The position numbers and the translations under genes are program-made. The notes beneath the pieces were generated by a model that was given only the letters and a program-made list of their open reading frames with translations, had not been told where the DNA came from and did no database searches. A DNA stretch of 64,000 nucleotides from Planctomycetota bacterium (GTDB taxonomy: Bacteria > Planctomycetota > Planctomycetia > Planctomycetales > Planctomycetaceae). Location of the stretch: contig QWQG01000254.1 in the NCBI GenBank assembly GCA_003670925.1, positions 1 through 64,000 on the forward strand, in the 5' to 3' direction. Below are positions 1-64,000 of this stretch, piece by piece. Within the stretch, counting starts at the first letter, position 1; each line of letters opens with the position of its first letter.

Positions 1-604
1 AGTCTTTGGCGATGAACTGAGGCCCGTTGTCAGAGATGATTCTGGGTGTCACGCCGGGGTACTTTTCGCGACCTACCTGAATAATGATTTCGATATCGAC
101 CTCCTCCATTTTTTCACGAATGTCCCAATGGACGATACTTCGGCTGAATCCATCAAGGATCGTGGCCATGAAGTAGAATGTCCCGGCGATGTTGAGGTAC
201 GAGATATCGATGTGCCAGTGTTCATGAGCCACGAGCGGCTGCTGAAATCCGGTACCCTTTTTCGATCGCTGATTGTTCCGTTTGAGCAGTCCGGCGTCAC
301 TGAGGATCCGATAGACGGTGGCTGCACTGCAGGCGACCACATTGGCATCAATCATCATGTACGTCAGGCGTCGATAGCCTGCGAGCGGATGATCGAAATG
401 GAACTGCAGGATGGCCTGCTTTTCCCACTCGTCAAGCCAATGATCACGCGGAATCCAGCCGTTGTGCTCGAAGGCTCGACCGTAGTTTTTCGTCCAGCTG
501 CAATACGTAGACGACCAGATTCCGATCCACTTCTGAATTTGTCCGACAGTGACTTCCGTTTTCTGCGACCACTTGCGGACGTAATCGACCACTTGATCGC
601 GTAT
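1..604 (-). mobile_element. IS3-family transposase OrfB, partial at window edge
   Basis: This is the N-terminal and middle part of an IS3-type DDE transposase that would cut and join DNA ends. Read on the minus strand, the frame is open from just after a TAA near 605 to the window edge. It holds an HTH_21-like segment (FDHPLAGYRRLT) followed by the start of an integrase core. The first catalytic Asp lies in HWHIDISY and the second in ISDNGPQF; the Glu would lie outside the window. No clear ATG is visible: the frame opens with ATA, with GTG codons soon after. OrfB may therefore be made by frameshifting from the OrfA just upstream, or from a non-ATG start. The gene is cut at base 1, so intactness cannot be judged. 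Confidence 0.85.
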
Positions 605-646
605 TTAATGGCCCTGTTCGCTCTGAGCAATCCGGCCACTTGTGGC

Positions 647-967
647 TCAGGGTGCCCCATTGGCTTTTTTTAGTTGCACATGTTCCTGCAGGAGCTCGGC
701 AATCACTTCATTCTTTTGCTGGAGCTTCGTTTCCAGCACTTCAATTTTGGCCAGGTTGGCATCCTCCTGACGTCTGACATTGGCAGAGTTCAGCTTCCGC
801 TCAAAGACGACCGCTCCGTTCTCAAAAAACTGTTTCTGCCAATTGTAGAAGTTGACGATACTCACGCCGTTCTTGTCACAGACCTGCGAGACGGGCACCT
901 TCTCAATGAGATGCACCCTCAAAATCCCAACTTTCTGCTCAGGTGTTAAAATCTTACGTGCTGACAT
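647..967 (-). CDS. IS3-family transposase OrfA (helix-turn-helix)
   Basis: This 106-aa protein is the DNA-binding OrfA partner of the downstream integrase-core OrfB. It has an N-terminal helix-turn-helix of the HTH_Tnp_1 type (EQKVGILRVHL, then VSQVCDKNGVS) and a WQKQFFENG segment. A C-terminal leucine-zipper-like coiled coil runs from about residue 70 to 102. Length and layout are those of IS3/IS911 OrfA. It starts with ATG and ends about 43 bases before the OrfB frame opens, in a different frame, which is the usual IS3 arrangement. No terminal inverted repeat or target duplication could be assigned with confidence, so the outer boundary of the element right of 967 is unknown. Confidence 0.85.
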   Translation of the reverse strand: MSARKILTPEQKVGILRVHLIEKVPVSQVCDKNGVSIVNFYNWQKQFFENGAVVFERKLNSANVRRQEDANLAKIEVLETKLQQKNEVIAELLQEHVQLKKANGAP

Positions 968-1087
968 CAGGCGATACCCTTTCTGGAATCGCTAAACGCT
1001 AGTACACGTTTTCACACTCGGCTCGAACCTGGGCAATACAGAGTCCAGCTAGACTCCGCGCGGTGGAAACTGATGCTTTCATAGTTT

Positions 1088-1146
1088 AACGGCGAGCCGT
1101 AGGCGGAGGCGAATCCTGCTTCCGCCTACGCCTACGGCTCGCCGTT
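1088..1146. repeat. Intergenic palindrome with 18-bp perfect arms
   Basis: The arms (aacggcgagccgtaggcg and its exact reverse complement) flank a 23-base centre that itself begins gaggcg and is partly complementary. It sits between the IS3 element and apt and would form a very stable hairpin in DNA or RNA. There is no T-run beside it, so it reads as a REP-like dispersed palindrome more than as a terminator. Confidence 0.75.
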
Positions 1147-1256
1147 CAACGAATCATTTCAGAATCTGCAAATGCGTCTGATTCGCAGGCTCCTTGATTT
1201 GCATCGCGGATTATCAGAAATTCGAATTTCCTACCCGTACCAATACAGTAGTTCGC

Positions 1257-1790
1257 CTATTCGTCCGGGTCTTCCGTCTGATAGATAATCAAACTGTTGA
1301 CAGGCAGTGAATTCAGCCGTTGGCGGCCATTCAGAAACGCCAATTCAATGACAAAGGCCGCGCCGATGACGTCGGCGTTCTGGCGCTGTGCCAGTTTCAG
1401 ACAGGCTTCGATTGTGCCACCGGTCGCGAGCAAATCATCGACTAGCAGCACGCGATCCCCTGTTCCAATGGCATCGCTGTGGATTTCGAGCGAGTCAGAA
1501 CCGTACTCCAGATCGTAACTGAACTTGTGTGTCTCCCTAGGCAGTTTTCCCGGCTTGCGAACAGGCACAAAGCCAGCTCCAAGTTCCATCGCCAGCGGTG
1601 CGCCGAACACAAAGCCCCGGGCTTCGGCTGCCAGAATTGTCGTTACGCCGGCGTTGCGGAACGGTTCGGCCAGACGACGAATGACTTCCCGCATGGCGTC
1701 TGAAGAATTCAGCAGTGGCGTGATGTCACGAAACATGATGCCGGGCTTTGGAAAATCCGGGACAGATCGAATGTAATCTTTGAGGTTCAT
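1257..1790 (-). CDS. apt: Adenine phosphoribosyltransferase
   Basis: Apt salvages adenine by condensing it with PRPP to give AMP in the cytoplasm. The protein is about 177 aa and has the family's N-terminal segment ([20 protein letters not shown]), the substrate-contacting EARGF motif and the PRPP loop [13 protein letters not shown]. The ATG at 1790 was chosen over an upstream in-frame extension because family members begin just before this segment. This ATG also overlaps the pssA stop codon in an ATGA, which points to translational coupling. The C-terminal part is standard. It is the last gene of the psd/pssA/apt run on the minus strand. Confidence 0.95.
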
Positions 1791-2698
1791 GCGGCCTTCG
1801 TTTCTGACGGTGTTACTTTGTTTTTCTGCAGCTTTAGGTAATAACGTTCCCAGAATGCCCGCAGCGGCGAGGAAAATGCGAAGACACAAAATAGCACGGG
1901 CAGTGCCATTTCGCGGACAACAAACACCAGCACCATCGCAAATACGATCTGGAGAATCTGTTTGCGGCTCCGGCGGCCGCGAATCATCTGATTGAACACG
2001 TGGGCGTAGCGAATCCGGGACACCATCAGCATCGCCGCTGCCAGCGTGATGAGCGGCAACAGAATGACTAAACTTGGCAGCAGGTAGTCAGCAACCGGTT
2101 GTGCCCATGAGACGGTCCCTTCAGCACTCAACTGTTCTTTGAGTTCCTTCACGCCGATCGGGAACGATGCAACGACACCCGCAGCCGCTGGTGAAGGCAA
2201 CCCACTGAAAAAGTCATGCGAATCTTCCTCTTCAGTTTCAACATTGAATCGGGCCAGACGCAGGATGGCACATACCATAAACAGGACCGCGATCGCCCAC
2301 AGGATTCGTGGATGATAGTTGAACGGAGCCGTGATGATCGTATCCATCAAATGATGATCCGGATGCACGAGCTGCAGCATGATGAATGCCGGAGCGACTC
2401 CGAAGCTGATCGCATCACTCAGGCTGTCCAGTTGCGCGCCGAAATCTGATGTCTGATTTGTGAGTCGAGCAGCGCTGCCGTCGAGCATGTCGAAGAGCAT
2501 GGCGAGAAAAATCAATTGTGCCGCCGTGATCAGTTCGATGCCTTTGAAGTGATCCGGGCCAACTTTGGCGGCGATAGAGATCGCTCCAAATCCGCACGCG
2601 GCATTGCACAGCGTGAGCAGGGTCGGCAATACCGCAAAAACTTTTCGGTGACGAATCCTGCGCGGCAAGACTGGTGGCTTCGTGTCAGCATCAGACAT
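1787..2698 (-). CDS. pssA: CDP-diacylglycerol--serine O-phosphatidyltransferase
   Basis: PssA is an integral membrane enzyme that makes phosphatidylserine from CDP-diacylglycerol and serine, the step before the psd reaction encoded next door. The diagnostic CDP-alcohol phosphotransferase motif is complete: DG-x2-AR-x8-G-x3-D-x3-D, visible as DGSAARL, then [11 protein letters not shown]. Several hydrophobic helices surround it ([40 protein letters not shown]). The C-terminal region beyond residue 220 has two further hydrophobic stretches and a basic tail. ATG at 2698 is preferred to the TTG one codon upstream. The stop overlaps apt by four bases, and psd ends about 65 bases upstream, so psd-pssA-apt probably form one transcript. 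Confidence 0.95.
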
Positions 2699-2764
2699 CA
2701 AGTATCGCCTTTATTCGGAGAATCAGTGCTAAAGAAGCTGCAGCTGCGGAGGCCATGAATCTCT

Positions 2765-3802
2765 TCATTCATGAATGCGTGTCGCGTAGGTGGCAAGTAC
2801 GCTATTTCCCGCCGTGACTTTATCCCCAAGCCGTACACGAATTTCAAGGCCATCCTCGGCGGGAAGCACAAGTTCCGTCCGCGAACCCAGTTTAATCATG
2901 CCAAACTGTTCGCCACGCGCCAATTCGTCACCCGGTTTGCTCCAGCATACAATCCGTCGGGCTAAAGCACCGGTGATCTGCCGCACGAGCATTCCGCGAA
3001 AAGGAGCCTGGTTTTCTTCCAGGAGCATGGCCAGTTGCTCGTTTTCCCGGGCTGACTCAGGGCGCAGGGCGTTGAGACACTTGCCGGGGCGATAGCGTAA
3101 ACCGATGACGCGTCCAGCGATCGGCGCGCGATTGATATGGACATTGAAGATTGACAGGAAGATCCCGATTTTCTTAGCCGGCCCACCAATGTCGTCGTCG
3201 AATGGAATATCTTCGATATCAACAATCTTGCCGTCCGCCGGAGACACCACGAGCCCGGGATCAGGCGGACTGATGCGGCGTGGATTGCGGAAAAACCATG
3301 CGATGAGTCCGCAACTGACAGCACTCGCCACGGCAACGAGGATCGCGATCACTTTGAGGGCCCCGGTGGAGTGATTCGCCCACCATGCAAACCCAAGCGT
3401 TGCAGCCTTCGTACTGCCACACATCAAGAACAACTCGGCCAGTCCCACGCGCGCAAAAGGTAGTCGGTCTCGCCAAGCGAACGGGTCATCATGGAGATCC
3501 CAATACCAGCCACCCTGATTGCGATAAAACTTCAGGTCGCGTGGATCAAGTACCTCATGCGGACAAGGATTGAAATCACCTTTGCGACACGCAGCCATCC
3601 GGGCGACATACCCGCGCCGAAACGTCCTCAACCCGCACCTACGGACGCTACCCCAAGCTTTTTCGAGGTGGATCACGACACCACTGCCAGGTTGAATATC
3701 TTTTAACTGTGAATCCATTGGCCACAGTTTACGCGGACTAGTACGAGTGACAGCGGGCGCAGGCCGGCTGGAGGAACTATGGTTTGATGAAGATGCAGAC
3801 AT
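2765..3802 (-). CDS. psd: Phosphatidylserine decarboxylase with N-terminal extension
   Basis: Psd converts phosphatidylserine to phosphatidylethanolamine using a pyruvoyl group made by self-cleavage. The C-terminal half carries the family features: a transmembrane helix (VIAILVAVASAVSCGLIAWF) followed by FRNPRR, SPADGKI, FLSIFNVHINR and the self-cleavage site LGSR, with the Ser near residue 307. This is the short GSR-type enzyme. Ahead of it are about 170 residues not found in the compact bacterial enzyme, including a Ser-rich start and a Cys/Trp/Arg-rich section (GGWYWDLHDDPFAWRDRLPF). The start at 3802 is tentative; an internal ATG (MDSQLKDI) would remove 28 residues. It lies upstream of pssA on the same strand, completing the PE pathway. 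Confidence 0.9.
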   Translation of the reverse strand: MSASSSNHSSSSRPAPAVTRTSPRKLWPMDSQLKDIQPGSGVVIHLEKAWGSVRRCGLRTFRRGYVARMAACRKGDFNPCPHEVLDPRDLKFYRNQGGWYWDLHDDPFAWRDRLPFARVGLAELFLMCGSTKAATLGFAWWANHSTGALKVIAILVAVASAVSCGLIAWFFRNPRRISPPDPGLVVSPADGKIVDIEDIPFDDDIGGPAKKIGIFLSIFNVHINRAPIAGRVIGLRYRPGKCLNALRPESARENEQLAMLLEENQAPFRGMLVRQITGALARRIVCWSKPGDELARGEQFGMIKLGSRTELVLPAEDGLEIRVRLGDKVTAGNSVLATYATRIHE

Positions 3803-3917
3803 ATGACCATTCAAGAAGAAAGCCCCAAAGGGCCTGCACTGTGAGCGGAACGCCAAGAGCTGGTTGCTGATTGAATCCGCACCCGAATCGCCGGTTTGAA
3901 AATGCGATATGATGTCG

Positions 3918-3942
3918 CTTCTCCCCCGCATCGCGGGAGAAG
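3918..3942. repeat. Short hairpin between psd and the DMT-like gene
   Basis: An 8-bp perfect stem (cttctccc / gggagaag) with a short GC loop lies in the 268-base gap downstream of the minus-strand DMT-like gene. There is no T-run, so it is a weak terminator candidate or a small dispersed palindrome. Confidence 0.45.
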
Positions 3943-4070
3943 GGAAATCAACCTTAAAATGCCGAACTTCAAAATACGCCAACTGCATCCCATTTGTGCC
4001 TCCCGCGGAGGATAGGATGAATGAGGGCCAACAATAGATCTAATCATCATGGCGGCAAACGCAGTGCCAC

Positions 4071-4637
4071 TCACTGTGGCGTTGTTGAGCCGCCACCGGC
4101 AGTCGCTGCGAACGCGGCGACCGGTTGAGCGGAGGCCTTGATCTCATTCGGTTTGTTGAACATGACAAGCAACATGCCGGCAATCGCGACGACCAATCCG
4201 ATGTAGAATGAAGCACTCAATGATTCAAACTTTTTGCCGTGAGCAAAGATCGTCACGGACACAATCGTATTGATAATCGGGGCACCGGCAAATACTAACG
4301 GAGCAACTATGAATGGGGCCGCTGAGCCAGCCTCTTTCACGGCAAAGATGACGCACAATGCACCGGCGGCTCCAGCAATCCCTGCGAGGATCCCAAATGT
4401 GATGCTCGGCGTTGCCCAATTAAGTTTTGCTGAATCTTTTGCGGTTGGGTCACCCTTGTAAAAAATGAAGAAACTTGGGATCAGCACGGCGACTAAGAAA
4501 TAGGCAATCCCAACCATCAAAAACGCGCGCAAATTGCTGCCAAATCTCGTCGTCGCATCGTGCACAAGCGGAACATAGACACCCCACGAAAGGGCCGCTC
4601 CGGCGACAAACGCAAGTACAGTCCATTTAATATTCAT
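4071..4637 (-). CDS. EamA/DMT-like small membrane protein
   Basis: This is a 188-aa integral membrane protein with five or six predicted helices (TVLAFVAGAALSWGVYVPLV, FLMVGIAYFLVAVLIPSFFI, ITFGILAGIAGAAGALCVIF, FIVAPLVFAGAPIINTIVSV, FYIGLVVAIAGMLLVMF). The helix spacing and Gly/Ala-rich character resemble half of a drug/metabolite transporter, but it is shorter than a 10-helix DMT protein. ATG at 4637 (MNIKWT) is preferred to an upstream in-frame start because the hydrophobic segment follows directly. The substrate is unknown. The C-terminus is Ala/Gly-rich and probably cytoplasmic. It stands alone between psd and the divergent C1 cluster. Confidence 0.75.
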   Translation of the reverse strand: MNIKWTVLAFVAGAALSWGVYVPLVHDATTRFGSNLRAFLMVGIAYFLVAVLIPSFFIFYKGDPTAKDSAKLNWATPSITFGILAGIAGAAGALCVIFAVKEAGSAAPFIVAPLVFAGAPIINTIVSVTIFAHGKKFESLSASFYIGLVVAIAGMLLVMFNKPNEIKASAQPVAAFAATAGGGSTTPQ

Positions 4638-4968
4638 AAATCTAGCTTTCACTACGGCATAAAAAACGGGTTTGTCTGCACCCAACGGCAAACAATGGAC
4701 GGCAAACTTCGCGAAACACCAAGCGTCGGTTCACTGTGACACACATCATCAACGATTCATGTGTCACATCCCTGTATTGTAGAAGTCAAGCACGGTTTGG
4801 AAATCGAACGACAGCGGCCATCGTCAATTTCGAGACTCTCAAAGCCACTGAATTGCCGTTTCTGATTGCGATGACTGAAGTCCGACACTAGACTCCGTAA
4901 CTTTCCGAGCCTTCCGGTTCCCGGTGGAGCTTAATCGTGGTGAGGCATTTTCGAATCGAGGCAACTTG
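4638..4968. promoter_or_regulatory. Divergent intergenic region with an operator-like palindrome
   Basis: This 331-base gap separates the leftward DMT-like gene from the rightward fwd cluster, so it should hold promoters for both. It contains the inverted repeat TGTGACAC (4735-4742) and GTGTCACA (4761-4768) around an 18-base centre, which would suit a dimeric regulator. I could not assign -35/-10 boxes with confidence and see no coding sequence here. Confidence 0.4.
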
Positions 4969-5310
4969 ATGGTTTCCCGGCGTTTTATTCTGAATCCTTC
5001 GCGCACGGCCAAACAAGGCGCTCTGATCAATTCCGGCAAGGATACTCCTGAATATAAGGCGGTTGTCACCACTTTGACGATGGACGCTGCCGATATGAAG
5101 GAAATGGGAATTGAATCTGGCGATTCGGTAATCGTGCGCACCGAATTCGGCGAAGCCATATTTCAATGCGAACCGGGGAAGTGTCCAACGGGACTTTTGT
5201 TTGTACCGTACGGCCCACCAACTTGTAAACTGATGGGCGGCGACACTGATGGCACTGGAATGCCAACTTCAAAAGGCTGGGACGTCGATGTCGAACCGGT
5301 TCCAAAGTAG
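4969..5310 (+). CDS. fwdD: Formylmethanofuran dehydrogenase subunit D (molybdopterin-binding)
   Basis: The 113-aa product resembles FwdD/FmdD, a small beta-barrel protein homologous to the C-terminal molybdopterin-dinucleotide-binding domain of formate dehydrogenases. In archaeal enzymes FwdB and FwdD together form the W/Mo catalytic site. Family features are the N-terminal FILNPSRTAKQG, the central GDSVIVRTEFGE, and the C-terminal GLLFVPYGPP, then GGDTDGTGMPTSKGWDV. ATG at 4969 was chosen because an upstream in-frame ATG adds 15 residues without family resemblance. The gene heads the fwd cluster. Proteobacterial Fhc clusters have no such subunit, so its presence points to a real metal cofactor in the complex. 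Confidence 0.8.
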   Translation: MVSRRFILNPSRTAKQGALINSGKDTPEYKAVVTTLTMDAADMKEMGIESGDSVIVRTEFGEAIFQCEPGKCPTGLLFVPYGPPTCKLMGGDTDGTGMPTSKGWDVDVEPVPK

Positions 5311-5481
5311 ATCCAGAGTGGCATCCGCGGCTGACAAGTCGCCTTGGATTCCCGTGGTACGTAGTTCAGGGGTTGCTGGCAGTCTGAACTTGCGATTTGT
5401 ACCAAGTCGGAGGATTCAGCGAGTCATCAGCCCCATTTTCCAAAATTCTATAATTCAATACACAACGACAGGACCGAATCC

Positions 5482-5646
5482 ATGACTGACGACACAAATG
5501 CTGCAGCAGATTTTGTCTCAGACGAATCACCGCATTTTTCAGCCGAACCGCCGCAGCCACAATTTGCCGCATGGGAAGAAGTTGATAAAGGCCGTTTCAT
5601 GCCTCGTCGTGTACGAGGTAGCAATCCCGGCCGCGCGCTTGGTTGA
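5482..5646 (+). CDS. Small hypothetical protein (54 aa) in the fwd cluster
   Basis: This short ORF lies between fwdD and fwdB. It has an acidic N-terminal half (MTDDTNAAADFVSDESPHFS) and a basic C-terminal end (KGRFMPRRVRGSNPGRALG). The Arg-rich tail and Pro/Gly content suggest a conserved peptide and not random sequence, but I do not recognise a family. It begins with ATG about 170 bases after fwdD and ends about 115 bases before fwdB, on the same strand. A small accessory or assembly factor for the complex is possible from position alone. Confidence 0.5.
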   Translation: MTDDTNAAADFVSDESPHFSAEPPQPQFAAWEEVDKGRFMPRRVRGSNPGRALG

Positions 5647-5761
5647 ACATTTCTCGTTCCTTCGTCCGGTTCGGACGAATCCGCTCCAAAGCCGAAGTGC
5701 AGTCACGATTGATCATTCTGCCGTTTCACGAAACACTAACAGCGTCCGGGGACAAGCCACG

Positions 5762-7096
5762 ATGAGTCTCAACGTCATTAACAATGCCACATGTACGTTC
5801 TGCGGGTGCGTCTGCGACGACATTCAGCTTCACTTCGACGAGACGCGAATTCACGAAGCCAAAAAAGCCTGCGTGCTTGGCAAGGCGTGGTTTTTAAATC
5901 ATACGGCAGACCACGAATATCCGGACGCCCTGATCGACGGGCACGAAGCGACGGTGGACGAAGCGATCGAAGCTGCCGCTACGTTTTTGCATGACGCGCA
6001 CATGCCCTTGATTTATGGACTGAGCAACACGACCTGTGAAGCGCAGCGCGAAGCGGTCTCACTGGCCGACCGCCTCGGAGGGTTGCTAGACAGCCACACA
6101 TCGCTTTGACACGGTCCTACCGAAATCGCCGCCCAGTTGGGTGGTAAAGTGACGTGTACTCTTGGCGAAGTAAAGAACCGAGCAGACTTCATTGTGTACT
6201 GGGGCGGGAATCCTGCCGAATGCCATCCAAGGCATTTCACCAAGTATACGCTGATGCAAAAAAGTAAATTCCTGCCCCGTGGTCGTAAAGACCGCACGAT
6301 GATTCTGGTGGATATTCGCGAAACCAAAAGTGGGGGCGCCGCTGACATCTTTCTTCAGATTCGCCCCGGCAAGGACTTCGAAGTCTTGACGATTCTCCGC
6401 GCCATCTTAAAAGGACAGCATGTCAACGAATCGGCGATTGCGGAAACAGGCCTGACACTGGAACAGTTAACCGACTTTATCGACCGAGCGAAGAAGGCAA
6501 AGTTTGGCTGTATGTTTTTCGGGATGGGTTTGTCAATGACACGCGGTAAGCACATGAATTCTGCGGCGCTGCTGACCCTCGCGGCGGAACTCAATGCGTT
6601 CACGAAATTTGTGGCCATGCCGATGCGAGGCCATGGAAACGTCACCGGTGCGGACGTAATTATGCGATGGCAGACGGGGTTTCCTTTCGGGATCACCTTC
6701 AATCGCGGCTACCCGCGGTATAATCCCGGCGAGTTTTCAACAGTCGATGTACTCGTGCGCGGCGACACCGACGCAGCCCTCATTCTGGGGGCTGACCCGG
6801 GCGCGACGATGCCCCAGCCCGCGATCGATCACCTCGCCCGCATTCCGACGATTGTGCTCGACCCGAAAGTCACGCACACCAGCCGGCTCGCCCGCGTCCA
6901 CATCACCACGTCGGTCGCAGGGATCAGCGCTCCAGGAACTGCGTATCGGATGGATGAAATCCCACTCCCATTGAAGCCGGCGTTGAAGTCGCCATATCCT
7001 ACGGATCAAGAAGTGGTCCGCAGGATCAACGAAGCGGTGGCTCGTAAATCGCACTGGATTCCGGACGGTGGCCCAATGACCATTCTGCAGAGATAG
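5762..7096 (+). CDS. fwdB: Formylmethanofuran dehydrogenase subunit B, probable selenoprotein
   Basis: FwdB is the molybdopterin-guanine-dinucleotide subunit that interconverts CO2 and formate in the formylmethanofuran dehydrogenase complex. The reading frame is 444 residues with one in-frame TGA at residue 116. The codons on both sides are in the same frame and join conserved FwdB sequence: GGLLDSHTSL before, HGPTEIAAQLGG after, then TLGEVKNRADFIVYWGGNP. In archaeal FwdB the residue just before HGP is the Cys, or in some species Sec, that binds Mo/W (about residue 118). The N-terminus has CTFCGCVCDD (Cys 11, 14, 16, 18) plus Cys37, suiting a [4Fe-4S] cluster. ATG at 5762 follows a GGGGA ribosome-binding site. 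Standard gene callers would split this into two ORFs. A nonsense mutation or a read error is the alternative. Confidence 0.85.
6107..6109 (+). other. In-frame TGA, probable selenocysteine codon
   Basis: This TGA lies in frame at codon 116 of fwdB. The next codons encode His-Gly-Pro, matching the U/C-H-G-P active-site context of molybdopterin formate dehydrogenases and FwdB. Other genes in the window end normally with TGA, so global reassignment of the codon is not the explanation. Confidence 0.8.
6129..6144 (+). promoter_or_regulatory. Candidate bacterial SECIS hairpin
   Basis: CCGCCC-AGTT-GGGTGG forms a 6-bp stem (one G-U pair) with a four-base loop. A further G-U pair can close it at the base. 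The loop begins 25 nt after the TGA, and a G lies within its first two bases, with U beside it. These features agree with the general bacterial SECIS pattern of an apical loop a few tens of nucleotides downstream of UGA. There is no obvious bulged U as in E. coli fdhF. Confidence 0.6.
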
Positions 7097-7346
7097 TCTT
7101 TGGTCCCTCACGAAACATCGACAGCAGGAATTGCAGGTAGGATGGACATTCTTGTCCGTCGGATGGCCATGAAACGCTGTGGAAGCGGAGCATGTTATGC
7201 ATCGAGAGGCGTACGACAGTGAAGGCGTGTTTGGCGAACGACTCGGACATGAATGCCCAAGCGACATGCATCGCGGCTTTGGACCTAGGCGGCAGAGCTT
7301 TAAAATCCTGCCAGATCAATTTCACAACAATTAAACAAGGCACGCC

Positions 7347-8978
7347 ATGATTCGGATCACAGGCGGAAAAATTTTTGACCCCGCCAACGGCATTAACGGC
7401 CAAGTCCGGGATTTGTGTATTGATGGCGGCAAGTTTGTGTCGTCGGTCATCGGCGGGCGTACGATTGATGCTACGGGGATGATTGTGTTCCCCGGGGGCG
7501 TGGATGTCCACACGCACGTCGCAGGCGGCTCGATCAATTTCGCGCGCGCCATGACGCCCGAAGATCATCGGCGAACCACTGCCTTCATTCGGACGCAGTC
7601 GCGTCGATCTGGACTCGGCGGCATGGCTCCAACGACGTTCGCCACCGGTTATCTCTATGCAGGCATGGGCTGGACTACTGTCAACGAGGCGGCGGTGCCC
7701 GTGCTTTCCGCGCGACACACGCACGAAGAACTGCACGACATCCCCATTCTTGACAAGAGCAGCTGCGTGCTCATGGCGAACAACGAAATCCTGCTCGACC
7801 TGTTCGAAGCCGGAGATTTCGAACGCGCGAAAGACGTCGTCGCATGGTATATCTGTGCGGCCAAGTCATACGGCGTGAAGGCCGTCAATCCCGGAGGCGT
7901 GGCCGCATGGAAATGGGGCAAAGATGCTAAGCAACTTACCGATCCGATTGAAGGCTACAACCGCATCACGCCAGGCACGATTATTGGCGGACTTGCACAG
8001 ATTATTGATGAACTTGGCCTGCCGCATCCCATGCATCTGCACTGCAACAATCTTGGGGCACCCGGCAATGTGTGGACGACACTCGAAACGATGAAGCTCC
8101 TCGAAGGTCGTCGCGCCCACATCGCACATCTGCAATACCATGCGTACGGTGGAGACGACTGGGACACGATGCGATCCGCATCTGCGGAGGTCGCCGAGTA
8201 CTTTAATACGCACACCAACATGACCACCGATGCCGGGGCCGTGTTGTTCGGTGATACCGTCACGATCACTGCCGATGGTCCGTGGCAACATCTGCTTTAT
8301 AAACTTACGGGCCGCAAGTGGGGCAATCTGGATGTTGAAAATGAGACGGGCTGTGGCATTGTGCCGTATACGTATCGCCCCAGCAATCTCGTGAATTCGA
8401 TCCAATGGGCGGTCGGTCTGGAACTCCTGCTGCTGATCAACGATCCGTGGCGAATCTTCCTCTCGACCGATCATCCCAATGGAGCCTGCTTTTGGCGCTA
8501 CCCGGAAATCATTCAGCTCTTAATGAGTTTCGATTTCCGGAAGGAATGCATGACGAAGCTGAGTCCGATTGCCCGTGAACGCATCACACTTCCGGACATC
8601 GATCGCGAATATACGCTCTATGAAATCGCGACGATTACGTCCGCGGGGCCAGCTAGGGCGTTGGGACTGACGCAAAAGGGCAGCCTCGGTATTGGAGCTG
8701 ACGCGGATATTGTGATTTACGAAGAAGAAAAGGATATCGCAAAGATGTTTAGCCACCCCCGTTATGTGCTCAAGGGTGGGGAAGTCGTGATTGAAGACGG
8801 CGACATCCGCGCGACTCCGGAAGGTCGCGAATTTATCGTAAAGCCCGCGTTCAATCCGGATATTGAGAGCTTCCTGAAGCCAAAGTTTGAAGACGTTTAT
8901 ACCATGTCGTTTGAAAATTATCCGGTGGAAATCGAACGCCTTGAACACGTCGAGGTTCGTGACTGTATTGATACCTGA
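7347..8978 (+). CDS. fwdA: Formylmethanofuran dehydrogenase subunit A (amidohydrolase)
   Basis: FwdA is the binuclear metal amidohydrolase subunit that links formate to methanofuran, or releases it. The 543-aa product has the family's N-terminal composite domain (MIRITGGKIFDPANGI) and the metal-binding motif GGVDVHTHVAGG (His55, His57). Further likely ligands lie in HPMHLHCNNLG, RRAHIAHLQYHAYGG and STDHPNGACFW, and the C-terminal amidohydrolase strand is GADADIVIYEE. The length fits FwdA/FhcA. ATG follows the fwdB stop by about 250 bases on the same strand; that gap contains no convincing gene. It is part of the same complex as FwdB, FwdC and FwdD. Confidence 0.93.
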   Translation: MIRITGGKIFDPANGINGQVRDLCIDGGKFVSSVIGGRTIDATGMIVFPGGVDVHTHVAGGSINFARAMTPEDHRRTTAFIRTQSRRSGLGGMAPTTFATGYLYAGMGWTTVNEAAVPVLSARHTHEELHDIPILDKSSCVLMANNEILLDLFEAGDFERAKDVVAWYICAAKSYGVKAVNPGGVAAWKWGKDAKQLTDPIEGYNRITPGTIIGGLAQIIDELGLPHPMHLHCNNLGAPGNVWTTLETMKLLEGRRAHIAHLQYHAYGGDDWDTMRSASAEVAEYFNTHTNMTTDAGAVLFGDTVTITADGPWQHLLYKLTGRKWGNLDVENETGCGIVPYTYRPSNLVNSIQWAVGLELLLLINDPWRIFLSTDHPNGACFWRYPEIIQLLMSFDFRKECMTKLSPIARERITLPDIDREYTLYEIATITSAGPARALGLTQKGSLGIGADADIVIYEEEKDIAKMFSHPRYVLKGGEVVIEDGDIRATPEGREFIVKPAFNPDIESFLKPKFEDVYTMSFENYPVEIERLEHVEVRDCIDT

Positions 8979-9091
8979 AATCTCCTTCTCTCCCGATTCG
9001 GGACAGAAGGTGCCCGACAGGGAGGATCAGGGAGTTGAATTTGCATCCCGCCATCATTTCATCATTTCATTCTCCGTGCATTGCCAGATCC

Positions 9092-9925
9092 ATGAGTCCT
9101 ATCATCCTGACACTCAAAGAACGCCCGAAGGTTCCGCTCGAAGCAGAGACGGTGACTCCCGATGCTTTCGTGACCATGTCTAACGCCCAAATTCGAGAGA
9201 GTCTGGTCTATCATGGCAAGCGGCATTGTCGGCTAGATGACTTTTTTGACGTCACTGGTGAATACAGTGATGACATTGAGATGCATGGCGACCTGCATCA
9301 GGTCAAACTTCTGGGCAAAAGCATGAGTCGCGGCCAACTGAAAATCCACGGAAGCGTCGGCATGCACTTAGGTGCAGACATGCGCGGCGGACGGATCGAA
9401 GTCACGGGCGACGCGGGCGACTGGATCGGCGCGGAAATGCTCAATGGCTTTATCCATGTGCACGGCAACGGCGGCGGACAGATCGGAGCTGCCTATCGCG
9501 GGAGCTTACGCGGAATGAGAAACGGAACCATCATTATCGGCGGCACGGCTGGTTTGGAAGTCGGCATGCGGATGCGTCGTGGGACAATCATTGTGGGGGG
9601 TAAGGTTCGCGATTTCTGCGGCCTGCAGATGAAAGGCGGCACGATCGTGCTGATGAGTGGAGCCGAAATCCGCACCGGAGCGTGGATGGTTCGAGGCACA
9701 ATTTTGTCACTTCAGCCACTGCCCCTCATGCCCACCTTCGTGGCATCCGGCCATTACAATCCCTCCTTTATCGATCTCTATGCCCGTGAACTTCGTACTC
9801 ACGGCATCACTTTGCCGAACAACCCGTCCGTCGGAAACTGGGCCCGTCACTGCGGCGACACTTCCATCCCCGGCAGAGGCGAAATCCTGATCTGGAACCC
9901 GGCGAATCAAATACCTAAAGACTGA
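9092..9925 (+). CDS. fwdC: Formylmethanofuran dehydrogenase subunit C
   Basis: FwdC is a structural subunit with a right-handed beta-helix related to the C-terminal domain of glutamate synthase. The 277-aa product shows the repeated Gly-x-x-x-G pattern in steps of about 19 residues (GSVGMHLGADMRGG, GDAGDWIGAEMLNG, GGTAGLEVGMRMRRG, GGKVRDFCGLQMKGG, GAEIRTGAWMVRG). In bacteria and archaea it bridges the A and B subunits. ATG at 9092 was preferred to an in-frame ATG 19 residues upstream, which lacks family similarity. It follows fwdA by about 110 bases. No gene for formylmethanofuran:H4MPT formyltransferase (ftr/fhcD) lies in this window. Confidence 0.92.
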   Translation: MSPIILTLKERPKVPLEAETVTPDAFVTMSNAQIRESLVYHGKRHCRLDDFFDVTGEYSDDIEMHGDLHQVKLLGKSMSRGQLKIHGSVGMHLGADMRGGRIEVTGDAGDWIGAEMLNGFIHVHGNGGGQIGAAYRGSLRGMRNGTIIIGGTAGLEVGMRMRRGTIIVGGKVRDFCGLQMKGGTIVLMSGAEIRTGAWMVRGTILSLQPLPLMPTFVASGHYNPSFIDLYARELRTHGITLPNNPSVGNWARHCGDTSIPGRGEILIWNPANQIPKD

Positions 9926-9950
9926 AGCATCTTTTTAGCAAGACCATTTT

Positions 9951-11384
9951 ATGTTGATCAACGGTCAAGCTTTGCCGCCCGAACTACTCGATACCCGCCA
10001 CAAGGCGCTCCAGATCAATCTGGAGTCACGGCGGTACGGGACCTTCGCGGAGATTGGAGCAGGGCAGGAAGTCGTCCGCTGGTTCTTCCACGTAGGCGGA
10101 GCCTCTGGGACGATCGCCAAAAGTATTTCCGCATACGACATGACCGTCAGCGATGCGTACTACGGTTCCTGTGAGCGTTACGTTTGTCGCCAGCGACTGC
10201 AGAGTATGCTGGACTATGAGTTTTCTCAAAACCTCAGTCAACTCAGCGAAACACGGGGCCATACAACGGCATTTTTTGCCTTTGCGGATACTGTGTCCGC
10301 ACGTAACTTCAAGGGGACTAACGAATGCCATGGCTGGATGGGTGTCAAGTTTCAGGCTGACCCGAGGGACGCGGACAGCCAAGTTCTAATCCATGTTCGA
10401 ATGCTTGACATCGACAATGCGTTACAGCAGGAAGCACTCGGCATCGTCGGCGTGAATTTGTTATTTGCCGCATTTTTCATGCATCATGAGCCGGAGCGGA
10501 TGCTGAAATCGCTGCTCGATAATCTGAGCATCCAACGGATCGAAATTGACATGATCGAGTTTTCCGGGATCGCTTTCCGGAATGTCGATAATCGGATCAT
10601 GAGCCTGATGCTGGTGCAACTGGGTCTGAGTAACGCGGCCATGTTTGCTGCCAACGGGACGATGCTGCAACCGTCGGAAGTGCTGTACAAGAAATCCATT
10701 CTGGTGCAGCGCGGAAGCTTTCGCCCGGTCACGCATGTTCACATCGACATGCTCCGCTGCGCACACGAAAAATTCCAGCTGGAACCGGGGATGGACGGTG
10801 AGCCGGTTGAGCAGATCTTGGAAATCACGTTGAATAATCTGATGAGCGAAGGCGGACTGGATTACCGTGATTTTCTGGCCCGTGTGGATCTATTAGCCGC
10901 TGTAGGAATGACCGTACTTATCTCAAACTACTTCGAATACTACCGGCTCGCCGGATTTCTGGCCCGCTATACAGAAAAACGCATCGGGGTCACGATGGGA
11001 ATTTCGACTCTCCGTGAACTTTTCAATGAGAAGTATTACATGCATCTGGATGGCGGAATTTTAGAATCGTTCGGCCGCCTGTTTAAGGGCGACTTGAAGC
11101 TCTACATCTATCCGGAACTCAACGGCGACTCAGGAGAGTTGACGGTAGTTGAAAATCTACAAGTCGCCCCGCAATTGCGCAAGCTCTATGGTTATCTAGT
11201 GGATAAAGGTTGCATCGAACAGTTGCAAAACGTTAACGAGACATATCTGCCGATGTTCTCTCGCGACGCACTTAAGAAGATCAACGCTGGCGATGCGACG
11301 TGGGAAGACATGGTGCCCCGCGAAATCGCGATTCTGATTAGGCAGCGTGGCTTCTTCGGATGCCGGAAGAATACGAATGGATGA
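9951..11384 (+). CDS. Conserved protein of unknown function following fwdC
   Basis: The 477-aa soluble protein starts 26 bases after fwdC on the same strand, so it is probably co-transcribed with the C1 cluster. It has no signal peptide or membrane helix. Visible features include an N-terminal segment LDTRHKALQINLESRRYGTFAEIGAGQEVVRWFF that resembles a 'start of catalytic domain' signature, a mid-section rich in hydrophobic helices (EALGIVGVNLLFAAFF), and LISNYFEYYRLAGFLARYT. I do not recognise the family from sequence and assign no function. The tight spacing and the single cluster suggest it supports the fwd complex or its cofactors, but that is inference. Confidence 0.75.
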   Translation: MLINGQALPPELLDTRHKALQINLESRRYGTFAEIGAGQEVVRWFFHVGGASGTIAKSISAYDMTVSDAYYGSCERYVCRQRLQSMLDYEFSQNLSQLSETRGHTTAFFAFADTVSARNFKGTNECHGWMGVKFQADPRDADSQVLIHVRMLDIDNALQQEALGIVGVNLLFAAFFMHHEPERMLKSLLDNLSIQRIEIDMIEFSGIAFRNVDNRIMSLMLVQLGLSNAAMFAANGTMLQPSEVLYKKSILVQRGSFRPVTHVHIDMLRCAHEKFQLEPGMDGEPVEQILEITLNNLMSEGGLDYRDFLARVDLLAAVGMTVLISNYFEYYRLAGFLARYTEKRIGVTMGISTLRELFNEKYYMHLDGGILESFGRLFKGDLKLYIYPELNGDSGELTVVENLQVAPQLRKLYGYLVDKGCIEQLQNVNETYLPMFSRDALKKINAGDATWEDMVPREIAILIRQRGFFGCRKNTNG

Positions 11385-11921
11385 CGTAAGGCTTCCCACC
11401 TTCACCGTCGAAGCCGCCGCGCTGGACCAGCTAGGTGATGGGCAGAGTTTCTGAAGCTCGGTCCAAAGCTGCGATTGCTATCGCTTGGTCATCCATGTCG
11501 AAGATTCCGTCGCACTTTCGAACGGCTGTCAAGGCACAATCACCCTCGTTTTGACAGTGTTTGAATTCCATGCGGCGCATATGAAACTGTATCCTGCATA
11601 GTCACAGATGTTCGCTGCCCAAAAAAGTCGCCACGTTGAATCGCAAAGCGATATCCGACAGGATGTGTGAAGGCAACAATAATTCATCCTTCCCGAGATT
11701 AAATGATGGTAAACTCGGAACTGGAACGTGATCAGCTGTTGCGTGTGCTGACAATTGAACTCGGCTTGCTTGATGCAACTCAGCTTGACTAGCTCAGCTT
11801 GACTAGCTCAGCTTGACTAGCTCAGCCGGAATTCCGAACAATCCGGGGGGATTCGTTCGCGTCGTTGATTTAGGAAAGAGGCGGCCTGTCGGATCACGAC
11901 CAACAATGTCTGCGCTGGCTT
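11385..11921. other. Non-coding or decayed region after the C1 cluster
   Basis: I see no intact gene in these roughly 540 bases. The stretch holds a 14-bp tandem repeat near its end and leads into a degraded kinase remnant, so it looks like decaying accessory DNA. Confidence 0.5.
11779..11825. repeat. Tandem repeat, 14-bp unit
   Basis: The unit ctcagcttgactag occurs three times without mismatch, followed by a five-base partial fourth copy. It contains several TAG stops and is non-coding. Confidence 0.9.
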
Positions 11922-12308
11922 GTGGAAAGAACCCTCGTTACGCAACAGCTCGTGACAAGTGACCGCAGTATGGAGGCCACTGGTGCAGCCAGCGTGGACA
12001 CACCTTCTTTGTCGGCAGACTCCAATTTTTTTAGGACCATTATTAAGCGAGGACAATCCCAAAGTCAGGGACAGGCCCGGCTGTGGAACGCTTTCATTGG
12101 GATCTGCAACACAATCGAATATGCGCATTCACGCGGCGTGATTCATCGCGATCTCACATGGCAGAATGTTGCGATCGGTGAATTTCTGGAAGTCAGCGTC
12201 GTAGACTGGGGCATCGCACAAGTGACAAGCTGGAAGCTTATCCCACGACGAATCAACAGAGCTGGCCAGCGACTGCGATCTTCTGCACGGCCGATCCGGA
12301 ACGAGTAA
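11922..12308 (+). pseudogene. Ser/Thr protein kinase remnant
   Basis: This fragment keeps the catalytic-loop region of a PknB-type kinase: [17 protein letters not shown] followed by VVDWGIA. Intact planctomycete kinases read HRDLKPxNV here, so the catalytic Lys and the Pro are replaced (T and W). The glycine-rich loop, the N-lobe Lys and everything after the DWG motif are missing. The flanks are frame-broken and Ser/Arg-rich. It is best read as a decayed gene end and not as a small kinase. Confidence 0.7.
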
Positions 12309-12581
12309 TCACCCTGCGAGATGTTCGACGGAGCGGGAGAAGCTGCAATGTTGAGTTCTGTCAACATGCGATGTCCACAACGGTGAAAAAAAAACAGGCA
12401 ACGGCGGCGAGCGGATAAGGCGAATCGTCCATAAGGGTTTACAGGGAATGTAGTTATGGAATCTTAAAAAAAATGGAGGGCGTTGGCACACGGATTGAAT
12501 AACCACTCCATTTAGAAGTGAATCCATGTCGGGTTCATGACAAGAATGCCATCCATGATTTGTTTCCGAAAGATTGCCACT

Positions 12582-13079
12582 ATGTCCAACAGCGACAACA
12601 TGTCTCCAAAATTCCGAATTACACGCCTCGAAGACCGAATCGTGCCAGGCTTATTGAGTTGGATGCCGTGTGGCCATGACAACCACTGTAATGACAACGG
12701 TTCATCTCGTGGTGGCAGCAACCGCGGTGGCTCAGAAAAAGGTGGATCAAACAAGTGCGATAACGGATCTAAGAAGCACGGCTCGAGCAAGAAGGGCAGC
12801 TCATGTAAGAAGCACGGCTCCAGCAAGAAGGGCAGCTCATGCAAGAAGCACGGCTCCAGCAAGAAGCACGCCTCATGTAAGAAGCACGGCTCCAGCAAGA
12901 AGGGCAGCTCATGTAAGAAGCACGGCTCCAGCAAGAAGCACGGCTCATGCAAGAAGCACGGCTCCAGCAAGAAGCACGGCTCATGCAAGAAGCACGGCTC
13001 CAGCAAGAAGCACGGCTCAAAGAAGGGTGGCAGCTCACGCAAGCACGGCTCTAAGCAGCACGGCAAGAAGTGCAAGTAG
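12582..13079 (+). CDS. Lys/Ser/His/Gly/Cys-rich tandem repeat protein
   Basis: The 165-aa product has a short N-terminus with FRITRLEDRIVPG, similar to the LEDR/LEPR motif near the start of many exported planctomycete proteins. A Gly/Ser/Asn stretch with Cys and His follows (MPCGHDNHCNDNG). About six copies of a 12-residue unit, consensus KKHGSSKK(G/H)(S/G)SC, then fill residues 65-150, with a Cys-poor basic end. The unit is also a near-exact 36-bp DNA repeat, so copy number may vary. Regularly spaced His and Cys suggest metal binding or cross-linking; the high Lys content suggests contact with anionic polymers. The start is uncertain: ATG codons at 12537, 12546, 12555, 12582 and 12600 are all in frame. 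A terminator follows. Confidence 0.65.
   Translation: MSNSDNMSPKFRITRLEDRIVPGLLSWMPCGHDNHCNDNGSSRGGSNRGGSEKGGSNKCDNGSKKHGSSKKGSSCKKHGSSKKGSSCKKHGSSKKHASCKKHGSSKKGSSCKKHGSSKKHGSCKKHGSSKKHGSCKKHGSSKKHGSKKGGSSRKHGSKQHGKKCK
12772..13015 (+). repeat. 36-bp tandem coding repeat
   Basis: The DNA array behind the repeat protein alternates aagaagcacggctc and cagcaagaag blocks, with only scattered changes between copies (for example tgtaag and tgcaag). The low divergence implies recent expansion or gene conversion. Confidence 0.85.
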
Positions 13080-13136
13080 CCCGATCAGAACAGACAACGG
13101 TAAGCGTCAGGTAGTTGTGTGATTGATTTGCGAAAG

Positions 13137-13175
13137 CTGGAGGCGGTTCCCGAAGGAATTTCCTCCAGTTTTTTT
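13137..13175 (+). terminator. Rho-independent terminator after the repeat-protein gene
   Basis: A 7-bp stem (ctggagg / cctccag) is followed by a run of seven T residues. It lies about 57 bases after the repeat-protein stop and is oriented to end that transcript. Confidence 0.7.
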
Positions 13176-13390
13176 GCGTAGCAGACTGTCACATGTGTTT
13201 GACTCGGCCCTTCTCCTTGTAGCGATTCGTTCGGTTGTGACGTTTTTCTGGGAAAGTCGGATGTCCGACGTTGCCACAAATCGGTCGCAAAAAGGAACCG
13301 TTGCCGAAACGCGACGTATGATTTAGTCGTCTCGATTTCTATGCAGGCTGTCATTGTCTCTGCAGAAACTCGTCCTCCGGAAACGCTCAC

Positions 13391-13882
13391 ATGGCAGCTC
13401 AGCGAAAGAAAAACAAGAACAAGTCGATGAAACTCCGGCAAAAAACGCATCAGGAAAAGAAACAGGACCGCGACGACTGTCCTCACTGTTTGACTGGGGC
13501 TGAAACTTACGGATATCTGAAGCGAGCGTATGTCTATGACGTCGACCTTGCCCGCAAGATCGTCTCCGATGGCCGTGAGCCGGCTGAGCTGGAGCGGGAT
13601 GATGTTGCGTACTTGGTGAATGACAGCAAAATTTACAAGCAGCATGTGGATCACGTGAATACGCAGTATCCCGGAATTCTGGGCCACCTCTGGGGCCCGG
13701 GTGACGGAGGAACCTGGGAACACGGCCATGTGCTAATTGACGGGAATCACCGTGCGGCTCGATGTCTGCGCGATGGTCTGACATTCAGCGCCTATTTGCT
13801 GACCGAAGAGGAGAGCGAACAGATCCTGAAACGGGGAGCTGGAAAAGACGGTCAGGTTTATGACCGCATGGGTAAAGACTAG
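13391..13882 (+). CDS. ParB/Srx-like small protein
   Basis: The 163-aa product starts with a very basic stretch (RKKNKNKSMKLRQK), followed by CPHC and a folded domain. The core VLIDGNHRAARCLRDG resembles the DGNHR/A-type motif of ParB/sulfiredoxin-fold proteins, in which the His/Arg contact a nucleotide or phosphate. The conserved segments ILGHLWGPGDGGTWEHGHV and YLLTEEESEQIL surround it. No catalytic assignment is safe. It lies between the repeat-protein gene and the M50-HlyD gene on the same strand. The function is not known; a role in modifying or regulating the neighbouring system is only positional inference. Confidence 0.6.
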   Translation: MAAQRKKNKNKSMKLRQKTHQEKKQDRDDCPHCLTGAETYGYLKRAYVYDVDLARKIVSDGREPAELERDDVAYLVNDSKIYKQHVDHVNTQYPGILGHLWGPGDGGTWEHGHVLIDGNHRAARCLRDGLTFSAYLLTEEESEQILKRGAGKDGQVYDRMGKD

Positions 13883-13932
13883 TTCGACTGTCTCAGATTC
13901 ATTTCGAGGAGCATGGAATCGCGTTGAAAAAG

Positions 13933-13997
13933 GTGTCTGGAACTTTTGCGGCATCAGCCAACACTTTGGGAAACTGCTGCGGGAGAGTTCCAGACAC
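13933..13997 (+). repeat. Inverted repeat gtgtctggaac/gttccagacac followed by a T-run
   Basis: Perfect 11-bp arms enclose a 43-base loop; the right arm is followed by gtttttt. It could act as a weak terminator for the ParB-like gene, but the long loop makes a dispersed intergenic element about equally likely. Confidence 0.6.
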
Positions 13998-14113
13998 GTT
14001 TTTTGAAGCAATCTGGGACGGTCGAACTAGAGGAGTATGAGTGCGTCCAGCCGGCCCATGAATGGGTTCGTGTGCTGTGAAACCATGCTCGTAACGCGAA
14101 AGTGCAGAGAATT

Positions 14114-14162
14114 CCGTCGGCGGAGCGACGGGTGTAACGTAACCCCGTCTCTCCGCCGACGG
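14114..14162. repeat. Palindrome with ccgtcggcggag arms
   Basis: Perfect 12-bp arms (ccgtcggcggag / ctccgccgacgg) surround a 25-base centre with an additional nested gacggg/ccccgtc match. It lies 40 bases ahead of the M50-HlyD start and may influence its expression or be a mobile palindrome. Confidence 0.65.
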
Positions 14163-14202
14163 GATTGCATGCGACGAGCAGTCGAATCTTCGGACAACTC
14201 CA

Positions 14203-16695
14203 TTGGGAACACTTCCACCACCATCACTCCGTTTACCTCGAGTCCGAGACGACCTGACGATTCAGGCGATCTCAGCGACCGAGTACGTCATCAAGCGTCG
14301 CGAAGGTCGTGAGTATTTCAGCGTAGGCCCACAGGAAGCATGCCTCCTAGAATTGCTCAACGGGAAAAACAGTTTCAGCGACATTCAAGGGACCTACTTC
14401 GAGCGGTTTGCGCAGAATCTCAGCGAAGCAGATCTCGGTGAATTTCTGCAGGCCGTGCAGCCGATGGGCTTGTTGCAGACGCTGCCGAAGCCAGAATCAG
14501 GATTGGGAAAGGCTCCGTCAGAGGGAGTGTCAGAAAAAGACCCTGTATTCTCGAAGACGCGATCTTCATCCACCGAATCCGTCCGTCCAAAGAAACGTTC
14601 TCCGTTGAATGGGCAGTCCGTTCTCTTCTTTCGGATTCCGTTGTGCGATCCTGATGCGTTTCTTGAGCGACTTGTGAGTTGGATCCCCTTCGTCTGGACG
14701 CGGGGATTTCTTGTCCTTTCCAGCTGCGTGATGCTGGCCGCGTTGTGCGTGATGATTTCCAGTTCCCATCTGTTGGTCGCGGGGATTTCTAAAACACACG
14801 GATGGAGTGATGCGATTTTGTTTCTGTGTGTGATGCTCGGTTGCACCTGGCTGCATGAGATGGCGCATGGGGCGACGCTGAAGAGATTCGGTGGCGAAGT
14901 GCATGATTCCGGCATGCTCTTGATGTTCTTTACACCATGCCTGTACTGCAATGTTTCCGATGCATGGTTGATTCCCGACAAATGGAAGCGACTGGCCATT
15001 ACGGCCGCCGGAGGCTACTGCGATCTTTGTCTGTGGGCGGCCGGAGTCTTCGTGTGGCGCGTGACCGTGATTGGTACACCCATCAATCAAATGGCGTTCC
15101 TGATTCTGACGATTTGCGGCGGACGAAGCTTTCTGAACTTCAATCCGATGCTCAGGCTGGACGGCTACTATCTGCTGAGCGACTGGCTTTCGATTCCAAA
15201 TCTGCGGCCTCGGGCGATGGATTGCTGGATGAGTCATCTGCGGTGGATTCTCTGGGGAGCGGCTCCTCCTCCCGCTCTCCCCGAAAAACGCATATTACTG
15301 TTGTATGGCTGCATGTGCTGGGTCTTCGCGATCGGCTTTCTGGATCTGATTTTTGTTCAGTTCTTTGAGTACATGGGCGGTCAGTTTGGAATTGTCGGTA
15401 TGGTCTTCGTGGCACTCCTATTGTGTTTTGGACTTCGACGCGTGTTCAAGGGTTTCTTTGCAAGCGAGTTTGCGACAATGCTAAAATCACGATCCGGAAG
15501 AACGACCACGTGGACCATCGGACTATTGGGTCTCGCGGTGTTGCTCTTCATTGTTCCAGTCAAGAGTACGACTAGCGGCGACTTCGAGGTGCGACCTGGC
15601 AACATCGTGCAGGTACATATCCCGGTCGCCGGCATCGTCGAGAGGATTCTGGTCGAAGACGGCAGCGTGGTCGAAGAAGGTCAGCTGATTGCCGAACTCA
15701 AGTCTCCGACGCTTGAATCGGCGATCGTTCAGACGGAAGACATGCTGCGGGAAGTCGAAGCCAATCTTCGGAGACTCAAGACCGGAGCCCGCCCGGAAGA
15801 ATTGGACGCAGCCACGGATCGTGTTCGCCGTCTGACTGAATGGTATGAACTGGGGGCTGAAGAACTGCAGCAGGCGAAGGTTGCGCATGAACAGGACCTG
15901 CTGGTTCAGGAGCACCGGATTCGCGAAACTGTCGCTGCACTGGAAAACGCTAAGCAGGACATTCTGCAGTCGGAAAATCTCTATCGCCTCGGTGCTCTGG
16001 CAGGGATACAGTTGCGGCAGCTGCGTCTGGAAGTTCTGCAGACTGAATCCAAACTCGCTCAGGTCCAAGCAGCGACAAACGCATCAAAGGCGTTGGGCGT
16101 GAGGTCCAAAGAAGCAGAGATTTCCCGACGTGAGCAAGAACTAGCGGATGCGAAGGATCGTCTCGGCCTGTTGCTGGCTGGCAGTCGTCCGGAAGAAATC
16201 GCGGCCGAAGAAGCACGCAAAGCACGAGCCGAGCATGAGCTGACTTTTCAGAAATCCCGCCTGGAAAAATTGAAGATCTTGGCTCCTACGTCCGGAATCT
16301 TCTATGCCCCGCGACTCAAGGAACGCATCGGTCTGGCGGTGCTTCAGGATTCACTCTTCTGCACGATTGAAAAACCGGAAACATCAAGAGTCGAAATCTC
16401 TGTGAGCGAAGATGAAGCCGCACACATGAAGCCAGGTCAGCCGGTCACTCTGAAGGCTCGGGCAATTCCGTTTGAGACTTTCGAGGCAACCGTGGAAGGC
16501 ATTTCCCCGGTCGCTCAGAAGACGGTTACGACTGGATTCAACGCTATCATTGTGCATTGCCAGATTCGCAATCCGGATGGTCGTCTGAAATCCGGAATGA
16601 CAGGTTTCGGAAGAGTGACTCGAGGCTCGAATACGATTGGTGTCATCATGCTTACAAAAGGAATTCGTTACCTGCGAACGGAGTTCTGGTGGTAA
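14203..16695 (+). CDS. PqqD-like / M50 metalloprotease / HlyD fusion protein
   Basis: This 830-aa membrane protein joins three modules. Residues 15-92 resemble PqqD-type peptide-recognition domains (YFSVGPQEACLLELLNG, then FLQAVQPMGLL). Residues 160-450 form a site-2-protease-like membrane domain with HEMAH at 218-222 (HExxH) and NFNPMLRLDGYY, whose Asp320 would be the third zinc ligand. From about 455, after a TM helix, there is a HlyD-type adaptor: lipoyl-like half (VAGIVERILVEDGSVVEEGQ), a long coiled coil (about 510-680), the second lipoyl half and a barrel. Such proteins likely process or move a substrate through the envelope. The start is a TTG at 14203, chosen because the frame opens there. 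Its stop faces that of the convergent TolC-like gene 10 bases away. Confidence 0.85.
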   Translation: MGTLPPPSLRLPRVRDDLTIQAISATEYVIKRREGREYFSVGPQEACLLELLNGKNSFSDIQGTYFERFAQNLSEADLGEFLQAVQPMGLLQTLPKPESGLGKAPSEGVSEKDPVFSKTRSSSTESVRPKKRSPLNGQSVLFFRIPLCDPDAFLERLVSWIPFVWTRGFLVLSSCVMLAALCVMISSSHLLVAGISKTHGWSDAILFLCVMLGCTWLHEMAHGATLKRFGGEVHDSGMLLMFFTPCLYCNVSDAWLIPDKWKRLAITAAGGYCDLCLWAAGVFVWRVTVIGTPINQMAFLILTICGGRSFLNFNPMLRLDGYYLLSDWLSIPNLRPRAMDCWMSHLRWILWGAAPPPALPEKRILLLYGCMCWVFAIGFLDLIFVQFFEYMGGQFGIVGMVFVALLLCFGLRRVFKGFFASEFATMLKSRSGRTTTWTIGLLGLAVLLFIVPVKSTTSGDFEVRPGNIVQVHIPVAGIVERILVEDGSVVEEGQLIAELKSPTLESAIVQTEDMLREVEANLRRLKTGARPEELDAATDRVRRLTEWYELGAEELQQAKVAHEQDLLVQEHRIRETVAALENAKQDILQSENLYRLGALAGIQLRQLRLEVLQTESKLAQVQAATNASKALGVRSKEAEISRREQELADAKDRLGLLLAGSRPEEIAAEEARKARAEHELTFQKSRLEKLKILAPTSGIFYAPRLKERIGLAVLQDSLFCTIEKPETSRVEISVSEDEAAHMKPGQPVTLKARAIPFETFEATVEGISPVAQKTVTTGFNAIIVHCQIRNPDGRLKSGMTGFGRVTRGSNTIGVIMLTKGIRYLRTEFWW

Positions 16696-16705
16696 CACCA
16701 CGCGG

Positions 16706-18712
16706 TCATTGACGGACTGGCGTCTCAACCCTTGCGGGACCTGCATCGCTGTCGTGCGGCAAGTCGAATGTTGACGCTCCTGCAGGCAGTAGCGGTTGCA
16801 TTTCGTCCAAGAAGGAATGCCCGAGCATGAGTCCGTCGGCTGGCGGCAGCAATCCTGAAGAAAGTCGAGGCTCGACTGCTTTCTGCGAGGCTTGGACCAT
16901 CTGCTGCAGCGGCCCCGGATTGGCACGATAGTCCTGATTAAGAATGCCGGTATGCCCGCTCCGCGTTCCTCCATCGGTCGCCTGAGTGGCCTGTTGTCGC
17001 CACTGGTAGACACTGATGCCTTCTGCCTGATTCAGGTCTGCCAGCAACGTATTGTATTCAGCCAGAGCCTCGCCGACATCACTCACGGCATCGACATAAG
17101 ATCGCATGGCCGACTGCAGATCCGTCAGAGCTAGGAGCAGCCAATCCTGCCTTGAGTTGGAGGCTTGCGGCTGCGTGTAGCGAATTCTGGAGACGCGGAG
17201 CCATTCCTGAGTTTCCTGAGCCTGCAGTTTTGCAATCTCCAACCGCTGCCATTGTGCGTGCAGATCGGAGACCAGCTCGGTGATTTCGAAGGCCACGTTC
17301 TGCTCGAGTGCATTGAGACGAATATGCACACGAGCCACATCCAGTTCGGCGATCTGCCGTCGGCTGCGCGCCGTCTTGTTCCCAATCGGGACTTCCATTC
17401 CAAGTCCCAGCGTCCAGTCTGTATAGTTCGATGTAGCTGCCTGTCGAAAACTGTCGCTCAATCGGTCAGCAAGTCCGTTTATATAATACTCACCATGCAG
17501 GTCTAGGGATGGCAGTACCTGATTCTCTGCAACCCGCAGTACGATGTTTTTTTCACGCAGCTGTTCGCGAATAAAGTTGAGCGATGGTCTGTTGCTGATC
17601 GCGACCTGCACGAGTGTCGGAATATCTTCCGGTGGCGGAGTCTCGCTGGGTCTTTCTGATGGCAGAAAGAAAGGCAACACGTCTGGCTGACCGCCGAGCA
17701 GTTGTCGGAGCTGCAGGACTCTCTTGCGGAGGTTGCCCTGCATGAGACTCTGCGTGCGGCGAAAGCCATTCAGCTGAAACCGGGCGCGGGCGACATCGGC
17801 CAGAATTGATCGATCCGCTTTCCAGCGAAGTTCTTCAACCCGCACGCTCTCTTCAGCCAGCGGCAGAATTGTTTTAACGGCTTCCAGTGCTAAATGGGCC
17901 GAATACAAACGCCAGTAGCCTTCTGTGATGCTGCGAATCTGCGAATTCAGCACATCCTCCAGTGCCCAGCGCGACTGATTCGCCTGCGTCTGAGCAATTT
18001 GAATGGGTGCGAGGGCAACCCCACGGCCAGCACCTCTCAGGACTGGCTGGATCACTCTCGCGACGTAGGTCGTTGAATAAATTGGATTGAATTGCCCAGG
18101 ATCCACGCCTTTCGGCAGGTACAGGTAAGCTAACGGAGGTTCAAACCCCACGCTCAGAGATCCTCCAGTTGTCAGCGGTTGAGTGACTCTGGCAAAGACA
18201 CTGGACATTTCACGGCTGGTGTTTGCTGCGATGCCTGGCCCGAAGAATGCGTTGGGTGGCTGGTCAATGATACTGCGATCGAGATTTGCAGTCAGTCGGG
18301 GCTGAAATCGGCCCTGCTCCACTGCGATTCGCTGTTCAGCAATCAGGACGTCTGTTGGCAGAATCGTCGCCACATTGACCCTTCCGTCCAAGACGCGCAC
18401 GACGGACGAATCCATGAGTGCGGCCTCGATCGCATCACGCAGAGTCAACGGCAGGTAGATGGCTGGTTCGACTGATTGTGTCCCAGCCAAATCTGCCGCT
18501 ATCGCCAGTGGTTCTGCTGTTCCGGAACTGTCTGGAATCCCGTCCTGACCGCGAATCACAGGCGCGTCAGTCCCCGGACGAAATTCTGTCAGCGAACAGC
18601 ATCCAGAAAACGCAGTCATCAGGAACAGCAGGCACAGTGTTTTGGGTATGTGAGGGGCCACTGTCAATGGGCACGCTAAATGTGTGTGTTGATTCCGAAT
18701 CCGTTGGATCAT
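16706..18712 (-). CDS. TolC-family outer membrane efflux lipoprotein
   Basis: TolC-type proteins form an outer membrane and periplasmic channel that works with HlyD-type adaptors. After a hydrophobic signal ending in a lipobox-like LMTAFSGC, the protein has long amphipathic helices in two repeats (TLRDAIEAALMDSSVVRVLD; later ALEQNVAFEITELVSDLH), plus the strand regions typical of OEP domains (VTQPLTTGGSLSVGF; LGLGMEVPIGNKTARSRR). The C-terminal 90 residues are an extra, probably unstructured, Pro/Gln-rich tail. The start at 18712 (ATG) is a choice among several in-frame Met codons; the longest frame begins at 18802. It converges with the M50-HlyD gene, a natural partner. Confidence 0.88.
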   Translation of the reverse strand: MIQRIRNQHTHLACPLTVAPHIPKTLCLLFLMTAFSGCCSLTEFRPGTDAPVIRGQDGIPDSSGTAEPLAIAADLAGTQSVEPAIYLPLTLRDAIEAALMDSSVVRVLDGRVNVATILPTDVLIAEQRIAVEQGRFQPRLTANLDRSIIDQPPNAFFGPGIAANTSREMSSVFARVTQPLTTGGSLSVGFEPPLAYLYLPKGVDPGQFNPIYSTTYVARVIQPVLRGAGRGVALAPIQIAQTQANQSRWALEDVLNSQIRSITEGYWRLYSAHLALEAVKTILPLAEESVRVEELRWKADRSILADVARARFQLNGFRRTQSLMQGNLRKRVLQLRQLLGGQPDVLPFFLPSERPSETPPPEDIPTLVQVAISNRPSLNFIREQLREKNIVLRVAENQVLPSLDLHGEYYINGLADRLSDSFRQAATSNYTDWTLGLGMEVPIGNKTARSRRQIAELDVARVHIRLNALEQNVAFEITELVSDLHAQWQRLEIAKLQAQETQEWLRVSRIRYTQPQASNSRQDWLLLALTDLQSAMRSYVDAVSDVGEALAEYNTLLADLNQAEGISVYQWRQQATQATDGGTRSGHTGILNQDYRANPGPLQQMVQASQKAVEPRLSSGLLPPADGLMLGHSFLDEMQPLLPAGASTFDLPHDSDAGPARVETPVRQ

Positions 18713-18937
18713 CTGCAGCACGAATCGTACGATCTGCCTTTGCTTCCGATACATGGATGACGCACAGCATATCAGAGCCGAACCTTCTGATGAGCGACGC
18801 AAACAACAGGGAAAATGGTTTCAATCGACTGTTGAGAAGACGTCTGAATCGAAAGCGGCAGTTCCTGCAGGAGTCCGCTCGAATGTGGCTGATCGTGCGC
18901 CGCACAAGGCATCGTTCAACCCCGGGCTATCTGCAAC

Positions 18938-19144
18938 TCAGGCGTGTTTCAGTGCCATTGCGACCAGTGCTTCCTTATTCCGCATGCTGTAGATAATCGC
19001 GAGATTCACACGATAGCGGTGACAGTTCATGTCGTCTTCAAATTCCCATGCGCTGCAGTCAGCAAGACTTCCCGAGAAGACTCCTGTCCAGTCGGAAGCC
19101 CAGACATCCGGGTTTGTTTCCACTCCCGAAGCTCCGAATTTCAC
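18938..19144 (-). CDS. Small hypothetical protein coupled to dus
   Basis: A 68-aa frame begins with GTG overlapping the dus stop (GTGA), the classic sign of translational coupling. The product is Trp/Asp/Cys-containing and protein-like (DVWASDWTGVFSGSLADC, then NCHRYRVNLAIIYSMRNKEA). I do not recognise a family. Above this point the frame is a shadow of dus, so the real gene should be just this part. It fills most of the otherwise empty interval before the TolC-like gene. Confidence 0.45.
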   Translation of the reverse strand: MKFGASGVETNPDVWASDWTGVFSGSLADCSAWEFEDDMNCHRYRVNLAIIYSMRNKEALVAMALKHA

Positions 19145-20205
19145 GACACAGGTTCGGCACAGGAAACTGCCAGCGGCTGTCCTGAGTTTCCAGGATCGGC
19201 CGGAAATTGTCCGGGTTGGTCGATGGCATAATGGCAGGCTATGACCTCGTGCCAGTCTGCGGCGTTCTTGACTGCGATGAATGCAGCCCGCACGGCTTCC
19301 GCAGCGGGGTGCCACGCGGAGTAATGAATGCAGAACTTGCGAAGTTGTTTGGACACTTGATCCGAGGGAAGAATCTGTTCCGCTAAGCGGAAGTGTTCGC
19401 AGATCACATCCCGCTGTGCATACACGCGCGGTGGTTGCGGCAGTGGTTCGCCGCGCAGCAGGGCCGCGGCTTGAGCGAAGATCCACGGGTTGCCAATTGA
19501 GCCTCGCGCTGCTGTGACGCCGTCCACGCCGGTCTCCCGCAACATCCGCACGCAGTCGGCAGCGGTGAAAAGGTCGCCGCTGCCAAGAAGCGTACGCTGC
19601 GGAAAAAGTTGACGAACTTCCTTCAGGAAATCCCAGCGACTGGGCCCAACATATTTCTGCTCGACCGTGCGGCCATGTACGGTGACTGCGGCAATGCCGA
19701 GTTCAAAAGCAGATTCAATGATCCGAAAAAAATTGTCGCGACTTTGTGGCGTATCATCTAGTCCGCGTCGCATCTTCACGGTAACCGGTGTCGCGGACGG
19801 CACCGCATCGCGAACTCGCTGCAGAATTTCAATCGCAACACTCGGCTGCCCTAGATGGAAGCCGCCGCGACAACGTCCTGATGCCTTCTTGGCTGGACAC
19901 CCGAAATTGATATCGATCACATCGAAGCCGGCCTCCACCAATTTTTTGGCCGCTGGCGGAAACTCGCTCGGCTCCGCTCCCATCAATTGAGCTCCGACCG
20001 GATGATCGTTGTCCGTGACTAACAGATGATGTCGTGTCTTCGCGCGATCTTTCAGCGAACTGACAAATGAATCAATCATCACCTCACAAATCGAATACGG
20101 GGCACCCAGCTGCCGGGCAATCGCCCGCATCGGCCAGTCGCTGTAGCCACTCATCGCCGCTTGGACAACAGGGAGGTCAAGTTCAATGGTGCCGATGCAG
20201 AGCAA
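19141..20205 (-). CDS. dus: tRNA-dihydrouridine synthase
   Basis: Dus uses FMN and NADPH to reduce uridines in the tRNA D-loop. The TIM-barrel starts with LDLPVVQAAMSGYSDWPMR and has the catalytic-Cys motif INFGCPAKK. It also shows VTVKMRRGLDD, AVTVHGRTVEQKYVGPSRWD and the FMN-phosphate region GVDGVTAARGSIGNPWIF. The protein is about 354 aa from a TTG at 20205, placed just ahead of conserved sequence; the frame is open to 20325, and the true start is uncertain. The sequence after GCPAKK (ASGRCRGG) is longer and more basic than in E. coli Dus enzymes. A small frame overlaps its stop. Confidence 0.9.
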   Translation of the reverse strand: MLCIGTIELDLPVVQAAMSGYSDWPMRAIARQLGAPYSICEVMIDSFVSSLKDRAKTRHHLLVTDNDHPVGAQLMGAEPSEFPPAAKKLVEAGFDVIDINFGCPAKKASGRCRGGFHLGQPSVAIEILQRVRDAVPSATPVTVKMRRGLDDTPQSRDNFFRIIESAFELGIAAVTVHGRTVEQKYVGPSRWDFLKEVRQLFPQRTLLGSGDLFTAADCVRMLRETGVDGVTAARGSIGNPWIFAQAAALLRGEPLPQPPRVYAQRDVICEHFRLAEQILPSDQVSKQLRKFCIHYSAWHPAAEAVRAAFIAVKNAADWHEVIACHYAIDQPGQFPADPGNSGQPLAVSCAEPVS

Positions 20206-20341
20206 GTGGATTATTCCGACGTGGGTAAAATTGCAGGGGTGAAAGAAACAGACCCGGCACCTTTGCGAATCCCGGGCCAGAATTGAAGTTTCGCGTAAGC
20301 AGCAGATAGCACGCCTCGGACACATTCTTCGGTGCAGCTGA

Positions 20342-20941
20342 TCAGGCTTCTTCTAGTTCGACGTTCCAATATGCTTCGCTCACAAACTTGGACCAACTTT
20401 CGATGCGAACACCGTGTGGTGCGTAGACGGGGTTCCACTGCGGTTGCGTGGGTGTCCCGCGGAGCGGCATGTGGGCTTGTTCCGGAGTCCGGTTTGCCTT
20501 CCGCGTGTTGCAATCAATGCAGGCTAGCACGCAGTTTTTCCAACTAGAAAGTCCACCCCGTGAACGAGGCATCACATGGTCGATCGTCAGTTCTTCGCTG
20601 CCCGGCTTGCAACCACAATACTGGCACATAAATCCGTCGCGTTTGAACACATTCCGCCGACTGAATGCCACGATCTTGACCGGAAGTCGATCGTATCGCG
20701 TGAGCGTAATGACCTCCGGGACTTTCAGTGTTAGCCATTGAGTCCGGATGACAGGATCAACGTCGGCTGGACAAAGCAGAGACCAGTCTTCCCAACCATA
20801 AATCTGAAAATTGGATGGATCGACAATCCTCGCAGATTCATTCCAAACTTTGATGAGGGCCCGAGCGACCGTTGAGACCGCAACTGGTTGCCAGTTGCGG
20901 TTCAATACCAATGTTGGTCGTTCCAGAACAGAACTGGACAT
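20342..20941 (-). CDS. HNH endonuclease family protein
   Basis: The 199-aa protein ends in an HNH nuclease domain: RRNVFKRDGFMCQYCG, LTIDHVMPRSRGG, NCVLACIDCNTRKANRTPE. The two CxxC pairs bind a structural zinc and the DH of IDHV is the catalytic His. The N-terminal part (LVLNRNWQPVAVSTVARAL) is conserved in free-standing bacterial HNH proteins of this length. There is no methylase or restriction partner nearby. ATG at 20941 was chosen over a GTG three codons upstream. Its biological role is unclear. Confidence 0.88.
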   Translation of the reverse strand: MSSSVLERPTLVLNRNWQPVAVSTVARALIKVWNESARIVDPSNFQIYGWEDWSLLCPADVDPVIRTQWLTLKVPEVITLTRYDRLPVKIVAFSRRNVFKRDGFMCQYCGCKPGSEELTIDHVMPRSRGGLSSWKNCVLACIDCNTRKANRTPEQAHMPLRGTPTQPQWNPVYAPHGVRIESWSKFVSEAYWNVELEEA

Positions 20942-21192
20942 CGCAGTCACCTGCCGTTTCCGAGCCTATCCAAATAAAATATCAAGAGTTGCCGATCCAT
21001 CAGCGAGAAGGCTCAGCCACGTCCTTAGCATACGCACACCACGCGACGCTTGCCAACGACATCACCCATTTTTCACGTTGCCCCAAGAAAATTCGGATGT
21101 ATTTGAACGTTTTTTCCATGTGTGTCGCCCTGATCCCCTGCGACAATGTGCTTGCCGTGGCAGAGAGGAGATTGTGGTGCGTGCGAATCAGC

Positions 21193-22902
21193 TTACGCTT
21201 CCGGGGTAGGTCCAGCTGTGTCAGCGTTTGGTGACTTCTTGATGCGGTAGAGTAATTCTTCGCCCATCTTGCCGCTGCACTTGGGACACTTGGCTTTGGC
21301 GATCCCTTTGCCATTCGTTCCGCCAAGCTTGTTTTTGTTGCGGCCTTCTTCGCTGATCACCGCAGTACACGATTTGCAACGGTAGCCTGAAAGCTCAAGC
21401 TCATACGCTACATCCTGCTGGTAGTAGTTGAGATTCCGGACCGACTCCACGCGACTCTGATTGATAAAGCAACTCAGATTATCAGATTTGTCCGCCTCTG
21501 GAACTCCATTCTCGATAGCAGGCAGTTCCAAACTGAAGTTCGTCTTCAAAACTTCACGTAGCGCCCGAAACGTCGACAGGCTTTGCGAACAATATGCCTG
21601 CAACCCTCCCTCAGAAGCAATCGGCAGAAATATGGCAATCCTTCCGTCGCCAAACACCGGAACACCAGCAAACATCGATTCATGAGCCTTCAGGATTGGC
21701 TGCACAAGCCGAATTTCCGAGACCTGATCAGCACTGATCGAATGCACTTCAACCTCGGTCAACGTACTGAAATCACCCGCGGCCGCTATCTGTTCACGAA
21801 GTTGTTTGCGCTGCTCAACGCGATCGATCTTTGGAGCTTTTCCTAAGAGACCACGTTTCTTCTTGTCGGCCCCTGTGAACGCAATCACAACGATCTTTGA
21901 ATCGGTAAATGCCAAATCCGCTTCCACAAATTTGTCAGCGATGCTGCCAGGCTTCAAGACGATGGACGTCGGCGCAATCCGAAAGAAGCGGATATTTTCG
22001 ATCCACTTCACAGCCAATTTCCCGACTGCAGGCTTGTCTGCTTTCTTTTCCACCTTGCGGCGAATCTGAGGCACATTGATCGGTTGCTTGCACTGGCTGC
22101 AACGCACAAACTTTCCTGCCTGAGTTTCGCTGACGCGAACCCATGCCCCGCAAGGGCAGTGCAGCATCATCATCTTTCGCTGACGGTCCGCGATCTTGTC
22201 ACCGCGGCGTTTCTGGAGTTCCCGCTCTTCCTGCATGGCGATCGACAATAAGTCATCGTCAGTTGCGTTTAATTTGCCCCCAGTTGTTGCAGATGTCTCA
22301 GCAGACGCCGAGTTTCTTGTGGATGCTGGCGTCGGTCTTCCGCCTGGTGTCTTCTGCTGTGGCTTGTCCGGACCATCTGTCGGTTCCGCAGGCACCTGAG
22401 AGACAGCGGACACTGAGACACTCACTGGCCGTGACGGTTGGGCCTTTGGATTTGCCTCCAATTCAAATTCGGCCGGTGAAGAATCATCTCTCGTGTCCGC
22501 AAAACCATCAGACAACTCAAAGTCTTCGGCGTCGTAGGCTTTAGGAATTTCACCTTTCGAAGTGTCGTTCCGCGCTGGCAAATAATCCGTACGCTGACCC
22601 AGTGGAATCGTGCTGTAAATAATCTGCTGAGGAGTCGCGCTCATGTCACGATAACGCGCCGCAATATCCTCCCTTATGAATCCATTGCAACTCCAACAAC
22701 GTACCAACCCCGCGCGTACCATTTCTCCGCAGTGAGGACATGGATCCGCCAAGGTGGAACTCTTCATCGAGCCAACATCAAGGACTTCTGAAATGGAAGA
22801 GTCTTTTTGCTGGTAGAAGACGTGACCGCATTCCGGACACTCTGCGGTGTCAGAAAGAAGGATTGATTGGCACCCAGGGCAGGATCGAATGACGGTTGAC
22901 AT
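21193..22902 (-). CDS. Multi-zinc-ribbon protein of unknown function
   Basis: This 569-aa cytoplasmic protein has zinc ribbons at both ends. Three CxxC...CxxC knuckles lie in the first 75 residues (CPGC/CPEC, CPHC/CWSC), a fourth is at about residue 245-275 (CPCG/CSQC) and a final one is near 515-545 (CKSC/CPKC). Between the first ribbons and the fourth is a low-complexity Pro/Ser/Thr region (about 110-220). Residues 300-500 appear to be a folded domain of unknown type (PSSIVLKPGSI-like and VPVFGDGRIAIFLP). I do not recognise it; the ribbon layout suggests protein or nucleic acid binding. It is probably monocistronic. Confidence 0.75.
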   Translation of the reverse strand: MSTVIRSCPGCQSILLSDTAECPECGHVFYQQKDSSISEVLDVGSMKSSTLADPCPHCGEMVRAGLVRCWSCNGFIREDIAARYRDMSATPQQIIYSTIPLGQRTDYLPARNDTSKGEIPKAYDAEDFELSDGFADTRDDSSPAEFELEANPKAQPSRPVSVSVSAVSQVPAEPTDGPDKPQQKTPGGRPTPASTRNSASAETSATTGGKLNATDDDLLSIAMQEERELQKRRGDKIADRQRKMMMLHCPCGAWVRVSETQAGKFVRCSQCKQPINVPQIRRKVEKKADKPAVGKLAVKWIENIRFFRIAPTSIVLKPGSIADKFVEADLAFTDSKIVVIAFTGADKKKRGLLGKAPKIDRVEQRKQLREQIAAAGDFSTLTEVEVHSISADQVSEIRLVQPILKAHESMFAGVPVFGDGRIAIFLPIASEGGLQAYCSQSLSTFRALREVLKTNFSLELPAIENGVPEADKSDNLSCFINQSRVESVRNLNYYQQDVAYELELSGYRCKSCTAVISEEGRNKNKLGGTNGKGIAKAKCPKCSGKMGEELLYRIKKSPNADTAGPTPEA

Positions 22903-23249
22903 TATCAGTCCGTATGTTTGCCTTCGTCACTTCCACACGATCAAACAGAATCCTGTGGAAGTCGCTGGCAAGTCCTTCGGTATCATTGAAAAACTCAAAA
23001 TAGCTGCAAGTACTCGTACCATGTTATGATGTAACACTGCGGCAGCCAACGCCCCAAATTTCCGGATTTTGTTCCGGGATGTTGCTTAAACTCGCATGCT
23101 GTTACAGCAAATTCAGACCATTTGAAAGAACTGGCGCACCGTCAATTGGTAGAAAATGCCAACTTTCAGTAAAAAGAGTGTACTGGAGTTCATGCTGTTT
23201 TCCAGTCCTGTGCCGTAATTTAGGGATGCGGCAGTTCATTTTTCGCGAG
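22903..23249. other. Intergenic region without a recognised gene
   Basis: Downstream of the ABM gene and upstream of the zinc-ribbon gene I find only an 8-bp stem (cttccaca / tgtggaag) near 22929-22960. The rest is AT-rich relative to the flanks and probably carries the zinc-ribbon promoter. Confidence 0.45.
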
Positions 23250-23543
23250 TTACGTTCCTTGCAGCGGCTGACAAACATGAGCCACCCGGTCCACCAATGG
23301 CAGCACCTGTGGCGCATAAACCGTCGTGAATCCTTTGGCCGTACGATGTGTATCCAATGCCGCTTGAGATTCCCATTGTTCGATGAGAATGAAGGTGCCA
23401 GGCACGGTTTTAGACTCAAAGGCTTCAAAACGCACGCAACCCGGTTCCTGCCGAGACAGGTTCATTTGCATCGCAAGCAACTCACGCAACTGCGGCACGC
23501 TGTTGATGTCCTTGGCGCACAAGACGACGGTGATATCAATCAT
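23250..23543 (-). CDS. Antibiotic biosynthesis monooxygenase (ABM) domain protein
   Basis: The 97-aa protein is a single ABM-fold domain, the size of YgiN-like quinol monooxygenases. Conserved features are the N-terminal strand (MIDITVVLCAKD), the segment QEPGCVRFEAFES and the second half FILIEQWESQAALDTHRTAKGF. Such dimers oxidise quinols or related aromatics without a cofactor, but the substrate here is unknown. It reads leftward and is divergent from the sugar transferase that starts about 135 bases away. Confidence 0.85.
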   Translation of the reverse strand: MIDITVVLCAKDINSVPQLRELLAMQMNLSRQEPGCVRFEAFESKTVPGTFILIEQWESQAALDTHRTAKGFTTVYAPQVLPLVDRVAHVCQPLQGT

Positions 23544-23679
23544 TTTTTGCTTTCAACTTGTTGTGTTATCTGGACGAAGTGGACTACTTGCGCGAAACTG
23601 TGCGCTGCTTTTTTCCCGAATACTCTGCAGACTCCGCACTCTTTGAGTGATCCTTTAATTGTTCCTGAAGTGATATGCC

Positions 23680-24384
23680 ATGGCGAAACGCGTGTTTGAT
23701 GTGATTGTTTCCGCGTTTGCCATCTTCCTGTTTTCCCCAGTCCTGCTCCTCGCGTACTTTGGTGTACGGCTGACAAGTTCTGGCCCTGCCATCTACTGCG
23801 CGCGGCGCGTTGGTCGCGGCGGCGAAGTCTTCACCATGCACAAGTTCCGGACCATGCATGCAGGATCCGGCACAGGGAGCGTCATCACTGGATCGAAAGA
23901 TTCGCGGGTGTTCCTTGTGGGGCGAATTCTCCGCGTGCTAAAGATCGATGAGCTTCCTCAGTTGTACGATATTCTGATTGGCAGAATGTCCATTGTGGGA
24001 CCACGCCCCGAAGATCCGAAGATCGTCGCCCAGTATTATTCAGCACAATCACGGGAGACGCTGAACGTTGCCCCCGGCCTGTCCAGTCCTGGGAGCATTC
24101 ATTACTACACCCACAGTCACCTTCACCTCGATGACAACGACCCGGAGCGATCGTACGTCGCCAAGTTGCTCCCTATTAAGCTGGCCATGGATTTGGTCTA
24201 TCTGCGCCACGCGTCGCTCTGGTATGACTTGACAATCATCTTTAAAACAGCTGTCACAATTCTGTTGATTGGACTTGGCAAACGGCAGTTTGCCGAACCG
24301 CCAGAAATCAGTGAGGCCCGAGACTTGATGGAGCACGCGGAGACACCACTGGTTTGCCTTACTTTGCCGCAGGAACAGTCATAA
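23680..24384 (+). CDS. Bacterial sugar transferase (polyprenyl-phosphate phosphosugar transferase)
   Basis: This membrane protein transfers a sugar-1-phosphate from a nucleotide sugar to undecaprenyl phosphate, starting exopolysaccharide or O-unit synthesis. The 234-aa form is the catalytic core alone: an N-terminal membrane helix (IVSAFAIFLFSPVLLLAYFG), the signature KFRTM, then RILRVLKIDELPQLYDILIG and MSIVGPRPEDP. A second hydrophobic segment lies near residue 190-205 (IFKTAVTILLIGL). No glycosyltransferases or polymer genes adjoin it, so the product is unknown. Its last 26 bases overlap the end of the convergent gene. Confidence 0.92.
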   Translation: MAKRVFDVIVSAFAIFLFSPVLLLAYFGVRLTSSGPAIYCARRVGRGGEVFTMHKFRTMHAGSGTGSVITGSKDSRVFLVGRILRVLKIDELPQLYDILIGRMSIVGPRPEDPKIVAQYYSAQSRETLNVAPGLSSPGSIHYYTHSHLHLDDNDPERSYVAKLLPIKLAMDLVYLRHASLWYDLTIIFKTAVTILLIGLGKRQFAEPPEISEARDLMEHAETPLVCLTLPQEQS

Positions 24385-25417
24385 CTCGCGGTTGTTTGTC
24401 AAAGTACCATTGCTTCGTCAGAGGATTTTGGACTGTCGGTTTCTGCGGCAGCGTAAACGTCGCCGGAATGATGCCGTCGTCAGTCACAATCTGAGTGTCC
24501 GCGGTACTGGCACGACCTCCGAAGAGTCGCACGAGGGGTTCGATGCGAGGATCCTGTTTGCTGCTGAATGAGCCCACGGTAACAATCGAACGATAATGAT
24601 CGTGAAACACCCACGCTTCGTAGTCCTTATCATAACCGTGCTTCGAGGCCGTCCGCAGAGCTTCCGCCAGCGCGATGGCTTCTTTCGCACAGTTATCAAG
24701 ATTTGAACCGAAATTCTGTTCGAACAGGGCCATGGCCTTCGTGGATGACTGGTTCCCGACCTGCATGACGCTGCCGCCGGCAAACGTGGCAACATGCAGC
24801 GTGTACTTGGCCTTATTCCCGAGCAATGTAAACGAGGCACCTTGATTCAGATCCACGACATCATCGTCCAATTTCTTGCTCTGGATTTCACCATTGTAAA
24901 TCGGGTTGATCGTCAGAATTGCTCCCCCGAATGGACTTGGCTGACCGGGCGTTTTTGCAAACAGTCCGCCCTTTTTTTCCTCGACGATCGAAGAATTGTA
25001 TTTCTTCTTAATCCACTTCAGAACCGTCTGTGCCTGGTCGTCGTCAATCGATTTGAAGTTTCCAGCAAGGACGCAGATTTCTCCCTGACGTGCGATCACA
25101 CGTCGCGCTGTATTTTGAATTGAATTTAAGCCGTCAAGATCATCCGTTTCCTCATCGACAGAATACGTGTATGCCGGAATGCCCTTCGTGCGAAGCTCAA
25201 ACACGATGGTGTCCGCTGCCTCCCATGCCGAAAGGCCATCGATGTGATTTTCACCTTTCACGTCGCTTAACGACGCCACCATGATCATCCACGGACCATG
25301 CTGATTCGTGAGGTGATAACGTTTGCCCTGAATCGCTTCAGTGCGACCGCAGTACGCAGTGCTGGAAACATTGAGCATGGCGAGAAACACAAGTGCAATT
25401 TTCGGGAAGGCGTTCAT
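24359..25417 (-). CDS. Secreted protein of unknown function
   Basis: The 352-aa product begins with a signal peptide (MNAFPKIALVFLAMLNVSSTAYC; the Cys may be a cleavage or lipidation point). The mature part has two similar-looking halves. Residues 40-140 contain PWMIMVASLSDVKGENH and LRTKGIPAYTYSVDEE, reminiscent of SPOR-like repeats that bind peptidoglycan. Residues 205-310 contain YTLHVATFAGGS and ALAEALRTASKHGYDKDYEAWVFHD. I infer a periplasmic or cell-envelope role. It is convergent with the sugar transferase and shares its last bases. Confidence 0.75.
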   Translation of the reverse strand: MNAFPKIALVFLAMLNVSSTAYCGRTEAIQGKRYHLTNQHGPWMIMVASLSDVKGENHIDGLSAWEAADTIVFELRTKGIPAYTYSVDEETDDLDGLNSIQNTARRVIARQGEICVLAGNFKSIDDDQAQTVLKWIKKKYNSSIVEEKKGGLFAKTPGQPSPFGGAILTINPIYNGEIQSKKLDDDVVDLNQGASFTLLGNKAKYTLHVATFAGGSVMQVGNQSSTKAMALFEQNFGSNLDNCAKEAIALAEALRTASKHGYDKDYEAWVFHDHYRSIVTVGSFSSKQDPRIEPLVRLFGGRASTADTQIVTDDGIIPATFTLPQKPTVQNPLTKQWYFDKQPRVMTVPAAK

Positions 25418-25711
25418 GCTGGTGGTCCTGCTTCCTTCATTAAACTGATAGTCGTAGTCGGCGAGCTCGATTTCAGGAGGCCGGAATCGATCCTGCTGAA
25501 ACGTGTGACGAGTATGCCATTTCCGACGTCACGTGCATAAGTCAGGTTTCGCAATTTGCAGCCATGCGACGTAACTGAGTTCCGCTAAGCCGCACCACAC
25601 CTGCAACTTCTGCCGAAGGATTTTGCTCCGTCGCCTTTTCTGCCCGAAAATGTCGCGTGGACATCGATGTCCAAGACGATGGAAGGGTGATTCGCAGGCC
25701 ACTTCAACCTT

Positions 25712-26449
25712 TCACGGTTGCAAATACACGGCCAGATCATCGACTGTCAGCCGTCCGTCGTGCAGGGCCGAAGCGATCAACAATCCGTCAAGACCCGCCT
25801 GCGCAGCGTCCGCCACGCATGCTGCTGAATCAACGCCACCACCTGAAATGATCCTGACATCCGGCGATAGGCGTCTGATATCCTGACACAACTGCAGAGT
25901 CGGAATACCGAGTCCGGTTCCCACTGCCGCCAGATCCAGAACGATGAGTTGACGAAAACCGCATTCGATCACAAATCGCGCCAAATCAATCGGTGATTTG
26001 CCTTGCCAGGCGGGATCACTGACAAGCAGTTGGCCATGCTTGAGATCGATGCTGAAAATCAATGACTCTGAATCATATTGTTTCGCAAATGTCTCCAACT
26101 GCCCCAGGTCCGGCATCGACTCCGACGACAGCACAACCTGACGCACGCCCATCTCAAGCAGAGTTTCAACGTTTTCGAACGTCTCCGCACCGGCATCCAC
26201 GATGAGTGCAACGCCCGTGCGAACCATCTCCGCAATGGTACAGCGATTGAGCTGCTGCCGTTCGATGGCATCCAGATCTGCCACGTAACAGACGGGACAC
26301 TGTAAACGCTCTTGGATCGCGCGCATCACTTCGGCAGGCTCAACACTTTCAGTCAGCCGACTTTGAATCGCTCGATAATGCTTGCGTTCCCCCGCCACAG
26401 CTCGCACAGCCATTCCGTTGCTGATATCGATCACGGGGATAATCTGCAT
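25712..26449 (-). CDS. HisA/HisF-like TIM-barrel protein
   Basis: The 245-aa protein is a beta/alpha barrel related to HisA. It starts with the family's IIPVIDISNGMAVRA and has VCYVADLDAIE, VALIVDAGAETFENVE and the phosphate-binding end VRIISGGGVDSAACV, then GLDGLLIASALHDGRL. HisA proper isomerises ProFAR in histidine synthesis, but no his genes adjoin. Methanogens and H4MPT-using bacteria carry HisA-like proteins linked to C1 cofactor synthesis; since this genome encodes a formylmethanofuran complex, that role is possible but unproven. A second, genuine hisA elsewhere in the genome would support it. Confidence 0.8.
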   Translation of the reverse strand: MQIIPVIDISNGMAVRAVAGERKHYRAIQSRLTESVEPAEVMRAIQERLQCPVCYVADLDAIERQQLNRCTIAEMVRTGVALIVDAGAETFENVETLLEMGVRQVVLSSESMPDLGQLETFAKQYDSESLIFSIDLKHGQLLVSDPAWQGKSPIDLARFVIECGFRQLIVLDLAAVGTGLGIPTLQLCQDIRRLSPDVRIISGGGVDSAACVADAAQAGLDGLLIASALHDGRLTVDDLAVYLQP

Positions 26450-26652
26450 GCGGGTGATAACTCACACATCCCTTTTGAACCATGTTTCCGCGTCTTCACG
26501 AAATCGAATATTTCGTTAATGAGCGACTGCATCACCACTGATTCCGTTGACTCAGGCACGCCCGCAGCAGTCGAGGTGGAGATTGAACATATCTCGATTT
26601 CGATGCACGTGGATTCTTTTTTATGGCCTTAAATATCGCTCTCAACTCATCA

Positions 26653-28665
26653 TCAATGACCACTGCCAGCAGCCGTTTCACTCGAATCTTCCGGCATGTC
26701 TGAGTGCATCCATTTCATCAACAATGGCGAGATGGCAAGGCAGATTAGTCCACAGACGCCGGCTGCAATCGCAATCTGTTTGAAGACGTCGCCATAAACA
26801 TGCACCGTTTCGAGGGGAATGGGAATCACATGCTCATCACCAGCATGTTCAACACCAGTAAACTGCGAAATGATGGCGGCGAGATACTGTGAAAATGCCG
26901 TGGCAAGAAACCACGCCCCCATGACGGTACTGACAAGCACCTTCGGAGACAGCTTTGTGATCATTGATAGACCGACGGGTGACAAACAAAGTTCCCCGGT
27001 TGTGTGCAGCACATAACCTAATACGAGCCAACTAGCGGCGACCATGCCGCGTGAATCTGACACTTTTGCCCCGTACCAAAACACGGCAAATCCAAGTCCC
27101 AATTGCAGCAGTCCAAGCGCGAACTTCACTGGTGTTGGAGGCTCAATGCCTCGGGCTCCGAGAAACGTCCAGAGCGACGTAAAGACGAGCCCGAAAATTA
27201 AAATACCGACGGCATTCACGGATTGGAACATACTGGCCGCAAGTTCTTGGCTGCGTGTGGCCACTCCCATTCCGACGTTATCTTTGGTGACGTTCCAGTC
27301 AATTTCAAATCCAAGGTTTGTTTTATTTTGTTTCATAGATCGTAGGTCGTTAAGTTGATTGAGCGTGAAAATGGAGTCCCCGTTGCTGTACCCGAGCTGT
27401 TCTTGGGTCGGCTGAATTTTGATGGTCTGGCCCACGTCTTCCACGGAAATTGTGCGCGCCTCGGACACGCGGTCCACATTGCGATCGGCAAAATTATTCA
27501 GGCTGCTACCCGCCTGTTCGAAGAACGCCCAGAACAGCATCGAAAAAAATGTCAGGGTGAATACGACGACCATACGATGACGAGCGATGGTGTCCAGCGC
27601 AAACGTCTTCAGGATGAGGTAACCAAAAGCAAGGATCCCTGTGAGGGTTAGCAACAAACCTGCTGGCTTGCTGATTTCTTCCAGAAACACTGCGGCAATC
27701 TTGGTGACAGTGCCACCTTGCTTGAATTCATCAATGGTCGAACTCGCAATGAATTGCACCGGCTGTTTATCAGACGTCAGCAGTGAAAAGCCTGATACGA
27801 AGTGCATTAGAATTGTGATCGCGACAAGAATGCCCATGAGCACAATTGCGATTGTCTTCAGGCTGACAGGTCGCTTTGCTGCTCCTGCGGTGTCAGGTAA
27901 TCCACCGCGTGCCAGCGCGGTAATTGAAATTATCCCGGCAATTGCGAGGCAGACAGCCACGAATGCATTCCACACGATTGCCGTCGAATTGTCAGGGCGG
28001 TAGTACAGCAACGCGAATACGGCCCCCATCGCACCGACACCAATCAAGCCTTGTGTGACTAGGTTCGGCATCACAAACACGGCCAGACCAATCAACATTC
28101 CAATCGTCGCTAGGCCAAAACCAAAGTGCCATCCATAAGTCTCACCGATATAGCCACACAGCAGGGGACTCATGGCCGCACCAAGATTCACGCCCATGTA
28201 GAAGATCGTGAATCCGCCATCGCGGCGATGACTTCCGGCGGTGTACAGCGTTCCGACAATGGTTGAAATATTCGGTTTGAAGAATCCATTTCCGACGATG
28301 AGTAAAGCCATCGCGAGGTAAAACGCATTGGGATTCTCCACTCCCATAATCAGATGCCCGGCAGCCATCAATAATCCGCCGATAATCACGGCGATCCGTT
28401 GCCCCAGGAGCCTGTCAGCCAGCAGTCCGCCAATAAATGGTGTCATGTAGACGAGGGCCGTGTATGCGCCGTAAACAGTGTAAGCTCGACTGTCGTTGTA
28501 CCCGAGAAACCCCTTCGTCATATAGAACACTAACAACGCACGCATGCCATAGTACGAAAAGCGTTCCCACATCTCGGCAAAAAACAATGTGAACAGGCCC
28601 GTTGGGTGACCAAAGAGCGTTGCTGAATTTCTTGCGGGATCGCCGACTACGGACGGTGAATTCAT
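26653..28665 (-). CDS. POT/PTR2-family proton-dependent oligopeptide transporter
   Basis: This inner-membrane symporter imports di- or tripeptides with protons. The 670-aa protein has the family ExxER signature in FAEMWERFSYYGMRALLVFY on helix 1. It also has the PTR2 motifs GGLLADRLLGQR and NGFFKPNISTIVGTLY, and FTIFYMGVNLGA. An extended soluble section (about 355-470, including PVQFIASSTIDEF and IQPTQEQLGYSNGD) sits between helices, as in longer bacterial POT proteins. The C-terminal helices end in a short acidic tail. ATG at 28665 (MNSPSVV) was chosen over an upstream frame. It stands alone. Confidence 0.93.
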   Translation of the reverse strand: MNSPSVVGDPARNSATLFGHPTGLFTLFFAEMWERFSYYGMRALLVFYMTKGFLGYNDSRAYTVYGAYTALVYMTPFIGGLLADRLLGQRIAVIIGGLLMAAGHLIMGVENPNAFYLAMALLIVGNGFFKPNISTIVGTLYTAGSHRRDGGFTIFYMGVNLGAAMSPLLCGYIGETYGWHFGFGLATIGMLIGLAVFVMPNLVTQGLIGVGAMGAVFALLYYRPDNSTAIVWNAFVAVCLAIAGIISITALARGGLPDTAGAAKRPVSLKTIAIVLMGILVAITILMHFVSGFSLLTSDKQPVQFIASSTIDEFKQGGTVTKIAAVFLEEISKPAGLLLTLTGILAFGYLILKTFALDTIARHRMVVVFTLTFFSMLFWAFFEQAGSSLNNFADRNVDRVSEARTISVEDVGQTIKIQPTQEQLGYSNGDSIFTLNQLNDLRSMKQNKTNLGFEIDWNVTKDNVGMGVATRSQELAASMFQSVNAVGILIFGLVFTSLWTFLGARGIEPPTPVKFALGLLQLGLGFAVFWYGAKVSDSRGMVAASWLVLGYVLHTTGELCLSPVGLSMITKLSPKVLVSTVMGAWFLATAFSQYLAAIISQFTGVEHAGDEHVIPIPLETVHVYGDVFKQIAIAAGVCGLICLAISPLLMKWMHSDMPEDSSETAAGSGH

Positions 28666-29013
28666 GGTGTGTCCTGGCTTGATTAACAAATTCCAAAATG
28701 AAAGAACGCAGCTTAGCTCTCCGACACGTTGCGCGACAACCACAGAGGCAAACTTAAATTCCCCGGAAGTCGGATTCCGAACAGGCGAAACCTGCGACTT
28801 GCCGTTTCACGGTGGCACAGGACAGCCGATTGAGTTACCTCGAACTGCTTTCCTTGAGTTCTGACACTCCGAAACATGGCTGTTTGCCGCGATATGGGTC
28901 TTGCATCCGGCATCACGAACCGGGATGATGACCGTGGCAATCATTTGCGAAAAATGAGCTTGCATGTGGTGAACGCCGTGCAGCGCAGAATTGATAACAC
29001 CTGAGAAAATGCT

Positions 29014-29556
29014 ATGAAAAAATGCCGACGTTGTACAAAACCGGCCACGCTGCATGTTACGGAAATCCGGGAAGGTGAAGCGGCCATCGTCCATTTATGC
29101 GATACGTGTGCGAAGGAATATCTGGAACAGCGGCCGGACGACACCCCGCCCACGATAGGCTCCGATCTGGCCTCAAAACTAGACGAACTGATCGGAGCCG
29201 TGCATTCGCCGGCAAGTTGTCCAAACTGTGGGATCTCATTCAACGAATTTCGCGACAGTGGACGTTTCGGCTGTTCACAAGACTATCCCGAATTTCTCGC
29301 CGAGCTGTTGCCGCTGCTAGAAAATATTCACGAAGGTGTGGAACACAAAGGTAAACGACCTCGAAGTACCGTCGTCGGAACTCAGGAACAGGGACAACTC
29401 ATTCAACTTCGCAACGCACAACGCAATGCAATCGAACAGGAAGACTACGAAACTGCTGCCCGTCTACGCGATGAAATCGTTGCGATTGAAAACGCCGTGC
29501 GTGAAGAAAAGCCTAAGAAAACTCGCAAAAAAAAGAAGCCTGCGGCGCCCGAGTAA
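29014..29556 (+). CDS. mcsA: McsA-like activator with UVR motif
   Basis: McsA activates the protein arginine kinase McsB and supports CtsR/ClpC stress control in Firmicutes. The 180-aa product has an N-terminal zinc knuckle pair (CRRC, then CDTC), a second pair (CPNC and, later, a lone Cys in FGCSQDYPEF) and a UVR motif near the C-terminus (RNAIEQEDYETAARLRDEI). The tail is extremely basic (KPKKTRKKKKPAAPE), unlike Bacillus McsA. mcsB follows 249 bases later on the same strand, supporting the pairing. No ctsR or clpC is in the window. Confidence 0.87.
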   Translation: MKKCRRCTKPATLHVTEIREGEAAIVHLCDTCAKEYLEQRPDDTPPTIGSDLASKLDELIGAVHSPASCPNCGISFNEFRDSGRFGCSQDYPEFLAELLPLLENIHEGVEHKGKRPRSTVVGTQEQGQLIQLRNAQRNAIEQEDYETAARLRDEIVAIENAVREEKPKKTRKKKKPAAPE

Positions 29557-29804
29557 GAATTGGTCGAAATCGAGCAATATCTGCTGCGGCAACGTTTGCC
29601 ATGCGCCGCACAGGAATGTGTATCCGACATCAGGACGCGCGGACGAAAGTCTGCAATTAACGGTCGCTCCCCAAACGGTGTTTCTTGTCTCACCCATGAA
29701 TCTCCCTACAATTTAGATTTGGCGTAGCGCAATTTGTCGAGCGTTCGCAATGCCTTCAAGGATACATTTCGTTGATTCCGGAACGCCCTGACAACTCATT
29801 TTGT

Positions 29805-30860
29805 ATGGCGGAACTCGCCCGCACGAGTGGCGAATGGCTGAGGGGTGACGGGCCGGAATCGGACATCGTTATCTCCAGTCGCGTCCGCCTCGCACGCAAC
29901 GTCGCCGGCTTCGCGTTTGTGACGCGTGCTTCCGCCGACGCCCGATTTCAGATTGTCCAAATTGTGAAGTCTGCCATACAGCACGAAATTCAAAATCGTC
30001 CTGTGCATCACGTGAATCTCGAATCGCTGTCAGCCTTAGATGGCCAGATGCTGATGGAACGCCAACTGATCAGTCGCGAACTTGCGCGGGGCGACGGTCC
30101 GCGAGCAGTTGCCATTAGTGAAGGTGAACGACATAGCGTCATGATCAATGAAGAGGATCACCTGCGAATTCAGGTGCTCCACAGCGGATTTGCACTGGAT
30201 GACTGCTGGATGGAATGCGATGCCCTCGACGATCAGATCGAAGAAGCGGTGCCTTTCGCATTTCACCCGCAACTGGGATATCTGACAGCTTGTCCAACAA
30301 ACGTTGGCACGGGTATTCGCGTCAGCGTCATGGTCCATCTTCCTGCTCTCCGCTTAACGCGGGAAATTCAAAAAGTGCACCAAGCAGCACAGAAGATTAA
30401 CTTGGCTGTGCGTGGTTTGTACGGGGAAGGCAGCCAAGCCATGGGTGACTTTTACCAGATTTCGAATCAAGTGACGCTCGGCAAATCCGAACAGCAATTG
30501 ATTACGGAAGTCAAAGAAGTCGTGTCCAACATCATTGGCTGGGAACGCCGGGTGCGTGACCTTCTCGTACGAGACAAACGCGCGGAACTCCACGATCAGG
30601 TCGCGCGGGCATTCGGCGTATTGACCAGTGCGCGGTCAATCAGCTCTGAAGAAACGATGCACCTATTGTCCAGCTTGCGCATGGGGATTCAGCAGGGACT
30701 GATTGACAATCTCGATCTGGCGACCGTCAATGAACTGTTTATTCACACGCAACCCGCGCATCTGCAAACGTTGCATGGTGAGCCCTTGGAAACCGCGGAA
30801 CGCAATAATGTGCGAGCAAACTACCTCAGGAAACGCCTGAATTCTTCTTCGTTGGGCTGA
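29805..30860 (+). CDS. mcsB: Protein arginine kinase
   Basis: McsB phosphorylates arginine residues to mark proteins for ClpCP degradation. The 351-aa protein belongs to the ATP:guanido phosphotransferase fold: IVISSRVRLARNVAGF, the nucleotide-binding section GDGPRAVAISEGERHSVMIN with EEDHLRIQVL, and the C-terminal LGYLTACPTNVGTGIRVSV. The start ATG at 29805 follows a TTG in the same frame. The C-terminal end (NNVRANYLRKRL) resembles the arginine-peptide binding site. Together with mcsA it forms a compact protein-quality module. Confidence 0.93.
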   Translation: MAELARTSGEWLRGDGPESDIVISSRVRLARNVAGFAFVTRASADARFQIVQIVKSAIQHEIQNRPVHHVNLESLSALDGQMLMERQLISRELARGDGPRAVAISEGERHSVMINEEDHLRIQVLHSGFALDDCWMECDALDDQIEEAVPFAFHPQLGYLTACPTNVGTGIRVSVMVHLPALRLTREIQKVHQAAQKINLAVRGLYGEGSQAMGDFYQISNQVTLGKSEQQLITEVKEVVSNIIGWERRVRDLLVRDKRAELHDQVARAFGVLTSARSISSEETMHLLSSLRMGIQQGLIDNLDLATVNELFIHTQPAHLQTLHGEPLETAERNNVRANYLRKRLNSSSLG

Positions 30861-30963
30861 ACTGTGCCTGCGTTCGGTTTAGCCAACGCAGAACTCCCAG
30901 CCGCAGTTTGCCCCATGCAGCATGTGCAAATTGAGGAGGCAGCCTCAATGCCATCGGCGTAAA

Positions 30964-30997
30964 AAAATCCGGCGCATCATCAATCGCGCCGGATTTT
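30964..30997. terminator. Bidirectional terminator between mcsB and ferredoxin
   Basis: Perfect 12-bp arms (aaaatccggcgc / gcgccggatttt) enclose a 10-base loop, with A- and T-runs on both sides. It lies between the convergent mcsB and ferredoxin genes and can terminate both. Confidence 0.85.
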
Positions 30998-31023
30998 AAA
31001 TTTGTGAGCAGACAGCAGACAGC

Positions 31024-31329
31024 TTAGCGCTTCGGGGCTGTGCAATTTCCGTCAGTCTCAGCCATGGACGTTTTTTGCTCCGTGATCACCGGGCATTGCG
31101 ACGCCATTTCCGCATTCAACGCGGTGTAGTCGGACCATTGCGCTGGCAGGTTATCTTCGTGGAAAATCGCAGCAACCGGACATTCGGGAACACACGCTTC
31201 GCAGTCGATGCATTCCTCCGGATGGATAAACAGGATAGCTTCACCTTCGTAGAAGCATTCAACCGGGCAAACAACAACGCAGTCCGTGTATTTGCAGTTG
31301 AAGCACGGCTCAGCAACAACATGAGTCAT
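31024..31329 (-). CDS. Seven-iron ferredoxin (FdxA type)
   Basis: This small electron carrier of 101 aa binds two Fe-S clusters. Cys9, Cys17 and Cys21 (C-x7-C-x3-CP) suit the [3Fe-4S] site, with an extra Cys12. Cys40, Cys43, Cys46 and Cys50 form a standard CxxCxxCxxxCP [4Fe-4S] motif. The C-terminal 40 residues extend past the core, as in FdxA ferredoxins. It could serve the formylmethanofuran enzyme elsewhere in the window, though nothing ties them together physically. The gene stands alone. Confidence 0.93.
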
Positions 31330-32031
31330 GAGACACCCTTTCAGGCCAGTTGATCTGGCGATCTATTCTTCAAAATCGAAATAATTTAAGACACGTGGAA
31401 AACAAAACTTTGTTGAAACAGAATCCTTGTCCATTCAGCGTGACAAAATCCAGACTCCTGTGCCGCACACGTCAAAACATACACTCTCAGCAGCTTGCCG
31501 TCGAACCTTGTTAGCAAGTTCGGCGATTTATGACATTCTTTGCAGCTTTTTCTAGACTGGTTACGCCGGGAAAACAAGACGCTCTAAATTGAGACCGAGT
31601 CTCGACAATCTTCAGCAGAATTTGCCGGTCTAACAACCCCGACAAGACGCAGCAGGAGTCCGTCTTTCTCAAAAGTCACAGAGTCATGACCGTGAGATTT
31701 CGCTCATCATTCCGTCAATGTCTATCTCTCGAGAAAGTATTTGGAAAGACGTTGCGCTCGATTCGGGGGTTTAGTGGACATCGAATCTTGGTTTTTGTTG
31801 AGATTTTGCAGTTTTAATGGATACGAAACTTTAATAATAGCGTTTTTCAGTCAATGTAAAGTGCACCATGCGCGCGACGAGCGTTCAGAAAAGGATTGAC
31901 GGTCGCTGAATTCGCAAGAATTCCGCTCCGCCCTTCGTGATTTCAGAAAGACTCTGAATTCCTGCGAATTTAGCGACACGCTTTTCGAATTCAGTGACGG
32001 ATTTGATGACAGTTTTTTGTAAGTTGAAATC
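31330..32031. promoter_or_regulatory. Long intergenic region upstream of ferredoxin and the ECF sigma gene
   Basis: This 700-base AT-rich gap holds divergent promoters for the ferredoxin and the sigma factor. Apart from the palindromic element at 31902-31977 I see no gene. Several A/T-rich tracts near 31790-31860 could be promoter elements. Confidence 0.5.
31902..31977. repeat. Dispersed palindrome, family with gaattcgcaagaattc arm, copy 1
   Basis: A 22-bp left arm (gtcgctgaattcgcaagaat...) and a 22-bp right arm match as inverted repeats with two mismatches around a 32-base centre. A second member of the family lies at 50980-51044, so this is a mobile or dispersed element. Confidence 0.75.
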
Positions 32032-32622
32032 GTGCCACTCACCGACCACGACCAAAAATTATTGACTGACCTGCTGAATACGGAAAGTGGGGCGTGGAAA
32101 TTGTTTGTCGATCGGTACACGCCACTCGTCGTGCAGGTCATCCAACACACAGCACATTCCCACAGCTTGAAGCTCAACGCCGACGACGCCGAAGACCTGT
32201 GTGCGGATACGATGACTGAACTGCTGGTGCGCGACATGGCGGCATTGCGAAGTTTCCGTGGGCGTTGTTCGCTGGCAACTTATCTAGGCGTAATTACTCG
32301 CCGCATTGTTGTTCGCAGGTTGGCTGAACATCGTTTTTCGTCCGCATTGGGACATGTCAACGCCCATCACGCCGCAGTTGATTTTGCCTCCACGGATAAC
32401 AGTTCCGTGCAGCAACTTGAGCATCGAGATCAGGTTGAATCGTTGCTGTCAAAGCTGCCTCAAGAACCCCGACAACTTGCCAAGTGGCTCTTTCTGGACG
32501 AACTGTCCTACCTCGAAATTTCTCAGAGACTTGCAAAGCCCCTCAATTCCATCGGACCGCTCGTGTCTCGCTTGCGATCCCTGCTGCAACGCTGTGATAG
32601 TTTCCCGCTCGCAAAAAAATAA
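32032..32622 (+). CDS. ECF-type RNA polymerase sigma factor
   Basis: The 196-aa protein has region 2 (AWKLFVDRYTPLVVQVIQH; DDAEDLCADTMTELL; SFRGRCSLATYLGVITRR) and region 4 (LLSKLPQEPRQLAKWLFLDEL, YLEISQRLAKPLNSIGPLVSRL). The start is GTG at 32032. No anti-sigma gene follows, which is common in planctomycetes, where ECF factors may be regulated by kinases or C-terminal domains. It has no such extension. The target genes cannot be deduced. Confidence 0.88.
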   Translation: MPLTDHDQKLLTDLLNTESGAWKLFVDRYTPLVVQVIQHTAHSHSLKLNADDAEDLCADTMTELLVRDMAALRSFRGRCSLATYLGVITRRIVVRRLAEHRFSSALGHVNAHHAAVDFASTDNSSVQQLEHRDQVESLLSKLPQEPRQLAKWLFLDELSYLEISQRLAKPLNSIGPLVSRLRSLLQRCDSFPLAKK

Positions 32623-33301
32623 CACGCTCCGTGTGCGGCAAGTTTTGATGAACAATGAGTTCAAGATTTTCCCATGTTGCATTTACGGCACTCTACTTGC
32701 CGTAGGGATTGTGCGACTTGGATGGATGGTAGGGGCTGCCGCTCTTCGAATTGAGTGCAGACGAGCTTCCTAAGTCAAGCGTCAGATCCTGTTTCTGCGG
32801 TTCGCACGGCTGCGTTGACGTTTCACAACATGAACGTGTTGTCAAGATTCAACGCATCGAACGCTTTGCGCAGAGCGAAGACACGCGACAGCCCGAGCGA
32901 CAGCACGCAGCATCCATAATTTCCGCAACTCCTTGCTGGTGCATCGTTTACAAGAATTTTCAACAAATTCTTCTGCCGCAAGTTGCGACGTGGCCCGAAA
33001 ATCGCATTTCCATCTCCCAGTCAAGCAACAAGTCCTGACTCGAGTTGTTGCAAACCCAAGCATTTGATTTTCCCCGTGTTGTAGGACGACGCAGGGATAG
33101 ACCTGAGCTTGGTTCTCAACATGAGGACCAAACTGAGATTGCGGCTTGGGACATCGGCCGTGGCAATCTGATGACTTGTCATCATGCAGGTGCCGGTTGA
33201 ACCGTGGTGAATTTCTCGACTCACCACGTGGCGGAAATTAAAATTTTTTCCGCTCGTTAAAATCTCTTCTCTCTCCAACAATAAATTCGAAAGAAAAAAA
33301 C
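32623..33301. other. Intergenic region after the sigma gene
   Basis: In these roughly 680 bases I found no convincing gene on either strand and no RNA gene. The last 60 bases, before the pilin-like start, are AT-rich and may hold its promoter. Confidence 0.45.
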
Positions 33302-33613
33302 ATGAAGACTCTCTGGAATGATGAATCAGGTGTGATTGTTTCTGCTGAAATCGTGCTCGTTGGAACCATTTTGGTTCTCGGCATGATCACCGGCTTGGTT
33401 GAATTGCAGGCTGCCGTAATTTACGAACTCACTGACCTGTCAGACGCTTTTGGTAATCTGGATCAGACTTTCCAAACTAGCGGATTCACGTCGCGGAAAA
33501 ACAACACCTGTGACAACAAGGCTCGCACCAAAGGTTCGCGGTATAATGACATAGTAGACGATTGCGATTGCTCAGGTCTCGTGATTGTCTGTAACGACCT
33601 CGGTGAGAAATAG
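33302..33613 (+). CDS. Flp/TadE-like pilin-related small protein
   Basis: The 103-aa product starts MKTLWNDESG, then one hydrophobic helix (VIVSAEIVLVGTILVLGMITG), as in class III or Flp-type pilins, where cleavage after Gly leaves a hydrophobic N-terminal helix with a nearby Glu. A helical spacer and a Cys-containing C-terminal region (NTCDNK and DDCDCSGLVIVCND) follow. No prepilin peptidase or tad genes are nearby. A small surface pilin or pseudopilin is the best reading. It has its own terminator. Confidence 0.65.
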   Translation: MKTLWNDESGVIVSAEIVLVGTILVLGMITGLVELQAAVIYELTDLSDAFGNLDQTFQTSGFTSRKNNTCDNKARTKGSRYNDIVDDCDCSGLVIVCNDLGEK

Positions 33614-33651
33614 TCGATGAAGTCGTGTTGAGGATGGCGTTGATCGTCAAG

Positions 33652-33689
33652 GGGAGAGAGCAGGTTTCAACTTGCTCTCTCCCTTTTTT
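33652..33689 (+). terminator. Rho-independent terminator after the pilin-like gene
   Basis: Perfect 11-bp arms (gggagagagca / tgctctctccc) enclose a 10-base loop, followed directly by six T residues. Confidence 0.9.
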
Positions 33690-33799
33690 CGTTTGCGCAG
33701 TAGCAAAGCGGCGGGTGAATCGGCACAATTCAGGACTTGCAGCACGGAATTCCGGGCGCAGGTTCCAAGATTCATCTCGGCTCACGCAAAACCGTCCGC

Positions 33800-35092
33800 A
33801 TGACCAGCCTGAAAGCCAGCCTGACAAAAGCTAAAGCCCGTCTGTTCGGCACGGCGACGAAGGATATCGCGGTGCCGTTCGAGTTGCCGTGCGACTGCGG
33901 GCATCGCGTGACTGGCATTCGCCGCGGGTCGTATCAGATTGCGACCTGCACAGCCTGCGATGCCAGAGTGTATGTGCTTGCTGTCAATGTCTATCCAGCC
34001 ACAAAACGCGTCAGCAGTGAAGTGCTGGATGGATCTGTGGCGAGTCGTTTGAGTACCATTGTGCGGGATTTGGTCGTTGGTGATCAGGCATCGCCTCCGG
34101 CTTCGCAATCCGCCACAATCCATGCTCCGCCTCCGGGACAACATCGATCGGGATCCGCCGCCGGCGTTGAGTTACCTGCCGCCGAGAGTGAAGTATCTGG
34201 CGTCACAAAATTTTCGGGAAAGCGTTCCCGACTCGCAACCACACAACCAAAGGTCTCGGCAGCAGCGGCTGCTTTAGCTGCGTCAGAGATTTTACTGGAA
34301 GCACCCGTCGTCCGCGTTCCACGTCCGCGTCTCGCTGTTGTCATGCGGCGTGTATTTACGCCTTTTCGGCTTCTGATGCTGAGCGCCACATTGCTCGTCG
34401 CCGTTACCGGCTGGTGGATGGTAACGCAGCGGCGTCTCGAGGACGCACGAAAGGCCTGGCGACGCGAAATGGATGTTGCGGAACAGGCTCTTGAGGACAA
34501 AGATCTGGGAGCCTTACATCTGGCACTTTCAAAGGCTGTCGCTGCGGGTAGCATCCTGCAACGCAACGACCCTGAATGGCGTCGCGCTGCTTCGTTATTA
34601 CGACAGACACAGGCTGTGCGAGATTTGAGTTCCAGCGACTTAATTTCCATGCTTTCCGGCTGCGTTTCTGGCGACGGAATTTTCAATAGCCCAAAAGCGA
34701 CCGCTGCGGCGGAATCTCTCACGGGAAAATGGTTTGTACTTGAATGCGCATGGCTGCCTGTCGCCAACGGACTGCAAGCGGACATGCCCCTGATGGTGGA
34801 TTCGGTTCCTGTGACAATCACGACTTTATCCGAAACACTGCTGCACGCCGTGGCAGCACTGCCGCAATCTCCTTTGATGTTTGTGGCATCCGTAGAATCG
34901 TGCGACGTTATCGACAACGGACGTGAGTTTCAGCTTCGGCTGAACGGCAAGTCCGCGACGCTCATCACCACCGAATATCACGCCGCGGAAATGGGTTTTA
35001 CTGCCGCAAACACGCCAGGCCTGGCAGCTCTGCTTGAAAAACAGACGGAACTTCTGAAGTCGGTGTCTCAGGCAAAGGATAACCAACCATGA
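33800..35092 (+). CDS. Membrane-anchored protein with N-terminal zinc ribbon
   Basis: This 430-aa protein starts with a small CDCG/CTACD-type ribbon (residues 30-60; LPCDCGHRVTGIRRGSYQIATCTAC). A long Ala/Pro/Ser linker and one TM helix near residue 210 (LLMLSATLLVAVTGWWMV) follow. The rest is outside the cytoplasm and contains a helical segment (AWRREMDVAEQALEDKDL) and a beta-rich end. The role is unknown. Its stop overlaps the start of the next gene (ATGA), so the two are translated together. ATG at 33800 was preferred to a frame opening 21 codons earlier. Confidence 0.7.
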   Translation: MTSLKASLTKAKARLFGTATKDIAVPFELPCDCGHRVTGIRRGSYQIATCTACDARVYVLAVNVYPATKRVSSEVLDGSVASRLSTIVRDLVVGDQASPPASQSATIHAPPPGQHRSGSAAGVELPAAESEVSGVTKFSGKRSRLATTQPKVSAAAAALAASEILLEAPVVRVPRPRLAVVMRRVFTPFRLLMLSATLLVAVTGWWMVTQRRLEDARKAWRREMDVAEQALEDKDLGALHLALSKAVAAGSILQRNDPEWRRAASLLRQTQAVRDLSSSDLISMLSGCVSGDGIFNSPKATAAAESLTGKWFVLECAWLPVANGLQADMPLMVDSVPVTITTLSETLLHAVAALPQSPLMFVASVESCDVIDNGREFQLRLNGKSATLITTEYHAAEMGFTAANTPGLAALLEKQTELLKSVSQAKDNQP

Positions 35093-36657
35093 ACGCTGCG
35101 ATCCTGAAGTTTGCGGTGTTTTCTTGCCTACTATGGCAATCCCCAGTTGCGCGTGGGCAAGCGATTACGCTGCAGAAGTTATTGGAACAGCAGACAGAGT
35201 GGCCGACGTACGCAGTCGATGGGCGAAAATTTGAGTTCGCCGGCCGGTTTGAAGGTCGTTCGGCAAATACGTTGAGAATCAGCAGATTCGAGATCAGCTG
35301 CAAGTTGCCGTCAAACGGCACGTTTCCGGATGGGATCAAGAGCGGGCAGCGAATCGAGCTGATCGGACGATTCCTGTCTGAAAACAAAAAACTTTCCTTT
35401 GTCGTCTCGCGAATCCTCATCAAGGAGACCGATCTTGATCGATTGCGTTCGCGAATCAATGATATTCTCGTTGACCAGCCGGAAAAACGGCTGGATGTGG
35501 TGATGGAATATCAGAGCGACGCAGATTTTTACCTAGACTCCGCGTTGCAGGCTGAAATCACAGCCGTGCGGACGGACAGCCTCTCGCGACTTCGCGTACT
35601 GGCCCGGAGCGACGTCACTAAACTCCGTGCGCTTCTGCAACAGAGCGTTCCGCTTGGCGTCAAACCAGAATTGATCCAGACACTTCAGTTTGAATCGATC
35701 TATGCAGCATCCAAAGATCCAAAAGCAGATGTCGATGCTTTAGTGTTAGAAATGAAATCGAGCTGTGACGGTTGGGACCGGCTGGTACCGCCAATTCCCG
35801 AACGTCTAAAGTTGGAGTTTGCACGAGATGCCGTCGCCGCGTTTCTTGCCGCTCCTGAAGTTGACCGACGAGGCTTGCATCGCATGCTGTACAAGTCACT
35901 GCGTTTGCGGCAGATGCAGATGCTGGTCAAGCTGGATGGAAGCAACGGACTGGAAATCGCCAAACTTGTTCGCACGGAATTTGGCATTGACGATCCGCTA
36001 GCTGCGGAATTTGAAGAGCGCGATGTACAGTATCGACTGGCCCAACTGGCCACTCTTTCCCGTGCAGACCTTCAAGGACTTACTGAACTTCTCAGCAAGC
36101 TGAATCGTGCCCAGCAGGTGCCGCATGCTGCACGCGACTGGTTACTAGCTCAGGAACGAAAATTCGGTACGACAAGTTTGGCCGGACTAATTCGTACGGC
36201 CGATGAGTATCTGTTTGTGGCCGATCTACTTCAGACAACCACCTATCATCAGCAGGGGGTGGAACTGTTGAAGCAGGCATGGACCAGTGCTGGCGAGTCG
36301 TCGCCGACGGACGCCGATCAGCTTGCCGATCGACTCAAACGGCTGGGATGGGAACGTCTCAACAACCAGTGGATGACGAACGCGCAAATGAATACGCTGC
36401 CGAAAGACGATGTGCAGTTGGGGATTCGTGAAGGTCGAGTTGTGCGTGGCATGAGCATGCCGCAGGTCGTGCAAACCCTCGGACAGCCCACGAAAATCTC
36501 GCGGATCGCATCGCGGAAAGCCGTGTGTGAAATGTGGAGTTACGCCGCAGAGGGTTCGGCCGGTATGGTTATCCGTTTTCGGCGGAGCCTCGTCGATCAG
36601 ACGACATCGAGCCTCGTGGAAGATGTCTCCCGCATCCCCACGCAGCGAAGTCCGTAA
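35089..36657 (+). CDS. Secreted protein with C-terminal SmpA/BamE-like segment
   Basis: The 522-aa product has a signal peptide (MNAAILKFAVFSCLLWQSPVARG). An OB-like region with ISCKLPSN and GQRIELIGRFLSE comes next, then a long helical part with repeats of about 35 residues. The C-terminal segment VVRGMSMPQVVQTLGQPTKISR, with W/Y-rich strands after it, resembles the SmpA/OmlA fold that binds other envelope proteins. It overlaps the upstream membrane protein gene by four bases. I infer a two-protein envelope complex and name no pathway. Confidence 0.7.
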   Translation: MNAAILKFAVFSCLLWQSPVARGQAITLQKLLEQQTEWPTYAVDGRKFEFAGRFEGRSANTLRISRFEISCKLPSNGTFPDGIKSGQRIELIGRFLSENKKLSFVVSRILIKETDLDRLRSRINDILVDQPEKRLDVVMEYQSDADFYLDSALQAEITAVRTDSLSRLRVLARSDVTKLRALLQQSVPLGVKPELIQTLQFESIYAASKDPKADVDALVLEMKSSCDGWDRLVPPIPERLKLEFARDAVAAFLAAPEVDRRGLHRMLYKSLRLRQMQMLVKLDGSNGLEIAKLVRTEFGIDDPLAAEFEERDVQYRLAQLATLSRADLQGLTELLSKLNRAQQVPHAARDWLLAQERKFGTTSLAGLIRTADEYLFVADLLQTTTYHQQGVELLKQAWTSAGESSPTDADQLADRLKRLGWERLNNQWMTNAQMNTLPKDDVQLGIREGRVVRGMSMPQVVQTLGQPTKISRIASRKAVCEMWSYAAEGSAGMVIRFRRSLVDQTTSSLVEDVSRIPTQRSP

Positions 36658-37212
36658 ATGAACGCAGTTCTTATCAGCCGGCACGCGCTAGCATCCGGTT
36701 TTCTCCTTAATTGTGCATGAACCGGACGTTAGCGCGTGCCGGCTGATAGAAGCAAAGCGAGTGCCATTGGGTGTGCGGCTCGAGGATCCCCCGATGCCGG
36801 GTGCACCGATTCGAAACATGGGATACCAACCGCTTTGGTTGATGCTGGTTGTCGCAGATCCATCGGCCTCGCCTAGCCCGGCGTTCATGACGCTGGCTTC
36901 TGGAGAAGAGAAGCAGCCTTTTACCGTAGTGGACGCTCGACTTAGGGCCGCCGCCGATGGCCTTGGTCCGGGGTGGTCCGCGTGTCTTCGGAGATCGTCT
37001 TGACCACGGTGTCAGCCCCATTTGTCGAGATGACAAGCTTGCCCCAAAGCGTCCGCCGTTAACAGGCTGAAAGGTCCCAGCGAAAGTGTTGTCGAGGACA
37101 TTTTGGATTTCTGTCCCTAAAAAAGGACTGCGGCTGGTGCCTTCTGGCTGATCCAATCATCAAACCGCCAGCTCGTGTGGAGGCAATGTGTGTCAATGAC
37201 GCATGCAGGTTT
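36658..37212. other. Intergenic region with a large palindrome and possible gene remnant
   Basis: The left part holds a strong hairpin (listed separately). On the minus strand between about 36700 and 37150 short open frames look partly protein-like (GWYPMFRIGAPGIGG), but no frame is continuous and no family was recognised. I regard it as decayed coding DNA at best. Confidence 0.4.
36672..36748. repeat. Large REP-like palindrome
   Basis: The 29-base arms, starting tatcagccggcacgcgc, match as inverted repeats with two mismatches around a 19-base centre. It lies just after the SmpA-like gene stop. No T-run follows either arm, so a dispersed hairpin element is likelier than a terminator. Confidence 0.75.
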
Positions 37213-39486
37213 TCAACGAGTTTCGCTGGGCAATGTCCGCAAGAAATGTGATGTGATCATCTGATACAGATGCCGTGTTGTATTTTCCCCTTCGCGGATG
37301 GCGTGCGTGCGATTTGGGTACGCGAACATGGAGAACGATTTGTTGTGTTTTATCAGCTCATTGATCAGAAGTTCGGTCGTCTGGTAATGACAGTTGTCGT
37401 CTCCTGTGCCGTGGATCAAAAGTAAATCGCCCTTCAATTGGTGGGCAAACGTGAGCGGAGAACCCAACCGATAGCCTTCTGCATTGTCGGTCGGTAGTCC
37501 CATGTATCGTTCCTGGTAGATTGTGTCATAGTACAGCTGATTGGGGACCGGCGCGACGGAGACTCCGGCCGCGTAGATTTCTGGATAACGAAAGAGCATG
37601 TTGAGGGTCATCGACCCACCGCCGCTCCAGCCCCAAATTCCCACGCGACTCGCGTCTAGGTAGGGACGCGATGCAAGCACAGATTTGACTGCCGCAGCTT
37701 GGTCGGCCGATGCCAAAATTCCGATCTGGCGGTACACGCTCTTCCGCCACTCACGGCCCCGTGGGCTGGGTGTCCCGCGATTATCAAAGCTCATTACGAC
37801 GTAGCCTTCTTGGGCTAACAAATGATGCCAAAGAGTACGGTCTCCGCCCCATTGATCGAGAACCGTCTGCCCGGCTGGTTCACCATAGACAAACACAATC
37901 AACGGGTATTTTTTCTGGGGATCAAAATTCGGTGGTCGAATACTCCACGCATCCAATTCAACGCCGTGACCAATATCGACGCGCAAGAACTCATGTTCTG
38001 GGAGCCGCAACTCCGCAACCTTGCGTTTTACGAGATCGTTCGCGTCGACGACAAATTCCACGGAGTGATCAGTCAGGCGGACAACATCGGTCCGTGGCGG
38101 TTCAGCGAATCGCGACACGGTCACCAACGCGCGCTTGCGGTCCGGCGAGAGGACGTACCGATGGGTTCCTATCTGATTCGTGGGTGTGACGCGCATCAGC
38201 CCGCTGCCGTCAAGATTGACTCGATACAAATATTTTTGCGTGGCGTTGTCCGGGGAAGCATCGAAGTAAACGAGCTGCTCGTTTTCGTCGATTCCCAGAA
38301 CTTCCATCACGTCAAACTTACCATGAGTCACAGGCACGACCGTTTGGCCATCGCGCGAGACCATGTAGATATGTCGCCAGCCACTCTTTTCGCTTAACCA
38401 AAGAAAACCCGACTTATCTTTTAACCAAAGCGTTTCGTCATGAACATCGATCCACGCGGCGTCTTCGTCCTCGAGAACTGCATTTGAGTCACCTGAGCCC
38501 GCAGCGACGAGGTACATTTTCCATTGATTTTGGCGTCGGTTAAGGTGCTGGATTGCCAACTGATTGGAATCAACCCATTCCATTCGCGGCAGGTAGTTTT
38601 CCCGAACATCGCCGGGAATCTTTGCCCACGTCGTTGCTAGCGTAGCAAGCTCGATGATTCCAATTCGCGCCGCCGGATTGATCGTGCCTACCTTCGGATA
38701 AGGGATGTACTGAATTTTGGGATACAAAGTGGATGTGTTGTCGACGAGCGGAAACAGTTCGATTTCCGATCCGTCAATCTCCCAAAAGGCGATGCGTGTT
38801 CCATCAGGGCTAAACCGAAAACCATCGTGCAGCGCGAATTCTTCTTCATAGGCCCAGTCGAAAGTCCCATTGATTTTCGTCGGCGCGTCGGAAGCCGTTA
38901 ACTTCACGATTGCTAAATCGGCCAAAGTTTGAACGTACAGATCTCGCTCGTGGACATAAGCGACGTTCGTCGCGTCAGGTGAAAACTTGGCGAACATTAA
39001 TGTTGCCTCGGGCACGTCACCACCAAGTTTGGAGAGCCGTTTACTGGCTAGTTCCAAGATCCAATAGTCTCCGCGCGTATTTAGCCGCCAAACTCGCCGC
39101 GTATTCGTGAAGATCAGTAACTTCGATCGGTCGGCAGACCATTCGTAGGCGTCGATGTCGAGCGATTTTGCGGTGGGAGTCGGTCGTAGCCATTCACTTG
39201 GAACCAAAATCTCTTCCGCTTGAGGACTGGTGAGGCCAATTCTCGCAATCGACGACGCTCCAGTGACCGGATCCTTGCGGATCAACTCGAATCCCTGGCT
39301 ATCAGTTTGCCAATGCCCGGAAAAACGTGTGAGTTTAAATTGCTGTTCGGCGAAGATTGCCTCGATCGTCAACGCCGCTGCCGGAGTCGCCTGCTCCTGT
39401 GCGGCAAGAAACGAGGCAGAGCAAACGCAAGCGATCCCAGCGAGCAATAAACCCCATGAACGGAGCGATCGAAGATGATTGAACAT
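37213..39486 (-). CDS. S9 family prolyl oligopeptidase (DPP IV type)
   Basis: This 757-aa exported serine peptidase has a signal peptide (LLLAGIACVCSASFLA), then an eight-bladed beta-propeller region and the alpha/beta hydrolase domain. The triad is visible: Ser in GWSGGGSMTLN, Asp in HGTGDDNCHYQ and His in PNRTHAIREGE. The DPP-IV-type double Glu motif lies in DWAYEEEF. It likely removes X-Pro dipeptides outside the cytoplasm. The gene is isolated on the minus strand with queE just upstream. Confidence 0.93.
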   Translation of the reverse strand: MFNHLRSLRSWGLLLAGIACVCSASFLAAQEQATPAAALTIEAIFAEQQFKLTRFSGHWQTDSQGFELIRKDPVTGASSIARIGLTSPQAEEILVPSEWLRPTPTAKSLDIDAYEWSADRSKLLIFTNTRRVWRLNTRGDYWILELASKRLSKLGGDVPEATLMFAKFSPDATNVAYVHERDLYVQTLADLAIVKLTASDAPTKINGTFDWAYEEEFALHDGFRFSPDGTRIAFWEIDGSEIELFPLVDNTSTLYPKIQYIPYPKVGTINPAARIGIIELATLATTWAKIPGDVRENYLPRMEWVDSNQLAIQHLNRRQNQWKMYLVAAGSGDSNAVLEDEDAAWIDVHDETLWLKDKSGFLWLSEKSGWRHIYMVSRDGQTVVPVTHGKFDVMEVLGIDENEQLVYFDASPDNATQKYLYRVNLDGSGLMRVTPTNQIGTHRYVLSPDRKRALVTVSRFAEPPRTDVVRLTDHSVEFVVDANDLVKRKVAELRLPEHEFLRVDIGHGVELDAWSIRPPNFDPQKKYPLIVFVYGEPAGQTVLDQWGGDRTLWHHLLAQEGYVVMSFDNRGTPSPRGREWRKSVYRQIGILASADQAAAVKSVLASRPYLDASRVGIWGWSGGGSMTLNMLFRYPEIYAAGVSVAPVPNQLYYDTIYQERYMGLPTDNAEGYRLGSPLTFAHQLKGDLLLIHGTGDDNCHYQTTELLINELIKHNKSFSMFAYPNRTHAIREGENTTRHLYQMITSHFLRTLPSETR

Positions 39487-39532
39487 TGCGCTTTCCTAGT
39501 ACGCTCGGATGAAAAGCCTTGGTTGAAAGAGG

Positions 39533-40210
39533 TCAGGTGCCACGGACGTTGCCAAAGAGTTCGATGTGCAATCGTGACGAAAACTGGAAGCCATGCGCAG
39601 TTGCCAATGGACGAAGCCAGATCGATCGTTCGGCAAGTTGTTCGCGTGTTCTGGCCTGCGGCATCAGCCACACAATTCCGGGATCAATTTCACGGAAATT
39701 GGACAACCAAGCGCACACTTCAGTCACGTCTTCTGGTTCGTTGATCACGAACTTCAGAATGCAACTGTAACGCGACAGCAGGGTGCGGATGATTTCCGGG
39801 CGAAACCGGGCTTTTTCATGGCGGTCATGCCAGACGGGATCGTCTGGGACAGAATTGCTCATTTTAGGACTGATCGCCATGAGATCACAGACCACCGGTT
39901 GTTCAACGGTCCCGGCAGTTTCGATCGTGATCCGTTTTCCAAGTTCACGACATCGCTGGGCCAACCGTTCCAGTTCCGGCAGCAGCAGCGGTTCACCCCC
40001 AGTCAGGACAACATCTGGAGCAGAACAATCCGCGACACGCCACGAGAGTTCGTCGAGCGAAAAAGCGGTGCCTTCTGGCTTCCACGAAGTGTAGGGCGTG
40101 TCACAGAACCAGCAGCGCAGGTTACATCCGGAGGTTCGGATGAACAGAGACTGCGTCCCGGCCCACGGCCCTTCTCCCTGAATGGATTCAAAAATTTCGG
40201 CGATCTGCAC
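39533..40210 (-). CDS. queE: 7-carboxy-7-deazaguanine synthase
   Basis: QueE is a radical SAM enzyme that makes CDG in the queuosine/7-deazaguanine pathway. The 225-aa protein begins with the family signature IAEIFESIQGEGPWAGT. It carries the [4Fe-4S] motif CNLRCWFC (Cys29, Cys33, Cys36), the SAM-binding GGEP in VVLTGGEPLLLP and the conserved ISPKMSNS. The start is GTG at 40210. No other que gene is nearby. Confidence 0.94.
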   Translation of the reverse strand: MQIAEIFESIQGEGPWAGTQSLFIRTSGCNLRCWFCDTPYTSWKPEGTAFSLDELSWRVADCSAPDVVLTGGEPLLLPELERLAQRCRELGKRITIETAGTVEQPVVCDLMAISPKMSNSVPDDPVWHDRHEKARFRPEIIRTLLSRYSCILKFVINEPEDVTEVCAWLSNFREIDPGIVWLMPQARTREQLAERSIWLRPLATAHGFQFSSRLHIELFGNVRGT

Positions 40211-40297
40211 GATTGAGACACTGACAGAGGCTATGGTGAATATCGCCAGATGGCGGGAAAACGCCGCAGAATACCGACCATAACGCCGTAATGCCGC

Positions 40298-43141
40298 TCA
40301 TTGAGCTTTCTTTTCGGCGGCATTCTCGGGCTTCTGGGCATCGTCCTGTTCCTTTTGCTTATCCTTGTCGGTTTCTTGATCATCGTCTTTTGGGAATTTG
40401 GATTCGTGAATCCGTTTGATTTCTTCGCCGGGATTGGCAAGCGGGCGTTTTCCGATCAACTTCTTCGTCTCCGGCGGCTCACACGTTTTAGAGTTACATG
40501 CTTGGACCCTCACTTCGACTTCGAGTTCCGCTTCTTCTGCCGTTTCGTCTGCTGCAATTTCTAGCAGGGCATAAATGATGACACGCTCGCCGTACACATG
40601 CGAAGGATCATCCTGACCTTCGACCTCTAGCAGTTCATGCTTCGGATACTTCACCTTGGTCATCTTGACCTTCTGTTTGCTTGTGATTTTTACTTCGGTC
40701 GGAATTGTGAAATCCGGATTTGCAGGATTCGCATTGATATGCCAGCCGTCGGCAATCGTGAGTTCAATCGCCACCAAGCACTTACCCCCGCGTTCCAGCT
40801 TGTCAAAATAAGGATAGATCTTCACCTTCACGGGACTGTCCTGCGCCTGCTTGAACGGGGACGGCGTAAGCGGATTCGGCAACACGGGCTTAAACGCCTG
40901 CTGCTCGACGCTTTCTAGTGCAGTCTGCAGTGGTGGATCTGCTGTTGGCTGCGGCGCGTCTTCGCTCGCGACTGCAGTAAAGATCGGACGCGTGAGGCGG
41001 GTGGTAAGGCTGACATCTTGCGTTTCATTTGTTACGCCGCGCCTTATTTTTTTGAGCGGCAGACCAAGTAGACCTGTTGCCGTCTTGGCTTCTATTGCCT
41101 GCAGCTCCAGCAGATCCTGCAATGCCATCCCCAGTCCGGCACAGGAAACGGGGGCGGCATCGAGCGCTCCGCTGAATCGCTTCAGCGTGGATTCGGCAAC
41201 CCTGCGAAACTCAGGATCATACGCACGCAGTGCCAAAAGGTTGCGAATTGTAATACTGTTGCCTGACGGCGAAACAGAATCGTACGGTGAACTTGTCCTC
41301 GCAAACAGTTTTTCGTGGTCGTGAGCTGTAAAAAAGAATGTCGCTTGGGATTCGTCGTAGAATTGGGCAATCTGTAACGTGGTGAGTTCATTCGCGGCTG
41401 TCAGCCAGCGGGCGTCTTTTGTGGCCACATGCAACGTGCGCAGCGCTGAGGCCAAGCAAGCGTAGTCGTCCAGATAGCCCCGCGGTCCCGGGGTTTCGTT
41501 GCGCCACGAACGCAACAGATGACCTTCACTGTCACGCAAATGAGTCAGGAGAAAATCCGCGGCTTTCGTCGCGAGTTGCAGGTCGTGTTCGCGACCTAGC
41601 AATTGACCGCTCGTTGCCAGTCCCTGAATCATCAACGCGTTCCATTCAGTCAGCACTTTGTCGTCTAGCAGTGGACTCGGCCGCATTGCACGCACATCCA
41701 ATAACTGCGTCCGCATGTCTGCCAAGCGTGTTTCGAGGGAAACGGCATCTGTAGACAGTTGTGCTGCGAGTTCCGCGATCGTGTTCGGCAGAAATAGAAC
41801 TCGCCCGTGTTCAAACTCTTGTGGTTCGTGAAATCCATATGCCGTCATGAACAATTCCGCGTCGTCCGGTTTCAGGGTCTCACGAATCTGTGCCTCCGTC
41901 CAAACATAGGATTCTCCCTCAATCGCATTCGTCTCAGCATCCAACGCGGCACAGAAACCGCCGCCCGGCAACGTCATTTCACGCTCAAGGAATACCACCA
42001 GTTCGGCGATCACCTGGCGATAGAGCGGATTGTCTGTCAGCAACGCGGCCTGCGCATAGACCTCGAGCAACTGCGCCTGATCGTAAAGCATTTTCTCGAA
42101 GTGAGGCACATTCCAACGACGATCAGTACTGTAGCGATGAAAACCGCCACCGAGATGATCACGGATGCCGCCTTTCGCCATCGCCGTGAGAGAATGATCA
42201 ACAATCTTCAAGAGTTCCGGACGCGGATTTTTAGCGTGCACTCCCAGCAGTAACTGAAGTCGTGGGACGTTCGGAAATCGAGGACCATCGGGCCGGCGTT
42301 CATTGAAATCGACACCGCCATACTCGGGATCGTATCGGCCTTCAATGCCTGTCACGACCGCTTCCAGCAACTCGCGATTGAGATCCGTAGGCTCGGCCAA
42401 AACCATCGGACCAGACAGACGACGCACTTCACGCGCGATCATGGCGGCAGAACCGGAAACAGACTCCGGCTTGTCCGTCCAGATTTCCGTAATCCGATTG
42501 GCGACCGTCAGGAATCCCGTACGTCCATCAGGTGAATCTTCCGGAGGTAAGTAGGTTGCGCCGGCAATCGGATCGCCTTCCGGAGTCAGAAACATGGACA
42601 ACGGCCACCCACCACCACCGCCCGCTCCGGTCGCCTGCTGATAAACAATCAGGCTCGTCATGTAGATATCATCCACGTCCGGACGTTCTTCACGGTCCAC
42701 TTTGATACAGACAAAATGTGCGTTCATATAGTCCGCAATTTTTTGGTTCGAAAAAACCTGACGCTCCATCACATGACACCAATAGCAACTGCTGTAGCCC
42801 ACCGAGAGAAATACGGGCTTATGTTCCGCACGCGCTTTTTCAAAAGCTGCAGGTCCCCACGGATACCAATCCACGGGATTGTGAGCGTGCATCAGGAGAT
42901 ATGGGCTAGATTCACGGGCCAAACGGTTTGCCGGGGCGGATTCCGCGGCCTTCCCTGCTTTGTCGTTGTCCGCCTGATTCACGGTGTTTCCCCCTGATTT
43001 CTTGGCCTTTACGGGAGGTGTGGAATTACTTTTTTCATCCGAAATGACTGCCTGAACTGCGTTCAGCAGGCTAAGGAATGAACCACTCGAAATCAGCAAG
43101 ATGACCGCCGTGGCGATGACCGTATACCTTTTTGAAATCAT
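40298..43141 (-). CDS. DUF255 thioredoxin-like / glycosidase-fold protein with DsbD-N-like end
   Basis: The 947-aa secreted protein has a signal segment ([19 protein letters not shown]) and then a thioredoxin-like DUF255 domain: [39 protein letters not shown] six-hairpin helical domain follows to about 720 ([33 protein letters not shown]). About 200 residues resembling the DsbD N-terminal domain ([45 protein letters not shown]) come next, and a Glu/Lys/Asp tail closes it. The C-terminal Cys pair fits an electron-transfer partner domain. ATG at 43141 was chosen as the signal peptide start. Fusion of the two parts is unusual. Confidence 0.88.
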
Positions 43142-43515
43142 AAGAATCTCGTCTGTTAGTCTTGGTTGACGCTTCGAATCTGACTCTCTCTGTCCAGCGG
43201 CGATGATAAACTTCACCTCCCAGATTCTACGCGATACCACGCCAGATATGAACTCTGGCAGCCTCGGCCCATAGCCGCGCATGTTAGAATGGGGTAACGG
43301 GTTTGAATAGAGAACATGCGTGCGGAGATTTCGCCTTGCTGAGTGCTTGGGATTTGTGGATTTTGTCAATCATTCAAGCTCACTAGGCCGAAAAAAGAGA
43401 AGTCGGAATTCGCGGCGGAAAACGACCGGTATGGTCATTGCTCGCATCCGACGGCCCCACGTTCACGAAGTGATTGACAGTGTCCAGTGATTGGACGCGG
43501 TTGAATGCTTCTCGG

Positions 43516-45015
43516 ATGTTCCGGATGGATGGACCCATGGAATCGCCGATCATTGCTAAATTGCCGCGCGGACATCGCATGGAAAGACGCTTCGGAGTTG
43601 TCTTTGACAGCGTTCCGGAATTCTCCGACGACCTGACTCGGGTCGAGGGTGTGCTTACGCGCGAAGCCGTGATTTTGAATCAGCTGGGTATCTATTTTTG
43701 GGGGCAAATGGCGATGTGGCGACACCGCGAGATGTCAGCGATTGCCGATGAACTTCAAGTCCCCGTCGGACGCATGATTGATGAAGGTTGGACGGAGCAG
43801 GCCAAAAATCTATGTTCGACCGTGGCACCACGCCAGTCAGCAACGTTGCCCGCGTCCCCATTGCGGACCACGTCGTTGTTGGTGGTCGCGCTGATAATTG
43901 GATGCTGTTGGGTGTATCTGTTGGGTGGAGATCGTAACGAGCCGTTGACCGGAATTCTTTCAGCGGACATGACCACGATTCGTGTTCCTGCCGCATCACG
44001 CTTAACAAGTCTCCAAGTTAAAGCCGGCGAGGAGGTGTTCTCGGGGCAGCTCTTATTGACCCTAGAAAAACTGGAACACCTTACAATCATCGAATCACAG
44101 ACGCATCTTGTGCGCGACCTTGAGCGCGAAGTCAAACGCGTTGAGGCACAGGCGACGATTGAGCTAGACTGGCGAACACGCGACCTGAATCGCGAACTTT
44201 CCAATGTTCGTCAGCGCGTGGCCTTGAGAGAACTTGCCGGCAGTACTGCGAGTCGCGTTCCGGACGCTACACCTCACCGAGCGCACCATGGTCTGCCCGT
44301 CCGCAGTGTCTCATCGAGCAATGCAGCGTTGTTGAATTCCGCCCTGCGTGGTCAAGCAGGCGGAATTATTTTCTTCAGTGGAGCCGGTGGCCAAGCGTCG
44401 GCGGGATCTGAACCCGCGCGGGTGCCGGATATTCCGCAACCCATGCAAAGAGCTCAGATCCGCCCCGATGCCTTGGTAGCGGATGCCGCAATCATTTCCG
44501 GGGAGGACGTAGATCTGCAGACGTTGCGTGCGGAACAATCGCGGCTGGAAGTCGTCCGCACCACATTGTCGGCCATCGTGAAAGAAGCCGTAGGGGCGAC
44601 AACGATTCAGGCTGAGTATCTGGAGGCCTCCCAAAAATTGGAGTCCCTGAAAACCGTGAGTCGCGAAGTCATTGTCCATTGTCCAGTGTACGGCACCGTT
44701 GGGCAAGTGCGTTACCGGATAGGTGATGATATGCAGACAGGTGAAGTGATGCTCCGAATCCTGCATCCAGATCGGCGTTACGTCACAGCGTATTTACCGA
44801 CGCGACGAGTTTACGAATTGCGTCTTGGGCAGGAAGTCGAGCTGCAATTTCCCGGCAACCAGGAATTTCGAGGCCAAGTGGTGGACATCCCGCTGGTGGC
44901 TGATGTCATCGGACACACTGGCGACACTCAGGCGGCCGTCCGGATTGAACCAGTGGGGCGTCTGTGGCCTTACGTGCCCGTAGGTTCTCAGATTGACGTG
45001 ATTTCATCGCGTTGA
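43516..45015 (+). CDS. HlyD-type adaptor with N-terminal helix-hairpin-helix-like domain
   Basis: The protein of about 499 aa has an unusual first 110 residues with EAVILNQLGIYFWGQMAMW and VPVGRMIDEGWTEQAKNL. This recalls the helix-hairpin-helix-like domain seen in 'flap endonuclease-like' or LSU-associated fusions. A single TM helix (TTSLLVVALIIGCCWVYLL) leads to a periplasmic adaptor: a lipoyl-like part (VPAASRLTSLQVKAGEEVFSG), a coiled coil, the second lipoyl half (VIVHCPVYGTVGQVRYRIGD) and a barrel. The start is tentative; the frame opens at 43474 with TTG. No transporter or TolC gene adjoins, so its partners are unknown. tyrS follows. Confidence 0.75.
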   Translation: MFRMDGPMESPIIAKLPRGHRMERRFGVVFDSVPEFSDDLTRVEGVLTREAVILNQLGIYFWGQMAMWRHREMSAIADELQVPVGRMIDEGWTEQAKNLCSTVAPRQSATLPASPLRTTSLLVVALIIGCCWVYLLGGDRNEPLTGILSADMTTIRVPAASRLTSLQVKAGEEVFSGQLLLTLEKLEHLTIIESQTHLVRDLEREVKRVEAQATIELDWRTRDLNRELSNVRQRVALRELAGSTASRVPDATPHRAHHGLPVRSVSSSNAALLNSALRGQAGGIIFFSGAGGQASAGSEPARVPDIPQPMQRAQIRPDALVADAAIISGEDVDLQTLRAEQSRLEVVRTTLSAIVKEAVGATTIQAEYLEASQKLESLKTVSREVIVHCPVYGTVGQVRYRIGDDMQTGEVMLRILHPDRRYVTAYLPTRRVYELRLGQEVELQFPGNQEFRGQVVDIPLVADVIGHTGDTQAAVRIEPVGRLWPYVPVGSQIDVISSR

Positions 45016-45127
45016 ATCACGTTCGTTGTTTGGACATCTCCTCGCGTTGCCATTACGCTTCCGCCGTTGCTGCATCAAATTTACGATGCGGCGTGTTCAG
45101 GTCCCTCCTGCTTTCGGCGATTCATTG

Positions 45128-46354
45128 ATGTCCATGTCTTTCCCTTCCGTTGACGAACAACTGCAGATCATCACCCGCGGCATCGAAAAAATCGTGCCTC
45201 AGGACGAACTTCGCAAAAAGTTGCAGCACAGTCAAGACACGGGCATCCCGCTCCGAATCAAGTATGGCATCGACCCGACCGGGATTGACGTCCATCTTGG
45301 ACATACCGTACCGCTGCGTAAGATGCGGCAGTTTCAGGAATTGGGACATCAAGCCGTCATTATCATCGGCAATTACACAGCTCTGGTGGGCGATCCTAGC
45401 GGACGTGATGAAGCGCGGAGTAAACGACTGACCGAGGCCGAAGTTCAAATCAACGCCACAACTTATCTGACTCAGGTCGGTAAAGTTGTCGACATGTCCC
45501 GTGCCGAAGTGCATTGCAACGGCGACTGGTTCAGCACGATGTCGTTCGCAGATGTCCTCGCGCTGTGTGGGCGTGTCACGGTTGCTCAGTTGCTGACGCG
45601 AGACGACTTCGCCAAACGCTACCGGGAAGAGAAGGCCATCTTTCTGCACGAATGTCTGTATCCTGTGATGCAGGCATGGGACAGTGTTAAAATTTCCTCA
45701 GACGTGGAACTAGGCGGGACGGAACAGCTCTACAGTTTCATGCTGGCGCGTGACCTGCAGGCGCAGGAGAACCTTCAGCCACAGATTGCCGTGATGTCGC
45801 CGATTCTGGTGGGGCTCGACGGCGTCCGACGCATGGGCAAGAGTCTCGGTAACTACATCGGCATTAGCGAAACGCCATACGACATGATGAAGAAATTCAT
45901 GCAGTTGCCTGACGGCGTCATGAAAATGTACTTTGAATTACTCACGGATGTGCCTCTGGACGACGTCGCGCGACTGTTGGCCGGACATTTGAAAGTCGCC
46001 AAAGTCACGCTCGCCAAACTGGTGATCGCGCAATACCATTCGGATCCGGATGCCGCCGCCGCCGCCGCCCGTTGGCAGTCCGAAATCGGGGGCGAAGCAT
46101 TGCCAACCGACATTCCAGAAGTGGGGCTCGATGCCGCGCTGCTAGCTGCTGGCAATCTTACGGCAGGGAAACTTCTTACGGCCTTGAACCTATGTCCCAG
46201 CAATGGCGAAGCAAGACGCCTCATTCAGGGCGGCGGCGCAAGGCTCGGTGAAGCGAAAACTGCGATCACAGCTCACGATCAACTGATTCCGGTGACGGAC
46301 GGTCTGCTCGTCTGGGCTGGCAAGAAAAAATACTGCCGCGTCAAGCTTGTCTGA
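45128..46354 (+). CDS. tyrS: Tyrosyl-tRNA synthetase
   Basis: TyrS charges tRNA-Tyr. The 408-aa protein has the class I motifs: DPTGIDVHLGHTVPLRKM (HIGH-type) and RRMGKSLGNYI (KMSKS-type), with the tyrosine pocket GNYTALVGDPSGRDEAR. The C-terminal S4 RNA-binding domain ends TDGLLVWAGKKKYCRVKL. It is of the shorter, TyrZ/TyrS2-like type. ATG at 45128 (MSMSFPSVDEQ) was chosen; an upstream frame adds 34 residues without family match. A poly-Ala stretch (DPDAAAAAARWQ) is a small local oddity. Confidence 0.95.
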   Translation: MSMSFPSVDEQLQIITRGIEKIVPQDELRKKLQHSQDTGIPLRIKYGIDPTGIDVHLGHTVPLRKMRQFQELGHQAVIIIGNYTALVGDPSGRDEARSKRLTEAEVQINATTYLTQVGKVVDMSRAEVHCNGDWFSTMSFADVLALCGRVTVAQLLTRDDFAKRYREEKAIFLHECLYPVMQAWDSVKISSDVELGGTEQLYSFMLARDLQAQENLQPQIAVMSPILVGLDGVRRMGKSLGNYIGISETPYDMMKKFMQLPDGVMKMYFELLTDVPLDDVARLLAGHLKVAKVTLAKLVIAQYHSDPDAAAAAARWQSEIGGEALPTDIPEVGLDAALLAAGNLTAGKLLTALNLCPSNGEARRLIQGGGARLGEAKTAITAHDQLIPVTDGLLVWAGKKKYCRVKLV

Positions 46355-46655
46355 CGCAATCTCGAGCTTTGCTAAGTTTTAATTTTCGGGGAGACAGGAC
46401 TACGCGCAGTACCGTTCCGGCACAGGCGCTGCGCGCAATTGTCCCACCCTGATAGATTACGATTTCCATGAAGACACTCCTGATGGCATTTGCCTCACAG
46501 ATAGCTGAGAGTTTCTGAGGCAATTGACGTGAATATGAATTGACGGTTGACGCGTAGCATACTGTCAGATCTAATCCGTGCAGTCGCTTTTGGCGGTTTC
46601 TTAACCGTCCCTTCCCCAATGCTGCGACCTCCCTCCCTAAATTGGATGACAACAG
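46355..46655. promoter_or_regulatory. Intergenic region upstream of the DUF1549/DUF1553 gene
   Basis: The 300-base gap between tyrS and the PSCyt module should carry the promoter of the latter. I could not place boxes with confidence and found no gene. Confidence 0.35.
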
Positions 46656-49520
46656 ATGAGAACATCGGTTGTGATCGTGCTCCAAGTATGGATTGCTGTC
46701 GGGTTCCCGCAAACTAGCGAGGTTCGTGGTGACGATTCACTGCATGCTGTGATTGACCAGCATCTGCGGCCCGTGTCTGGGCTAGTTCCGGCACGCTGTG
46801 CGGATGCGGAATTTCTCCGGCGCGTGTCGCTAGACTTGTGTGGTATGCCTCCAACTTCCGACGAAGCGCGGGCTTTTCTCGCAGACACCGCCGCCCATAA
46901 ACGCGACCAGGTGGTTGAGAAGTTGTTGGCATCTCCGCAGCATGCGCGGCATTTTGCGTCTGCGTTGGATTTGATGTTGATGGAACGCCGGGCAAATACA
47001 CATGTGACTGCTGATGAATGGCAAGCGTGGTTACTAAAATCCGTCCGTGAGAACAAACCATGGAATGTGCTGGTCCGCGAAATTTTGGTGGCCGACGGAG
47101 ACGATCCGAATCAACGACCTGCCGCGCGTTTTATGCTGGATCGCGGGTCCGAACCCAATTTATTGACGCATGACATTAGCCGCATTTTTTTTGGACGCGA
47201 CATGCAGTGTGCCCAGTGTCACGATCATCCGATTGTGGCCGACTATCTGCAGTCTGACTATCACGGACTTTTGGCTTATGTGGCCCCCGGATATGCGATG
47301 GTGCGCAAAGAAGGCGACAAACAAATCACCCTCCAAGCGGAACGCGCTGGCAGTGATCTGTCTTTTGAATCGGTGTTCGTGAAGGGCACGCAGCACCGAA
47401 CTGGTGCGCGAATGCCGGACGATACGGCTGTCGATGAGCCTTTCTTTTTGCCTGGCGACGAATACCAAGTTGCACCAGCGGACAACGTAAAGTCTGTGCC
47501 AAAATTTAGTCGTCGAGCCAAGTTGGCGGAACTCGCCACGCAGGGCGGGAACCAAGCATTCAATCAAAACATTGCTAATCGCTTGTGGGCTCACATGTTT
47601 GGCCGCGGATTGGTACATCCGCTGGATCTGCATCATCCAGACAATGCGGCGACTGATCCTGAATTGCTGGAAATCCTAGGCATCCGCTTCGCTGCGATGA
47701 ACTACAACATGCAGTCCTTTCTTCGCGAAATCGCCTTAAGCGAAACGTACCAACGTGCGTTCGATTTGCCAAGCGATCTGGCGTCTGTAGCGGAACTGGC
47801 AACACCGTATTTGGCAGAGATCAAACAGCAGCTTCCTCAGCGCGAACAGGCGGCAAAAGAATCGGCCGCTGTCTATCGCAAAGCACTCGAAGTATGGCAT
47901 CAAACCGAGGCGGCCACATTGCCTGCGGCAGGCGAACTGGATGCTGCCAGAAACGTTTTCTCCGCAGCAAAAAAGCTAGTCGATGAAGCACATAAAGCCC
48001 TAGACGATGTTATCGCACAGCAGCAAACCAAACAGAAGATTGCCGCTATCTTGCAAGAGGCAGCCATGGCCACCCAGCAGGCAGCCGTGAAGTTGCCTAA
48101 CGATCAGCTACTGCCCGATACTGCCCAGAAACTCGTAACGAAATCCGCCCAACTGACAACCGAAGCGACGGCTTTAGTAACGACAATTGCCGAGAAAACA
48201 AATGTGCTTAAACCACTGACCGAGGCCTTGGATGCTGCTAAGCCTGCGATTGATGCGGCTGTCACGAAACTGGCTCCCTTGAAAGCGGCTATGATGCAGG
48301 CAGAACAGGCCATGCTGCCTTTGCGGCGCAAGGCGGCAACGGACTCTCAGATGCTGGCCGCCCTCGGTCAGCAAATCCATACGACTCAAAGTTTGGCACA
48401 GCTTCTTGAACGCAATCAGGCCATTATGGTTGCCACAGCGTTGGCTCAAGCACGCGCGACAGAGTTGGCTGTCGCGCAACAACAACTTAGTGAATATGCG
48501 AACATTGTGACGCAACATGCGGCGAATGTGAAAACTGCCGCAGAATCAAGGGCAACTGCCACAACTGCGACCAACGTCGCAGCTGCGGAACAGACAAGGG
48601 AAAATGATTTGGCCAACGCCATTGCAGCGGCGCTGGCATCCGCTGAGTCCGCTCTCCAGAAGGCTGGCGACGACGTTGAACTTGCCGAAGTGGTGATAAG
48701 ACTTAAGGCACGAGTGACTGTCGCACAGTCGGCGGTAGATGCCGCTGCGTCGCTCGTAAACGCTGCTGCGACAACCATGAGTTCGGCAACAGAATTGCTC
48801 GCGGCCGCTCAGAAATCTAGTGATGAATCCTCGACTGAACAGATGCGCCGCCAGCAGCTAATAACGGAGGCAACCAATGCCATGTCGACGGCCCAAATCG
48901 ATCTTGCAGCAAGACAGGCAGACATGCAAGTATCAGTGTCAGAGCTTGAAAATCGTCTGATCAACAATTTCACGACTGCGTCGCTGAAGCCGCTGACTCC
49001 CGAACAGCTCTGCTGGAGCGTCTTTCGCGTGACGGGTGTTTACGATCGCTCGTGGCAGGCTGAAGTCACTGAATTGGACAAAGTCAGTCCGCTGACCGAA
49101 GCGCAAAAGCAGGACGCAGCTGTGGTGGCAAATCGCAACGTCGAACTTGAACAGAAGACATATGAAAAACTGAAGAGCAATATCGGCACCTTTGTGACGT
49201 TCTACGGCGCGGCAGCGGGCCAGCCACAGGGAGATTTCTTTTCAACAGCAGATCAAGCGTTGTTTGCCGCCAATAGCGGATCTTTGAATGGCTGGGTTGT
49301 GCCTGCCTCAGACAATGTAACAGAACGCATTATTAAGCAGCCAGATTCGCGATTGGCCGCTCATGAATTGTACGTCGGTATTCTTACGCGGATCCCTACA
49401 GAAGATGAAGTTAGGGAAGTCACCAGCTATCTGAATAGTCGGGTTGCCGACAGAAACTTGGCGGCTGAGGAACTTGTTTGGGCTGTTTTGAATTCAGCGG
49501 AATTTCGTTTCAATCATTAG
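46656..49520 (+). CDS. DUF1549/DUF1553 (PSCyt) protein with Ala-rich coiled-coil insertion
   Basis: The 954-aa exported protein (signal segment SVVIVLQVWIAVGF) has DUF1549 at about 30-230 with the CxxCH motif in QCAQCHDHPI and FLRRVSLDLCGMPPT. The first part of DUF1553 follows (NRLWAHMFGRGLVHP; ALSETYQR-type end). Between about 385 and 790 is a long Ala/Thr/Gln-rich coiled coil, which is not part of either family. The C-terminal DUF1553 end is typical (VRIPTEDEV-like LTRIPTEDEVREV and WAVLNSAEFRFNH). Such proteins are abundant in planctomycetes and may handle polysaccharide breakdown, but their reaction is unproven. DUF1501 follows. Confidence 0.9.
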   Translation: MRTSVVIVLQVWIAVGFPQTSEVRGDDSLHAVIDQHLRPVSGLVPARCADAEFLRRVSLDLCGMPPTSDEARAFLADTAAHKRDQVVEKLLASPQHARHFASALDLMLMERRANTHVTADEWQAWLLKSVRENKPWNVLVREILVADGDDPNQRPAARFMLDRGSEPNLLTHDISRIFFGRDMQCAQCHDHPIVADYLQSDYHGLLAYVAPGYAMVRKEGDKQITLQAERAGSDLSFESVFVKGTQHRTGARMPDDTAVDEPFFLPGDEYQVAPADNVKSVPKFSRRAKLAELATQGGNQAFNQNIANRLWAHMFGRGLVHPLDLHHPDNAATDPELLEILGIRFAAMNYNMQSFLREIALSETYQRAFDLPSDLASVAELATPYLAEIKQQLPQREQAAKESAAVYRKALEVWHQTEAATLPAAGELDAARNVFSAAKKLVDEAHKALDDVIAQQQTKQKIAAILQEAAMATQQAAVKLPNDQLLPDTAQKLVTKSAQLTTEATALVTTIAEKTNVLKPLTEALDAAKPAIDAAVTKLAPLKAAMMQAEQAMLPLRRKAATDSQMLAALGQQIHTTQSLAQLLERNQAIMVATALAQARATELAVAQQQLSEYANIVTQHAANVKTAAESRATATTATNVAAAEQTRENDLANAIAAALASAESALQKAGDDVELAEVVIRLKARVTVAQSAVDAAASLVNAAATTMSSATELLAAAQKSSDESSTEQMRRQQLITEATNAMSTAQIDLAARQADMQVSVSELENRLINNFTTASLKPLTPEQLCWSVFRVTGVYDRSWQAEVTELDKVSPLTEAQKQDAAVVANRNVELEQKTYEKLKSNIGTFVTFYGAAAGQPQGDFFSTADQALFAANSGSLNGWVVPASDNVTERIIKQPDSRLAAHELYVGILTRIPTEDEVREVTSYLNSRVADRNLAAEELVWAVLNSAEFRFNH

Positions 49521-49661
49521 GAATGTGCGCTAGCAATGCGGCGGGAAACGTTGATGAGATGTGTGGTTATGTTGGTGTGACACGTGCCCATGGCGAACCT
49601 TGTCGACATTGAGTACTTTGTCAGATATCGGATCAAACGAGAATATCAGGAGAACACCGTC

Positions 49662-50954
49662 ATGAAGATTAATTACGCCTGCGGTTCAGCTGACCACGGC
49701 ATCGCTCGACGACATTTTCTGGGTTCAATGGCGGCGACAGGGGCCGGCATAATGGCCGGAGGGTTGGGTGTCTTTTCAAACCCGGCAATTGCTGCGCAGT
49801 TACGCTCGGATCAGAAACGCATTGTCGTTTTCAACATGCATGGCGGGTTGAGTCAGCTGGAAAGTTGGGATCCCAAACCGGGGACGGATACCGGCGGACC
49901 GTTTCTGGCAATTCCCACATCAGTGCCAGGGATCCACGTCAGTGAACTGCTTCCGCAGACGGCACAGCAGATGCATCATTTGTGTCTGGTCCGCGGTGTC
50001 AACACGAGCGAGGACGATCATGGGAAGGGAGCCTACATGATGCTGACGGGACGTCGTCAGACTCCTGCTGGCAACTTTCCTCAACTCGGTGCTGTCGCGG
50101 CAAAAGCACTGACACCGGTCGCGAGTGCTTTGCCGGGCCACATTCTGATTACCCCCGGCGGCAGTGGCGGACGCGGGAATGATTCAGCCTATCTTGGGCC
50201 GAAGTATTCCAGCGTCCAGTTAGGCAATGGAAACCCGCCGCAGAATACGATCCGGCCGGAAAACATGGCCGAGACTTCGGATACTGCGCGGCAAGATTTT
50301 CGACGCAAAGTGAACGATCGATTTCTGAATCGTCGTCGGACAGCCGTGACAGAAGCCTTTGCTTATTCCTACGAACAGGCTGAGCAGTTGATGCGGCAGC
50401 GCGATGTGTTCGATGTGACAAAGGAGCCAGCCACGGACCTCGAACGCTACGGCACTCACGATTTTGGACGGCATTGTCTGTTGGCTCGGCGATTGCTGGA
50501 GCAGGGGATCACTTGTGTGCAGTTGTCGCATTCAAATTACGACACGCATAACGAAAATTTCAACTTCCACATTGAGCAGATGGGCGAGTTTGACCGCTCA
50601 TTCTCTTGCTTTGTCGCCGATCTTGCAGCACGCGGAATGCTCGAAACCACGCTGCTTGTTGTGTTGTCGGAATTCGGACGGACTCCCAATATTAATCAGT
50701 ACTACGGACGCGATCACTGGTCGAAGGCATGGTCTGTTTGCCTTGCCGGGTGCCGCATTCCCCGCGGCAGCGTTTACGGAAAGACAAATGCAAACGGGAC
50801 GGAGGTCGAAGATGGTCAGGTCGATCACGGGGCATTGTTTCACACGTATCTGCAGGCCGCGGGAGTGGATTCAACTGGATCGTTTGACATCGACGGTCGC
50901 GACATCCCGATCGCCGATCCAGCGACCGGCGCTGTTTCACAATTATTGACCTAA
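49662..50954 (+). CDS. DUF1501 protein with Tat signal
   Basis: The 430-aa product has a Tat signal (RRHFLGSMAATGAGIMAGGL) and the DUF1501 alkaline-phosphatase-like fold: VVFNMHGGLSQLESWDPKPG, LVRGVNTSEDDHGKGAYMML, LVVLSEFGRTPNI and NQYYGRDHWSKAWS. The metal-type residues of the sulfatase/phosphatase superfamily are partly present (His, Asp and Glu in these motifs). ATG at 49662 has a strong ribosome site (AGGAG). DUF1501 genes almost always accompany DUF1549/1553 genes in planctomycetes, as here. The substrate is unknown. Confidence 0.92.
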   Translation: MKINYACGSADHGIARRHFLGSMAATGAGIMAGGLGVFSNPAIAAQLRSDQKRIVVFNMHGGLSQLESWDPKPGTDTGGPFLAIPTSVPGIHVSELLPQTAQQMHHLCLVRGVNTSEDDHGKGAYMMLTGRRQTPAGNFPQLGAVAAKALTPVASALPGHILITPGGSGGRGNDSAYLGPKYSSVQLGNGNPPQNTIRPENMAETSDTARQDFRRKVNDRFLNRRRTAVTEAFAYSYEQAEQLMRQRDVFDVTKEPATDLERYGTHDFGRHCLLARRLLEQGITCVQLSHSNYDTHNENFNFHIEQMGEFDRSFSCFVADLAARGMLETTLLVVLSEFGRTPNINQYYGRDHWSKAWSVCLAGCRIPRGSVYGKTNANGTEVEDGQVDHGALFHTYLQAAGVDSTGSFDIDGRDIPIADPATGAVSQLLT

Positions 50955-50979
50955 GGCGCGCGGCAGCAATGAATCTGCC

Positions 50980-51044
50980 GTAGCGGAATTCGCAAGAATT
51001 CAGACCTCTTGCTCAAAGAACTGAATTCTTGTGAATTCAGCTAC
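50980..51044. repeat. Dispersed palindrome, copy 2 of the gaattcgcaagaattc family
   Basis: The 22-base arms match as inverted repeats around a 21-base centre and share the arm sequence with the element at 31902-31977. It starts 25 bases after the DUF1501 stop. Confidence 0.75.
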
Positions 51045-51151
51045 ATGTCTGGTAAGAAACTTCCTGCCCCTCGCCTAAATGCTCGGTACTCGGAGGGCGG
51101 ACGCCGATCCGCTCGCCGAAATAAATTGGCACGTAAAAGGGTTGTAAACGT

Positions 51152-52162
51152 ATGGCTATTCCCGCAGGATTCGATCCCAAACTGGCGCACGTGGTTTCGC
51201 AGTGGCCACACGATCGGCCGTTAAATGCGTGTCGATTTGACCCCGTCGGTCGATTTGTCTTCAGTGGTTCTGAAGATGCGGCTGTGGAAAGATTTAATCT
51301 GGCGGATGGAGTTCGCTCGGTCATTAACGGCGGTCATCAGACATGGGTCTGTGCGATCGCGTGTTCACTGGATGGAGTTCATGCCATTAGCGGTGGATGT
51401 GATGGAAAAATCACATGGTGGGAATCAGCAGCGGCAGAGCCTAAACCGCTTCGCAGCATTGATGCTCACAAAGGCTGGATCCGATCACTCGACGTTAGCC
51501 CGGATGGGACGCTGTTGGTCAGCGGAGGCAACGATAATGTCGTGCGGTTATGGAACATCAACGACGGAAGTCTGATCCGTGAATTTAGCGGGCACACCAG
51601 AAACGTCTATTGCGTGATTTTTCACCCGCAGGGCCAGTTTCTCCTCAGCGGTGACCTCACTGGCGGACTCAAGCAATGGGAAATCGCAACGGGCAAAGAA
51701 GTCCGAACATTTGAGGCCACGCCGCTGCATTCTTACAACGGCGGGCAACAGGTAGATTTTGGTGGCATTCGCGCACTCGCCGTCAGTCCTGATGGGAAAT
51801 GGCTAGTTGCCGGTGGTTTGTACAAAGCGACGAACCCGCTCGGGGCCGTACATGAACCGCTTGTGCTGCTCTTCGACTGGGAAACTCAAAAGCTCGAAAA
51901 ACAACTGATCGCAGAAGGCATTACGCAGGGAGTCATCTGGCGTCTGAAGTGGCTGAGTGACGGCTCAATCATGGGACTCAGTGGAGGTGGCAGCGGCGGA
52001 TTTTTGGTATTCTGGAAACCAGAGACCGAGAAGGATTATCACCGCTTCCCACTTCCTAGCCTCGCCCGCGATATGGATCTCCATCCCGACGGTCTGCAGG
52101 TTGCCACGGCACATTACGACCGTCACCTACGAATATCTCGACTTGCCGCAAAGGCCACATAG
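51152..52162 (+). CDS. WD40 repeat protein
   Basis: The 336-aa protein is one seven-bladed beta-propeller. WD repeats are recognisable at VFSGSEDAAVERFNL, AISGGCDGKITWWES, LVSGGNDNVVRLWNI and LLSGDLTGGLKQWEI. There is no signal peptide; it appears cytoplasmic or of unknown location. It follows the DUF1549/DUF1501 pair on the same strand and may be read as a third module member, as such genes often are, though with a 200-base gap carrying a palindrome. Confidence 0.88.
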   Translation: MAIPAGFDPKLAHVVSQWPHDRPLNACRFDPVGRFVFSGSEDAAVERFNLADGVRSVINGGHQTWVCAIACSLDGVHAISGGCDGKITWWESAAAEPKPLRSIDAHKGWIRSLDVSPDGTLLVSGGNDNVVRLWNINDGSLIREFSGHTRNVYCVIFHPQGQFLLSGDLTGGLKQWEIATGKEVRTFEATPLHSYNGGQQVDFGGIRALAVSPDGKWLVAGGLYKATNPLGAVHEPLVLLFDWETQKLEKQLIAEGITQGVIWRLKWLSDGSIMGLSGGGSGGFLVFWKPETEKDYHRFPLPSLARDMDLHPDGLQVATAHYDRHLRISRLAAKAT

Positions 52163-52371
52163 GCAGCGGGCGGATGAGGAGAATTGACTAACTTTGGCCG
52201 AGATCATCCATCTTGCCGACCTCAAACTCCCCCCCCCGGTGGCACGCATTGAATGATACCCGGCGCGGGAGTCAGTGGCGTGTCGCCAGAATTCGGAGGT
52301 GTGCATGATCCATGGCCGAATTCTGTTGAATCCAGCGACAACAAAAAATCGCAAGCAAACCAGCGCGAAGG

Positions 52372-53118
52372 CTATGCTTCGATCAACCCTTCGCGAATTG
52401 CCCAGCGGCAAAGATCGACACGATCAGTAGCTCCGATCACGCGCATGATGCGGTATTTGTGGCTTTCAACGGCTTTTTGTGAAATCGACAGGGCTTCAGC
52501 CACTTCAGAGACGCGGCGACCTTCGGCGATATTTAGCAGCACGTCCCATTGTCGGTCAGTGAGTTTTTGCATCTGCGCACTGGCAACGCATCGAAAAACG
52601 CCGTCTTTCAACAGTTGCAGTCGCACATTCAAGTGCTCGGAAAGAACTGCCGTTCCCGCCCCAATCTGGCTTAACTGTTCACTAATTTTTTTCACGGTAT
52701 CCGCCCGTGACAGCATGCCGGTGACCCGGTTGTTCGCGATCAAGTCCAATTGGCGGTCGGTGAGCGCATCTGCAAAGACAGCAATTTTTGTTTCACCAAG
52801 CCGTACGGCAAGATCCAAAAAAATATCCCGCAATCCTGCGAGGATCAGACGCTCACCAACCAAGACAACCTGCGGACGTTGACTCCGAATCGTCTGCAGT
52901 AGTTCGGCCGAAGTTGATACTGCTGTGACGTTTCGAAAGCCTCCGTAGGCTTTTAGACACCACGCCATCGATTCAGCGTTGACTCGATTGTTGTCCGCGA
53001 TGACCGCATCGGAGGTCTGGGTTTGCAGTTGTTCTCCCGGAATGGGGCGACGTTCGACGGGTGCTTGCATGATGCGCTTGATCCTTAAGGGCTCAGCTTC
53101 GACAATTCTGGTTAACAC
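52372..53118 (-). CDS. LuxR/NarL-type regulator with degenerate receiver
   Basis: This 248-aa two-domain protein has a C-terminal LuxR HTH (LTDRQWDVLLNIAEG, VSEVAEALSISQKAVESHKY). Its N-terminal domain has the receiver fold (AVIADNNRVN; KIAVFADALT), but the expected phospho-acceptor Asp after VVLV is Gly (about residue 88), and the conserved Lys is Arg. Phosphorylation by a kinase is therefore unlikely; ligand binding or constitutive dimerisation is possible. The start is GTG at 53118 or ATG at 53070. It reads leftward; no kinase gene adjoins. Confidence 0.85.
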   Translation of the reverse strand: MLTRIVEAEPLRIKRIMQAPVERRPIPGEQLQTQTSDAVIADNNRVNAESMAWCLKAYGGFRNVTAVSTSAELLQTIRSQRPQVVLVGERLILAGLRDIFLDLAVRLGETKIAVFADALTDRQLDLIANNRVTGMLSRADTVKKISEQLSQIGAGTAVLSEHLNVRLQLLKDGVFRCVASAQMQKLTDRQWDVLLNIAEGRRVSEVAEALSISQKAVESHKYRIMRVIGATDRVDLCRWAIREGLIEA

Positions 53119-53128
53119 GATTCACTGC

Positions 53129-53404
53129 TTATTGTTCTGCATCGTTGCGGAACACCATCCATGTGCGAGGGTTATAGCAGGCGATCAAATGTTTTCCGAG
53201 GGCAATTTTCCGCACCCCCCGAGGCCCGAGGCCCTCAATGGCAAATGCGTATTTCCCCCCCAAATGCTTAATCTCAGGGGCCGTGCTGTTGTTCCCCGCG
53301 GGTGTCAGCCCACCGATGCGGGGGATTCTCAACAGGCAACGCGACTCGCCACGGCGGGCTATCAATCGCCGATCGGAGGGCTGTTCATCCATGACGTTCG
53401 GCAC
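53129..53404 (-). CDS. Small hypothetical ORF between der and the LuxR regulator
   Basis: A 91-aa frame lies 29 bases after the der stop and 10 bases before the regulator, all on the minus strand. The C-terminal half (KYAFAIEGLGPRGVRKIALG, then HLIACYNPRTWMVF) looks protein-like, while the first 40 residues are Arg/Ser-rich and less convincing. No family was recognised, and it may be spurious. Confidence 0.35.
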   Translation of the reverse strand: MPNVMDEQPSDRRLIARRGESRCLLRIPRIGGLTPAGNNSTAPEIKHLGGKYAFAIEGLGPRGVRKIALGKHLIACYNPRTWMVFRNDAEQ

Positions 53405-53433
53405 GGGAAGATTGCATCGTCCATTGCCTCATT

Positions 53434-54975
53434 TTAGTCATCGTCGTCCTCATCGTCCTCGTCGTCCTCATTTGCTTCGTCTTCCAGCGTAAGCAGGTCG
53501 TCCGATTCAAGGTCGTCCAACGCAAATTCGAGCGCATTGACATCTTCCGTCGGATCAAGCATCTGATCGTCGGTAAGTTCGGTGAGTTCCGGAGGTTCGA
53601 CTTCTTCGTGACGCGACGTCGCACCCAAATCGTCGTTGACCTCATTGCGACCACGCAGGATCAAACGAATGGGCACTTCCTGAAACGGGGTGACCTCCCG
53701 CAGATACCCTAGCAAATAACGCTTCCAGGACTCGTCTAGCAACGCGGGCTCGTTGCATTTGAGCACAATCGTAGGCGGTGCGCCGGCGACTTGTGACGCG
53801 AAGAAAATCTTGGGACGGCGATTAGATCGAATACAAGGAGGATTTCTGTCAATCGCCTGACGCACGGCCTTGTTGAGTCGCCCAGTGCTGATTCGGGCAT
53901 TCGCCTGCTTGTACACAGACCTTGCGAGATTCAACAGTTTGCGAACGTTCTTGCCATCTTTCGCAGTGATAATTGCGATGGGCACATGTCGCATGGAAAC
54001 GAACGCGGTGGTGAGGTACTTCGACCATTTGTCAGTGGTCATTTCCTGTTCCAGAGCGGCATCCCACTTGTTAATCACGAAGATGCACGGTTTATAATGC
54101 TCGCTGATTTCTTCGACCAATTGCTTGTCGACTTTTGAAATCGTCTCCATCGCATCAAAAAACATCAGCACCAGATCGGCCCGCCGAATGCTTCGCTGGG
54201 CCCGGACAAGTCCGTAAAATTCGATGTCGTTTGCGAGGCTCTTTTTCTTGCGTACGCCGGGCGTGTCAATCGCGACAAACGCTTTGCCATCGACTTCGAA
54301 ACGAATGTCGATGCTGTCGCGCGTCGTGCCCGCGATCTCGCTGACAATCACACGTTCACTTTGAGCCAGTTGATTGATAAACGTGCTCTTACCAACATTT
54401 CTGCGTCCCACGACCGCGATTCGCATGTCAGCAGGTTTCAGCAGTTGATCGCCTTCGGCCGTTTCTGTCTCTGCCGCGGCAGGCAGTAGCTCGACAATTT
54501 TCTCCACAAGTTCATAACGATTCCGATTGGCTTTGACGCTGGTCGTGATGATCGGCACATTACAGAGTTGCAAATAAGACGCAGCCTCTAGATCCAGCTT
54601 TGTCGAATCGCACTTGTTGACGACCAGCAGCGTAGGTTTACTCATGCGTCGTAGCCGGTCAGCGACTTGTTCGTCCAGTGGCGTTAGCCCGGCTTTGGCA
54701 TCAACCACGAACAACATCAAGTCGCATTCGTCGAGTCCAGTTTGGATCTGGCGTTCGATGTCTGCAGACAGATCGTCGCTGTCCACGATGCCAATCCCGC
54801 CGGTATCAACAAGTTCGAAATAACGATCATGCTTGTGCATGATCCATGTGACGCGGTCGCGGGTAACCCCAGCGGTCGGATCGACAACGGAAATCAGTCT
54901 TTCTGCCAGCCAGTTCAGCAGCGAGCTTTTTCCGACGTTGGGGCGACCGACGATCGCCACTTTCGGAATTCCCAT
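53434..54975 (-). CDS. der: Ribosome assembly GTPase Der (EngA) with acidic tail
   Basis: Der has two tandem GTPase domains and acts in 50S ribosome assembly. G1 motifs are GRPNVGKSSLLN (residue 8) and GRRNVGKSTFIN (about 190). G3/G4 are DTGGI, NKCDS, DTPGV and NKWD. The KH-like C-terminal domain (RRPKIFFASQVAGAPPTIVLKCN; RYLLGYLREVTPFQEVPIRLILRGR) is complete. After it comes a 60-residue tail rich in Asp and Glu, ending in a run of acidic residues; this tail is not in E. coli Der. The gene is likely monocistronic or leads into the small ORF below it. Confidence 0.96.
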   Translation of the reverse strand: MGIPKVAIVGRPNVGKSSLLNWLAERLISVVDPTAGVTRDRVTWIMHKHDRYFELVDTGGIGIVDSDDLSADIERQIQTGLDECDLMLFVVDAKAGLTPLDEQVADRLRRMSKPTLLVVNKCDSTKLDLEAASYLQLCNVPIITTSVKANRNRYELVEKIVELLPAAAETETAEGDQLLKPADMRIAVVGRRNVGKSTFINQLAQSERVIVSEIAGTTRDSIDIRFEVDGKAFVAIDTPGVRKKKSLANDIEFYGLVRAQRSIRRADLVLMFFDAMETISKVDKQLVEEISEHYKPCIFVINKWDAALEQEMTTDKWSKYLTTAFVSMRHVPIAIITAKDGKNVRKLLNLARSVYKQANARISTGRLNKAVRQAIDRNPPCIRSNRRPKIFFASQVAGAPPTIVLKCNEPALLDESWKRYLLGYLREVTPFQEVPIRLILRGRNEVNDDLGATSRHEEVEPPELTELTDDQMLDPTEDVNALEFALDDLESDDLLTLEDEANEDDEDDEDDDD

Positions 54976-55373
54976 GATGCTGTGCTTTCAGTTCTGACGA
55001 GATCGACCTGTGAATTTTAACCATGTTTATCTCGGGGCAAGGTATCGTGCTGGGGTGGCAGGGTCATTCCATCATCGGTCAATCCTTGCGATTTTCCGAA
55101 GAAAGCGGCAGTTCGAGCCGTGTTTTCGCCGGCGATGTCCTCCACCCGATTCCCATTCCTGTCTCCACGCTGAAAAAAACACACGCAGGAGAGTGGTGAC
55201 CAGATGTCGCCCGGCTTGGCATAACTCCGCGTTTCTCCCGAGATTTTTGCTCGCGGAACGTCCAGGGTACGAGAGAAAACGAAGGCGGCAGGCATCAACT
55301 TGTTTGCAAACCGACTACACTCACCGTCACCGTAGCCATCTTGGGTTTCCATGTTTTGCAAAAGAGTCAGTGA
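54976..55373. promoter_or_regulatory. Divergent intergenic region between der and a conserved hypothetical gene
   Basis: This roughly 400-base gap separates the leftward der from the rightward 290-aa gene, so it should contain both promoters. I see no gene, RNA or clear operator. Confidence 0.4.
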
Positions 55374-56246
55374 ATGCGTGCTCCGATTCTTGATCGCGAA
55401 GAATATATCGAACAGGCATATTTTTTCCGGGTGTATCGCGAACGACTGCAGGAAAATGTGCCATCTCAAGAGGTCCTGCAGACCATTCAGGAAGAAATCT
55501 TGGCAACCACGCGGTTGCCAATGGCCATCGATTTCCTGCGGACGGAGATTTTGCACAGCGGTCGCATCAGTGATGCGATGCTGCGGCTGCCCCACTATTT
55601 CGCTCCGTTTCAGACTTTTGTCATTCAGCGGGCTGAAGATGATGTGTCCCGCTTCGAACAGGTCATTGCGTTGAAAATCCTAGAGAGTGAAGCTGCTTAT
55701 CGTGCCCGCACCCCAACACCCTCCGGGATGTTCGTGTACCAGTTTGAGTGCATTGCCCGAAACCGCCTTGGGTATACAGAAGGCCTGAGAGCGATGGCGC
55801 AGGACCCACTGTACTCCGACGACTGGACGCACTGGATTGTGCGTCTCAGTAATGAACTCGGTAGCAAGGAACTGTCTGAGGTCGTTTATCTGGCATCGCA
55901 GCATTTCCACAATCGCCGCACGACACGCGGCATCCAGAAAGCGGTTGCGTCGGAAGCTGAAACCTTGCCCGCTCCGAAAATGCTGTTTGGTGATCAGGAA
56001 GGCCGCATCGCCAAGGCGAACATTGGGCGAGATCCATTGTACTTCTTCGCGGCGCTCCAACGTCAATTGGACTACCCAGCGGTGCCTCGGTCTCAGCGTG
56101 TCGATGACACGCAGAAACTGCCCGCATTTCTGGAGGCACGCCTCGTTAAGCTCGAGCAGCGTCTGAAAATTGTGGAAAGTGAATCCAAGGGCGGGATCGA
56201 TCTGAAACAGTTTTATCTGAAACCTGGCGAAAACATGGGGGGGTGA
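55374..56246 (+). CDS. Conserved hypothetical protein
   Basis: The 290-aa soluble protein is mostly helical (DREEYIEQAYFFRVYRERLQ; TRLPMAIDFLRTEILHSG; RISDAMLRLPHYFAPFQTFV; FEQVIALKILESEAAYRA). It has no signal or membrane segment, and ends in a basic/helical stretch (ARLVKLEQRLKIVESESKGG). I do not recognise a domain. Its end is about 100 bases from the convergent cytochrome-WD40 gene. The sequence looks like a well-folded conserved protein, but no function is claimed. Confidence 0.7.
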   Translation: MRAPILDREEYIEQAYFFRVYRERLQENVPSQEVLQTIQEEILATTRLPMAIDFLRTEILHSGRISDAMLRLPHYFAPFQTFVIQRAEDDVSRFEQVIALKILESEAAYRARTPTPSGMFVYQFECIARNRLGYTEGLRAMAQDPLYSDDWTHWIVRLSNELGSKELSEVVYLASQHFHNRRTTRGIQKAVASEAETLPAPKMLFGDQEGRIAKANIGRDPLYFFAALQRQLDYPAVPRSQRVDDTQKLPAFLEARLVKLEQRLKIVESESKGGIDLKQFYLKPGENMGG

Positions 56247-56343
56247 TGGCCCCCCTGAAGCAGCGACTTTTGCCTCCGGAATTCAACGGGACATCACCAG
56301 CCCTCCAAGCTCGAGGCCCTTCCCGCGACGACTACGACTACCG

Positions 56344-59139
56344 CTACGGCTGCGGCGCGAAGGTAATGATTTCAACGGCGTCAGCTGCGTTCCAAACGCG
56401 AACGGCACCATCTTCGCCACCGGAAACGACAAGCGTGCCATCGGGTGTCGTGGCAGCGCGATAGACGTAATCCGTACTGCCTTTGAATTCACGTGCAGGC
56501 TGGCCATTGCTCGCCGTGTGAAAGAACACGCGTTTATCGCCACTGCTGCTCACAAATAGATCCTGCAACCCCACATACTGGAGAGACGTCACCTGTCGTG
56601 TGTAGGTTGCAATTGTTTGAGACTGCTCACCCGTTTCTGCATTCCAGACCTTGATTGCATTGTCAGCACCTGCACTGGCGAGCGCCGTCCCGTCACCTTT
56701 CCATGACACGTCCATGACATGGTGTGTGTGACCTTCAAATGCGCGGATAAATGCGCCAGTAACGACGTTAAATACTTTCACAAACTTGTCGGCAGCAGCA
56801 GATGCCAAGAATTTGCCGTCAGCTGAAAATTCAAGCCCGTACACCGTGTCACTGTGAGCATCCAAAAACTCTCGCATCAGTTTTGCGTCAGCAACGTTCC
56901 AGATGATGATCTGCCCGGAGCGAGATGCTTCACCGCCACCAGTCGCCAGCAAGCTGCCGTCCGGTGAGAATGCCAATGAGACGACGCGATCAACAAACAC
57001 CGAGTCACCGCCATCTTCAGAACCACCGAGGGTCGCTGTCATTTGCCATTCAGGGAAGGCAGATCGTGCAACAATCCGGTGATCAGCTGTGGCGATCAGG
57101 ACAGTTGTGGCTCCGGTTTTCATGCTAGCCACGGTTGAACCGAGTTGCGTGCCGGGAAGAACGTCAATCGCCGCCCCATCGACGGCGTTCCAGATTCGAG
57201 TTGTGCCGGAGGCATCAGTGGTCACCACGTAACGTCCGTCCCCAACCATTCCCGCAAATGGAGTCACGACGACAGCTGCTGCTGGGGCTTTACGTTCTTC
57301 AGTGACGGCATTTGCCGCCGTCGCTTCTGCGGTTGCGGCTTCGTGCTGTTGCTTTCGCTCGATAGCCCGTTGTTCGGCACGTACGATTGCCTGCGTCGCA
57401 AAATCGACAGACTTCTTAGCGATGTTGAGGTCCGAATCGGCCTTTGTCAGAGCATCCTTTGCGGCAACCTCCAACTTTTCGGCTTCCGTAACGGCGGTCT
57501 TCAGAGCTTCATCATCGGTCTTGGCTGCGAGTGCCGTCTTAGCGGCCGCGGTGACGGCAACAGCCGCATCGAATTTTGTCTTTGCCTCTGCTTGTGGCGG
57601 AGTGAACTTATCGACTTCTGCTTTCGCTTTGGTTTCCGCTTCCTTCTGAGCGACCACTTCTTTATCGTTTTCGTCGATCTGTGCCTTGAATACGTTCACT
57701 CGCGCATCCAGAATCGCTTTCCTCTGTTCGGCCTGCTTCAGCTGCCGCTGGGCACTCAGATCCGCCGTTAAGGCGACAATTAGCTTCGCATCCTTCGGTG
57801 ACCACAGTGACACCGTGTTGTCGACCAGCACAAACACGGCTCGATCTGTAGCAGAATTGACATCCAGAGTCACAATGTCAGCGGGCAAATCAAAGCGATT
57901 CACCTGAGTCGCATCGTCGACCTTCCAGTTCTGCACCGTGCGCGTCCCCGCCACTGTCAACAGCACTGAACCGTGGCCGCTGATTTTCAGGATCGCACCA
58001 GCATCTGATTTGAGCTCAGCCGCGACAGCGATAACGCCTGTGTCCGCCGCAATTGTCAGCAGACGCACGCTCCCGTCAGCCAGCAACGCGGCTATCTTTC
58101 CACCAGCCAGCTCGCCACTCAACATTGTGATGGCGGCCGGGAAAGGCTCGGACTTGTGGGCAATTTGTAAGTCAGTATTACGCACGACGACGATTCTTGA
58201 ATCCGCCGTCGCCACGACAATCCATTTGGGTTCGGCTTGGAAAAAGCTGATTGCTGACGCCGCCTGCCCGTCGAATGAGACTGTACCGCGTTCGGCACCG
58301 GTGAACGAATTTGCGACGACGAGCCCCTTCGATGGGCTAACCATCCCGACTTCGAGGCCATCCGCTGTTGATGTCCATACCTGCACATCGGCCGGTATCG
58401 ACCACGATCCTAAATTAGCCTCCACGTTCCGTCGCCACAGTTTGACATTGCGATAACCAGAAGTCGCGATCATCGGCTCAGTCGGATGAAACGCAATTGC
58501 GTGAACATAGTCACGATGAGCCATGCCGGCAGACGCGGCACTTCCCGAGGAAACAATCGAAGGATCAATCAGGGAACCGACCGCATCACGCCGCGCCATG
58601 TCGTAAATGCTTACATGATTCGCGCGTCCGGCAGCAATGAAACGTCCGGCGTTATCGATATCCAGTGAGTAAACTCCCTGCAAACGCGAGTTTATAGGTT
58701 GCCAGTTCATGACTTTGACCGAAGTCACAGCGCCGGCTTTCGCGCCTTCAATAATCCATTGCCGCAAGATGCCCAACTCATTTGGGTTTAGTTCTTTTGC
58801 CTGTCGATCGTTGGGCATGGGCGGCATGACTGGATCTTCGCCACGACGTGCGAGTTTATAGATCAGACTTTCGTCGGGTTTTTCTGGCACAACCACCGGT
58901 CCACTGGCACCACCTTTCAAAATAGAATTCATATTTTCAAGGATTAGGTCGCCTTCGGAAACGGTTACGTTGTGACAAGCAATGCAGTTGGCTTCGAGAA
59001 TCGGATAGACATCCCGTTCAAACTCTACCGGACGCCCTAAAGCAATCTCGGCGGGAACAATGGGCTTGAATTCATCGCCAAAGGTCGTGGCACAGCAAAC
59101 GAGAACGACAAAGCTCGAGGTTATTTTTGATTTCATCAT
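56344..59139 (-). CDS. Cytochrome c-WD40 protein with Ala-rich coiled coil
   Basis: The 931-aa exported protein (signal KITSSFVVLVCCATTFG) has an N-terminal PSCyt-type c domain: YPILEANCIACHNVTVSEG (CxxCH at 52-56) and VMPPMPNDRQAKELN. WD40-like repeats follow (NAGRFIAAGRANHVSIYD; VHAIAFHPTEPMIATSGYRN). Between about 475 and 625 there is an Ala/Lys/Glu-rich coiled coil. A second set of WD40 repeats fills the end (LASAAADKFVKVFNVVTGAF; LASAGADNAIKVWNAETGE; VVSGGEDGAVRVWNAADAV). It reads in the same direction as the upstream PPC and DUF1549 genes. Heme attachment at CxxCH is likely but unproven. Confidence 0.9.
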   Translation of the reverse strand: MMKSKITSSFVVLVCCATTFGDEFKPIVPAEIALGRPVEFERDVYPILEANCIACHNVTVSEGDLILENMNSILKGGASGPVVVPEKPDESLIYKLARRGEDPVMPPMPNDRQAKELNPNELGILRQWIIEGAKAGAVTSVKVMNWQPINSRLQGVYSLDIDNAGRFIAAGRANHVSIYDMARRDAVGSLIDPSIVSSGSAASAGMAHRDYVHAIAFHPTEPMIATSGYRNVKLWRRNVEANLGSWSIPADVQVWTSTADGLEVGMVSPSKGLVVANSFTGAERGTVSFDGQAASAISFFQAEPKWIVVATADSRIVVVRNTDLQIAHKSEPFPAAITMLSGELAGGKIAALLADGSVRLLTIAADTGVIAVAAELKSDAGAILKISGHGSVLLTVAGTRTVQNWKVDDATQVNRFDLPADIVTLDVNSATDRAVFVLVDNTVSLWSPKDAKLIVALTADLSAQRQLKQAEQRKAILDARVNVFKAQIDENDKEVVAQKEAETKAKAEVDKFTPPQAEAKTKFDAAVAVTAAAKTALAAKTDDEALKTAVTEAEKLEVAAKDALTKADSDLNIAKKSVDFATQAIVRAEQRAIERKQQHEAATAEATAANAVTEERKAPAAAVVVTPFAGMVGDGRYVVTTDASGTTRIWNAVDGAAIDVLPGTQLGSTVASMKTGATTVLIATADHRIVARSAFPEWQMTATLGGSEDGGDSVFVDRVVSLAFSPDGSLLATGGGEASRSGQIIIWNVADAKLMREFLDAHSDTVYGLEFSADGKFLASAAADKFVKVFNVVTGAFIRAFEGHTHHVMDVSWKGDGTALASAGADNAIKVWNAETGEQSQTIATYTRQVTSLQYVGLQDLFVSSSGDKRVFFHTASNGQPAREFKGSTDYVYRAATTPDGTLVVSGGEDGAVRVWNAADAVEIITFAPQP

Positions 59140-59282
59140 TAGGATTCTTTTTCTTTATTTGAATTCGCGGTCATGCGCACAGCAGATTAAGTTGAGATCG
59201 CAATCTACGAGAAGTCCTGCACGTTCCGTCAGTTTTATGGGAATCATTTATTGGACAAAGAATGTCCAACCTCGACGAAGGT

Positions 59283-62200
59283 CTATTCAACAACCTTTAC
59301 CGCGATTGGAACATCGGTTGACGCCATTCGCCCATTAAAATCGCCCGTAGCGCGGATCACGATATTTGCCAAATCGCCAACAGTGGCATCAGCGGCAGCA
59401 GCGATCGTGAGTGTCCCTTCGGCTTGATCAGCAGCAACGTCAACAGGTTCCGCCGTCAGCCCGGTAATACCTTCCGGCAGCACGAGCGTCAGTTTCAGAT
59501 TAGCAGCAAAACTATTCTTGCGGACGATTGTTACCTTAACAGGAACCGAGGCACCGCGTTTAATCACACCCGCATCGGGAACGGCTGCCGTCAATTTCGC
59601 AGGAGCCGCATGAATCGTGAGCACCAGTGGTTCCGAGATGACTCGTACGTTGACATTGTTCGGCTTCGATGCCTCATCAGCCTTCTTCAAAACTTCGTCA
59701 GCTGCGGCTTTAGCTTGGGTGGCCGTTTCCACCGCTTTCTGAGCCACTGCCAAGGCGGCCTGAGATGCTTCGACGTCTTTTGTTTTATTGAGCACTTCTG
59801 ATTCTGCGACCGTCTTTTCGTTTGCCTTCGTGGCCTCCATTTCCTTTGTCGTAGCGACCAGCTTGGCGAGCTCTGCGGCTCCTTGATTGAATGTGTCCAG
59901 TTTCTTTGCCACTTCATCGGCTGCTGCCGCCACCTCTTTAACAGCCAGAATCGCCACGTTAATTTCATCCACTGAACTGTTCACTGTTGCATTGACGCTT
60001 GCCAGTTTAATCTGGACCGCAGCAAGTGCATCAATGGATGTTTGCTGCTCAGCCACAGCCTTTGCAAAGTCGTCTCGCAGTTTTAACTGCTGCGTCGTAT
60101 AAGCCGCTAGTTCGCCGGCGAGAGTTTTTACCTGCTCGGTTAACGTAACTACTTGTTGTTGGGCGTCCTTCAATCCCACGTCGGCTGTCGCCACAGCAGC
60201 TTGTTGGGTAACAACGGTGGCATCGGCTTCTGTGACCTTAATTTTTGCGCGTTCAGACTGCCACGGATTCCGGCGATAGGGTACAGCCGCAGTTCCTTGC
60301 ACCAAAATTGTATTGGTTGACGGTGGGGCGTTTTCCTTGAAGTAAATTCTGGCAACGATCCGTGTCTGTCCGGGTTCGATCGCAAAGTTCGGGGCATCAA
60401 CTTCACCCGGAATCCCGTAAAAACTCAGATCGACTTTGCCGTCAAAGCCGTTACGTTTCTCAATTCGAACGGGTACCATTAACTGCTGATCTTGACCGAA
60501 TTCCGCATTTGTCGCATCAACCACAAGCGTAAATGGCTGCTCGTCTTTCATTACGCCGGCAACCAGTAATTCAGTCAAACGGGCCGTACGTGGCAGCCCG
60601 TTAACTGGATCGTGAATCAATGTTGCTACCTGTGCGGCATGCTTGATCGCAGTGTCAGCGTTGCCGCTCTGACCCACGATATTGATCGGTACCAACTGTT
60701 CCGCTGCGTCAACCGCTGCCGTTAAGACGAGCTTTGCCGTTGTCTGGCCGGGCCCAATCACCGACGGTCGGCAAGTGATTCCTGCGGGAAGATTTTCCGC
60801 TGTCAGTTGAATGGCAGCCGTATGGCCATCACGCCGATATGCATAGACAGCCAAATCGTAGCTTCCGCCTTTGCGGAGACTCACCGCGCCAGTGGTTACC
60901 GGTAATTTCCCGTCAGCAGATGGAAACGCATCAAATACCACAAGGCTGAAGTCGGCTTTTGGTGCTCTCACGGATAGTCGATAATTGAGCCTCGGATCGC
61001 CACGGGTGTCGCCGTACCGGTCACGCAGCCGAATGCGATATGTACCATCTTCCGGGACGTCCAAACGAAAAGATGGATCATCACTGAGCGTTGGTAGATC
61101 CACTCCGCCCGGATTCTGTTTGTCATCATCTTCGGTGGCGAGACGGTTGTATGTCACCGTTCCGTCTGCATTGGTAATCACGCGTTCGACAAACAGGAGT
61201 GGATCGGCGATCGAACCCAGTCGCTGAGCGAACACTTCTATCACCCATGCTTCGCCCTTTTTTGCATCGAAACGAAAAATGTCGTCGTCGGATCGCTCGG
61301 CAAAGGCGCCTGTTGCTTCGAACGGCAGTGTCGTGGGCTGATCTGCGGTTTCTGAGGCCTCGGCAATTGGCCCACGTTCAGTTCGGCCTATCCGCACTAG
61401 ATTGCCCTCGATTCCATTCCACCAGAATGAATCTGCAAACGCAGCCGTCGCGCCTGCTCCGACTGGATTGTGGTTGCTCCCGGGGACGATTGTCGTTTGT
61501 TGCTGAAACACTGGTTGCCCGTTCAGCTTGCGTTCCGTTGGGAGTCCATTTGTCAAATGCCGGCCGTAAACGGTTACGGAAGTTGGCTCACTGGCAACAA
61601 CCAATGCGGGGCTTACCCAATCCACGAGCGGTCGGGAATCAAATGACAAGCGATACACAAATTGATCGCCACCGCCATACACCGCATCTTGGACGCGGAC
61701 AACCAACTCTTCGTCCTGCACGGCAGTAAACACAATTGCCGCTTCTTGGGCAAGAATCCTGCGAGACTCTCCAAGGCGGCGACCCGACGCATTAAAAAGT
61801 TGGATCATCGGTTGCAGCGGCGAATCAATTTTCTCAGCTTCTGAACGCAACACCAAGGTCTGTCCGGCCTTCACTGAGACTCGAAAGAAATCTACATCCG
61901 TGGCAGCATTGCTTCGCCCGTTGATGATGGTTCCCATCGTCACGGGTGTCGCCTGAATGAGGGTGTTGTTTGGCTCAATTTCCGCCACTTCTGGCAGCGC
62001 ATCTACCCTGAATATCCGCGGATTACTGATCCCGAATAAGCCGCGAACACGCACATCGTATAACCCCGCCGGTACATCCGCCGCTACAGTGACTGCAAAC
62101 GTATTCACCACAGGATTTCCATTTGCATCCAGTTTCTGGACTGCGGTGATCCCTGGATGAGCGAAGACCATCTGGTCAAGCTCATCCAGATCCGTCCCGC

Positions 62201-62342
62201 CACCAAGCGTCAGATCGACGGTAGTGCCTTGCTGTCCGCCTGGTGGAAACACAGACGTAATGCGAGTTTGCGGAAGCTGTGCGAATGTTTGTTGAGCTGT
62301 CAATGTTACAGCGGCGGCTAGCAAAAATCGAAGCCCAGTCAT
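59283..62342 (-). CDS. Secreted PPC-like beta-sandwich protein with coiled coil
   Basis: The 1019-aa protein starts with a signal peptide (MTGLRFLLAAAVTLTAQQTF) and an IPT/TIG-like segment (ITSVFPPGGQQGTTVDLTLG). PPC-like beta-sandwich domains follow (VAEIEPNNTLIQATPV; VDFFRVSVKAGQTLVLR; DDIFRFDAKKGEAWVIEVFA). Residues about 705-870 are an Ala/Gln/Lys-rich coiled coil similar in character to those of two other PSCyt proteins in the window. The C-terminal part returns to beta-sandwich (FAANLKLTLVLPEGITGL). ATG at 62342 is chosen over an upstream TTG. It lies between the DUF1549/DUF1553 and cytochrome-WD40 genes, all on one strand. Confidence 0.88.
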   Translation of the reverse strand: MTGLRFLLAAAVTLTAQQTFAQLPQTRITSVFPPGGQQGTTVDLTLGGGTDLDELDQMVFAHPGITAVQKLDANGNPVVNTFAVTVAADVPAGLYDVRVRGLFGISNPRIFRVDALPEVAEIEPNNTLIQATPVTMGTIINGRSNAATDVDFFRVSVKAGQTLVLRSEAEKIDSPLQPMIQLFNASGRRLGESRRILAQEAAIVFTAVQDEELVVRVQDAVYGGGDQFVYRLSFDSRPLVDWVSPALVVASEPTSVTVYGRHLTNGLPTERKLNGQPVFQQQTTIVPGSNHNPVGAGATAAFADSFWWNGIEGNLVRIGRTERGPIAEASETADQPTTLPFEATGAFAERSDDDIFRFDAKKGEAWVIEVFAQRLGSIADPLLFVERVITNADGTVTYNRLATEDDDKQNPGGVDLPTLSDDPSFRLDVPEDGTYRIRLRDRYGDTRGDPRLNYRLSVRAPKADFSLVVFDAFPSADGKLPVTTGAVSLRKGGSYDLAVYAYRRDGHTAAIQLTAENLPAGITCRPSVIGPGQTTAKLVLTAAVDAAEQLVPINIVGQSGNADTAIKHAAQVATLIHDPVNGLPRTARLTELLVAGVMKDEQPFTLVVDATNAEFGQDQQLMVPVRIEKRNGFDGKVDLSFYGIPGEVDAPNFAIEPGQTRIVARIYFKENAPPSTNTILVQGTAAVPYRRNPWQSERAKIKVTEADATVVTQQAAVATADVGLKDAQQQVVTLTEQVKTLAGELAAYTTQQLKLRDDFAKAVAEQQTSIDALAAVQIKLASVNATVNSSVDEINVAILAVKEVAAAADEVAKKLDTFNQGAAELAKLVATTKEMEATKANEKTVAESEVLNKTKDVEASQAALAVAQKAVETATQAKAAADEVLKKADEASKPNNVNVRVISEPLVLTIHAAPAKLTAAVPDAGVIKRGASVPVKVTIVRKNSFAANLKLTLVLPEGITGLTAEPVDVAADQAEGTLTIAAAADATVGDLANIVIRATGDFNGRMASTDVPIAVKVVE

Positions 62343-62418
62343 CGAGCGGGTATCCAATGAATGTGATGAGGCGGGATGGGTGGAGAGTAGGTGTTTTGGC
62401 TGATCGTGACCGTGAACA

Positions 62419-64000
62419 TCAATGATTAAACTGAAACTCTTTGGTGTTGATCAACGCCCAAACGATATCTTCATAACCGCCGCGAACGTTGGCTTCGTGG
62501 CTCTTGAGATAACCTGTTGCGACTTCCAGTTCTTCGACGTTGGGTTCACGGGCGAATACCCAGCGATAAAGTTCTTTTACCCGATCTTCATTGCCGCGTT
62601 CTGTTTCAGCGGCAAACCGTGCTGTGCGGGCCCCTTCACGGGAGATTTTGTCTTGAATTTCCTTACCATTGAGGAGATGCAAACTTTGCGCTAGATTCGC
62701 ATCCATGCTCCGTTCGCATTCACAGGCAGTGTCGCCTTTTGGCTGTCCGAAGACCTGCAGAAAGTAAGTCGAATTTGATGCATCCGCTAGCTGTAAAGCT
62801 CTTGTTCCGGCTGGCATGCCACCAAAACCCTCAGCGGTGTCAGTCACCTGATGGAATGCATCGTACAAGACTTCGGCACTTAAACGACGCGGGTAGTACC
62901 GCGAAAAATTCTGCTTGTCGTTGCCATTAAACTCATTCGGCAACGCACTCAGTTGATACGTTCTTGATTTGCAAATTGTCCGCACGAGATCTTTCAGGTC
63001 AAAGCCCGACTGAATGAAGTGTGCTGCTAACCCGTCTAGAAGTTCCGGATTTGAAGGAGGATTTGTCGCTCGCATGTCATCTTCTGGCTCAACGATGCCG
63101 CGACTGAAGAAATGTTTCCAGTAACGATTGACCAGTGATTTGGCGAAGAACGGATTCTGCGGATCACTCATCCAGTCCGCAAGTTTGACGCGCGGATCAA
63201 TATCGGCTGGGATGTCATACGCCGGCGTGCCCAGCCCTGCGGGTTTCAGTGCCTTGCCTGAACGTGGATTGCTGGCTGTCGCCACACCTTCGTTATGGAA
63301 AACGCGACGATCCCGCAACGCAGCCGAGGCGTTCGGAATCGTTTTTTTGCCCACGCGACCATAAAACGCGGCCATCCCGTAGTAATCGTCCTGACTCCAT
63401 TTTTCAAACGGATGATGGTGGCAACGTGCGCACTGAATCCGCAGGCCAAGAAACAACTGAGCTGTGTCTTCGACTTGTTCTTCGCTGCTGTCCACATCAC
63501 GAAACCACGTCACGGCCGGGTTGATTTGCGGATCACCAGATGCCGTGACAATTTCTCGTACGAACTGATCGTATGGCGTGTTGTCATACATCTTGTTCCA
63601 AAGCCATTGATGAAAGAGCATCGTACCGGGAGTGTCTTCGCCGTTCTCTTTGTGGTTTCGCAACACGAAGTTCCACTTGTTTGCGAATTGATCGGCATAG
63701 GCCGGACTCTCTAGCAAGCGGTCGATCAAACGATCGCGTTTATCAGCCGTAGCATCGGCGAGGAACGTGCGGACTTCCTCATCGGATGGCAATGTGCCGG
63801 CAATGTCCAAGGACACACGCCGCAGAAAGGTAGCGTCATCACAGACTTCTGATGTTGGAATACCGAGTTGCTTGAGTTTTCCAAAGACGGCCGTATCCAC
63901 TAGGTTCGTGGGTTCCGGCATCTTTGACGTGTCAGCACCCAGGGGAATAGTGGCCCGAAAGGTGGCAACCTGTCCCTGATAACGAGCCATAATGGCAACT
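62419..64000 (-). CDS. DUF1549/DUF1553 (PSCyt) protein, partial at its N-terminus
   Basis: This is the C-terminal 520-odd residues of a PSCyt protein. The gene reads through the window edge; the open frame continues from MARYQGQVATFRA upstream with Val-Ala-Ile, typical of the Ig-like linker before DUF1549. DUF1549 has FLRRVSLDIAGTLPSDEEV, and the CxxCH motif is in IQCARCHHHPFEKW. DUF1553 covers the second half (NRYWKHFFSRGIVEPEDDMR; RRLSAEVLYDAFHQVT; ACECERSMDANLAQSLHLLNG; VWALINTKEFQFNH). No coiled coil is inserted, unlike the 46.6-kb homologue. It heads the PSCyt gene run down to 56.3 kb. Confidence 0.92.
   Translation of the reverse strand, partial: VAIMARYQGQVATFRATIPLGADTSKMPEPTNLVDTAVFGKLKQLGIPTSEVCDDATFLRRVSLDIAGTLPSDEEVRTFLADATADKRDRLIDRLLESPAYADQFANKWNFVLRNHKENGEDTPGTMLFHQWLWNKMYDNTPYDQFVREIVTASGDPQINPAVTWFRDVDSSEEQVEDTAQLFLGLRIQCARCHHHPFEKWSQDDYYGMAAFYGRVGKKTIPNASAALRDRRVFHNEGVATASNPRSGKALKPAGLGTPAYDIPADIDPRVKLADWMSDPQNPFFAKSLVNRYWKHFFSRGIVEPEDDMRATNPPSNPELLDGLAAHFIQSGFDLKDLVRTICKSRTYQLSALPNEFNGNDKQNFSRYYPRRLSAEVLYDAFHQVTDTAEGFGGMPAGTRALQLADASNSTYFLQVFGQPKGDTACECERSMDANLAQSLHLLNGKEIQDKISREGARTARFAAETERGNEDRVKELYRWVFAREPNVEELEVATGYLKSHEANVRGGYEDIVWALINTKEFQFNH

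What the first reader, a model, noticed from the sequence alone, without database searches (positions are those of the whole stretch)
5762..7096. Probable selenocysteine in a bacterial formylmethanofuran dehydrogenase (FwdB)
A single in-frame TGA splits fwdB at codon 116. Both sides are in the same frame and match FwdB: ...LLDSHTSL, then HGPTEIAAQ. The TGA occupies the position of the Mo/W-binding Cys, which is Sec in some methanogens such as Methanopyrus kandleri. A lone nonsense mutation would be unlikely to fall on this one codon while leaving 328 conserved residues downstream. Selenoprotein FwdB is known in archaea; I am not aware of a described bacterial case, but cannot search here.
Basis: partly seen in the sequence, partly recalled or inferred. 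Interest (0 to 1): 0.92.

Follow-up and report, generated by a model that had tools for sequence, protein, structure and literature searches.

The report
Selenocysteine formylmethanofuran dehydrogenase in a planctomycete
A 'stop' codon in the middle of a planctomycete gene for a one-carbon enzyme is almost certainly read as the rare amino acid selenocysteine at the metal-binding active site; a planctomycete case was published in 2016, and this work adds a conserved RNA signal and a wide distribution.

Summary
fwdB/fmdB (window 5762-7096) has one in-frame TGA at codon 116 (6107-6109), aligned with the W/Mo-ligating Cys of solved archaeal FwdB. The selenocysteine (Sec) reading is strongly supported. 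The window's own genome has tRNA-Sec, selA, selB and selD. The TGA is kept in 29 of 150 same-family genomes and in all 80 named public loci retrieved, including a complete genome. 28 of those 29 genomes have a full selA; in the 29th it is cut by a contig end. A bacterial-type SECIS hairpin follows, its AGUU loop 25 nt after the TGA. The loop codons CAG-TTG are identical in 89 of 89 distinct genes, although TTG is only 19% of Leu codons elsewhere in the gene. Cys homologues lack the hairpin. The operon fwdD-fwdB-fwdA-fwdC and the intact Fe-S motif argue for a redox-active formylmethanofuran dehydrogenase rather than the pterin-less bacterial hydrolase (Fhc). Added here: breadth, SECIS constraint, linkage to sel genes, separation from sampled archaeal copies. 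No protein or selenium has been measured.

The parts
4969..5310 (+). fwdD: molybdopterin-dinucleotide-binding subunit
   Evidence: PF01568 34.6 bits (cut-off 26.8); NF042908 FwdD E 1.3e-21, 77 bits, below its 175-bit 'exception' cut-off; same-strand neighbour of Sec-fwdB in 97 of 101 loci
5762..7096 (+). fwdB/fmdB: catalytic subunit B, 444 aa with Sec at residue 116
   Evidence: TIGR03129 494.9 bits over residues 8-426; PDB FwdB relatives E down to 5.6e-110
5792..5815 (+). N-terminal [4Fe-4S] motif CTFCGCVC (residues 11-18)
   Evidence: translation; motif kept in homologues
6107..6109 (+). TGA read as selenocysteine (residue 116), Mo/W ligand position
   Evidence: aligns with Cys of 5t5i_B and 8rja_B and with X of 9sfi_Q; TGA in all 108 Sec-clade matches among the first loci read
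6128..6145 (+). bacterial SECIS hairpin: 7-bp stem 6128-6134 / 6139-6145, AGUU apical loop 6135-6138, 25 nt between TGA and loop
   Evidence: single-strand fold -15.6 kcal/mol from the TGA, -12.5 for the 26-nt core (z -3.1); same hairpin predicted unprompted on 24 aligned relatives; 86 of 90 loci versus 0 of 34 Cys homologues with the AGUU loop
7347..8978 (+). fwdA: amidohydrolase subunit A
   Evidence: TIGR03121 694.7 bits
9092..9925 (+). fwdC: subunit C (GXGXG)
   Evidence: TIGR03122 252.8 bits

Best explanation
The TGA at 6107-6109 is decoded as selenocysteine by a standard bacterial Sec system. SelA makes Sec-tRNA(Sec); SelB carries it and binds an in-frame SECIS hairpin whose loop starts 25 nt after the UGA. 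The Sec becomes the protein ligand of the W or Mo of a bis-pyranopterin cofactor held between FwdB and FwdD. Together with FwdA and FwdC this forms a redox-active formylmethanofuran dehydrogenase-type complex. Shown by sequence: the TGA, its conservation, the SECIS, the machinery, the subunits and the metal-ligand position. Inferred: that Sec is actually inserted, the metal, and the direction of reaction (most likely oxidation of the formyl unit from H4MPT-linked C1 metabolism to CO2, reversible in principle).
For: tRNA-Sec over Rfam cut-off (68.1 vs 47 bits) and called independently by ARAGORN with anticodon TCA. selB 344 bits in total (cut-off 242; SelB-specific barrel and SelB-wing_3 domains), selA 450.7 bits (cut-off 268), selD 239.7 bits (cut-off 125). 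TGA in every ortholog of at least 72% identity. The homologous column is Cys in the 54-59% clade and Cys or Gly in more distant planctomycete paralogues; Cys in 5t5i and 8rja, X (non-standard residue) in 9sfi_Q. The SECIS meets every published bSECIS limit (loop 3-9 nt, G in the first two loop bases, spacing 16-37 nt, MFE at most -7.5; PMC13188914). Codons 125-126 (CAG TTG) are invariant in 89 of 89 genes and are the two most constrained of 224 conserved-residue codons; codon re-draws give hairpin plus loop in only 2.5%. selA over cut-off in 28 of 29 TGA genomes versus 38 of 121 others, p 3.6e-11. In one relative (L168) selD, selB, selA and tRNA-Sec lie about 5 kb from fwdDBAC. FwdD lies next to Sec-fwdB in 97 of 101 loci.
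Against: No protein, selenium or activity data. The p-value ignores relatedness of the genomes. The SECIS stem has no compensatory double changes, because most variable positions are wobble sites in a protein-constrained stretch; the support is synonymous-codon invariance. selD here is fused to a flavoprotein-like domain and also scores in the 'fusion_not_SelD' family, though below that family's cut-off. Reaction direction, metal and electron partner are not shown.
Confidence: 0.88

Rival explanations
1. A nonsense mutation or sequencing error that left a pseudogene.
For: A TGA in frame is normally a stop; the window is from a draft assembly of 259 contigs.
Against: The same codon is TGA in every close homologue examined, in independent assemblies including a complete chromosome; the downstream part is more conserved than the upstream part; sel genes are present.
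Confidence: 0.01
2. The TGA is a real stop or a read-through site that takes a different amino acid, or two separate proteins are made from the two halves.
For: A TTG-started ORF covers 6137-7096.
Against: That ORF would lack the active-site stretch HGPTEIAAQ; the codon sits exactly on the metal ligand; the SECIS and the sel genes explain decoding without further assumptions.
Confidence: 0.03
3. Sec is inserted, but the complex works as a hydrolase scaffold like bacterial Fhc rather than as a dehydrogenase.
For: Experimentally studied bacterial relatives of this family are formyltransferase/hydrolase complexes without Mo/W cofactor (PMC10100899; PMC11656701); the genome also has two Ftr/FhcD-family genes.
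Against: Fhc lacks the D subunit and the pterin (PMC11656701); here FwdD, the CxxCxxxC motif and the Sec ligand are all kept. Keeping Sec across the clade would make little sense in a dead site.
Confidence: 0.08

Closest known systems
Sec-FmdB of planctomycete P2 (Rhodopirellula lineage) and a Lake Washington fosmid, PLoS One 2016, PMC4807772
   Same: Planctomycete fmdB with Sec, operon fmdD-fmdB-fmdA-fmdC, full Sec machinery, and a second Cys-type fmdB in the same genome.
   Different: Different organism. That paper used SECIS presence as an identification criterion in its methods, but the SECIS, its constraint and the breadth across planctomycetes are not described in the main-text passages read here (supplements not available).
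Sec-containing FwdB of Methanopyrus kandleri and other methanogens
   Same: Same subunit, same active-site position, UHGP/UHxP motif.
   Different: Archaeal SECIS is not the bacterial in-frame type; the bacterial Sec clade is separate from the four archaeal FwdB sequences in the tree.
Bacterial formyltransferase/hydrolase complex (FhcB)
   Same: Homologous B, A and C subunits.
   Different: FhcB has no Mo/W-pterin and the complex lacks FwdD (PMC10100899, PMC11656701); here FwdD and the metal ligand are present.
Bacterial Sec formate dehydrogenase (FdhA/FdhF)
   Same: Sec as Mo/W ligand in a UHxP motif and an in-frame SECIS.
   Different: FwdB plus FwdD are separate proteins and associate with FwdA/FwdC.

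Membership tests
FwdB/FmdB (formylmethanofuran dehydrogenase subunit B) | Full-length profile match | tested here: met
   TIGR03129 494.9 bits, cut-off 327.8, residues 8-426
FwdB/FmdB (formylmethanofuran dehydrogenase subunit B) | N-terminal [4Fe-4S] motif and Cys/Sec metal ligand at the structurally known position | tested here: met
   CTFCGCVC; codon 116 aligned with Cys in 5t5i_B and 8rja_B
FwdB/FmdB (formylmethanofuran dehydrogenase subunit B) | Partner subunits FwdA, FwdC, FwdD | tested here: met
   FwdD by Pfam domain and a subfamily match below that model's own cut-off
FwdB/FmdB (formylmethanofuran dehydrogenase subunit B) | W/Mo-bisPGD bound and formyl-carrier-linked formate dehydrogenase activity | not testable with these tools
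   needs purified complex
Bacterial selenoprotein | In-frame UGA paired with Cys in homologues | tested here: met
   TGA in the Sec clade; TGC/TGT in the 54-59% clade
Bacterial selenoprotein | bSECIS element downstream of the UGA | tested here: met
   loop 4 nt AGUU, 7-bp stem, spacing 25 nt, MFE -12.5 to -15.6 (limits from PMC13188914)
Bacterial selenoprotein | tRNA-Sec, SelA, SelB, SelD in the genome | tested here: met
Bacterial selenoprotein | Selenium in the protein | not testable with these tools
   75Se labelling or mass spectrometry needed
Fhc formyltransferase/hydrolase complex | B subunit without metal ligand, no D subunit | tested here: not met
   Sec/Cys ligand present, FwdD adjacent

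The most novel reading that the evidence does not exclude
Planctomycetes carry a distinct bacterial class of selenium-dependent, redox-active formylmethanofuran dehydrogenase, with a fixed bacterial SECIS, that joins H4MPT-linked C1 metabolism directly to CO2. In some lineages (such as this genus, where selA and Sec-fwdB occur together in 3 of the genomes sampled and neither was found in the other 8) it may be a main reason that the Sec machinery is kept.
Probability: 0.5. Interest if true: 0.6.

Novelty: new member of a known kind. Interest (0 to 1): 0.42.

Why it matters
Sec-FmdB in planctomycetes has been in print since 2016 but has not reached the general literature read here. [quoted passage not shown] The standard code splits these genes at the TGA, so a widespread and probably redox-active C1 enzyme is easily mis-annotated. 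A complete genome that carries it (K23_9, CP036526.1) makes direct tests practical, if the strain can be grown.

Tried and rejected
Rfam has no model matching this SECIS. A long fold of 81 nt was not significant (z -1.1); the signal is in the 26-nt core. The DNA-pattern search over the phylum was too narrow: it required the codon before TGA to be TTN and so missed the window itself (CTT); its count is not used. The first synonymous null drew codon usage from the tested region and was replaced. The small ORF at 5482-5646 was searched in the wrong frame, so its conservation is untested. The Molybdopterin family search of the own genome shows no other TGA-interrupted member, so no Sec formate dehydrogenase was seen there. 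Pseudogene and sequencing error were considered and rejected.

Full report
OBSERVATION. The frame 5762-7096 holds a single TGA at codon 116 (6107-6109), and the two sides together give a 444-aa FwdB. The whole protein matches TIGR03129 from residue 8 to 426. Against solved structures the best relatives are FwdB-type chains. Residue 116 falls on the Cys of 5t5i_B ('SVCHGP') and 8rja_B, and on an X (non-standard residue) in 9sfi_Q, so it is the Mo/W ligand position.

CONSERVATION OF THE TGA. In 150 genomes of the same family, 29 carry an ortholog of 72-100% identity and every one has exactly one TGA. A scan of public genomes returned 80 loci (the best of 405 that encode relatives), all with TGA at this codon, including the complete chromosome CP036526.1. 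Among these, one record is labelled Phycisphaeraceae and one Acidobacteria; both are MAGs, so horizontal transfer or binning error cannot be separated. The next clade (54-59% identity) has TGC or TGT, and the 41-45% paralogues have TGC, TGT or Gly codons. Identity after the TGA is higher than before it, and differences sit at third codon positions, so the downstream part is translated in this frame.

MACHINERY. The window's genome (5.78 Mb, 99.5% complete) has tRNA-Sec, selB (domains), selA and selD. selA over its cut-off is found in 28 of the 29 genomes with Sec-fwdB (the 29th, G005, has a selA cut by a contig end) and in 38 of the other 121; Fisher p 3.6e-11, not corrected for relatedness. 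Within the window's own genus selA and Sec-fwdB coincide: 3 of the 11 sampled genomes have both, and neither was found in the other 8. In G030 (L168), selD, selB, selA and tRNA-Sec lie on one 18-kb stretch with fwdD-fwdB(TGA)-fwdA-fwdC.

SECIS. The RNA after the TGA folds into a 7-bp stem with an AGUU loop, 25 nt after the UGA (window 6128-6145). The same hairpin, and no other, is the consensus fold of 24 diverse relatives. It forms in 86 of 90 distinct loci; none of 34 Cys homologues has the AGUU loop and only one has any hairpin within the bSECIS limits. Published limits for bacterial SECIS are a 3-9 nt loop, G in one of the first two loop positions, spacing 16-37 nt and MFE at most -7.5 kcal/mol (PMC13188914); all are met. 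The strongest evidence is codon use. Across 224 positions with conserved residues, the two codons making the loop, CAG 125 and TTG 126, are invariant in 89 of 89 genes, and codon 124 is next. TTG is 18.6% of Leu codons elsewhere in these genes, and re-drawing synonymous codons gives this hairpin and loop in 2.5% of trials against 86 of 90 observed. No pair shows changes on both sides, so covariation itself neither adds nor subtracts.

OPERON AND FUNCTION. fwdD (PF01568), fwdA and fwdC flank fwdB on the same strand; across Sec loci with enough flank, fwdD is present in 97 of 101, fwdA in 62 of 68 and fwdC in 54 of 64. FwdD was not detected next to any of 15 distant Cys or Gly paralogues (a divergent FwdD could be missed). 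In archaeal FMD the metallopterin sits between B and D, and loss of D goes with loss of the cofactor in the Methylorubrum Fhc complex (PMC11656701; PMC10100899). The planctomycete Sec complex keeps D, the N-terminal Cys motif and the metal ligand, so it most likely does formate/CO2 redox chemistry coupled to a formyl carrier. The genome also has two Ftr/FhcD-family genes, as expected for H4MPT-linked C1 transfer. Direction of reaction, metal and electron acceptor are inferred, not shown; the polyferredoxin subunits FwdF/FwdG of archaeal complexes were not searched for. The same genome holds a Cys-type FwdB paralogue (G000:C259, 43-46% identity) with no fwdA/C/D detected beside it.

EVOLUTION. 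In a tree of 65 proteins the bacterial Sec copies form one supported group (97/98), apart from the four archaeal FwdB used, one of which has the non-standard residue. The Thr-bearing tandem copies of two Gemmataceae genomes are its sister. With four archaeal sequences this does not settle whether Sec was gained once or several times.

PRIOR WORK. PMC4807772 (2016) reports fmdB as a selenoprotein in planctomycete P2 and two unclassified bacteria, with the operon fmdD-fmdB-fmdA-fmdC, and notes that P2 also has a Cys form. This is the same kind of gene. Later papers do not carry it: PMC7331816 (2020) speaks of no bacterial FwdB; PMC10100899 (2023) does list bacterial FwdB from metagenomes and ascribes them to transfer from archaea; PMC13188914 (2026) mentions methanogens only. 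PMC5020050 (2016) states that fwdD is absent from planctomycetes, which the loci here contradict.

VERDICT. Observation confirmed, Sec interpretation supported; not the first bacterial case. Best filed as a new member of a known kind, with added evidence on SECIS, distribution and linkage.

Noticed in passing
L129:2884-5265 (G000:C123): SelD is the C-terminal half of a 793-aa protein whose N-terminal half is a pyridine nucleotide-disulfide oxidoreductase (TIGR03169 'Nterm_to_SelD').
   Followed up: partly
window 9951-11384: 477-aa ORF after fwdC has no Pfam or NCBIfam match and was not found near Sec-fwdB in 55 other loci.
   Followed up: partly
L115:3547-4854 and L119:3619-4887: A tandem fwdB-like copy with Thr in place of Sec lies directly upstream of the Sec copy in two Gemmataceae genomes.
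   Followed up: partly
L168:15256-16170: A second fwdB fragment without the N-terminal part and active site overlaps the end of fwdC, followed by a second fwdA; may be a deletion or an assembly join.
   Followed up: no
window 12537-13079: ORF made of repeated KKHGSS/CKKHGSS units, with an equally open repeat frame on the other strand.
   Followed up: no
L101 (QHWJ01000381.1): Sec-fwdB in a MAG labelled Acidobacteria falls inside the planctomycete group: transfer or misbinned contig.
   Followed up: no
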